Shown here in pieces: positions 1-39,002 of a DNA stretch of 39,002 nt. The stretch spans positions 1 through 39,002 of the forward strand of contig SBFS01000043.1 of the NCBI GenBank assembly GCA_006227825.1. Reading direction: 5' to 3'. This DNA is from Burkholderiales bacterium. Lineage in GTDB: Bacteria > Pseudomonadota > Gammaproteobacteria > Burkholderiales > Burkholderiaceae_C. Below the pieces are notes generated by a model, which searched no databases, had not been told where the DNA came from, and saw only the letters and a list, made by a program, of their open reading frames with translations. Position numbers and translations under genes: made by a program. Numbering within the stretch: position 1 is the first letter of the stretch; every line of letters begins with the position of its first letter.

Positions 1-552
1 GCCGACCTGCAGCAGGTCCGCCAGCTGTTCGAGACCGTGCCCTGGGTGCGCCAGGCCAAGGTTCAGCGCGAGTTCCCCAACCGCCTGAAAGTGACGCTGG
101 AGGAGCACGTACCGGTGGCCTGGTGGGGGCAGCCGGGGTCGGGCCGGCTGGTCAACTCGTTCGGTGAGATCTTTGAGGCCATGCCCGACGACGGCGACGC
201 CCTGCCCGTACTGGCAGGGCCGGCCACCCAGGCCGGCCAGGTCTGGAGCGCCTTCCGCAACCTCCGGCCCGAGCTGGCCCGGATCGACCTGGGCCTGGAG
301 CGGCTCGAGCTCAACGAGCGAGGCAGCTGGCGTGCGCACCTGGACAGCGGTACGCGGGTGGAGCTCGGCCGCGGCAGTCCCGAAGACCTGCTGGAGCGGA
401 CACGGCGCTTCACCGGGACCGTCGCCCAGCTCACACGCCACTATGCCGCCCCCCTGCAGAGCGTCGACCTGCGCTACCCCAACGGCTATGCGCTGCGGCT
501 GCAGGGCGTGAGCACCGTCGACGACGCCGGCACATCAGGAAACACGAGGTAA
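1..552 (+). CDS. ftsQ: Cell division protein FtsQ, C-terminal part (5' truncated by window)
   Basis: Frame is open from base 1; POTRA/FtsQ-like text (VPWVRQAKVQREFPNRLKVTLEEHVPVAWW); directly upstream of ftsA. Confidence 0.93.
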   Translation, partial: ADLQQVRQLFETVPWVRQAKVQREFPNRLKVTLEEHVPVAWWGQPGSGRLVNSFGEIFEAMPDDGDALPVLAGPATQAGQVWSAFRNLRPELARIDLGLERLELNERGSWRAHLDSGTRVELGRGSPEDLLERTRRFTGTVAQLTRHYAAPLQSVDLRYPNGYALRLQGVSTVDDAGTSGNTR

Positions 553-564
553 CCGAGAACGATC

Positions 565-1794
565 ATGGCCAAGGAATACAAGGATTTGGTGGTCGGACTG
601 GACATCGGCACCGCCAAGATCATGGTGGTGGTCGCCGAAGTCCTGCCCGGCGGCGAGCTCAAGCTCGCCGGCCTGGGCGTGTCGGCCAGCCACGGGCTCA
701 AGCGCGGCGTGGTGGTCAACATCGACGCCACGGTGCAGAGCATCCAGCAGGCCCTCAAGGAAGCCGAGCTGATGGCCGACTGCCGCATCGCCCGGGTCTA
801 CACGGGCATCACCGGCAGCCATGTGCGGGGCATCAATTCCAGCGGCATGGTGGCCATCAAGGACCGGGAGGTGACCCCGGCCGATGTGGCGCGCGTGATC
901 GAGACCGCCAAGGCGATCAACATCTCCACCGACCAGCGCCTGCTGCTGGTCGAGCCGCAGGAGTTCGTGATCGACGGCCAGGAGGTGCGCGAGCCCATCG
1001 GCATGAGCGGCATCCGCCTGGAGGCCAAGGTCCACATCGTCACCGGCGCCCAGAGCGCGGCCGAGAACATCATCAAGTGCGTCCGCCGCTGCGGGCTCGA
1101 GGTCGACCAGCTCATGCTCAACCCGCTGGCCTCCAGCCAGGCGGTGCTGACCGAGGACGAAAAGGACCTGGGGGTGGCGCTGGTGGACATCGGCGCCGGC
1201 ACCACCGACGTGGCCATCTTCGCCGGCGGGGCGATCCGGCACACGGCCGTGATCCCCATCGCCGGCGACCTGATCACCAGCGACATCGCGATGGCGCTGC
1301 GCACGCCGACCAAGGACGCCGAGGACATCAAGGTCGAGAGCGGCTGTGCCAAGCAGCTGCTGGCCGATCCGGACACCCAGGTCGAGGTGCCCGGTCTGGG
1401 CGACCGGGGACCGCGCCTGCTGGGGCGGCAGGCGCTGGCCGGCGTGATCGAGCCCCGGGTCGAAGAGATCTTCTCGCTGGTCCAGCAGGTGGTGCGCGAC
1501 TCCGGCTTCGAGGAAGTGCTGTCCTCCGGCATCGTGCTGACCGGGGGCAGCGCCGTGATGCCGGGCATGGTCGAGCTGGGCGAGGACATCTTCCTCAAGC
1601 CGGTGCGCCGCGGCATGCCCAACTACACCAGTGCCCTGTCCGACATGGTGGCCCAGACCCGCGCGGCCACCGTCATGGGCCTGCTCGAAGAGGCCCGGCT
1701 GGCCCGGGTGCGTGGCCACAAGGTGGCGCAAAAGGCCGGCTCGGTGCAGGGCGCCCTCGACCGTGTGAAGAACTGGTTTGTGAGGACTTTCTGA
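565..1794 (+). CDS. ftsA: Cell division protein FtsA
   Basis: MAKEYKDLVVGLDIGTAKIMVVVAE..., actin-like ATPase motifs (DIGAGTTD, LTGGSA); ftsQ-ftsA-ftsZ order. Confidence 0.98.
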   Translation: MAKEYKDLVVGLDIGTAKIMVVVAEVLPGGELKLAGLGVSASHGLKRGVVVNIDATVQSIQQALKEAELMADCRIARVYTGITGSHVRGINSSGMVAIKDREVTPADVARVIETAKAINISTDQRLLLVEPQEFVIDGQEVREPIGMSGIRLEAKVHIVTGAQSAAENIIKCVRRCGLEVDQLMLNPLASSQAVLTEDEKDLGVALVDIGAGTTDVAIFAGGAIRHTAVIPIAGDLITSDIAMALRTPTKDAEDIKVESGCAKQLLADPDTQVEVPGLGDRGPRLLGRQALAGVIEPRVEEIFSLVQQVVRDSGFEEVLSSGIVLTGGSAVMPGMVELGEDIFLKPVRRGMPNYTSALSDMVAQTRAATVMGLLEEARLARVRGHKVAQKAGSVQGALDRVKNWFVRTF

Positions 1795-1911
1795 TGAAGA
1801 ACCTGTCCCGGGTCGCGCCGGCTACCGTGTCCGCTCCCGCGCCAGGGAGGCGGCCGCCGCCGACCGGCGGGCCGGTCTCCCCCGCCGGCTCCGGCCCCCG
1901 CTGCCGGCCCC

Positions 1912-1940
1912 GGGTCCGATGTCGGGTCCGATGTCGGGTC
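1912..1940. repeat. 12-bp tandem repeat (GGGTCCGATGTC) x2 plus partial third copy
   Basis: Direct reading in the ftsA-ftsZ intergenic region. Confidence 0.85.
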
Positions 1941-2055
1941 TGCACCGGACCCCCCTGGAGCCGGACGCCGGCATCCACCGCACCGTTTTTCGCATCCGCA
2001 TCATTTTTTTCGCATCACATCGCGTCCCGCCAGGGCGCCAACACAGGAGGTCAGC

Positions 2056-3264
2056 ATGAGCATCGAAATGATTGAAGTCGAGGAATTCAACCTGGGCACC
2101 CAGATCAAGGTCATCGGCGTGGGCGGGGGCGGCGGCAACGCCGTCCAGCACATGATCGAGCGCCAGGTGCAGGGGGTGGAGTTCATCTGCGCCAACACCG
2201 ACGCCCAGTCGCTCACCCGCAGCGCGGCCCACAAGACCATCCAGCTCGGTGTCACCGGCCTGGGGGCCGGCAGCAAGCCGGAGAAGGGCCGCGAGGCGGC
2301 CGAATCGGCGGTCGACGACATCCGGGCCGCCATCGACGGCGCGCACATGCTGTTCATCACGGCCGGCATGGGGGGTGGCACCGGCACCGGCGCCGCGCCC
2401 GTGATCGCCCGGGTGGCCAAGGAGATGGGCATCCTGACGGTGGGCGTGGTCACCAAGCCCTTCGACTGGGAGGGTGGCCGCCGCATGACCAATGCCGACC
2501 AGGGTCTGAGTGAGCTCGAGGCCAATGTCGACTCCCTGATCGTGGTGCTCAACGAGAAGCTGCTGGAAGTGCTGGGGGACGACATCACACAGGACGAGGC
2601 CTTCGCCCATGCCAACGATGTGCTCAAGAACGCGGTCGGCGGCATCGCCGAGATCATCAACGAATACGGCAACGTGAACGTCGACTTCGAGGACGTGCGC
2701 ACTGTCATGGGCGAGCCCGGCAAGGCGATGATGGGCACCGCGGTGGCCTCTGGCCCGGACCGTGCCCGCATCGCCGCCGAGCAGGCCGTCGCCTGTCCGC
2801 TGCTCGAGGGCATCGATCTCTCGGGCGCCAAGGGCGTGCTGGTGCTGGTGACCGCTGCCAAGGGATCGCTCAAGCTGTCGGAGTCCAAGCTGGCCATGAA
2901 CACCATCCGTGCCTATGCCTCGCCGGACGCGCACGTCATCTATGGCGCCGCCTACGACGACAGCCTGGGTGACGAGATGCGTGTCACCGTGGTCGCCACC
3001 GGCCTGTCCCGCCAGGGCGCACGCCGCTCGGCGCCGCCCCTGCAGGTGCTGCGCACCGGCACCGACAACGCGCCGATCGCCATGGCCCATGGCCCGGCGG
3101 CAGGCAACCCGACCGCAGCGGCACAGCCCGACTACCACTCGATGGCGGTGCCCAGCGTGTGGCGTACCAACCGCACGCAGGCTGCGGCCAAGGTCGATGC
3201 CTTGTCCTCCGGCGGCATGGACGACTTCGAGATCCCGGCATTCCTGCGCAAGCAGGCCGACTGA
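2056..3264 (+). CDS. ftsZ: Cell division GTPase FtsZ
   Basis: Tubulin signature GGGTGTGAAP, KVIGVGGGGGNAV, and C-terminal tail DDFEIPAFLRKQAD. Confidence 0.99.
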   Translation: MSIEMIEVEEFNLGTQIKVIGVGGGGGNAVQHMIERQVQGVEFICANTDAQSLTRSAAHKTIQLGVTGLGAGSKPEKGREAAESAVDDIRAAIDGAHMLFITAGMGGGTGTGAAPVIARVAKEMGILTVGVVTKPFDWEGGRRMTNADQGLSELEANVDSLIVVLNEKLLEVLGDDITQDEAFAHANDVLKNAVGGIAEIINEYGNVNVDFEDVRTVMGEPGKAMMGTAVASGPDRARIAAEQAVACPLLEGIDLSGAKGVLVLVTAAKGSLKLSESKLAMNTIRAYASPDAHVIYGAAYDDSLGDEMRVTVVATGLSRQGARRSAPPLQVLRTGTDNAPIAMAHGPAAGNPTAAAQPDYHSMAVPSVWRTNRTQAAAKVDALSSGGMDDFEIPAFLRKQAD

Positions 3265-3282
3265 AGGTGCCTGCCCCGTCGC

Positions 3283-3313
3283 GGGCGCCGTCCTCCGGTC
3301 GGAGGCGGCGCCC
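3283..3313 (+). other. Strong GC hairpin just downstream of ftsZ
   Basis: GGGCGCCG-t-CCTCC-GGTC-GGAGG-CGGCGCCC; no U tract. Confidence 0.8.
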
Positions 3314-3409
3314 CCGCTGGCGGACCCGCAGCTCCGAATGGGGCGCCGGCTATGGCGGTCATAGCGGGCAAGATCACCACGGGGCGACCCGAAAACCTAG
3401 AATGGCACC

Positions 3410-4333
3410 ATGGTTTCGCAACGCACCCTCAAGTCCCTGACCAAGGCGGTCGGCGTCGGCCTGCACAGCGGACAGCGGGTCGAGCTGACGTTGCGACCCG
3501 CTGCACCGGACACGGGCATCGTGTTCCGGCGCGTCGACCTGCCCGAGCCGGTGGAGATTCCCGTCAACGCCCGTTCGGTCACCGACACCCGGCTGGCTTC
3601 CACCATCTCCAACGGTGATGTCAAGGTGCACACCATCGAGCACCTGATGAGCGCCTGTGCCGGCCTCGGACTGGACAACCTGTATGTCGACATCACGGCC
3701 GAAGAGGTGCCCATCCTCGACGGTTCGGCGGCCTCTTTCGTCTACCTGCTCCAGAGCGCCGGCATCGTGCACCAGCCTGCGCCCAGGCGATTCGTGCGCG
3801 TGCTGCGGCCCGTGGAGGTGCGTGAGGGAACCGGAGCCCAGCTCAAGTGGGCCCGCCTGGAGCCCTACCACGGCTACCGCCTGAGCTTCGAGATCGAGTT
3901 CGATCATCCGGCGGTCAATTCCACCGGCCAGCGGGTCGAGTTCGACTTCGGCAGCGGCCGGTATGCTCGCGAGATCGCGCGCGCGCGCACCTTCGGCTTC
4001 ACCCGTGACGTCGAGATGATGCGCTCGCACGGCCTGGCGCTGGGAGGGGGGCTGGACAATGCCATCGTCATGGACGATGTCAGGGTCCTCAATGCCGACG
4101 GCCTGCGTTACCAGGACGAGTTCGTCAAGCACAAGATCCTGGACGCCATCGGTGACCTCTACATCCTGGGACGGCCGCTGCTGGCGGCCTACAGCGCATT
4201 TCGTTCGGGCCACGCGCTGAACAACCAGCTGCTGCGTGCCCTGCTGGAGCAGCCCGACGCCTGGGAGGAGGTCGTCTTCAACCAGGACCGCGAGGCACCG
4301 CGTGGCTTCGCCGAGCTGGCGCCGGCCTGGTGA
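3410..4333 (+). CDS. lpxC: UDP-3-O-acyl-N-acetylglucosamine deacetylase
   Basis: [39 protein letters not shown] motifs; downstream of ftsZ. Confidence 0.98.
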
Positions 4334-4337
4334 GCCG

Positions 4338-4514
4338 ATGCTGCTTTTCCGCCTGGCAATCTTCCTGCTGCTGCTGGCCGCCGGTGTCTGCTTCGCCTTC
4401 TACATCGGCACCGGGCAGGCGCGCTACCGGCAATGGGGTCTGGTGATCCTGAAGTGGACCGTGCTGGCGGCGCTGGGCTTCTTCGCGGTGCTGGCCTTCG
4501 AGCGCCTGCTCTGA
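4338..4514 (+). CDS. Small membrane protein, unknown function
   Basis: ATG at 4338 just after the lpxC stop; 58 aa, two hydrophobic segments (MLLFRLAIFLLLLAAGVCFAFYIG...). Confidence 0.7.
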   Translation: MLLFRLAIFLLLLAAGVCFAFYIGTGQARYRQWGLVILKWTVLAALGFFAVLAFERLL

Positions 4515-4543
4515 ACCTCTCGCCGCCTCCTGCGCGGCTCCGC

Positions 4544-5092
4544 TCAGTAGTGGCGACCGCCCTTGTAGGCTGCGTGGGTGCGCGCCTGCAGGCGCCCGAC
4601 GCGCTCGATGGCGGCGGCCGTGCGGCTGACCTGGGCGTGGGTGATGCACAGTCCGAGCGCGTCGGCCGCGTCCTTGCCGGGCAGGCCGGGCAGCTGCAGC
4701 AGGCGGCGCACCATCTCCTGTATCTGGGGTTTGGTGGCCCGCCCGTGGCCGGCCACCGCCTTCTTGAGCTGCAGGGCCGTGTACTCGGCCACCGGCAGCC
4801 CGCTGGCCACGAGCGCGGTCAGGCAGCTGCCACGGGCCTGCCCCAGCAGCAGCGTCGCCTGCGGATTGACGTTCACGAACACGATCTCGCAAACGGCCAC
4901 GGTCGGCTGGTAGCGCGAGACCACCTCGGTGATGCCGTCGAACAGCACCTTCAGGCGTTCGGGCAGCAGGGCGCCGTCCCTGGGACTGGTGCGGATGGTC
5001 CCGCTGGCGACGTAGTGCATGCGCGGTCCGTCGGTGTCGATGACGCCAAAGCCCGCGCACTGGAGTCCCGGATCGATGCCAAGAATGCGCAT
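4544..5092 (-). CDS. ruvC: Crossover junction endodeoxyribonuclease RuvC
   Basis: [34 protein letters not shown]; start set at the MRILGIDPG methionine. Confidence 0.96.
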
Positions 5093-5096
5093 GGTG

Positions 5097-6089
5097 TCAG
5101 CCCTGCAGGGACCAGCGGACAGCGTGGAAAAACACCGGAGCGGCAAAACACAGCGCATCGGTCCGGTCCAGCAGGCCGCTGGCGCCGGTCAGCGAACGGC
5201 TGGCTGCACCCCAGTTCGTCACGCCACGGTCGCGCTTGATGGCCTTCATCACCAGATGGCCCAGGGAGCCCGCGACGCAGGCCAGCAGCGCCATCAGCAG
5301 CGCCATGAGCGGAGGGAACGGTGTCAGTCCCGCCAGCGCGACGCCCAGGAGGCTTCCGGCCAGCAGGCCCCAGCCCCAGCTGCGCCAGCCGAAGCCGCTG
5401 CTGATCCCGGGGACCGCGGGACGGTGCTGCCCACGGGCGCTCAGGTGCTGCACGAGCATGCAGGTCTGCACCACCAGCACCAGGAAGAAGACCAGGAAGG
5501 CCTCGCGACCCGTCAGCCGCGGTGCGTCGATCATCATCAGGGCGGGAACGTGGCTCATGCCGTACACGCAGACCATGATGCCCCACTGAAGCTTGGCGTT
5601 GCGTTCCAGGAAGCGCTGCGCATCGTTGCCGAAGGCGCTGACCACCGCCACGCCGAGAAAGGCGTAGACGGGTATGAACACGGTGAACAGGTCGAAGTGC
5701 CGCGTCCAGACCAGCAGGTACTGGAACGGCAGGATGGCGAAGAAGGCCAGCAGCAGGCTGCGGTGATCCCCACGGCGGGTGGGCGAGAGGCTGATGAACT
5801 CCCGCAGGATCAGGAAGGACACCAGCGCAAACAGCAGGGTGGCCATGCCGTCGCCCAGGGCCCAGGCGATCCAGAAAACCACGGCCATGATCCAGGAGCT
5901 GCGCAGCAGGACGCGAAGATCCTCCTGCAGCCGCAGGCGCGCCGACGGACTTCCCGATGCCGTGTCCCCGGCATCGCGCAGGGACCACAGCAGGAACGCG
6001 ATGCTGGCCGTTGCCAGCAGCCCGAACAGCAGGACGAACAGCAGGCCGACCTGGTCCGGGGGCGAGAGGCTGCGCATGAAGGAGACCAT
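5097..6089 (-). CDS. Phosphatidate cytidylyltransferase (CdsA family)
   Basis: Multi-TM protein with CDP-diglyceride synthetase-like C-terminus ([21 protein letters not shown]); ATGA overlap with the upstream acyltransferase. Confidence 0.85.
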
Positions 6090-6706
6090 CAGACCTCCCT
6101 CAGCGCCATGACGGCCTCGCGGGCTCGCCGCAGGAAATCGGCGCGTTCCTCTTCGGCACCCAGCACCACCGGTTCGCCGAAGGTGACCGAACAGAGCACC
6201 GGCACCGGGAGAACCTCGCCCTTGGGCATCACCCGCTGCACGTTGTGGATCCAGGTCGGCACCAGCACGACATCCGGGAACCGCCGGGCAAGGTTGTAGA
6301 GTCCCGACTTGAAGGGCTGCGGGTCCTCGTCGAACCCCCGGGTGCCTTCCGGAAACAGGATCAGCGAGTCTCCGCTTTCGAGTGCGTCGATCAGGGGCTG
6401 CAGGGGGTCCTCGTCACCGCGCCGTTCGCGGTCGACATAGACCGCGTTGAACACCGCGGTGGTGATCCATTGGCGGAACCGGGAGGCCGTCCAGTAGTCG
6501 CGCGCGGCGATCGGACGGGTGATGCTGCGCAGCGAGCGTGGCAGGGCGGCCCAGATCAGCACCAGGTCGGCGTGGCTCTGGTGGTTGGCAAAGTAGATGC
6601 GCTGCTCGGCCTTGGGCGGGCAGCCGTGCCAGCGTGCCTGGGCGCCGGTCAGCAGGCGCACGATGCCCAGAAGCAGGGTGCCGGCCATGGCCGCGCGCCA
6701 GTTCAC
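6089..6706 (-). CDS. 1-acyl-sn-glycerol-3-phosphate acyltransferase (PlsC family)
   Basis: NHQSHADLVLIW (HX4D-like) and FPEGTRG motifs. Confidence 0.88.
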   Translation of the reverse strand: MNWRAAMAGTLLLGIVRLLTGAQARWHGCPPKAEQRIYFANHQSHADLVLIWAALPRSLRSITRPIAARDYWTASRFRQWITTAVFNAVYVDRERRGDEDPLQPLIDALESGDSLILFPEGTRGFDEDPQPFKSGLYNLARRFPDVVLVPTWIHNVQRVMPKGEVLPVPVLCSVTFGEPVVLGAEEERADFLRRAREAVMALREV

Positions 6707-6716
6707 AGGGGCCTCC

Positions 6717-7460
6717 TCACGGCAGTTCCACCGCGCCCATGCGCGCGACGATGGTGCGCGTGCGGCTGGCCAGGTAGGCCGAACCCTGGCGGGCCTCGAA
6801 AAAGCGCGGAGCGGGCAGCATGACCGCCAGGCGGGCTGCCTCGTGCGCGTTGAGCTGCCGCGCCGATTTCCTGAAGTAGCGCTGGGCGGCGGCCTCGGCG
6901 CCGAACACGCCCTCGCCCCATTCGACGCTGTTCAGGTAGATCTCCAGGATGCGTCCCTTGTCGAGCAGACCTTCGAGCATCAGGGCCAGCACCAGCTCCT
7001 GGCCCTTGCGCACCAGGGTGCGCTCGCCCGAGAGCAGCAGGTTCTTGGCCAGTTGCTGCGTGATGGTGGAGCCGCCGACCACTCGGACCGGCCGCGCCAC
7101 GGCCGATTGCCGCTGGGCCCTGCGGCTGGCCTGCTCCTTGCGCTCCCGGTTGCGCTCCCAGGCCGACTCGATCGCCTGCCAGTCGACTCCGGCATGGTGC
7201 ACGAAGCCGGCATCTTCCGAGGCGATGACCGCCCGTTGCAGGTGCACGCTGATCCGCTCGCGCGGCACCCACCGGGAGGACCAGCGCCAGTCGCCTTCAC
7301 CGCTGGCGGTGCGCAGCGCGATGCGCCAGGCTTCGGAGCGCATGAAACTGGTGCTCTGCGGGTTCAGGGTCACCATCAGGGCGATGCGCAGCAGAAAGGC
7401 CAGTTGCAGCGCCAGCAGCGCCAGCATCACCCAGAACATCCAGCGGGCAAGTGATCTCAT
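6717..7460 (-). CDS. mtgA: Monofunctional biosynthetic peptidoglycan transglycosylase
   Basis: GT51 motifs EDAGFVHHAGVDW, GGSTITQQLAKNLLLSGERTLVRKGQE, EIYLNSVEWGEGVFGAEAAAQRYF; start taken at MRSLARWMFW. Confidence 0.95.
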   Translation of the reverse strand: MRSLARWMFWVMLALLALQLAFLLRIALMVTLNPQSTSFMRSEAWRIALRTASGEGDWRWSSRWVPRERISVHLQRAVIASEDAGFVHHAGVDWQAIESAWERNRERKEQASRRAQRQSAVARPVRVVGGSTITQQLAKNLLLSGERTLVRKGQELVLALMLEGLLDKGRILEIYLNSVEWGEGVFGAEAAAQRYFRKSARQLNAHEAARLAVMLPAPRFFEARQGSAYLASRTRTIVARMGAVELP

Positions 7461-7497
7461 GCGGTCTCGGGTGACGGCCGGTGGCGCACGGGTGGGC

Positions 7498-8373
7498 TCA
7501 GGGCTGCTGCGCACTCATCTGGGTGCGCAGGCCCTCGTCGCGGGTGAAGCGGAAGCGCGAGACGACCACGATCTGGTCGGCCTGCCTGCGCATGGCGTCG
7601 CTGAAGCGGCCGAAGGACAGTCCGCGCACGATGGCCTGCGCGCGCCGGTCCAGCGTCGCGATGCCCGACCCCTGCACCACTTCGGTCTCCAGCACCTCGC
7701 CGGTGTGGTTGACTGTCATGATCATGGTCAGCTCGCCGTACAGCTTGCGGCCATTGGCTTCCGGGAAGTTGCGGGTGCCCCGGTCCTCGATCTTGCGCCG
7801 CAGCTCGTCGTAGTAGAGCGCGTAGACCTCCTCGCGCGTGGCCGGGCTGATGTAGCGCTTCTTGGGGCGGGCGTTTTCCTCGTTGATGCGCTTCTCGATC
7901 TCGGCCAGCAGCTTGACCAGCGCCCGACGCTGCTGTTCCCTCTCGATGGCCTCCCGGCTGGGGTTGGCCGCCTCCAGATCCGGCGCGGGCATGCTGGCAA
8001 GCCGGCGCCTGACTTCCAGCAGGACGCGTTCCTGCTGTTCCCGCAGCGCCTGCAGCTGGCGTTGCTGGTCCTCCTCCACCGTGTCGCCGAGCCGGGCGAT
8101 CGCGGTCGGCGGCAGCGGCGAGGTGGCCCGTCCCTTCTCGGCATCGCCACCGCCGGCCAGTGAAGCCTGCGCAATGGCCGTTGCCCGGTCGGGCCGCTCG
8201 TCGCTGCGGGCGTTGACCAGGATGACCTCCAGCGGGGTGTCCTGGAAGACGCGGTTGAAGCCTTCGGGGTGGACGAAACGGACCGTCAGCAGCGCCGCAT
8301 GCACGGCCAGGGAGATGCCCAGGGCCAGTTGCAGCGTCGTCAGTTGCCTCAGGAAGGTGGCCATCGCGTTCAC
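7498..8373 (-). CDS. TonB C-terminal-domain / energy transducer TonB-like protein
   Basis: N-terminal anchor LALGISLAVHAALL and C-terminal TonB-like GELTMIMTVNHTGEVLETEVVQGSG; GTG start proposed at 8373 (VNAMATFLRQ) because GATAAT lies 6 nt upstream. Confidence 0.83.
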   Translation of the reverse strand: MNAMATFLRQLTTLQLALGISLAVHAALLTVRFVHPEGFNRVFQDTPLEVILVNARSDERPDRATAIAQASLAGGGDAEKGRATSPLPPTAIARLGDTVEEDQQRQLQALREQQERVLLEVRRRLASMPAPDLEAANPSREAIEREQQRRALVKLLAEIEKRINEENARPKKRYISPATREEVYALYYDELRRKIEDRGTRNFPEANGRKLYGELTMIMTVNHTGEVLETEVVQGSGIATLDRRAQAIVRGLSFGRFSDAMRRQADQIVVVSRFRFTRDEGLRTQMSAQQP

Positions 8374-8472
8374 GCGACGATTATCCCCGCGCCGGTCCTT
8401 CGGCGCCCGGCTGCGGGCATCGGATGGACGGTTGGCTCGGCGTGCACCCATGGCGGTCGGTCGGCTCCAGGC

Positions 8473-10542
8473 TCAGTCGGCGGCGGGAGTCGCAGCGCCC
8501 TCGGTGGCGGCTTCCTCGACATCGATCGCCAGGTGCAGGGGGGCGGAGAGGGTGTCGTCGTCGCCTTCCTCGCCTTCCTCTCCATCGCCAGCGGCATCGG
8601 GCGGCAGGTCCGCCTGCAGGTCCAGTCGCTCGACCACGGTGCCCGAGACATCGAGGGCGATCTCGTCGATGGCACCCAGCCGCACCCGCACATGGGCGCC
8701 GCGAGGCAGTCCCTCGGCCCCGAGCACCGGCAGCACCAGCGGCAGCATGTCGGCACGCACCAGGTTGTCGCGGACCAGGGTGGCGGTGAGCTCGCCGATC
8801 CGCTCCTGGTGCAGGTAGCGCAGGGTCCAGAAGCGCTCCATGCCGCTCTGGAATGCGCCGTAGGCGCTGTAGGCCGCATCGAAGGCGCTGAGCACCGACA
8901 GCAGGCTGGCGTCCTTGGGCTTGAACGGGGCGGCCAGGGCCGCGGTCTTGCCAAAGCGTGCGCAGGCAATGATCTGCCACTGGTTCACCAGGTCCACGTA
9001 ACGGCGCAGCGGCGACGTGCTCCAGGCGTAGCAGCGCACGCCGATGCCGGCATGAGGCTGGGCGCGGGTGCCCATGCGCACCTTCACGCCGGGCGACAGG
9101 CTGGCCTGGCTGCGGTAGATGCCGGGTACGCCACAGTCGGCCAGCCATTGGCCCCAGGTGCTGTTGGCCAGGATCATGGCCTCGGCCACCATCAGGTCCA
9201 GCGGCTCGCCCCGGCGGCGGGTGCCGATGTGCACGGTCTCGCTGCCGTCGGGCTGCTCGCCCTTGACGCCTTCGAGGCGGAAGCTGTAGTCCGGCCGGGT
9301 GAAGGTCTCGGGCTTGCCACGCACCTGTTCACGCCCCGCCTTCAGGTGCAGCGCCAGGCGGTGCAGGAAGCCCAGGGTGGGGCGCAGGTGCTCGACCTCG
9401 ACCGGCGCCGCCGGCGCCGCCGGCGCGCCGGCCAGCCAGTCGGTGGTGATGATGTCGTCGAGGCGGTCATGCCGGAGGTTGCAGGCAATGGGCACACGCT
9501 CGAGCACGGTCCGGCTGTCGATGACCTGCAGGCTGGCCTCGTCGATGCGAAGGTACAGCGAGACGGCAGGGCAGTCGCGACCGGCTTCGAGCGTGCAGGC
9601 CTGGACCACCGCGTCGGGCAGCATGGTGATCTTGTGGCCCGGCATGTAGACCGTGGACAGGCGCTGGCGCGCCACCTGGTCGAGCGGATCGTCGGGCCGG
9701 ATCGCCAGCCCCGGGGCGGCGATGTGGATGCCCAGCGTGACCGTCCCCGTACCCAGGCCCTGCAGCGACAGGGCGTCGTCAATCTCCGTGGTGTGGGAGT
9801 CGTCGATCGAGAACGCCTGAACCGGGGCCAGCGGCAGCTCCTCGTCGATGACGGGTGCCGGCAGCGGCGGGAAGCCCGTGCCCCTGGGGAACTGGTCGAA
9901 CAGGAAGCGCTGCCAGTGGAACTCGTAGGCGCTGGTGATGGCTCCGGCGCGCTCCAGCAGGGCCAGCGGCGCCAGCCTGCCCTGCCGCGAGGCTTCGACC
10001 ACCGCCTTGTACTCGGGTGCGTTCTTGTCGGGCCGGAACAGGATGCGGTAGAGCTGCTCGCGCACCTCGGGGGGGCACCTGCCTGCCAGCAGCTCGCCAG
10101 CCCAGGTGTCGATGCGGGCCTGGACCTGCTTCTTTTTCTCGATCGCGGCCAGCGCCTGGGCCAGGATGTCCGGCGGGGCCTTGCGGAAACGCCCCTTGCC
10201 GGCGCGCCGGAAATAGTGCGGGGCGCCGTGCAGGCAGATCATCGCCGCCACCAGCTGCTCGGTGCCGGCCTGCGGGCTGAAATACTCGCGCGCCAGTTCC
10301 TCGAAACCGAAATCCTCTTCCGGTGCGAACTCGTAGGCCAGGTCCAGCTCCATGGTCCCGGCCAGCGCGGCGGCTGCGGGCATCAGTTGGGCCGGGGCCG
10401 GCTTCTCGAAGCGCAGCAGCACGTGGGCAGACTTGACCTTGAGCCGTTTGCCGGAGTCCAGCTCCACCTGCAGGGAGCTTTCGGCTTCGGACAGGAGGCG
10501 ACCGGTCTGCAGCTTGCCGGCCTCGTCGAACAGGATGTACAT
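8473..10542 (-). CDS. RNB-domain exoribonuclease (RNase II/VacB family)
   Basis: RNB catalytic block FSIDDSHTTEIDDALS; CYAWSTSPLRRYVDLVNQWQI. Confidence 0.93.
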   Translation of the reverse strand: MYILFDEAGKLQTGRLLSEAESSLQVELDSGKRLKVKSAHVLLRFEKPAPAQLMPAAAALAGTMELDLAYEFAPEEDFGFEELAREYFSPQAGTEQLVAAMICLHGAPHYFRRAGKGRFRKAPPDILAQALAAIEKKKQVQARIDTWAGELLAGRCPPEVREQLYRILFRPDKNAPEYKAVVEASRQGRLAPLALLERAGAITSAYEFHWQRFLFDQFPRGTGFPPLPAPVIDEELPLAPVQAFSIDDSHTTEIDDALSLQGLGTGTVTLGIHIAAPGLAIRPDDPLDQVARQRLSTVYMPGHKITMLPDAVVQACTLEAGRDCPAVSLYLRIDEASLQVIDSRTVLERVPIACNLRHDRLDDIITTDWLAGAPAAPAAPVEVEHLRPTLGFLHRLALHLKAGREQVRGKPETFTRPDYSFRLEGVKGEQPDGSETVHIGTRRRGEPLDLMVAEAMILANSTWGQWLADCGVPGIYRSQASLSPGVKVRMGTRAQPHAGIGVRCYAWSTSPLRRYVDLVNQWQIIACARFGKTAALAAPFKPKDASLLSVLSAFDAAYSAYGAFQSGMERFWTLRYLHQERIGELTATLVRDNLVRADMLPLVLPVLGAEGLPRGAHVRVRLGAIDEIALDVSGTVVERLDLQADLPPDAAGDGEEGEEGDDDTLSAPLHLAIDVEEAATEGAATPAAD

Positions 10543-10596
10543 GGCACCGATTGTCCCACGTGGCGCCCGGGTGGCCCGGGTCCGCCCCCGGCCGGA

Positions 10597-11226
10597 TCAG
10601 CCTTGCAGCCGCAGGAAGTCCAGCAGGCGCCCCAGGTGCTGCGGGAAGTCGCTGATCGCGTGGTCGGAGCCGGGCAGCACATGCAGCTCGCCGCCCTGGC
10701 AGAAGTCCTGCATCTCCCGCCAGTCCAGCACCTCGTCGCCCTGGGCGATCAGGGCGAACTGCAGTTGAGGGCCGACGGGCCCGCGGCGGGCCATGCCGGC
10801 GATTTCGTCCTCCATCTGCTGCAGTTGCGCCACGAAGCGCGGCTCGAAGAAGAAGCGCTCCTGCGGGTCGTGCCAGGCCGTCTGCTCGCCGATGTGGCGG
10901 GCCAGGTCCCGGGCGGGGTGCACGGCCGGGTTCAGCAGGGCGCGCTTCCACCCGCGCGAGAGCCCGAGATGCCGCGCATAGAAGCCGCCCAGGGAGGATC
11001 CGATCACGGCCGAACGTTCCTGCGGCCAGCCGGCCGTGCCTTCGCGCACCAGGCTCATCGCCTCGGCCGGCGAGGGGGGCAGCTGGGGACACCACCACAG
11101 CACGCCGGGGTGGTCGCGCGCGACCCGCTCGGCCACCAGTCGGGCCTTGACCGACCGCGGCGACGAGCGGAAGCCGTGCAGGTAGAGCAGGTGGGTGATG
11201 CCGGGCGGGGTGAGGCCTTCGTTCAT
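10597..11226 (-). CDS. YqiA-like esterase / alpha-beta hydrolase
   Basis: THLLYLHGFRSSPRSVKA, nucleophile elbow IGSSLGG; start at MNEGLTPPGITHLLYLHGF (ATG 11226). Confidence 0.88.
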   Translation of the reverse strand: MNEGLTPPGITHLLYLHGFRSSPRSVKARLVAERVARDHPGVLWWCPQLPPSPAEAMSLVREGTAGWPQERSAVIGSSLGGFYARHLGLSRGWKRALLNPAVHPARDLARHIGEQTAWHDPQERFFFEPRFVAQLQQMEDEIAGMARRGPVGPQLQFALIAQGDEVLDWREMQDFCQGGELHVLPGSDHAISDFPQHLGRLLDFLRLQG

Positions 11227-11298
11227 GGGCAGAGTATGCCGCCGGCGACGGCCGCCCCTGGCGGATGGAGCCCTCACGGCAGGGGATAATGGCAGGCC

Positions 11299-12453
11299 AT
11301 GGCCGCCGTGATCGAGAAACCCCGCCTGCTGCAGCGTCTGGCCCCGGTGTTCCGGGGTTTCGACGGGCCGCTGGCGCTGGCCATCGTGATCCTGGCCTGC
11401 ATCGGCCTGGTGACCATGTACTCGGTCGGCTTCGATCACGGCACGCGATTTTCCAGCCACGGGCGCAACATGGTGGTGGCGGCGCTGGTGCTGTTCCTGG
11501 TCGCCCAGGTGCCGCCGCAGCGGCTGATGTCGCTGGCCCTGCCGATGTACCTGATCGCCGTGCTGCTGCTGTTCGGTGTCGAGCTGTTCGGCATCGAGCG
11601 CAAGGGCTCCCAGCGCTGGCTCGACCTGGGGGTCGTGATCCAGCCCAGCGAGCTGATGAAGATCGCCATGCCGCTGATGCTGGCCTGGTGGTTCCAGCAA
11701 AGGGAGGGTCAGCTCAAGCCGCTCGATTTCGGTGTGGCGCTCGTCCTGCTGGCGCTGCCCGCGGCGCTCATCCTCAAGCAGCCGGACCTGGGCACCACGC
11801 TGCTGGTGCTCGCCTCGGGCCTGTTCGTGATCTTCTTTGCCGGCCTGAGCTGGAAGCTGATCCTGCCACCGCTGGTCATCGCGGTCGCCGGCGTCGTCAC
11901 CCTCATCGCCATGGAAGACCGGTGGTGCGCGCCGGGCGTCGACTGGAAGATCCTGCACGAGTACCAGAAGACGCGTGTGTGCACCTTGCTGGATCCGTTC
12001 CAGGATCCGCTGGGCAAGGGCTTCCACATCATCCAGGGCATGATCGCCATCGGCTCGGGGGGGGTCTGGGGCAAGGGCTTCATGCAGGGCACCCAGACCC
12101 ATCTGGAGTTCATCCCCGAGCGGACGACCGACTTCATCTATGCCGCCTTTGCCGAGGAATTCGGCCTCGTGGGCGCCGTCGTCCTGATGCTGGCCTTCGT
12201 GTTCCTGATCCTGCGCGGGCTGGCCATCGCGCTGGATGCGCCGACCCTGTTCACCCGGCTGCTGGCCGGCGCCATGACGCTCAACATCTTTGTCTACGCC
12301 TTCGTCAACATGGGCATGGTCAGCGGCATCCTGCCCGTGGTGGGGGTGCCGCTGCCCTTCGTCAGCTACGGCGGCACCGCCATGGTGACCCTGGGTGTCG
12401 GCCTGGGCATCCTGATGGCCATCGGGCGTTCGAAGCGGCTCATGCAGACATGA
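11299..12453 (+). CDS. rodA: Rod shape-determining SEDS protein RodA/MrdB
   Basis: SEDS family text: GSQRWLDLGVVIQPSELMKIAMPLMLAWW, ERTTDFIYAAFAEEFGLVGA, LPFVSYGGTAMV. Confidence 0.96.
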   Translation: MAAVIEKPRLLQRLAPVFRGFDGPLALAIVILACIGLVTMYSVGFDHGTRFSSHGRNMVVAALVLFLVAQVPPQRLMSLALPMYLIAVLLLFGVELFGIERKGSQRWLDLGVVIQPSELMKIAMPLMLAWWFQQREGQLKPLDFGVALVLLALPAALILKQPDLGTTLLVLASGLFVIFFAGLSWKLILPPLVIAVAGVVTLIAMEDRWCAPGVDWKILHEYQKTRVCTLLDPFQDPLGKGFHIIQGMIAIGSGGVWGKGFMQGTQTHLEFIPERTTDFIYAAFAEEFGLVGAVVLMLAFVFLILRGLAIALDAPTLFTRLLAGAMTLNIFVYAFVNMGMVSGILPVVGVPLPFVSYGGTAMVTLGVGLGILMAIGRSKRLMQT

Positions 12454-13358
12454 ACCCTCCTCCCGCCTCTGTCGTGGCCGTGGTCGGGGCCGGCAACATG
12501 GGCGGCGCCATGGTGGCCCGCCTGCGCGCGCTCGGCCACCCGGTGGCCGTGTGCGACATCGACCCGGTGCGTCAGCGCGAAGCGGCCCGGCTGGGCGCCC
12601 GGGTGGTGGACACGCCCGCTGCCGCGGCACAGGCCCTGGACAGGACAGGCCTGCTGATCGTCTGCGTGGTCGACGCCATCCAGAGCGAGGACGTGCTGTT
12701 CGGCACCGACGGGGCGGCGGCCCGGCTGTCGGCCGGACAGGACGTGATGCTGTGTCCCACCATCGCCCCCGAGGATGTCGAGCGGCTGACCGCGCGCCTG
12801 GCCGAAACCGGCATCGGGTGCATCGACGCGCCCATGTCGGGCGGTCCGGCGCGCGCGCGCGAGGGCAGCATGAGCCTGATGCTGGCCGCTCCCGCACCGG
12901 TGCTCGATCGTCGCCGGGCCCTGCTGTCGCAGCTCTCGAGCCGCCTGTTCGAGCTCAGCGGGCACCCCGGCGACGGGGCGCGAACCAAGCTGGTCAACAA
13001 CCTGCTGGCCGGCATCAACCTGGTCGGGGCTGCCGAGGTGCTGGCCCTGGCCGAGCGGCTCGGACTGGACGCCGGCCGGACCCTGGACGTGATCGAACAG
13101 TCCAGCGGCCAGAGCTGGATCGGTTCGGACCGCATGCGCAGGGCCATCGCGGGGGACCTGCAGCCGCGCGCCCACGTCACCTTGCTCGAGAAGGACACCC
13201 GGCTGGCGGTCGAGGCGGCTGCGCGCGCCGGTTTCCAGGGGCCGCTGGGCGGGCATGCAGCCCGGGTGTTCGCCCAGGCGCACGCCGCCGGCATGGCGGA
13301 CCTGGACGATGCAGCCCTGCTGCAGTTGCTGCGCCAGACGGGTGCGGACGCGAGATGA
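12450..13358 (+). CDS. NAD(P)-binding 3-hydroxyisobutyrate/beta-hydroxyacid dehydrogenase family protein
   Basis: VVAVVGAGNMGGAMVARLRALGHPVAVCD, IDAPMSGGPARAREG; ATGA overlap with the rodA stop. Confidence 0.88.
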   Translation: MNPPPASVVAVVGAGNMGGAMVARLRALGHPVAVCDIDPVRQREAARLGARVVDTPAAAAQALDRTGLLIVCVVDAIQSEDVLFGTDGAAARLSAGQDVMLCPTIAPEDVERLTARLAETGIGCIDAPMSGGPARAREGSMSLMLAAPAPVLDRRRALLSQLSSRLFELSGHPGDGARTKLVNNLLAGINLVGAAEVLALAERLGLDAGRTLDVIEQSSGQSWIGSDRMRRAIAGDLQPRAHVTLLEKDTRLAVEAAARAGFQGPLGGHAARVFAQAHAAGMADLDDAALLQLLRQTGADAR

Positions 13359-13401
13359 CCCGGGCTGTGCACCGCCGCCAGTACGTCCCTACAATCCGGG
13401 C

Positions 13402-14862
13402 ATGATCGCGCGCGAACCCACCCTGGCCCGACTGGCCATCGCCGAGCAATGCCTGCTCGAGCCCTACGGACTGAACCCCGCCCTGCTGCGCCGGGCCCTG
13501 GGCGAGATCCTCTCGCACGGCGTGGACGACGCGGACCTGTACTTCCAGACGACCCGCAGCGAGGGCTGGAGCCTGGAGGAAGGCATCGTCAAGACCGGCA
13601 GCTTCAGCATTGACCAGGGCGTGGGTGTGCGCGCGGTCAGCGGCGAGAAGACCGCCTTTGCCTACTCGGACGACCTGTCCTGGAGTTCCCTGCAGGATGC
13701 CGCCCACACGGTGCGGACGATTTCGGGCCTGGGGCAGAGCCGGCGCGTGCGTGTGCCGGCCGCCAGGGTGTCGCGCTCGCGCTCCCTGTACCCCGGCATC
13801 GACCCCATCGGTTCGCTCGACAGCCAGACCAAGGTGGCCCTGCTCGAGAAGGTGGAGCGGCTGGCCAAGGCGGCCGACCCGCGCATCGTCCAGGTCATGG
13901 CCGGCCTGGCGGCCGAGCACGACGTGGTGCTGGTGGCGCGCGCCGATGGCACCCTGGCGGCCGACGTGCGGCCGCTGGTGCGGCTGTCGGTCACCGTCAT
14001 CGCCGAGCACAAGGGGCGCCGCGAGGTCGGTTCGTCCGGCGGGGGGGGCCGCTTCGGTCTTGCCTATTTCGACGACGCGATGGTTCAGACCTACGTCGGC
14101 GAGGCGGTCTCGGCGGCCCTGACCAACCTCGAGGCGCGTCCGGCGCCGGCGGGCGAGATGACCGTGGTGCTCGGACCGGGTTGGCCGGGGGTGCTGCTGC
14201 ACGAAGCCGTCGGGCACGGACTCGAGGGCGACTTCAACCGCAAGGGCTCCAGCGCCTTTGCCGGCCGCATCGGCCAGCGTGTCGCCGCCCGGGGCGTGAC
14301 GGTGCTGGACGACGGGACCATCGCCGACCGGCGGGGCTCGCTCAACGTGGATGACGAAGGGCACGCGACGCAGAAGAACGTGCTGATCGAGGACGGCATC
14401 CTGCGCGGCTACATCCAGGACACCCTCAACGCCCGCCTGATGGGCGTGCAGCCGACCGGCAACGGCCGGCGCGAGAGCTACGCCCATCTGCCGATGCCGC
14501 GCATGACCAACACCTACATGCTGGGCGGCGAACACGCGCCCGAAGAGATCGTCGCCAGCATCAGGAGGGGCCTGTACGCCACCAATTTCGGTGGCGGGCA
14601 GGTCGACATCACCAGCGGCAAGTTCGTCTTCTCCGCCAGCCAGGCCTGGTGGGTCGAGAACGGCCGCATCCAGTACCCGGTCAAGGGCGCGACCATCATC
14701 GGCAACGGCCCCGATGCGCTGACCCGGGTCGGCATGATCGGCAACGACCTGAAGCTCGACAGCGGCGTCGGCACCTGCGGCAAGGAGGGCCAGAGTGTCC
14801 CGGTGGGCGTTGGCCAGCCGACCCTGCGGATCGACGGCCTGACCGTGGGTGGCACGGCCTGA
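13402..14862 (+). CDS. tldD: Metalloprotease TldD
   Basis: HEAVGHGLEGDFNRKGSSAFAGRIGQRVA, GKFVFSASQAWWVENG, GTCGKEGQSVPVGVGQPTLRID; start at MIAREPTLARLAIAEQ. Confidence 0.96.
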   Translation: MIAREPTLARLAIAEQCLLEPYGLNPALLRRALGEILSHGVDDADLYFQTTRSEGWSLEEGIVKTGSFSIDQGVGVRAVSGEKTAFAYSDDLSWSSLQDAAHTVRTISGLGQSRRVRVPAARVSRSRSLYPGIDPIGSLDSQTKVALLEKVERLAKAADPRIVQVMAGLAAEHDVVLVARADGTLAADVRPLVRLSVTVIAEHKGRREVGSSGGGGRFGLAYFDDAMVQTYVGEAVSAALTNLEARPAPAGEMTVVLGPGWPGVLLHEAVGHGLEGDFNRKGSSAFAGRIGQRVAARGVTVLDDGTIADRRGSLNVDDEGHATQKNVLIEDGILRGYIQDTLNARLMGVQPTGNGRRESYAHLPMPRMTNTYMLGGEHAPEEIVASIRRGLYATNFGGGQVDITSGKFVFSASQAWWVENGRIQYPVKGATIIGNGPDALTRVGMIGNDLKLDSGVGTCGKEGQSVPVGVGQPTLRIDGLTVGGTA

Positions 14863-14899
14863 CGACGGCTGCGTAAGACTGCTGTCATGTCGTCTGTGC

Positions 14900-14905
14900 T
14901 ACATT
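14900..14905 (+). promoter_or_regulatory. Candidate -10 element (TACATT) for the aroG leader transcript
   Basis: TACATT ends 8 nt before the leader-peptide ATG; no clear -35 and no Shine-Dalgarno. Confidence 0.45.
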
Positions 14906-14913
14906 CGCGACTT

Positions 14914-14988
14914 ATGCGCAAGCCCGTCGCCTTCTTTTTTGGCTACTTTTGGTTCTCTGTCCCCGGCGGACGAGAGGCGAGGCTGTAG
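14914..14988 (+). CDS. Aromatic leader peptide upstream of aroG (24 aa, MRKPVAFFFGYFWFSVPGGREARL)
   Basis: Read directly: atg cgc aag ccc gtc gcc ttc ttt ttt ggc tac ttt tgg ttc tct gtc ccc ggc gga cga gag gcg agg ctg tag. Seven of eight consecutive codons are aromatic (FFFGYFWF); a terminator and aroG follow. Too short for the ORF track. Confidence 0.85.
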   Translation: MRKPVAFFFGYFWFSVPGGREARL

Positions 14989-15006
14989 TCGCATCACCAG
15001 ATCTCG

Positions 15007-15041
15007 AAAAACCGCCGGCGCCACAAGCCCGGCGGTTTTTT
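15007..15041 (+). terminator. Rho-independent terminator in the aroG leader
   Basis: aaaaaCCGCCGG-cgccacaagc-CCGGCGGtttttt: 7 G/C pairs, A/U extension, U tract; 52 nt before the aroG ATG. Confidence 0.9.
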
Positions 15042-15093
15042 CTTGTGCCCATCACATTCCCGACCCCTTTCACCGCAGCTTCAGGAGCAACCG

Positions 15094-16221
15094 ATGAACG
15101 CCAAAGCCGTCCCCGCCAGCAGCGATGCCTGGCATGCCCGTCCCGTCGACAAGACCAGCGAAACCGACGACGAACGCATCAAGGACATCACCGTGCTGCC
15201 GCCTCCCGAGCATCTGATCCGCTTCTTCCCCATCGGCGGCACGCCGGTGGAGGCCCTGATCGGGCAGACCCGCCAGCGCATCCACCGCATCCTGCACGGC
15301 CAGGACGACCGCCTGCTGGTCATCATCGGGCCCTGCTCCATCCACGACCCGGCCGCTGCCCTGGACTACGCACGCCGGCTGCTGCCGCTGCGGCAGAAGT
15401 ACGCCGACACGCTGGAGATCGTCATGCGGGTCTACTTCGAGAAGCCGCGCACCACGGTGGGCTGGAAGGGGTTGATCAACGATCCCTATCTGGATGGCAG
15501 CTTCCGCATCGACGAGGGCCTGCGCATGGCGCGCCAGTTGCTGATCGAGATCAATCGCCTGGGCCTGCCGGCGGGCAGCGAGTTCCTCGACGTCATCTCC
15601 CCTCAGTACATCGGCGATCTCATTGCCTGGGGTGCCATCGGTGCCCGCACGACAGAGAGCCAGGTCCACCGCGAACTGGCCTCGGGCCTGTCGGCGCCGA
15701 TCGGCTTCAAGAACGGCACCGACGGCAACATCCGGATCGCCACCGACGCCATCCAGGCTGCCGCCCGCGGACACCACTTCCTGTCCGTGCACAAGAACGG
15801 TCAGGTGGCCATCGTGCAGACCAAGGGCAACAAGGACTGCCATGTGATCCTGCGGGGCGGCAAGACGCCCAACTACGACGCGCAGCATGTGGCCGCAGCG
15901 GTCCAGGAACTGGAGGCGGCCAAGCTGCCGCCCCGCCTGATGGTCGACTGCAGCCATGCCAACAGCAGCAAGCAGCACGAGAAGCAGCTGGATGTGGCAC
16001 GCGACATCGCCGGACAGATCGCCTCGGGTTCGCGCAGCATCTTCGGCGTGATGATCGAGAGCCACATCGAGGCCGGTGCCCAGAAGTTCACCCCGGGCAA
16101 GGACGATGTGTCCCGCCTGGAGTACGGCAAGAGCATCACCGATGCCTGCCTGGGCTGGAGCGATTCGTTGCAGGCGCTGGACATGCTGGCGCAGTCGGTC
16201 GGTCAGCGCCGCCGGGGCTGA
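15094..16221 (+). CDS. aroG: 3-deoxy-7-phosphoheptulonate (DAHP) synthase, AroG/AroF/AroH class
   Basis: VIIGPCSIHDPAAALDYARRL, RVYFEKPRTTVGWKGLINDPYLDGSF, MVDCSHANSSK; AGGAG Shine-Dalgarno at 15083-15087. Confidence 0.97.
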   Translation: MNAKAVPASSDAWHARPVDKTSETDDERIKDITVLPPPEHLIRFFPIGGTPVEALIGQTRQRIHRILHGQDDRLLVIIGPCSIHDPAAALDYARRLLPLRQKYADTLEIVMRVYFEKPRTTVGWKGLINDPYLDGSFRIDEGLRMARQLLIEINRLGLPAGSEFLDVISPQYIGDLIAWGAIGARTTESQVHRELASGLSAPIGFKNGTDGNIRIATDAIQAAARGHHFLSVHKNGQVAIVQTKGNKDCHVILRGGKTPNYDAQHVAAAVQELEAAKLPPRLMVDCSHANSSKQHEKQLDVARDIAGQIASGSRSIFGVMIESHIEAGAQKFTPGKDDVSRLEYGKSITDACLGWSDSLQALDMLAQSVGQRRRG

Positions 16222-16337
16222 GCGCGTGCCGCCTGGCCGCAGAGCGAAGCGGACGTCCGGATGTGGCTGGGCTACACTCGTTGCCGCCGGTCCGGGGCCG
16301 GCACGCCTGCCGGTCCGTACAGCGAGGAGAAACCCAC

Positions 16338-16661
16338 ATGCAGAGTCAAGTCACCGTGAACTGGGGTGACCCCTTGAGCAGCTACGCCTTCGACCTGGAC
16401 GAGGTGCAGCCCATGCCGCACGAAGCGGCGCGCCAGTGGCTGGACGAGCAGTTCAGCTTCATGGGCTGCGAGCCGATCCGGCCCACCGGGAAGGTGCTGA
16501 CGGCCGACAAGATCCTGGCGGTTGCCGAAGCGGCCGGGCGGGAGCGTTTTCGCGACGAAAGGCACCGCGCCTGGGCCATGGCCTTCTCGCGCGCCGTGAG
16601 CGCGGCGCTGGCCAAGCCGGTGGTGACGATCGACGTGCCCGGCCAGTCCATCACCTACTGA
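16338..16661 (+). CDS. Hypothetical protein (107 aa)
   Basis: ATG at 16338 preceded by GAGGAG; ORF frame 14949..16661; 3' end overlaps the convergent mpl by 7 bp. Confidence 0.75.
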   Translation: MQSQVTVNWGDPLSSYAFDLDEVQPMPHEAARQWLDEQFSFMGCEPIRPTGKVLTADKILAVAEAAGRERFRDERHRAWAMAFSRAVSAALAKPVVTIDVPGQSITY

Positions 16662-18073
16662 GCGCCCCCGGCCAGCGCGTCCAGCAGACGCTGGTGGACG
16701 TTGCCGAAGCCGCCGTTGCTCATGCAGACGATGTGGTCGCCCGGGCGGGCGGCCATGACGACGGCAGAGACCAGTTCGTCCACGTCGGCGCTCACCTGGG
16801 CCCGCGCGCCCAGGGGCCGCAGGGCATCGCCGGCATCCCAGTCCAGTCCGCCGGCGTGGCAGAAGGCCAGGTCGGCCGCTTCGAGGCTCCAGGGCAACTG
16901 GGCTTTCATGGTGCCCAGTTTCATGGTGTTGCTGCGCGGCTCGAATGCCGCCAGGATGCGACCGGTGTCCCCAACCGAGCGCAAGCGCCGGCGCAGTCCG
17001 TCCAGGGTGGTGCGGATGGCCGTCGGGTGGTGGGCGAAGTCGTCGTAGACGGTGACCGGTGCGGTCGAACCCGGCAGGGTGGCGGTGCCCCTCACTTCCA
17101 TGCGACGGCGCACGTTGCGAAAGCCGGCCAGGGCCTGTGCCGAGTCCGCCACGGCGACCCCCACATGCTCGGCCGCGGCGATGGCCGCCAGCGCGTTGAG
17201 CTGGTTGTGCACGCCGTCGAGGCCCCAGGTCACGCGGGCCAGCGGCCGGCCTTGCCGGCAGACGGCGAAGTCGTGCGGCTCGCCTTCGGCCGTGAAGTCG
17301 CTCACCGCCGCGCCGAAGCTGCGCACCTCGCTCCAGCAGCCCATGTTCAGCACGCGCGCCAGGCTTTCCTCCAGCCCGTTGAACACCACACGTCCCTGTG
17401 AAGGGACAGTGCGGACCAAGTGATGGAACTGGCGCTCGATGGCCTGGAGGTCGTCGAAGATGTCCGCGTGGTCGAACTCCAGGTTGTTCAGGACCGCGGT
17501 GCGGGGTCGGTAGTGGACGAACTTGCTGCGCTTGTCGAAGAACGCCGTGTCGTATTCGTCCGCCTCGATGACGAACAGGGGCTGGCCGGCCGGCTGTCCG
17601 CCCAGCCGGGCCGACACGCCGAAGTTCAGCGGCACGCCGCCCACCAGGAAGCCCGGGTGGCGGCCGCCGGCTTCCAGGATCCAGGCCAGCATGGAGGTGG
17701 TGGTGGTCTTGCCGTGCGTGCCGGCCACGGCCATCACATGGCGGCCCTGGAGCACGTGCTCTGCCAGCCACTGGGGGCCGCTGGTGTAGGGAGCCCCCGC
17801 GTCCAGGATGGCCTCCATCAGGGGAAACCTGGGTGATCCGTCTGCCAGCCGGGCCCGGCTGACCACGTTGCCGATCACGAACATGTCCGGTCGCAGCGCC
17901 ATCTGGTCGGCCCCGAAGCCATCGATCAGGTCGATGCCCAGCGCCCGCAACTGGTCGCTCATGGGAGGGTAGACGCCCGCATCGCAGCCGGTCACCCGGT
18001 GTCCTGCCTCGCGTGCGAGGGCCGCCAGACCCCCCATGAAGGTGCCGCAGATGCCCAGAATGTGGATGTGCAT
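16655..18073 (-). CDS. mpl: UDP-N-acetylmuramate:L-alanyl-gamma-D-glutamyl-meso-diaminopimelate ligase
   Basis: MHIHILGICGTFMGGLAALAREAGHRVTGCD; VAGTHGKTTTTSMLAWILE; DDFAHHPTAIRTTL. Confidence 0.96.
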   Translation of the reverse strand: MHIHILGICGTFMGGLAALAREAGHRVTGCDAGVYPPMSDQLRALGIDLIDGFGADQMALRPDMFVIGNVVSRARLADGSPRFPLMEAILDAGAPYTSGPQWLAEHVLQGRHVMAVAGTHGKTTTTSMLAWILEAGGRHPGFLVGGVPLNFGVSARLGGQPAGQPLFVIEADEYDTAFFDKRSKFVHYRPRTAVLNNLEFDHADIFDDLQAIERQFHHLVRTVPSQGRVVFNGLEESLARVLNMGCWSEVRSFGAAVSDFTAEGEPHDFAVCRQGRPLARVTWGLDGVHNQLNALAAIAAAEHVGVAVADSAQALAGFRNVRRRMEVRGTATLPGSTAPVTVYDDFAHHPTAIRTTLDGLRRRLRSVGDTGRILAAFEPRSNTMKLGTMKAQLPWSLEAADLAFCHAGGLDWDAGDALRPLGARAQVSADVDELVSAVVMAARPGDHIVCMSNGGFGNVHQRLLDALAGGAQ

Positions 18074-18186
18074 GGGCCGATTCTAGGGTGTGGCAGCAGA
18101 GGGTCTCGGGGCATCCGGGCGCGGCTGGTCCAGGGTCATGCCGGCGTGTCCCGGCGCCGGGCGGGCTGTCGCGGCACAATGTCGCC

Positions 18187-18804
18187 ATGCTTTCTGCCAG
18201 CTTCCATCCTGCAGCCGAGATCGCGGCGGTCGCCGCGCGTCTGGTCGTGGACGAAGGGCTGGATTACGCCTGCGCCAAGCGGCAGGCCGCCAGGCAGCTG
18301 GGTCTGTCGGGTCGGGCCCACATGCCGGACAACACCCAGCTCGAAGCCGCCATCCGCGAGCACATCGCCGTCTTCTGTCCGCAGGAACAGGCGCAGGCCC
18401 TTAGGGCGCTGCGGGAGCTCGCGCTGTCGTGGATGGAGCGACTGTCCGGGTTCAGGCCGCACCTCTCGGGTCCGGTCTGGCACGGAACCGCCACCGCCCA
18501 CACCGATGTGGTGCTGCACCTGTTCTGTGACGATCCCAAGAGCGCGGAATGGGAGCTGCTCGATCGCGGACTGGCCTACCAGGCCGGGCAGGCGCCGGGT
18601 GTGCGTGGCGAGGTCATGGAGGCGCTGACGCTGAGGGTGCGCTGCGAGGCCTTGCAGTCCTGGGTCATGCTGCACCTCGTGCTGCACGACCGGGACGACC
18701 TGCGGGGCGCCCTCCGGCCCGACGCCCAGGGGCGCAGGCCCCGGGGCGACGCGGCCGCGCTCAGGGCGCTGCTGGAGGCCTCTGGAGGCGAACATGGACC
18801 GTGA
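18187..18804 (+). CDS. Conserved hypothetical protein
   Basis: ATG at 18187 (MLSASFHPAAEIAAVAARLVVDEGLDYACAKRQAARQLG...), overlapping the tlpA-like start. Confidence 0.78.
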   Translation: MLSASFHPAAEIAAVAARLVVDEGLDYACAKRQAARQLGLSGRAHMPDNTQLEAAIREHIAVFCPQEQAQALRALRELALSWMERLSGFRPHLSGPVWHGTATAHTDVVLHLFCDDPKSAEWELLDRGLAYQAGQAPGVRGEVMEALTLRVRCEALQSWVMLHLVLHDRDDLRGALRPDAQGRRPRGDAAALRALLEASGGEHGP

Positions 18805-19351
18805 CGATGAAGGAGTGGAAGTGACACCGGGCAGGCGACGTTTCTGGACAGCGGGTGTGGCGCTGGTGGCTGCGGCCGCGGGGGGCAGCCTGGCCTGGTG
18901 GCGCTACCGTCCCGCGCCGCTGCTGTCGGGTGCCGAGGAGGCGTTCTGGAGCAGCCGCTTCGAGGACCCTCAGGGGCTGGAGCTGGTGATGGCTTCCTGG
19001 CGCGGCCAGCCCCTGCTGGTCAATTTCTGGGCCACCTGGTGTCCGCCATGCGTCGAGGAGCTGCCCCTGCTCAACGCGTTTCACGACCGGGAGCGGGCCA
19101 ACGGATGGCAGGTCATCGGACTGGCGGTGGACCGCGCGTCGGCGGTGCTCGAGTTCACACAGCGTCTGCCGCTGCACTTCCCGGTCGGCATGGCCGGGCT
19201 GGCAGGCACCGAACTGAGCAAGACGCTGGGCAACGTCAGCGGCGGGCTGCCCTTCACCGTGGTCTTCGGCCGTGACGGTGCCGTGCTTCACCGCAAGATC
19301 GGCAAGGTCAGCGAGGACGACCTGGCCCAGTGGGCCCGGCTCGGTGCCTGA
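18794..19351 (+). CDS. TlpA/ResA-like thioredoxin-fold protein
   Basis: LLVNFWATWCPPCVEELPLLNAFH (WCPPC active site) after an N-terminal TM segment. Confidence 0.92.
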   Translation: MDRDDEGVEVTPGRRRFWTAGVALVAAAAGGSLAWWRYRPAPLLSGAEEAFWSSRFEDPQGLELVMASWRGQPLLVNFWATWCPPCVEELPLLNAFHDRERANGWQVIGLAVDRASAVLEFTQRLPLHFPVGMAGLAGTELSKTLGNVSGGLPFTVVFGRDGAVLHRKIGKVSEDDLAQWARLGA

Positions 19352-19397
19352 CCCGAACGCGTATCCATCTCACGCCAAACGCCCGCAAAGTCCCGCA

Positions 19398-19417
19398 TGA
19401 TGACCATCCGGTCATCA
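19398..19417. repeat. Perfect inverted repeat TGATGACC-atcc-GGTCATCA
   Basis: 8-bp arms with a 4-nt spacer in the tlpA-like/accB intergenic region; no U tract. Confidence 0.8.
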
Positions 19418-19554
19418 GACGTCCGGTTGTCGCCGATGTGCCCGGAAGCACCGCCATCGTGTACACTTCGTGGCCCTTTGGGGGTTGGCGGAGAAAACTT
19501 GGTGTGAATTTCGATGAAATTGCATCAGTTTGATCGATTTTCGCTGGAGATAGC

Positions 19555-20034
19555 ATGGATTTGAGAAAACTGAAGACCTTGATCGACCTCGTGTCCGAGT
19601 CGAATGTGTCGGAGCTGGAAATCACCGAGGCAGAAGGCAAGGTCCGCATCGTCAAGAGTGCGCCGGTGGCCGCTGCCGCGCCCGTGACCTACGCCATGTC
19701 GCCGGCGCCGGCCCAGCCCGCACCGGTGATGTCGGTGCCGGCGGTCGAGGTGGCCGCGGTGCCGGCTGCCGCGGCGGCCGAGTCCCCCAGGGCGCCGGCG
19801 GGGCACACGGTCAAGTCGCCGATGGTGGGCACCTTCTACCGCTCCTCCAGCCCGGGCGCCAAGCCCTTCGTCGAGATCGGCGACACGATCAAGGAAGGCG
19901 AGACGATCTGTATCGTTGAAGCCATGAAGATCCTCAACGAGATCGAGGCCGACAAGTCCGGCACGGTGACCCAGATCCTGGTGGAGAACGGCCAGGCGGT
20001 CGAGTTCGGCCAGCCCCTGTTCGTGATCGAGTGA
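19555..20034 (+). CDS. accB: Acetyl-CoA carboxylase biotin carboxyl carrier protein
   Basis: [25 protein letters not shown]; biotinylation motif [11 protein letters not shown]. Confidence 0.98.
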
Positions 20035-20187
20035 ACGCACGCCCACAGGTCCTGTTCCCGTCCCCGGCCAGCCTGTGCGCGGCCGGGCATTCCCTGCGGC
20101 AAGCCTCCGCCACGGCGGCGGTTCGGACCGCTTCAACCGCCTTCCAGCCGGAGCCCGAGCCGACGGGCCGCCCGGGTCGCAACAGCC

Positions 20188-21537
20188 ATGTTCAAGAAGA
20201 TTCTGATTGCCAACCGCGGTGAAATCGCGCTGAGGGTGCAGCGCGCCTGTCGGGAAATGGGGATCAAGGCCGTGATCGTCTACTCCGAGGCCGACCGCGA
20301 TGCCAAGTACGTCCGGCTGGCGGACGAGGCGGTCTGCATCGGACCGCCCGCCTCGGCCCAGAGCTACCTCAACATGCCCGCCATCATCTCGGCGGCCGAG
20401 GTCACCGACGCGGAGGCCATCCATCCGGGTTACGGTTTCCTGTCCGAGAACGCCGACTTCGCCGAGCGGGTCGAGAAAAGCGGCTTCACCTTCATCGGTC
20501 CGACGCCCGAGTCCATCCGCCTGATGGGCGACAAGGTCTCGGCCAAGCAGGCCATGATCCGCGCCGGCGTGCCCTGCGTGCCGGGTTCGGACGGCGCGCT
20601 TCCCGACGATCCGGCCCAGATCAAGCGCACCGCCAGGAGCATCGGCTACCCGGTCATCATCAAGGCGGCCGGTGGCGGTGGCGGGCGCGGCATGCGGGTG
20701 GTGCACACGGAGGCGGCCCTGATCCATGCGGTGCAGACCACCAAGGCCGAGGCGGGGGCCGCCTTCGGCAATCCGGAGGTCTACATGGAGAAGTTCCTGC
20801 AGAACCCCCGCCACATCGAGATCCAGGTGCTGGCCGACATGCACCGCAACGCGGTCTACCTGGGGGAGCGGGACTGCTCCATGCAGCGTCGCCACCAGAA
20901 GGTGATCGAGGAGGCGCCGGCACCGGGCATCCCGCGCCGCCTGATCGAGAAGATCGGCGACCGCTGCGCCTCGGCCTGCAAGAAGATCGGTTACCGCGGC
21001 GCCGGCACCTTCGAGTTCCTGTACGAGAACGGCGAGTTCTATTTCATCGAGATGAACACCCGGGTCCAGGTCGAGCACCCGGTGACCGAACTGATCACGG
21101 GCATCGACATCGTGCGCACCCAGATCGCCGTGGCCGCCGGCGAGAAGCTGCCCTTCACCCAGCGCCAGATCCAGCTGCGCGGTCACGCCATCGAGTGCCG
21201 CGTCAACGCCGAAGACCCCTACAAGTTCACCCCCTCGCCGGGCCGCATCACCACCTGGCACGCACCGGGTGGCCCGGGGGTGCGGGTCGATTCGCACGTC
21301 TACACCAACTACAGCGTGCCGCCGAACTACGATTCCATGATCGGCAAGATCATCGTGCACGGTGATACCCGCGAGCAGGCGCTGGCGCGGATGCGGACCG
21401 CACTGGCCGAGACCGTGGTCGAGGGAATCAAGACCAACATCCCGCTGCACCGCGAGCTGATGGTGGACGCCAGCTTCATGGCAGGCGGCACCAACATCCA
21501 CTACCTCGAAGAATGGCTGGCGAACCACGTTCGCTGA
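20188..21537 (+). CDS. accC: Acetyl-CoA carboxylase, biotin carboxylase subunit
   Basis: [57 protein letters not shown]. Confidence 0.99.
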
Positions 21538-21561
21538 GCCAGGAAACGCAATCCGGTCGCC

Positions 21562-22452
21562 ATGGCGCTGCATGAGCTCGTGATGCTGGCACCGGAGCCG
21601 GCGGTCGAACCTCTGGGCGAGGCGCTCGAGGCACTGGACGCCCTGAGCGTCTCGGTGGAGGACGCGGACGCCATGACACCGGCGGAGTCGGCCCTGTTCG
21701 GCGAGCCGGGCATGCCGCCACCGCGCGAGGGCTGGCAGCGTTCGCGTGTGGTGGCCTTGTTCGCCGAAGAGGCGGCGGCCCGCGAGGCGGCTGTCCTGCT
21801 GGCCGCGCAGGATTTTTTCCAGGGCTGCAGCGTGCTGGGCGTCCAGCCGGTGGCGGACCAGGACTGGGTGCGGCTGACGCAGGCGCAGTTCGAACCGGTC
21901 GAGATCACCCCGACTTTCTGGATCGTGCCATCGTGGCATGAACCGCCCGCGCAGGCACGAGAGATCATCCGGCTGGATCCGGGCCTGGCGTTCGGAACCG
22001 GTACCCATCCGACCACCCACATGTGCCTGCGCTGGATTGCGGCTCACCCTCCGCGCGGACGGCGGGTGCTCGACTACGGGTGCGGCTCGGGCATCCTGGC
22101 CATCGGTGCCGGCCGCTTCGGGGCAGGCGAGACCGTCGCTGTCGACATCGATCCGGCGGCGGTCGAGGCCACGCGCCTCAATGCCGCTGCCAACGGCGTC
22201 GGGCTGCGGGCCGGTCTGCCCGATGTGGCCGAAGGCGAATTCGACCTGGTGCTGGCCAACATCCTGGCCACGCCCCTGAAGGTGCTCGCGCCCCTGCTGT
22301 GCCGCCACGTGGCCGCTGGCGGACATCTGGTCCTGGCGGGTATCCTGGCCCGCCAGGCCGACGAGCTGCGCCAGGCCTATGGGCCCTGGCTGCCGCTGAC
22401 GGTGCACGACGAGCAGGACGGCTGGGTGCTGATGACCGCGCAGCGTCCCTGA
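21562..22452 (+). CDS. prmA: Ribosomal protein L11 methyltransferase
   Basis: DPGLAFGTGTHPTTHMCL; VLDYGCGSGILAIGAGRFGA; VLANILATPL. Confidence 0.96.
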   Translation: MALHELVMLAPEPAVEPLGEALEALDALSVSVEDADAMTPAESALFGEPGMPPPREGWQRSRVVALFAEEAAAREAAVLLAAQDFFQGCSVLGVQPVADQDWVRLTQAQFEPVEITPTFWIVPSWHEPPAQAREIIRLDPGLAFGTGTHPTTHMCLRWIAAHPPRGRRVLDYGCGSGILAIGAGRFGAGETVAVDIDPAAVEATRLNAAANGVGLRAGLPDVAEGEFDLVLANILATPLKVLAPLLCRHVAAGGHLVLAGILARQADELRQAYGPWLPLTVHDEQDGWVLMTAQRP

Positions 22453-22536
22453 TCGTGGTGTCCCTGCCGGCAAGGCACTCCTGTCCGCTGCGGCCCGCCC
22501 GGCCCGACCGGGTGGCACCGCTGCAATAATTCGCGC

Positions 22537-23670
22537 ATGAGTTACACCACCCGCTGTCCGGCTTGCGGAACGACCTTCAGGGTCGTGGCCGACCAGCTCA
22601 AGATCTCGGACGGCTGGGTGCGTTGCGGTCATTGCAGCGACGTGTTCGACGCCACGCTGTATCTGCAGGCGTGGTCGGGCGGGCAGGCTCAGCAACCGCC
22701 CCAGCCCCAGCGTCCGCAGCCTCCGGACGATGCCGCGGTCACCGAGCCGATGCCCTTGCCTGACCGGATCTCGGATGCGCTGGCCCGGGCCTTGTCCGAG
22801 CCGGTCTCGGCAGACGCCGCTCCCATCGGGGCGGCCGTGTCGGCGCCGCCTGCGGCCACGCACCCCGCCACGCCCCCGGAACCGGCACCGGAACCGGAAC
22901 CACAGCCGGAACCACAGCCGAAACCAAAGCCGGATACGCCACCGGATCCGCCACCTGCGCGGAGCACCGTTGCCCAGCAAGGGGTCAGCGACGATTTCCA
23001 CGCCGAGCTGCTGCAGTTCGCCGCCGCGTCCGGTGTGGCGTTGCCCGCGCCTGCCGGGCCGACGGAGCAGCCAGCTCCGGCGCCTTTGCCCCAAGATCAG
23101 GGGCTGGTCACGCCCGCATCCCCCGCGCCGGCCGAAACCGACAGCGAGACGGAGCCCGAGTTTGTCCGCAAGGCCCGGCGCCGGGCTTTCTGGCGCAAGC
23201 CCATGGTCCGGGTCCTGCTTTCCGTGCTGCTGCTGGGGCTGGCCGGGGTGTTGCTGGCCCAGTGGTCCTACCACGAGCGTCACCGGCTGGTGGCTTGGCA
23301 GCCCCGGCTGGAGCCGGTGCTGCGCCTGGTGTGCGTCGAGCCGGCGTGCACCATCGAGCCGCTGCGGCGCATCGACGACATCGTGATCGACAGCACTGCC
23401 CTTGTGCGGCGGCGGGACGACCTCTATTCGTTCGACATCGTGCTGAAAAACCGTGCGGACATCGCCCTGGCGGTTCCGGCGCTTGAGCTCACGTTGACCG
23501 ACATGCGCGACCAGGCGATTGCCCGCCGGGTGTTCCTTCCCCAGGAGTGGCCGGGTCGGCCCGAGCGGCTGCCCGCACTCGGTGAACTCGCCGTGAGCCT
23601 GCGCTTGTCCATCGAACTGGCCGACGGCATGCCCATGGCAGGCTACCGGGCCCTTGTCTTCTACCCCTGA
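22537..23670 (+). CDS. Zinc-ribbon (MJ0042/DUF3426) membrane protein
   Basis: N-terminal TRCPACGTTFRVVADQLKISDGWVRCGHCSDVFDA, proline-rich linker, TM segment, C-terminal DUF3426-like domain. Confidence 0.9.
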   Translation: MSYTTRCPACGTTFRVVADQLKISDGWVRCGHCSDVFDATLYLQAWSGGQAQQPPQPQRPQPPDDAAVTEPMPLPDRISDALARALSEPVSADAAPIGAAVSAPPAATHPATPPEPAPEPEPQPEPQPKPKPDTPPDPPPARSTVAQQGVSDDFHAELLQFAAASGVALPAPAGPTEQPAPAPLPQDQGLVTPASPAPAETDSETEPEFVRKARRRAFWRKPMVRVLLSVLLLGLAGVLLAQWSYHERHRLVAWQPRLEPVLRLVCVEPACTIEPLRRIDDIVIDSTALVRRRDDLYSFDIVLKNRADIALAVPALELTLTDMRDQAIARRVFLPQEWPGRPERLPALGELAVSLRLSIELADGMPMAGYRALVFYP

Positions 23671-23684
23671 ACCGAAAGCGATCC

Positions 23685-24572
23685 ATGACCATTCTCGTAT
23701 GCGGCTCCCTGGCCTTCGACACCATCATGGGGTTCGAGGGGCGGTTCGCCGAGCAGATTCTGCCCAGCCAGCTGCACATCCTCAACGTCTCGTTCCTGGT
23801 GCCCGGCCTGCGACGGGAGTTCGGCGGATGTGCCGGCAACATCGCCTACGGACTGCGGCAGCTGGGCTCGCCTGTGGCGCCTCTGGCCATGCTGGGCAAC
23901 GACGCCCGGGACTACCTGGACCGCCTGGCTGCGCAGGGGGTCGACACTGCCCACATCGGCGTCACCGACCGGAGCTACACCGCCCAGGCGATGATCATGA
24001 CCGACCGGGACAACAACCAGATCACGGCCTTTCACCCGGGCGCCATGGCGCTGGCACACGAGAACCCGGTGCCGGACCGCAAGGACATCGCGCTGGCCAT
24101 CGTCTCCCCGGACGGGCGCGAGGCCATGCTCTCCCATGCCCGGCAACTGAACGCTGCCGGCATCCCCTTCATGTTCGACCCCGGCCAGGGGCTGCCCATG
24201 TTCAATGGCGAGGAACTGCAGCAGTTCATCGACATGGCCACCTGGGTGGCTGTGAACGACTACGAGGGGCAGATGCTGTGTGATCGGACCGGCTGGACCC
24301 TGGACGAAATCGCCTCGCGGGTGAGAGGCCTGGTCGTGACGCTGGGCGAGCAAGGCTGTGACGTGTGGGAGGAGGGGGCGCGGGAGCGCCTTCCGGGCGT
24401 GAGGGCCGTCGAGGTGGTTGACCCCACCGGTTGCGGCGACGCCTTCCGGGCCGCCTTGCTGCACGGTCTGGTGCAGGGTTGGACCCTGCGCCGGGGTGCC
24501 GAGCTCGGCAACCGCATCGGTGCGGCCAAGATCGCCAGCCGGGGCGGGCAGAACTACCGCTTCGTGGCGTGA
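23685..24572 (+). CDS. PfkB-family carbohydrate/adenosine kinase-like protein
   Basis: GGCAGNIAYGLRQLG and PTGCGDAFRAALLHGL (PfkB signatures). Confidence 0.92.
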   Translation: MTILVCGSLAFDTIMGFEGRFAEQILPSQLHILNVSFLVPGLRREFGGCAGNIAYGLRQLGSPVAPLAMLGNDARDYLDRLAAQGVDTAHIGVTDRSYTAQAMIMTDRDNNQITAFHPGAMALAHENPVPDRKDIALAIVSPDGREAMLSHARQLNAAGIPFMFDPGQGLPMFNGEELQQFIDMATWVAVNDYEGQMLCDRTGWTLDEIASRVRGLVVTLGEQGCDVWEEGARERLPGVRAVEVVDPTGCGDAFRAALLHGLVQGWTLRRGAELGNRIGAAKIASRGGQNYRFVA

Positions 24573-24587
24573 CCGGGCCATGAAGAC

Positions 24588-24619
24588 AAAAAAGCCCGAC
24601 GCGTGAGCGCCGGGCTTTT
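24588..24619 (+). terminator. Bidirectional Rho-independent terminator
   Basis: aaaaaaGCCCG-acgcgtgagcgc-CGGGCtttt between convergent genes. Confidence 0.85.
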
Positions 24620-24639
24620 GAGCAGCGACCGGGTCGAAC

Positions 24640-24918
24640 TCAGGGCTTGCTGGACGTCGGGAACGGCCAGGCAGCCTGGGGGTTCAGCTTGGTCTGGGCT
24701 GCAGGTGCCGCAGGGGCTGCCGGCGCCTTGGCCGGCTTAGCTTTTTTTGCGGGGGCTGCCTTCTTCGCGGGGGCAGCTTTCTTCGCCGGAGCGGCCTTCT
24801 TCGCCGGGGCGGCCTTCTTCGCCGGGGCGGCCTTCTTCGCCGGGGCGGCCTTCTTCGCCGGAGCGGCCTTCTTCGCCGGAGCGGCCTTCTTGGCCGGGGC
24901 TTTTTTCGCAGTTGCCAT
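24640..24918 (-). CDS. Histone H1-like / AlgP-like lysine-alanine-proline repeat protein
   Basis: MATAKKAPA followed by tandem KKAAPA repeats; Shine-Dalgarno aaggag upstream on the minus strand. Confidence 0.88.
   Translation of the reverse strand: MATAKKAPAKKAAPAKKAAPAKKAAPAKKAAPAKKAAPAKKAAPAKKAAPAKKAAPAKKAKPAKAPAAPAAPAAQTKLNPQAAWPFPTSSKP
24750..24905. repeat. 18-bp tandem repeat (TTCTTCGCCGGRGCGGCC)n encoding KKAAPA
   Basis: About eight near-identical copies visible inside the H1-like gene; boundaries approximate. Confidence 0.85.
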
Positions 24919-24987
24919 TGTTTTCTCCTTGATCAAGTTGCAAAGAGCACTTCGGGCAAGCAGCTCGACCGAAGTGATTCAGCCCCC

Positions 24988-25021
24988 TGCGGTCGGGTGG
25001 ATGCATCCACCGTTGACCGCA
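24988..25021. repeat. Long interrupted palindrome TGCGGTC-gG-GTGGATGCATCCAC-Cgtt-GACCGCA
   Basis: Perfect 16-bp core GGTGGATGCATCCACC (24996-25011) nested in TGCGGTC/GACCGCA arms, upstream of the H1-like gene. Confidence 0.85.
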
Positions 25022-25040
25022 TGAAGTTGAACGCTGTGAC

Positions 25041-25079
25041 AAAACCCTGCACCGGATGCCGAGGCACCGGATGCAGGGT
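25041..25079 (-). terminator. Rho-independent terminator downstream of nrdB
   Basis: Minus strand: ACCCTGCA...TGCAGGGT followed by TTT; nested CCGG and TGCC/GGCA pairs. Confidence 0.85.
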
Positions 25080-25132
25080 CTTGGTATGGATGCACATGGA
25101 GTTGGAAGCCGTGGCCTTTTCCGTCGTGGAGG

Positions 25133-26290
25133 TCAGTCCCAGGACAGCGCGCCACCGGACTGGTACTCGATGACGCGGGTCTCGAAGAAGTTGCGTTCCT
25201 TCTTGAGATCGATCATCTCGCTCATCCAGGGGAACGGATTCTCTTCGTTGGGGAACAGCGGCTCCAGGCCGATCTGCGTGGCGCGCCGGTTGGCGATGTA
25301 GCGCAGGTAACCCTTGAACATCGAGGCGTTGAGGCCCAGGACACCGCGGGGCATGGTGTCCTCGGCGTAGCGGTACTCCAGGTCGACCGCCTTGAGGAAC
25401 AGGGCCTTGATCTCGGCCTTGAACTCGGGCGTCCAGAGCATCGGGTTCTCGAGCTTGATCGCATTGATCAGGTCGATGCCGAAGTTGCAGTGCATCGACT
25501 CGTCGCGCAGGATGTACTGGTACTGCTCGGCCGCGCCGGTCATCTTGTTCTGCCGGCCCAGCGCGAGGATCTGGGTGAACCCGACGTAGAAGAACAGGCC
25601 TTCCATCAGGCAGGCAAAGACGATCAGGGACTTGAGCAGTGTCTGGTCGGCTTCGGGCGTGCCGGTCTTGAAGTTGGGGTCCATGATCGCGTCGATGAAC
25701 GGGATCAGGAACTCGTCCTTGTCGCGGATGGAGGACACCTCGTGGTACGCATTGAAGATCTCGCCCTCGTCCAGGCCCAGCGACTCGACGATGTACTGGT
25801 AGGCGTGGGTGTGGATCGCCTCTTCAAAGGCCTGGCGCAGCAGGAACTGGCGGCACTCGGGGGCGGTGATGTGGCGGTAGGTGCCCAGGGTGATGTTGTT
25901 GGCGGCCAGAGAGTCGGCTGTGACGAAGAAGCCGAGGTTGCGCTTGACGATGCGGCGCTCGTCCTCGGTCAGGCCGTTGGGGTCCTTCCAGAGCGCGATG
26001 TCGCGGCTCATGTTCACTTCCTGCGGCATCCAGTGGTTGGCACAGGTGGCGAGGTACTTCTCCCAGGCCCACTTGTACTTGAACGGGACCAGCTGGTTGA
26101 CGTCGGTCTGGCCGTTGATGATGCGCTTGTCGGCCACGTTGACGCGGCGCGACTGCGATGCGGTCGGGGCGCCGGGGTGGGCTGCAGAGGGCTTGCTGGA
26201 CAGTGAGCCGGACGCCGCCGGCTCGGGCGCAGGCTGGGAAGGTGTGTGAGGCTTCAGCGAGGGAGTGACGGATTCGTCCCAGGTCAGCAT
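25133..26290 (-). CDS. nrdB: Ribonucleoside-diphosphate reductase beta subunit (class Ia)
   Basis: [38 protein letters not shown]; start at MLTWDES (26290) since the upstream M in the ORF track is a TTG. Confidence 0.96.
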
Positions 26291-26310
26291 AGTGATGTCC
26301 AATTCAACGG

Positions 26311-26338
26311 ATTATCGAAGTGTCGGCTTGAAAAGCAA
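26311..26338 (-). promoter_or_regulatory. Candidate nrdB internal promoter
   Basis: Minus strand TTGCTT - 16 nt - GATAAT, about 20 nt before the nrdB ATG. Confidence 0.4.
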
Positions 26339-26368
26339 AGGAGTCGTGCACGAGGCGATGCGATTGTG

Positions 26369-26399
26369 TTGTGATGCCGCATCGGATGCGGCACCACAA
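26369..26399 (-). other. Strong hairpin in the nrdA-nrdB intergenic region
   Basis: Minus-strand RNA UUGUGGUGCCGCAU-CCG-AUGCGGCAUCACAA: 14 continuous pairs including one G-U, 3-nt loop, 30 nt after the nrdA stop. Confidence 0.85.
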
Positions 26400-26429
26400 C
26401 CTTCACCGGGTGCAGGCTCTGCGGGTCGG

Positions 26430-29312
26430 TCACTGGCAGGCTTCGCAGCCCGGGTCGTCGATGGCGCAGAACTTGATGTCCGTTGCCGGCTCGCCCGAGG
26501 CGGACGCGTCCGTTGCCAGGGCGGCAGAGGCCTGCACGGCAACCGCGTTGAGCTGGCCGGCGCGCCCGGTGGATTTCTCGGCCTGCGTGGCCGCGGTGGT
26601 GCGCAGGTAGTAGGTCGTCTTGAGGCCGCGCAGCCAGGCGAGCTTGTAGGTTTCGTCGAGCTTCTTGCCCGAGGCGCCGGCCATGTAGATGTTCAGGCTC
26701 TGCGCCTGGTCGATCCACTTCTGGCGGCGCGCCGCCGCCTCGACCAGCCACATCGGTTCGATCTCGAAAGCGGTGGCGTACAGCGACTTGACATCCTGGG
26801 GCACGCGGTCGATGGGCTGCAGCGAGCCATCGAAGTGCTTGAGGTCCATCACCATGACGTCGTCCCACAGCCCCAGGCGCTTGAGGTCCTTGACCAGGTA
26901 GCTGTTGATGACGGTGAACTCGCCGGACAGGTTGGACTTGACCGACAGGTTGCCAAAGCACGGCTCGATCGAGGCATCCACGCCGATGATGTTGGAGATG
27001 GTGGCCGTGGGCGCGATGGCCACGCAGTTGGAGTTGCGCATGCCGTCACGGGCGATCTTCTGGCGCAGCGCATCCCAGTCCAGCGACGCGGAGCGGTCGA
27101 CATCCACATAGCCGCCGCGCTCGCGCTCCAGCAGCGCCAGCGTGTCGGGCGGCAGGATGCCCCGATCCCACAGCGAGCCCTTGAAGCTGCTGTAGCGTCC
27201 GCGCTCGCGCGAGAGTTCGGTGGAGGCCCAGTAGGCGTAGTAGCAGACCGCTTCCATCGAGCGGTCGGCGAATTCGACCGCGGCGGTGGACGCATACGGG
27301 ATGCGCAGTTCGTACAGCGCGTCCTGGAACCCCATGATGCCCAGTCCGACCGGTCGGTGGCGCAGGTTGGAGTCCCTGGCCTTCTTGACCGCGTAGTAGT
27401 TGATGTCGATCACGTTGTCGAGCATGCGCATGGCGGTGTTGATGGTGCGCTGCAGCTTCTCGTGGTCGAGCTGGCCGTCCCTGATGTGGCGGTGCAGGTT
27501 GACCGAGCCGAGGTTGCAGACGGCGGTCTCGGTGTCGCTGGTGTTGAGCGTGATCTCGGTGCAGAGGTTGGAGCTGTGCACCACGCCGGCGTGCTGCTGG
27601 GGCGAGCGCACATTGCTGGCGTCCTTGAAGGTGATCCAGGGGTGACCGGTCTCGAACAGCATCGAGAGCATCTTGCGCCACAGGTCGACGGCCGGCACCT
27701 TCCTGTACGGCTTGATCTCGCCGCGCGCGGCCTTGTCCTCGTAGGCCAGGTAGGCCTGCTCGAAGTCGGTGCCGAACCTGTCGTGCAGGTCGGGGACGTC
27801 GTTGGGCGAAAACAGGCTCCAGTCGGCCTTTTCCATGACCCGCTTCATGAACAGGTCGGGAATCCAGTTGGCCGTGTTCATGTCGTGGGTGCGCCGGCGG
27901 TCGTCGCCGGTGTTCTTGCGCAGCTCGAGGAACTCTTCGATGTCCAGGTGCCAGGTCTCCAGATAGGTGCAGACCGCGCCCTTGCGCTTGCCGCCCTGGT
28001 TGACCGCCACCGCGGTGTCGTTGACCACCTTGAGGAAGGGCACCACGCCCTGCGACTCGCCGTTGGTGCCCTTGATGTGGGCACCCAGGGCACGCACACG
28101 GGTCCAGTCATTGCCCAGGCCGCCGGCGAACTTGGACAGCAGGGCGTTTTCCTTGATCGATTCGTAGATGCCGTCCAGGTCGTCGGGCACCGTGGTCAGG
28201 TAGCAGCTCGACAGCTGCGAACGCAGCGTGCCGCTGTTGAACAGGGTGGGGGTGCTGCTCATGAAGTCGAACGAGGACAGCACCTCGTAGAACTCGATGG
28301 CGCGCGCCTCGCGGTCGATCTCGCCCAGCGCCAGTCCCATGGCCACGCGCATGAAGAAAGCCTGGGGCATCTCGATGCGCGTCTTGCGCACATGCAGGAA
28401 GTAGCGGTCGTACAGGGTCTGCAGGCCCAGGTAGTCGAACTGCAGGTCGCGCTCGGCCTTGAGCGCCGAGCCCAGCCTGCGCAGGTCGAAGTTCAGCAGC
28501 TCGGGGTTGAGCAGTTCGGCCTCCACGCCGCGCTTGATGAAGCCGGGGAAGTAGTCGGCGTAGCGCTCGTCCATGGCGGACTGGGGCACTTCCTCGCCCA
28601 GGATCTCCTTGCGGATCGTGTGCAGCAGCAGCCGGGCGGTGGCGAAGGTGTAGTCAGGGTCCTTCTCGATCAGCGTGCGGGCGGCCAGGATGGAGGCCTT
28701 GTGGACTTCCTCGATCGGCACGCCGTCATACAGGTTGCGCTTGGTCTCGGCCAGGATGGGTTCCGGGCGGACATCGTCGCCCAGGCCTGCGCAGGCCGAT
28801 TCGATCAGGCTTTGCAGCGCACCGGTGTCCAGCGGCACCCGCTGGCCGCGGTCGGTGACGTGCAGGGCCGTCTCGGCGGCCTGACGGCTGGCCTGGGCCT
28901 GCTGGGCGCGCTCCTGGGCCCGGCGTTCACGGTAGAGCACATAGGCGCGGGCCACCTCGTGGTGCCCGCTGCGCATCAGCCCGAGCTCGACCTGATCCTG
29001 GACGTCCTCGATGTGGAACGTGCCCCCGCCGGGCCGCGAACGCATCAGCGCGCGGATCACGCTCTGTGTGAGCTGGTCCACCGTCTCGCGCACGCTCGCC
29101 GACGCCGCACCCTGTGTGCCGTGCACTGCCAGAAAAGCCTTCATCATCGCGACGGCGATCTTGCTGGGCTCGAAGGAAACCACGGCACCGTTGCGGCGGA
29201 TGATCTGGTAGTGGGCATAGGCCGACCCGGTGGCGGGTGCCGAGGCACCGGCGGAAGCCGGGAGTGGCATGGCCTGGCGGGAAGGGGAGTCGGTGGTTTC
29301 GACGGTCTGCAT
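26430..29312 (-). CDS. nrdA: Ribonucleoside-diphosphate reductase alpha subunit
   Basis: ATP-cone HYQIIRRNGAVVSFEPSKIAVAMMKAF; RSQLSSCYLTTVPDDLDGIYESIKENALLSKFAGGLGNDWTRVRA; C-terminal FCAIDDPGCEACQ; start at MQTVETTDS with GAGGA upstream. Confidence 0.97.
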   Translation of the reverse strand: MQTVETTDSPSRQAMPLPASAGASAPATGSAYAHYQIIRRNGAVVSFEPSKIAVAMMKAFLAVHGTQGAASASVRETVDQLTQSVIRALMRSRPGGGTFHIEDVQDQVELGLMRSGHHEVARAYVLYRERRAQERAQQAQASRQAAETALHVTDRGQRVPLDTGALQSLIESACAGLGDDVRPEPILAETKRNLYDGVPIEEVHKASILAARTLIEKDPDYTFATARLLLHTIRKEILGEEVPQSAMDERYADYFPGFIKRGVEAELLNPELLNFDLRRLGSALKAERDLQFDYLGLQTLYDRYFLHVRKTRIEMPQAFFMRVAMGLALGEIDREARAIEFYEVLSSFDFMSSTPTLFNSGTLRSQLSSCYLTTVPDDLDGIYESIKENALLSKFAGGLGNDWTRVRALGAHIKGTNGESQGVVPFLKVVNDTAVAVNQGGKRKGAVCTYLETWHLDIEEFLELRKNTGDDRRRTHDMNTANWIPDLFMKRVMEKADWSLFSPNDVPDLHDRFGTDFEQAYLAYEDKAARGEIKPYRKVPAVDLWRKMLSMLFETGHPWITFKDASNVRSPQQHAGVVHSSNLCTEITLNTSDTETAVCNLGSVNLHRHIRDGQLDHEKLQRTINTAMRMLDNVIDINYYAVKKARDSNLRHRPVGLGIMGFQDALYELRIPYASTAAVEFADRSMEAVCYYAYWASTELSRERGRYSSFKGSLWDRGILPPDTLALLERERGGYVDVDRSASLDWDALRQKIARDGMRNSNCVAIAPTATISNIIGVDASIEPCFGNLSVKSNLSGEFTVINSYLVKDLKRLGLWDDVMVMDLKHFDGSLQPIDRVPQDVKSLYATAFEIEPMWLVEAAARRQKWIDQAQSLNIYMAGASGKKLDETYKLAWLRGLKTTYYLRTTAATQAEKSTGRAGQLNAVAVQASAALATDASASGEPATDIKFCAIDDPGCEACQ

Positions 29313-29475
29313 GGTTCCTCTTTCGTTTGTTCTGGGGCTTCGGTCCGGCGCGGGTGCCGGGTGCGGGTGGTACGCACACCGCAAGCCGGCAGATCGGTGA
29401 CCGGCAGCCTGGGCTGGCGGCCGGTGGACAATGGGCTTCGGTGATGGCGTTGACGATTTATCGCTGCGCCGGCAC

Positions 29476-29491
29476 ACACTATATATGGTGT
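29476..29491 (-). promoter_or_regulatory. NrdR box 1 (ACACTATATATGGTGT)
   Basis: Matches the NrdR palindrome (acaCwAtATaTwGtgt); overlaps the -10 TATAGT (29478-29483) of a promoter with -35 TTGAAG (29501-29506) and 17-nt spacer. Confidence 0.88.
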
Positions 29492-29507
29492 CCAGGGTGG
29501 CTTCAAG

Positions 29508-29523
29508 CCACTACCGGTAGTGT
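29508..29523 (-). promoter_or_regulatory. NrdR box 2 (CCACTACCGGTAGTGT)
   Basis: CACTAnnnnTAGTG palindrome, start-to-start distance 32 bp from box 1 (about three helical turns). Confidence 0.8.
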
Positions 29524-29741
29524 GTCAGGGAAAACACCGTGCGGTCCTCCTGCCCCTTTTCGCCAGACAAAACGCGGCCCGGGGCCGGGAGCATCGCCGC
29601 CAATGTGTCCTGCGTGCCGACAGGCCAGTCGTGCCGCGGATCTGGCGCGCGGATTCCAGCAACGGCGCGCGTTGCGGCCGGTTTTCTTGCCGCAGTGCCC
29701 GAGCCTGCGTGTCCTTTGTCGGGCGCCGGGGCCAAGGGCAC

Positions 29742-30359
29742 TCAGGCCGTGTGCGTCGAAGATTCTCCGGCCACTGTTGCGGGTGGGAAACAGGCGCTCT
29801 CCCATCCGGTCGAGCGTCGCAGCGCCGCCCAGTCGAAACCGCTGCCGGGATCTTGCTTGCGTCCGGGGGCGATGTGCTCATGCCCGGCAATGTGGCGGAT
29901 CGGGTAGCGCTGGCGCAGCGCCGCGCACAGGTCTGCCAGCCGGTCGTACTGAACGGCCTCGAAGGTCTCGCCTTCCAGCCCCTCGAGTTCGATGCCGATC
30001 GAATCGTCGTTGCACTGGCCACGCCCTCGCCACCAGGAAGCGCCGGCATGCCAGGCCCGCGCATCGGCATCGACGAACTGCACCAGCTCGCCGTCGCGGC
30101 GGATCAGGAAATGGCTGGAGACCTGCAGCCCCCGGATCTGCTGGAAGTAAGGGTGTGCATCCCAGTCGAGCCGGTTGGTGAAAAGCTGCTCGATCTCGGG
30201 GCCGCCGTAGATGCCTGGCGGCAGGCTGATCGAATGGATCACGATCAGGTCGACGCAGGCGCCGGCGGGGCGGGGGCCGTGGTTGGGCGACGGGCAGCGC
30301 CGGGCCGCCTGCAGCCAGCCCTGGTCCCAGGGGGAGGGTGTGTGCTCAGCCCGCTTCAT
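29742..30359 (-). CDS. ampD: 1,6-anhydro-N-acetylmuramyl-L-alanine amidase AmpD
   Basis: DLIVIHSISLPPGIYGG, HAGASWWRGRGQCNDDSIGIELEG, HIAGHEHIAPGRKQDPG; overlaps the pilR stop. Confidence 0.95.
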   Translation of the reverse strand: MKRAEHTPSPWDQGWLQAARRCPSPNHGPRPAGACVDLIVIHSISLPPGIYGGPEIEQLFTNRLDWDAHPYFQQIRGLQVSSHFLIRRDGELVQFVDADARAWHAGASWWRGRGQCNDDSIGIELEGLEGETFEAVQYDRLADLCAALRQRYPIRHIAGHEHIAPGRKQDPGSGFDWAALRRSTGWESACFPPATVAGESSTHTA

Positions 30360-31830
30360 CCTCGTCCGATGGCATGGCGATGCCCAGCCGCTGGATGCGG
30401 TAGCGCATCTGCCTGAGGTTCAGGCCCAGGCGCGCGGCCGCCGCGGTGCGGTTGTAGCCGCACTCCCGCAGGGCCTTGAGCAGCACGTCGCGCTCCTGCT
30501 CGTCCAGGAAGCGCTGAAGGTCGGTGGGGATCGAATCCGGCGCAGCAGCCGCAGTGGCTTCAGGCGCAGGGGCGCCGGGGCTGGCCGCCGCCTGCCCGGC
30601 CGCAGGGGCCACGCTCTCCTCACCGAAGTCGTGGGGCTCGAGCCGCTCCCCGTTGCTCAGCGCCAGGGCTCTTTGCAGCAGGTTTTCCAGCTCGCGCACA
30701 TTCCCTTCCAGCGGGTGGGACCGGATCCAGTCGATGGCCTCGGGGGAAAGCTCGGGGGTTGGCTGCCCGCTGTCCTGGCAGATGCGCTGCAGCAACGCGC
30801 CGGCCAGCTGCGGCAGGTCTTCGCGGCGCTCGCGCAGCGAGGGCGTGCGCAGTTCGATGACGTTCAGCCGGTAGAACAGGTCCTGGCGGAACTCGCTGGC
30901 CTGCACCATCGCGGCCAGGTTGCGGTGGGTGGCGCTGACCAGACGGACGTCGACGGGCTCCTCCTGCACGCTGCCCAGCGGGCGAACGCGGCGCTCCTGG
31001 ATCACGCGCAGCAGCTTGGCCTGCATGGCCAGCGGCAGATCGCCGATCTCGTCCAGGAACAGGGTGCCGCCCCGCGCCGCCTGGAAGAACCCCTCCCGGT
31101 CCTGCGTCGCACCGGTGTAGGCACCCTTGCGGGCGCCGAAGAATTCGGCCTCGATGAGGTGCTCGGGGATGGCGCCGCAGTTGACCGCCACGAACGGGCC
31201 GGTGCAGCGGTGGCTGCATTCGTGCACCGCGCGCGCCACGAGCTCCTTGCCGGTGCCCGACTCGCCGAGGATGAGCACGGGGGCCATGCTGGTGGCGACC
31301 TTCTCGATGCGCCCCTTGATCTGCTGGATGATGTGCGATTCCCCGACGATGCGGGCCAGTGCGCGCACACCCGCCGGTGGCGGCGGGGCCGCTGGCATCG
31401 GGGATGCGCCCTGGGCATCGGGCGTGTCCTGCTGGCGCGCCGCCGGCAGATGCCGCCGGCTCGTCATCGCGGCGGCCACGGCGGCGCGCAGCTGCTTGAG
31501 ATCCACCGGTTTGGTCAGGTAGTCGAAGGCGCCGCCCTTGAGGGCCTCGACCGCGTTTTCGGCCGATCCGTAGGCCGTGATGACGATGCTCTTCTCGGTA
31601 CGCTGGCCCTCGGCCAGCTCGTGCAGCAACTCCAGCCCCAGGCCGTCGGGCAGCCGCATGTCCGTGATGAGCACGTCGAAGCGGCGCTGCGCCAGCCATT
31701 CGCGGGCCTGGGTCAGGTCCGGCGCCGAGACCACCTCATGGCCTTCGCGCAGCAGGGTCAGCTCGTAGAGCGTGCGCAGGTCGGGCTCGTCGTCGACAAC
31801 CAGGATGGAGGCGGTCAGGGTTTCGGGCAT
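30346..31830 (-). CDS. pilR: Sigma-54-dependent response regulator, PilR-type
   Basis: Receiver domain, AAA+ sigma-54 motifs (GESGTGKELVARAVHECS, GAYTGATQDREGFF), Fis-type HTH C-terminus; paired with a PilS-type kinase. Confidence 0.92.
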   Translation of the reverse strand: MPETLTASILVVDDEPDLRTLYELTLLREGHEVVSAPDLTQAREWLAQRRFDVLITDMRLPDGLGLELLHELAEGQRTEKSIVITAYGSAENAVEALKGGAFDYLTKPVDLKQLRAAVAAAMTSRRHLPAARQQDTPDAQGASPMPAAPPPPAGVRALARIVGESHIIQQIKGRIEKVATSMAPVLILGESGTGKELVARAVHECSHRCTGPFVAVNCGAIPEHLIEAEFFGARKGAYTGATQDREGFFQAARGGTLFLDEIGDLPLAMQAKLLRVIQERRVRPLGSVQEEPVDVRLVSATHRNLAAMVQASEFRQDLFYRLNVIELRTPSLRERREDLPQLAGALLQRICQDSGQPTPELSPEAIDWIRSHPLEGNVRELENLLQRALALSNGERLEPHDFGEESVAPAAGQAAASPGAPAPEATAAAAPDSIPTDLQRFLDEQERDVLLKALRECGYNRTAAAARLGLNLRQMRYRIQRLGIAMPSDEDEAG

Positions 31831-31836
31831 GCCGGT

Positions 31837-33633
31837 TCAGCGGGTGGACAGTGGGGCTCCGGGGCGCGTGGCGCCGGGCGGCCGGGTCAGGGCCGGCACC
31901 GAGTCCCCGGGGGGCATGGACCTGCCCGCATGGCCGGACACGCGCTGGGACAGGCCGGTGGCCGGCATGAAGACGTAGAACTCGTTGCCCTCGCGCTGGT
32001 CGAGCACGGTCCGCTGGTAGGCAATCTGGGCGCCATAGCGTTCGCACAGCTCGCGGCAGATGTAGAGGCCCAGCCCGCTGGACCTGCTCTCGGACGAGAA
32101 GAAGGGCTCGAACAGGTGGCGCAGCACGGCCGCTTCCAGCGGCCCGCCGTCGCTCCAGACCGACAGGCGGATGCGCTCTGCGCCACTGGGCTGGGTGATG
32201 ACGCGGATCGAGGAGGCTTGGCCGCTGGCGTGCTTGAGGGCATTGTCCAGCAGGTTGATCATCAGGCGGCGCAGGTGCTCCGGATCGAAGCGGACCAGGG
32301 CCTGTGGCGCATGGGTGTGGACACCCAGCTTGCCCTTGGCCTGGTTCTGGCGCACCCACTCCCGGGTGATCAGCCGGACATGGTCGTCCAGGGGGATGGC
32401 GGGCAGGTTGCCCTCGATCTGGCTGGGCTGGGCCCTGGCCACGTTCAGGATGTCGTCGACGATGCGGGAAAGCCGCTGGGCGTTCTGCGCGATCATGTGG
32501 GTCAGGCGCTTCTGACCTGGCGTCTGGACTTCCTCGTCCAGCAGGGCGTTGGCCTGGGTGATGGCGGACAGGGGGTTGCGGATCTCGTGGGCGACAGCGG
32601 CCGACATGCGACCCATGGAAGCCAGCTTCTCGGTGCGAACCCGCGCCTCCAGTTCGCGCAGGTCTTCCAGGAACAGCACACACAGGCCTTCCTTGCGGCC
32701 GTGGCGGGAGGTCAGATGGGTGCGGGCGAACAGGCGGTTCGTGGTCAGCTCGTCGACGTCGATGTCGATCTCCGACTCCATCGGCTGGCCGAGCAGGAAG
32801 GTTTCCTGAACCAGTTCGGCCAATCCGGTCCAGTTGTCGCGGGCCGACAGCAGCAACCGGGTGCTCTGCGGGTAGGTGCTGCCCATCAGCATGGTCTGGG
32901 CTGCCGGGTTGGCGTTGCGGACCACGCCGTGCGGGTCGACCACCAGGACCCCCTCGCTCAGGCTTTCGATGATCAGTTCGTTGACCTGGGCCTGGGCGCG
33001 GGCCGCGTCCCGGTTGCTGATGGCCACCGCCTCCTCGCGGGCCAGGCGCAGTGCCAGCTGGTTGGCCAGCACCGCCACGATGAAGAAGCCCGTGGCGGCC
33101 AGTCCGCCCTGAAGCAGCCGGGCTGTGGAAACCTCGCTGAACAAAGGCGCGCTCAGGGCGGCTTCGCCCAGCAGGTAGAGCGTGACCGCCGATGCGGTGG
33201 CCAGCCCCAGCGTCAGGGGACCGAGGATGGAAGCCAGCAGCACCGGCAGGGCGAACAGCGGCAGGTAGTTGAAGCCGCCCTTCTGGAAGTACTGCAGCAG
33301 GGCGAAGACGAGCACGTCGATGCCGATCGTGAGCAGCCATTGCACCCGGAGCCGGCGGCTGGGCTCGACCGGCCTGAGCCACAGCAGGGCCGCAAGCGCC
33401 GCGCTGACGTGCAGGGCACACACCAGCACCAGCCAGTCGGGGCCACCGGTGCCCGAGACGAGCAGATAGACCTGCAGCGCCAGCAGCACGGTGGCGATGA
33501 GCACGCGGGCCTGCATGAAGGTGCGCCACAGGCGGTCCAGGGCGCGCTGGCGGTTTTCCCGGCCATGACTGTCCTGGCCCTCGAAAACCGAGAACCAGGA
33601 GGGCGCGAACTGGGATGTGCTCTCGCGGGGCAT
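31837..33633 (-). CDS. pilS: Sensor histidine kinase, PilS-type
   Basis: Multi-TM N-terminus, PAS-like region, H-box AAVAHEIRNPLSAI, HATPase SSGLGLYICRELCERYGAQ. Confidence 0.9.
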   Translation of the reverse strand: MPRESTSQFAPSWFSVFEGQDSHGRENRQRALDRLWRTFMQARVLIATVLLALQVYLLVSGTGGPDWLVLVCALHVSAALAALLWLRPVEPSRRLRVQWLLTIGIDVLVFALLQYFQKGGFNYLPLFALPVLLASILGPLTLGLATASAVTLYLLGEAALSAPLFSEVSTARLLQGGLAATGFFIVAVLANQLALRLAREEAVAISNRDAARAQAQVNELIIESLSEGVLVVDPHGVVRNANPAAQTMLMGSTYPQSTRLLLSARDNWTGLAELVQETFLLGQPMESEIDIDVDELTTNRLFARTHLTSRHGRKEGLCVLFLEDLRELEARVRTEKLASMGRMSAAVAHEIRNPLSAITQANALLDEEVQTPGQKRLTHMIAQNAQRLSRIVDDILNVARAQPSQIEGNLPAIPLDDHVRLITREWVRQNQAKGKLGVHTHAPQALVRFDPEHLRRLMINLLDNALKHASGQASSIRVITQPSGAERIRLSVWSDGGPLEAAVLRHLFEPFFSSESRSSGLGLYICRELCERYGAQIAYQRTVLDQREGNEFYVFMPATGLSQRVSGHAGRSMPPGDSVPALTRPPGATRPGAPLSTR

Positions 33634-33658
33634 GGCCGGGGAACGTCTCGTTGGCGAA

Positions 33659-33895
33659 TCAGTCGCCCTGCAGGCGCCGGTGCTCTTCGCAGCAGTAATG
33701 TCCGCGCCGGCCCACCAGCGCCTCGCCTTCGGGCAGGTGCATGCCGCAGTGGCGGCATTCCACCATCGCCACCGGCGGCAGGGGGCCGGATGGAGGTGGT
33801 GGCGCCGCCGGCGGGGGCGTGTCGCGGGGAATGCGGTTGTTGCGCCAGACCCAGAATGCGACCAGCACGACCAGCAGGACCAGCAGGTATTTCAT
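33659..33895 (-). CDS. Small PP0621-like membrane/zinc-ribbon protein
   Basis: MKYLLVLLVVLVAFWVWRNNR...CRHCGMHLPEGEALVGRRGHYCCEEHRRLQ. Confidence 0.8.
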   Translation of the reverse strand: MKYLLVLLVVLVAFWVWRNNRIPRDTPPPAAPPPPSGPLPPVAMVECRHCGMHLPEGEALVGRRGHYCCEEHRRLQGD

Positions 33896-33906
33896 GAAGG
33901 TCATCT

Positions 33907-34707
33907 TCAGGTACGTTGCAGCACGACCTCGATCACGAAGCGCGAGCCCACATAACCCAGCAACAGGAAACCGGCCGCCAGGTACAGCATGCGCACGGCG
34001 ATGCGCCCGCGCCAGCCCAGGCGCCAGCGACCCCACAGCAGCACGCCGGTCGTGGCCCAGGACAGCACGGAAAAAACGGTCTTGTGGTCCCACACCCAGG
34101 CCTGGCGGAACGCTTCGGCAAAGAGGGCGCCGGCAACGAGTGTGGCGGTCAGCAGGGCAAAGCCTGCCCCGACGAAGCGGAAGGTCAGGCGCTCGAGCAT
34201 CAGCAGGGGCATGCTCGTCTCGCTGGCCGCTCCCGTGCGCATCGCTCTCTCGGCGCGCTGCATGAGCATGGCATGCACCACCGCGGCGCCGATCAGGCCA
34301 TACGAGGCGATGCCCAGTGCCCAGTGCAGCGGCAGCCAGGGCGAGCGCAGGGCTGGGTAGGGTGTGCCGGGAAAAAGCAGGGCCATGAGCACGGCCAGAG
34401 CCCCGAGGGCGGCCAGCGGCCAGCGGGCTTGCAACTGGGGATAGAGTCGGCTCTCCACCAGGTAGACGGTCAGCAGCAGCCAGGCGGTGATGGACAGTGC
34501 CGGCGCAAAGCCGAACCGCACCGGGTCACCGAGCAGCCCGTGGGCCACGGTCAGGAGGTGCAGCAGCCAGGCCACGCCGAGGACCACCCGCACCTGCAGC
34601 GCGGTCATGCGGCGGTGGGCCCAGGCCAGGGCGGCATAGGACAGCGCCGCCACCGAGGACAGAACGGCAGCGTACGGGTTGGCGACCAGGGCGGCCAGCA
34701 GGTTCAT
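33907..34707 (-). CDS. Cytochrome c assembly protein (CcsA/HemX/YpjD-like)
   Basis: Multi-TM protein with SPWLPLHWALGIASYGLIGAAVVHAML and HKTVFSVLSWATTGVLLWGRWRLGWRGR; divergent from ffh. Confidence 0.88.
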   Translation of the reverse strand: MNLLAALVANPYAAVLSSVAALSYAALAWAHRRMTALQVRVVLGVAWLLHLLTVAHGLLGDPVRFGFAPALSITAWLLLTVYLVESRLYPQLQARWPLAALGALAVLMALLFPGTPYPALRSPWLPLHWALGIASYGLIGAAVVHAMLMQRAERAMRTGAASETSMPLLMLERLTFRFVGAGFALLTATLVAGALFAEAFRQAWVWDHKTVFSVLSWATTGVLLWGRWRLGWRGRIAVRMLYLAAGFLLLGYVGSRFVIEVVLQRT

Positions 34708-34812
34708 CCGGCACCGCCACCGTCCAGGCAGTCGGCAGCCGGCCCAAGTAAAATCTCCATCTGCACAGTTTAAGCCAAGCGCCGTCTGCGAACCTGTTCC
34801 GGCGCGGCCCTT

Positions 34813-34836
34813 CCGGTGGCCGGGGCTGGCCACCGG
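34813..34836 (+). other. Perfect hairpin in the ffh 5' region
   Basis: CCGGTGGCC-ggggct-GGCCACCGG. Confidence 0.8.
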
Positions 34837-34881
34837 TCGACCGTGTGACGCCGCCGGCCCCTTCAGATTCAGGCATCCCAC

Positions 34882-36252
34882 ATGGCATCAGCACTCTCCG
34901 AACGCCTTTCACGCATCGTCAAGACGATGCGGGGCCAGGCCCGCATCACCGAGGACAACGTGGCCGAGATGCTGCGCGAGGTGCGCATGGCCCTGCTGGA
35001 GGCCGACGTGGCCCTGCCGGTGGTGCGCGACTTCATTGCCCGTGTCAAGGAAAAGGCGCTCGGACAGGATGTGGTGGGCTCACTGACGCCGGGACAGGCC
35101 CTGGTGGGCATCGTCAACAGGGAACTGGCCGCCACCATGGGCGAGGGCGTGGCCGACATCAACCTGGCCGCCCAGCCGCCCGCCGTGATCCTGATGGCGG
35201 GCCTGCAGGGCGCGGGCAAGACCACCACCACCGCCAAGCTGGCCAAACACCTGATCGAAAAGCGCAAGAAGAAGGTGCTGACCGTCTCCGGTGACGTCTA
35301 CCGCCCGGCGGCCATCGAACAGCTCAGGACGGTGACCGCGCAGGCCGGGGCCGAGTGGTTTCCAAGCACGCCCGACCAGAAGCCGCTGGACATCGCGCGC
35401 GCGGCGCTCGATCACGCGCGCAAGCACTTCTTCGATGTGCTGCTGGTCGACACGGCCGGCCGCCTGGCCATCGACGAGGTGCTGATGCGCGAGATCCAGG
35501 AGCTGCACGCGGCCGTCCATCCGGTCGAGACGCTGTTCGTGGTCGACGCCATGCAGGGACAGGATGCGGTCAACACCGCCAGGGCGTTCAGGGAAGCGCT
35601 GCCGCTGACCGGCATCGTGCTGACCAAGACGGACGGTGACTCGCGCGGCGGTGCGGCCCTCTCGGTCCGGCAGGTCACCGGGGTGCCCATCAAGTTCGCC
35701 GGCGTCTCCGAGAAGATCGATGGCCTGGAGGTGTTCGATGCCGAGCGCCACGCCGGACGCATCCTGGGCATGGGCGACATCGTGGCCCTGGTCGAGCAGG
35801 TCACCGCCGGTGTCGACATGGCAGCGGCGCAGAAGCTGGCCGCCAAGGTCAAGAGCGGCGAGGGTTTCGACCTGAACGACTTTCTCGAGCAGATCCGCCA
35901 GATGAAGCAGATGGGCGGCCTGTCGAACCTGATGGACAAGCTGCCGGGCAACCTGGCCGCCAAGGCCAGCGAGGCCGACCTGACCCGTGCCGAGAAGGAC
36001 ATCAGGCGCAAGGAGGGCATCATCTGCAGCATGACGCCGGCCGAGCGCCGCAAGCCCGAGCTCATCAAGGCCACCCGCAAGCGCCGCATCGCCGCCGGCG
36101 CCGGCGTGCATGTGCAGGAAGTCAACCGCCTGCTCAAGGAATTCGAGCAGATGCAGGGCATGATGAAAAAGATGAAGGGTGGCGGGCTGATGAAGATGAT
36201 GAAGCGCATGGGTGGCATGAAAGGCATGCCCAGGCTGCCCGGCATGGGTTGA
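34882..36252 (+). CDS. ffh: Signal recognition particle protein Ffh
   Basis: GLQGAGKTTTTAKLAKHL, DTAGRLAIDE, methionine-rich M domain ending KMMKRMGGMKGMPRLPGMG. Confidence 0.98.
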   Translation: MASALSERLSRIVKTMRGQARITEDNVAEMLREVRMALLEADVALPVVRDFIARVKEKALGQDVVGSLTPGQALVGIVNRELAATMGEGVADINLAAQPPAVILMAGLQGAGKTTTTAKLAKHLIEKRKKKVLTVSGDVYRPAAIEQLRTVTAQAGAEWFPSTPDQKPLDIARAALDHARKHFFDVLLVDTAGRLAIDEVLMREIQELHAAVHPVETLFVVDAMQGQDAVNTARAFREALPLTGIVLTKTDGDSRGGAALSVRQVTGVPIKFAGVSEKIDGLEVFDAERHAGRILGMGDIVALVEQVTAGVDMAAAQKLAAKVKSGEGFDLNDFLEQIRQMKQMGGLSNLMDKLPGNLAAKASEADLTRAEKDIRRKEGIICSMTPAERRKPELIKATRKRRIAAGAGVHVQEVNRLLKEFEQMQGMMKKMKGGGLMKMMKRMGGMKGMPRLPGMG

Positions 36253-36298
36253 CCGAAGTCAACCCGGGTGCCGCCGTGCTGCCCGATACTGCGGCTCC

Positions 36299-36919
36299 AT
36301 GTTGACGAGCATCGAAGCCGCGCTCTGCCTGCTGGCCCTGCTGGTGTCGCTGTCCCTGCGCCCCTGGCGCATGCTGTCCGGACCCCTGCTCACGCCAGCG
36401 CTGGCGGCGCTGGCCCTGCTGCCCTGGATGTGGCTGATGCCGCAGAAAATGCCCCAGGGTCTTCAGGTGCAGCTCTCGGGTGCCTGCCTGCTGGTGCTGA
36501 TGCTGGGCTGGCCACTGGCCATGCCTGTGCTGCTGGGCGTGGCCTGCGTGGTGTGGCTTGCGGGGACGCAGTCCCTGGAGGCGGTGGTCTCGCAGTTGCT
36601 CTGGGTCGGCATCGTGCCGGGCAGCCTGGCTCTGGGCATCGGCGCCGCGCTGCGGCGCTGGTTGCCGCCCAACCTGTTCATCTACACCCTGGGGCGCGCC
36701 TTTCTGGGGACGGTCGTCGCGGTGTTCGCCGCCGGCGTCCTGCGGGAGCTGCTCTACCGGTTCGCCGGCGGCGTGGCACTGGAGCAGGCCCTGGTGGCCC
36801 GCTGGCTCATGGCCTGGGGAGACGCCTTTCTCACGGGACTGTTCGCCGCCGTGTTCGTGGCCTATGTGCCCCGGTGGCTGGCGACCTGGTCCGACGCTCG
36901 CTACCTGCGCAAGGAGTGA
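36299..36919 (+). CDS. Predicted integral membrane protein, possibly CbiM/ECF permease-like
   Basis: Hydrophobic throughout with several predicted TM segments; family assignment tentative. Confidence 0.65.
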   Translation: MLTSIEAALCLLALLVSLSLRPWRMLSGPLLTPALAALALLPWMWLMPQKMPQGLQVQLSGACLLVLMLGWPLAMPVLLGVACVVWLAGTQSLEAVVSQLLWVGIVPGSLALGIGAALRRWLPPNLFIYTLGRAFLGTVVAVFAAGVLRELLYRFAGGVALEQALVARWLMAWGDAFLTGLFAAVFVAYVPRWLATWSDARYLRKE

Positions 36920-36945
36920 GGCGCCAACCAGCCGTTTGCCGCCGG

Positions 36946-38940
36946 TCAGCCAGCCTGCATCAGGCCGCGGTGCGCGAGCAGCACGCTGGCATGCCGCCAG
37001 GCCTTGCGCAGCACGGCAGGCGACCATGACTCCTCGGGGACGAGCAGCCAGCCTTGCGCCCTGGCCCATCGGCCCAGGCCGTCGTGGCCCGTCACCACGG
37101 TGGTGAAGGCGGCAAGGGCCAGCGGCAGCGTGACCGGCAGCAGCCAGGGCAGAAGGTCCGGGTGGGTCAGCGCCAGGGTGCCCATGAACACCACCGCAGC
37201 CAGCTGTATCGGCCCCATGCGGCTGGCGGCTGCGTGCCATGGCACGCCGGCGGACTCCCTGGGCGGCGATTTCCACTCGATCTTCATCCCGGTCAGTGCC
37301 ACCCAGACGAACACCGAATGGGCCACCATCCGCACAGGAGCCTGCAGCAGCGCGACGGCGCTCTCCAGCAGCGCACTGCCGAGCAGGCGCCAGGCGCCGC
37401 CGAAGCTGCGTTGCTGCCCCTTGATGAGAACGGCGCAGACGCCGAGCACCCGCGGCAGGAACAGCAGCGTCAGTGTCACCAGCCACAGTCCCACGCTCGC
37501 GCCGGCCAGGGGCGAGGCGCCCGCCGGCTGACCCGGCCCCATCAGCAGCAGGGCCAGTCCGATCGTCATGAAGCCCAGCCAAAGCGGCGCCGACAGGTAG
37601 GACATGGCACCCACGGCCAGCATGGCGCGGTGCATGCCGTGCAGGCCGGGCTCGGCAATGAGCCGCGCGTTCTGCAGGTTGCCCTGGCACCAGCGCCGGT
37701 CGCGCTGCAGTTCCGAGAGGAGGTCGGGGGGCTGCTGCTCGAAGCTGCCGCCCACATCGGCCACCAGCCACACCTCGTATCCGGCCCGGCGCATCAGGGC
37801 CGCCTCGACGAAGTCGTGTGAGAGGATGCCGCCGGACAGGCCGCCGCGCCCGGACAGCGGAGCCAGGGCGCAATGACGCATGAAGGGTTCGACGCGGATG
37901 ATGGCGTTGTGACCCCAGTAGTGGGACTCACCGAGTTGCCAGAACTGCATGCCCAGGGTGAACAGGCGCCCGGTCACGCGGGCGGCGAACTGCTGGGTGC
38001 GCGCGTGCAGGGTCGGGTGGCCGATCGACTGCGTCGCGGTCTGGATGATGCCGGCCCGGGGGTGGGCTTCCATCAGCTTGGCCAGCGTGACCAGGGACTT
38101 GCCGCTCATCACGCTGTCCGCGTCCAGCACCACCATGTAGCGGTAGAGCCGTCCCCAGCGGCGGCAGAAATCGGCCACGTTGCCGGCCTTGCGGTGGCTG
38201 CGGCGCCGGCGCAGGCGGTAATACACCTGCACCGAGGGCTCGCCCGTCTCCGAGGCCATGGCCGCCCGCAGATCTTCCCAGGCCTGGCGCTCGGCAGCGA
38301 TGATCCCGGGCTCGCGGCTGTCCGACAGGACGAACACGTCGAACTGGCGGCCATGCCCGGTGCCGGCCAGCGATTCGCAGGTCGCCCGCAGGCCCGCGAA
38401 CACGGTCGTCACATCCTCGTTGCAGATGGGCATGACGATGGCCGTGCGGACGTCATCGGCCAGTGGCTGGCCGCGCACCTGCGAGGCGGACAGGCTGTGC
38501 GGGTCACCGCGCAGCAGCACCCAGGCGCCCATGAGCGCCGTCACGAACCCGGTCGCCACCCAGGTGGTCAGCACGACGAACAGCACGGCATGCGCCAGCT
38601 GAAGCCAGCCGGGGCCTGCGGCCGGCTGGAGCGTGGTGAACAGGGTGGCAGCCAGCAGCGTGATGGTCAGGGTCAGCGTCAGGAAGGTCAGGCGACGCCG
38701 GCGCGCTGCGTGCTCCCAGCCCGGCCCGACGTTCTGCGGGGCCGCGTGCACGCGCGGCGGCAGCTGGCGCGCGAGGCAGCCAAGGGCGGCCGAACCCAGG
38801 CCGCTCCAGAACCCTTGCCACGGTCGCGGCGGCATGGAGCCACGCAGCAGGGGCGGGGCCGTCACCGAGTTGGGGTGGCGCTGCTCGCGCAGGGACGGTC
38901 GGGTGGTGGCGCTCAGTCGGGCAGGATGACGTGCGTCCAT
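36946..38940 (-). CDS. opgH: Glucans biosynthesis glucosyltransferase H
   Basis: VMPICNEDVTTVFAGLRATCES, VLDADSVMSGKSLVTLAKLMEAHPRAGIIQT, RDRRWCQGNLQNARL. Confidence 0.95.
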   Translation of the reverse strand: MDARHPARLSATTRPSLREQRHPNSVTAPPLLRGSMPPRPWQGFWSGLGSAALGCLARQLPPRVHAAPQNVGPGWEHAARRRRLTFLTLTLTITLLAATLFTTLQPAAGPGWLQLAHAVLFVVLTTWVATGFVTALMGAWVLLRGDPHSLSASQVRGQPLADDVRTAIVMPICNEDVTTVFAGLRATCESLAGTGHGRQFDVFVLSDSREPGIIAAERQAWEDLRAAMASETGEPSVQVYYRLRRRRSHRKAGNVADFCRRWGRLYRYMVVLDADSVMSGKSLVTLAKLMEAHPRAGIIQTATQSIGHPTLHARTQQFAARVTGRLFTLGMQFWQLGESHYWGHNAIIRVEPFMRHCALAPLSGRGGLSGGILSHDFVEAALMRRAGYEVWLVADVGGSFEQQPPDLLSELQRDRRWCQGNLQNARLIAEPGLHGMHRAMLAVGAMSYLSAPLWLGFMTIGLALLLMGPGQPAGASPLAGASVGLWLVTLTLLFLPRVLGVCAVLIKGQQRSFGGAWRLLGSALLESAVALLQAPVRMVAHSVFVWVALTGMKIEWKSPPRESAGVPWHAAASRMGPIQLAAVVFMGTLALTHPDLLPWLLPVTLPLALAAFTTVVTGHDGLGRWARAQGWLLVPEESWSPAVLRKAWRHASVLLAHRGLMQAG

Positions 38941-39002
38941 GTTTCGCTCAGTGTGTGGTGGTCCAGTTGCAGAAAGGCCCTGACCTCGACCGGTCGGGCC
39001 GG
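38913..39002 (-). CDS. opgG: Glucans biosynthesis protein G, C-terminal fragment (truncated by window)
   Basis: Minus-strand PARPVEVRAFLQLDHHTLSETWTHVILPD*, overlapping the opgH start by 28 bp; LxxTLSETW-type ending typical of OpgG. Confidence 0.82.
   Translation of the reverse strand, partial: PARPVEVRAFLQLDHHTLSETWTHVILPD

Follow-up and report, generated by a model that had tools for sequence, protein, structure and literature searches.

In Escherichia coli the first step of the common aromatic pathway, that of 3-deoxy-7-phosphoheptulonate (DAHP) synthase, is controlled through TyrR/TrpR repression. In branched-chain leaders such as ilvL of ilvGMEDA, a single peptide combines the codons of several amino acids that a shared pathway makes as its end products. 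A DAHP-synthase gene under attenuation has a precedent: the aroR-aroF system of Corynebacterium glutamicum is a known attenuator (Neshat et al. 2014, as cited in PMC11802643; first listed in PMC4046766), and its AroR leader (Phe-Tyr-Phe) is described in PMC11802643 as responding to Phe and not to Tyr. In the same species, ilvBNC has a leader without a ribosome site, according to a reference in PMC4046766. The trpL leader mRNA (rnTrpL) of Sinorhizobium meliloti begins with the start codon (ATG) of its leader ORF and is thus leaderless (PMC7298713). Finally, attenuators were predicted in Vibrio before aroA(Y)-tyrA (Merino database, as tabulated in PMC1173090).

For the Betaproteobacteria, the open-access literature searched yielded no description of an aroG leader attenuator (an earlier listing elsewhere is possible); the main text of the Burkholderia cenocepacia start-site paper does not mention the aroG leader. 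The attenuator presented here is apparently undescribed. It lies in a 39,002-nt stretch of DNA from a Burkholderiales bacterium (contig SBFS01000043.1, hereafter the window), and we consider it very probable that this aroG leader is a ribosome-mediated transcription attenuator. Its features are the following:

14895-14905, + strand: extended -10 promoter element TGTGCTACATT, with the hexamer TACATT at 14900-14905
14914-14988, + strand: leader peptide ORF, MRKPVAFFFGYFWFSVPGGREARL, 24 codons plus TAG, without Shine-Dalgarno (SD) sequence and probably leaderless
14921-14931, + strand: segment 1, possible 5' arm of an anti-antiterminator, pairing weakly supported, with about 14976-14984
14932-14955, + strand: sensor run, codons F F F G Y F W F
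14963-14975, + strand: segment 2, 5' arm of the antiterminator, CCGGCGG-A-CGAGA, inside the leader ORF and a copy of the terminator 3' arm
15002-15018, + strand: segment 3, 3' arm of the antiterminator, UCUCG-AAAAA-CCGCCGG, shared with the terminator 5' arm
15008-15041, + strand: intrinsic terminator hairpin (3:4) and U-run
15094-16221, + strand: aroG, DAHP synthase, the controlled gene, with an AGGAG-type ribosome site just upstream

Seven of the eight codons of the sensor run are aromatic (F5, Y1, W1). Besides the leader, the 39 kb window contains no ORF of up to 60 codons with even 5 aromatics per 10 codons; 60 dinucleotide shuffles of the window gave a mean of 0.2 ORFs with at least 5 aromatics per 10 codons and none with at least 6, so that the run is not a product of chance. 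The 24-codon aromatic ORF had been claimed by a first-pass annotation of the window and is read there directly; the same annotation overlooked the extended -10 box and the probable leaderless start. Of the 39 leaders of the window's clade, 38 have a TGN-TANNNT-type box, in most cases TGC-TACATT, that ends 6-8 nt short of the ATG. Only one of 61 leaders overall has an SD 4-mer near the ATG, and in the genome from which the window comes the combination TGTGCTACATT-N6-8-ATG occurs a single time, at the aroG leader. Because of this extended -10 box 6-8 nt before the ATG and of the missing SD sequence, the leader mRNA of the window's clade is probably leaderless; by its promoter spacing, transcription in the window would start at about 14911-14914. 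The Burkholderia- and Massilia-type leaders have instead TTGNCA/TATAAA-like promoters roughly 30 nt upstream. A generic sigma-70 scan of the region returned nothing, which is explained by the lack of a good -35 element.

The leader ORF is followed by a terminator stem, AAAACCGCCGG..CCGGCGGUUUU (15008-15039), of -20.7 kcal/mol and then by a U-run; a strong terminator was found after 61 of the 63 leaders tested. A generic terminator scan of the region found nothing because it limits loop size. Rfam gave no relevant match at gathering or permissive thresholds, and its Phe_leader and Trp_leader models gave none even at E<=5. Segment 2 is placed just 3' of the aromatic run. The terminator predicted by the first-pass annotation (15007-15041) is real, and the antiterminator that it had drawn between 14963-14975 and 15002-15018 is present as written and covaries in relatives; its observation that 14963-14969 copies the terminator 3' arm also held, and segment 2 can pair with the terminator 5' arm. 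In both helices 94% of the cells are paired, with 15 double changes for the terminator (3.5 in shuffles) and 12 for the antiterminator (4.2 in shuffles), a comparison that sequence relatedness can inflate. The covariation signal was lost when the partner arm was slid by 1-3 columns. A compensatory example is the change from CCGGCGG/CCGCCGG in Comamonadaceae to CUGGCGG/CCGCCAG in Burkholderia. A second antiterminator helix, formed in the window by CGAGA and UCUCG, paired less well once partners were swapped (p=0.0003). In the window's clade the observed pairing was not reached in any of 20,000 permutations, and in the other clade the advantage of the own partner was not significant by the same partner-swap permutation. 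The GGCGG core of the antiterminator is read in frame 0, as Gly-Gly, in 29 leaders; another 29 have it in frame 2, where it gives for example Ala-Asp, Ala-Val or Ala-Ala. Being kept in two reading frames, it is selected for RNA pairing and not for peptide sequence. The 1:2 stem, also part of the first-pass scheme, exists in the window as an extended duplex of -22.3 kcal/mol; relatives support this anti-antiterminator pairing only weakly (permutation p=0.005 overall, 0.02 in clade A, that of the window, and 0.13 in clade B).

What the sequence shows is the ORF, the spacing of its promoter, two folds that compete and are conserved and covarying, and an exclusive association with aroG. From this we infer that ribosomes stall, that transcription terminates in vivo, that translation is leaderless and that Phe, Tyr and Trp each evoke a response, according to the following scheme. 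RNA polymerase would start from the extended -10 promoter, at or a few nt from the leader AUG, and a ribosome would load at once on the leaderless, SD-less mRNA. If charged tRNA-Phe, tRNA-Tyr or tRNA-Trp were scarce, the ribosome would stall in FFFGYFWF; segment 2 (CCGGCGGACGAGA), left free, would pair with segment 3 (UCUCG-CCGCCGG), the 3:4 terminator would be blocked and aroG would be transcribed. If all three charged tRNAs were plentiful, the ribosome would cross segment 2 up to the stop codon and 3:4 would form; transcription would then end near 15041, with release of an RNA of ~130 nt.

The scheme was simulated by folding a transcript that stops just short of the terminator 3' arm, with the region under the ribosome blocked; the ribosome footprint is an assumption. 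With a stall at the first aromatic codons, the mean antiterminator probability was 0.93 (above 0.5 in 59 of 61 leaders); it fell to 0.53 when no ribosome was present and to 0.40 when one sat at the stop codon. For the window itself, stalls at the aromatic codons gave 0.77-1.00, except at the last one (Phe), where segment 2 is masked and the value was 0.00; the ribosome-free RNA gave 0.32, and a ribosome at the stop codon 0.79 (core). There lies the weak point of the model: a ribosome halted right on the stop codon leaves some of segment 2 uncovered and removes only the outer helix, and the remaining 7-bp antiterminator core would then have to lose to the terminator. Equilibrium folding of the full-length leader was rejected as a test of the states, the terminator winning in nearly all stalled ones; it follows that the switch must be kinetic, i.e. 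a matter of timing. Kinetic switching is generally assumed for attenuators.

An aromatic leader of 16-30 codons was found upstream of about 60 of 80 aroG relatives from named genomes, mostly Burkholderiales: in Comamonadaceae, in Burkholderia/Caballeronia/Paraburkholderia (MSAKFYFYFFWHLRPLADREG), in Massilia/Rugamonas/Janthinobacterium, in one Cupriavidus and in a MAG labelled Bordetella. A covariance model (R1) was built from 47 leaders and run on 150 Burkholderiales genomes with a cut-off of E<=1e-9. It gave 34 full-length matches, one per genome; the 30 that were fetched all lie directly upstream of aroG, and 29 of them carry the leader ORF by the ORF filter. The alignment proposed with the first-pass annotation was borne out across the order: the frame from start to stop, the aromatic run, the terminator and the 2:3 antiterminator are all kept, and the stems covary. 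A leader general to the class was rejected, since a search of a class-wide sample gave true matches outside the order in only 2 genomes of one family (again at aroG) and the other families of the class had a leader at 1 of 29 aroG upstream regions.

A few loci stand apart. Two aroG copies in Cupriavidus (L035, L039) and three in Polynucleobacter (L031-L033), 76-78% identical to that of the window, have no detectable aromatic leader, which indicates that the attenuator was lost or never gained in some lineages. Four MAGs labelled Planctomycetota, Verrucomicrobiia, Gemmataceae and Anaerolineae (L047, L048, L050, L075) have an aroG 64-71% identical to the betaproteobacterial gene, and the L075 copy is preceded by an aromatic leader, MSRYFSFFSWYGYFAAGQVERAVVRPRDV, and a TGTGCTACAAT box; these are either misbinned contigs or cases of horizontal transfer.

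The product of the controlled gene is assigned as DAHP synthase by TIGR00034 (532 bits). Within the window's genus, the leader is present at every window-type aroG with usable upstream sequence, except in one MAG where the leader start is missing. At locus L107 (genome G004), leader body and terminator are kept, start codon and promoter are missing and an in-frame stop occupies the ATG position, which points either to a genuine loss or to a chimeric assembly of this incomplete genome. The possibility that both aroG paralogues carry the leader was rejected: none was found among the second-paralogue upstream regions scanned in the genus. By this distribution, the attenuator controls only one of the two aroG paralogues there; the attenuation of aroG in the lineage put forward by the first-pass annotation agrees with the conserved leader and stems, and has to be narrowed to that paralogue. 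As to repressors, TrpR was not found in 20 genomes (the window's own and relatives), the E. coli control being positive. The window's own genome may encode a TyrR-type regulator, judging from a TyrR-type HTH (PF18024, 66.8 bits) at G000:C184:4084-4227. No such HTH was above the cut-off in 19 relatives, and the regulator is either lineage-specific or an assembly contamination.

Which amino acids are sensed can be approached through the runs themselves. Among the 57 distinct ones, Phe and Tyr are present in all and Trp in 42, with means per run of 4.3 Phe, 1.7 Tyr and 0.75 Trp. The natural reading of the window's run is that its leader would sense all three aminoacyl-tRNAs. The presence of a codon does not prove a response, as C. 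glutamicum AroR, with its Phe-Tyr-Phe, is described as answering to Phe and not to Tyr (PMC11802643). On the same model the attenuator could effectively sense Phe only, or Phe and Tyr, the single Trp and Tyr codons being passengers. The dominance of Phe in the runs and the lack of Trp in about a quarter of the distinct leaders (15 of 57) point this way, as does L141 (genome G098), where a Phe-only version, MNTLSAQFFFTFPTALAAGID, is found upstream of aroG, which suggests that the sensing spectrum shifts between lineages. Against it stand the presence of Tyr in every distinct leader and of Trp in 42 of them, although Trp has a single codon; YFWF, moreover, is frequent in the window's clade. We regard a sensor of Phe only, or of Phe and Tyr, as possible but rather unlikely.

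Two other explanations concern the hairpin and its mode of action. On the strand of the leader, the tldD gene stops at 14862, and TldD is encoded upstream of the leader in 54 of 92 loci, so that the hairpin might merely terminate tldD and the aromatic ORF be incidental. But the leader persists in the other 38 loci, where TldD was not found upstream, which refutes a tldD terminator as sole explanation; as the leader also has its own promoter element, an antiterminator arm covarying with the terminator and an aromatic run beyond chance, we give this explanation hardly any credence. Control could also be translational or post-transcriptional, with stalling acting on the translation of aroG or on RNA stability, or with a trans effect of the RNA or peptide that is released. 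A leaderless mRNA of ~130 nt would indeed be released, and action in trans is documented for rnTrpL/peTrpL in S. meliloti (PMC7298713). This reading is improbable given the strong terminator and U-run that separate leader and aroG, and an antiterminator that competes with the terminator and not with the aroG ribosome site.

Transcription attenuation being the preferred reading, the question arises whether its leaderless design is particular to aroG. Across the genus, TGTGCTACATT-N6-8-ATG marks the aroG leader plus, in three genomes, a second start. The two of these second starts that were read (L181, L182) open short Leu-rich leaders, MSNFSISLLLDVRHGQVW and MKQVSFSLLLGVRHGQVW, followed by a terminator and then leuA. 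With a similar start (the extended -10 box TGTGNTACATT, 6-8 nt before the ATG), Leu-rich leaders at leuA were found in 6 of the 11 members of the genus. One of them is the window's own genome, where MNRAMLLLLTDHPHGQAE lies on G000:C30 about 167 nt upstream of leuA (at 4805, L195); the other loci are L187, L188, L189, L192 and L197. The leuA leader is a probable second leaderless attenuator in the genus, and because of it the design has probably been used more than once. We give roughly even chances to a broader reading: a pan-aromatic leaderless attenuator, in which one peptide would integrate the charging of tRNA-Phe, tRNA-Tyr and tRNA-Trp and set entry into the shikimate pathway across Burkholderiales. 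Given the leuA leader in a genus that lacks TrpR of the E. coli type, it would belong to a lineage-wide TGTGNTACATT-N6-8-ATG leaderless set.

The aroG leader allows one to predict how carbon flow into all aromatic amino acids is gated in many Betaproteobacteria, among them Burkholderia, Cupriavidus, Variovorax and Hydrogenophaga. It would provide a compact natural sensor of the three aromatic amino acids, of use in metabolic engineering, and the leaders with and without Trp form a natural series for studying the evolution of sensing specificity. To the known attenuators the aroG leader adds a probable leaderless one, in which transcription and translation starts nearly coincide.

Compared with the systems described so far, the aroG leader resembles C. 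glutamicum aroR-aroF, a likeness of function drawn from the papers, in that an aromatic-codon leader peptide would direct ribosome-mediated attenuation of a DAHP-synthase gene; it differs by its 7 aromatics in 8 codons, Trp included (Phe-Tyr-Phe only in the actinobacterium), and by its occurrence in Betaproteobacteria. With E. coli pheL-pheA and trpL-trpE it shares the leader peptide, the competing 2:3 and 3:4 hairpins and the intrinsic terminator. Unlike them, it targets the first step of the common pathway, has a mixed Phe/Tyr/Trp run, lacks an SD sequence and matches no Rfam model. The leaderless mRNA, predicted here from promoter spacing only, recalls trpL of S. meliloti, an alphaproteobacterium, whereas that leader senses Trp and controls trpE(G). 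As in ilvL of ilvGMEDA, one peptide contains codons of several end products, here aromatic and not branched-chain. The Vibrio aroA(Y)-tyrA attenuator is likewise predicted before a DAHP-synthase gene but differs in lineage and operon, the table giving no details of a leader peptide. What makes the aroG attenuator distinctive is the combination of codons for all three aromatics, its breadth and its probable leaderless design.
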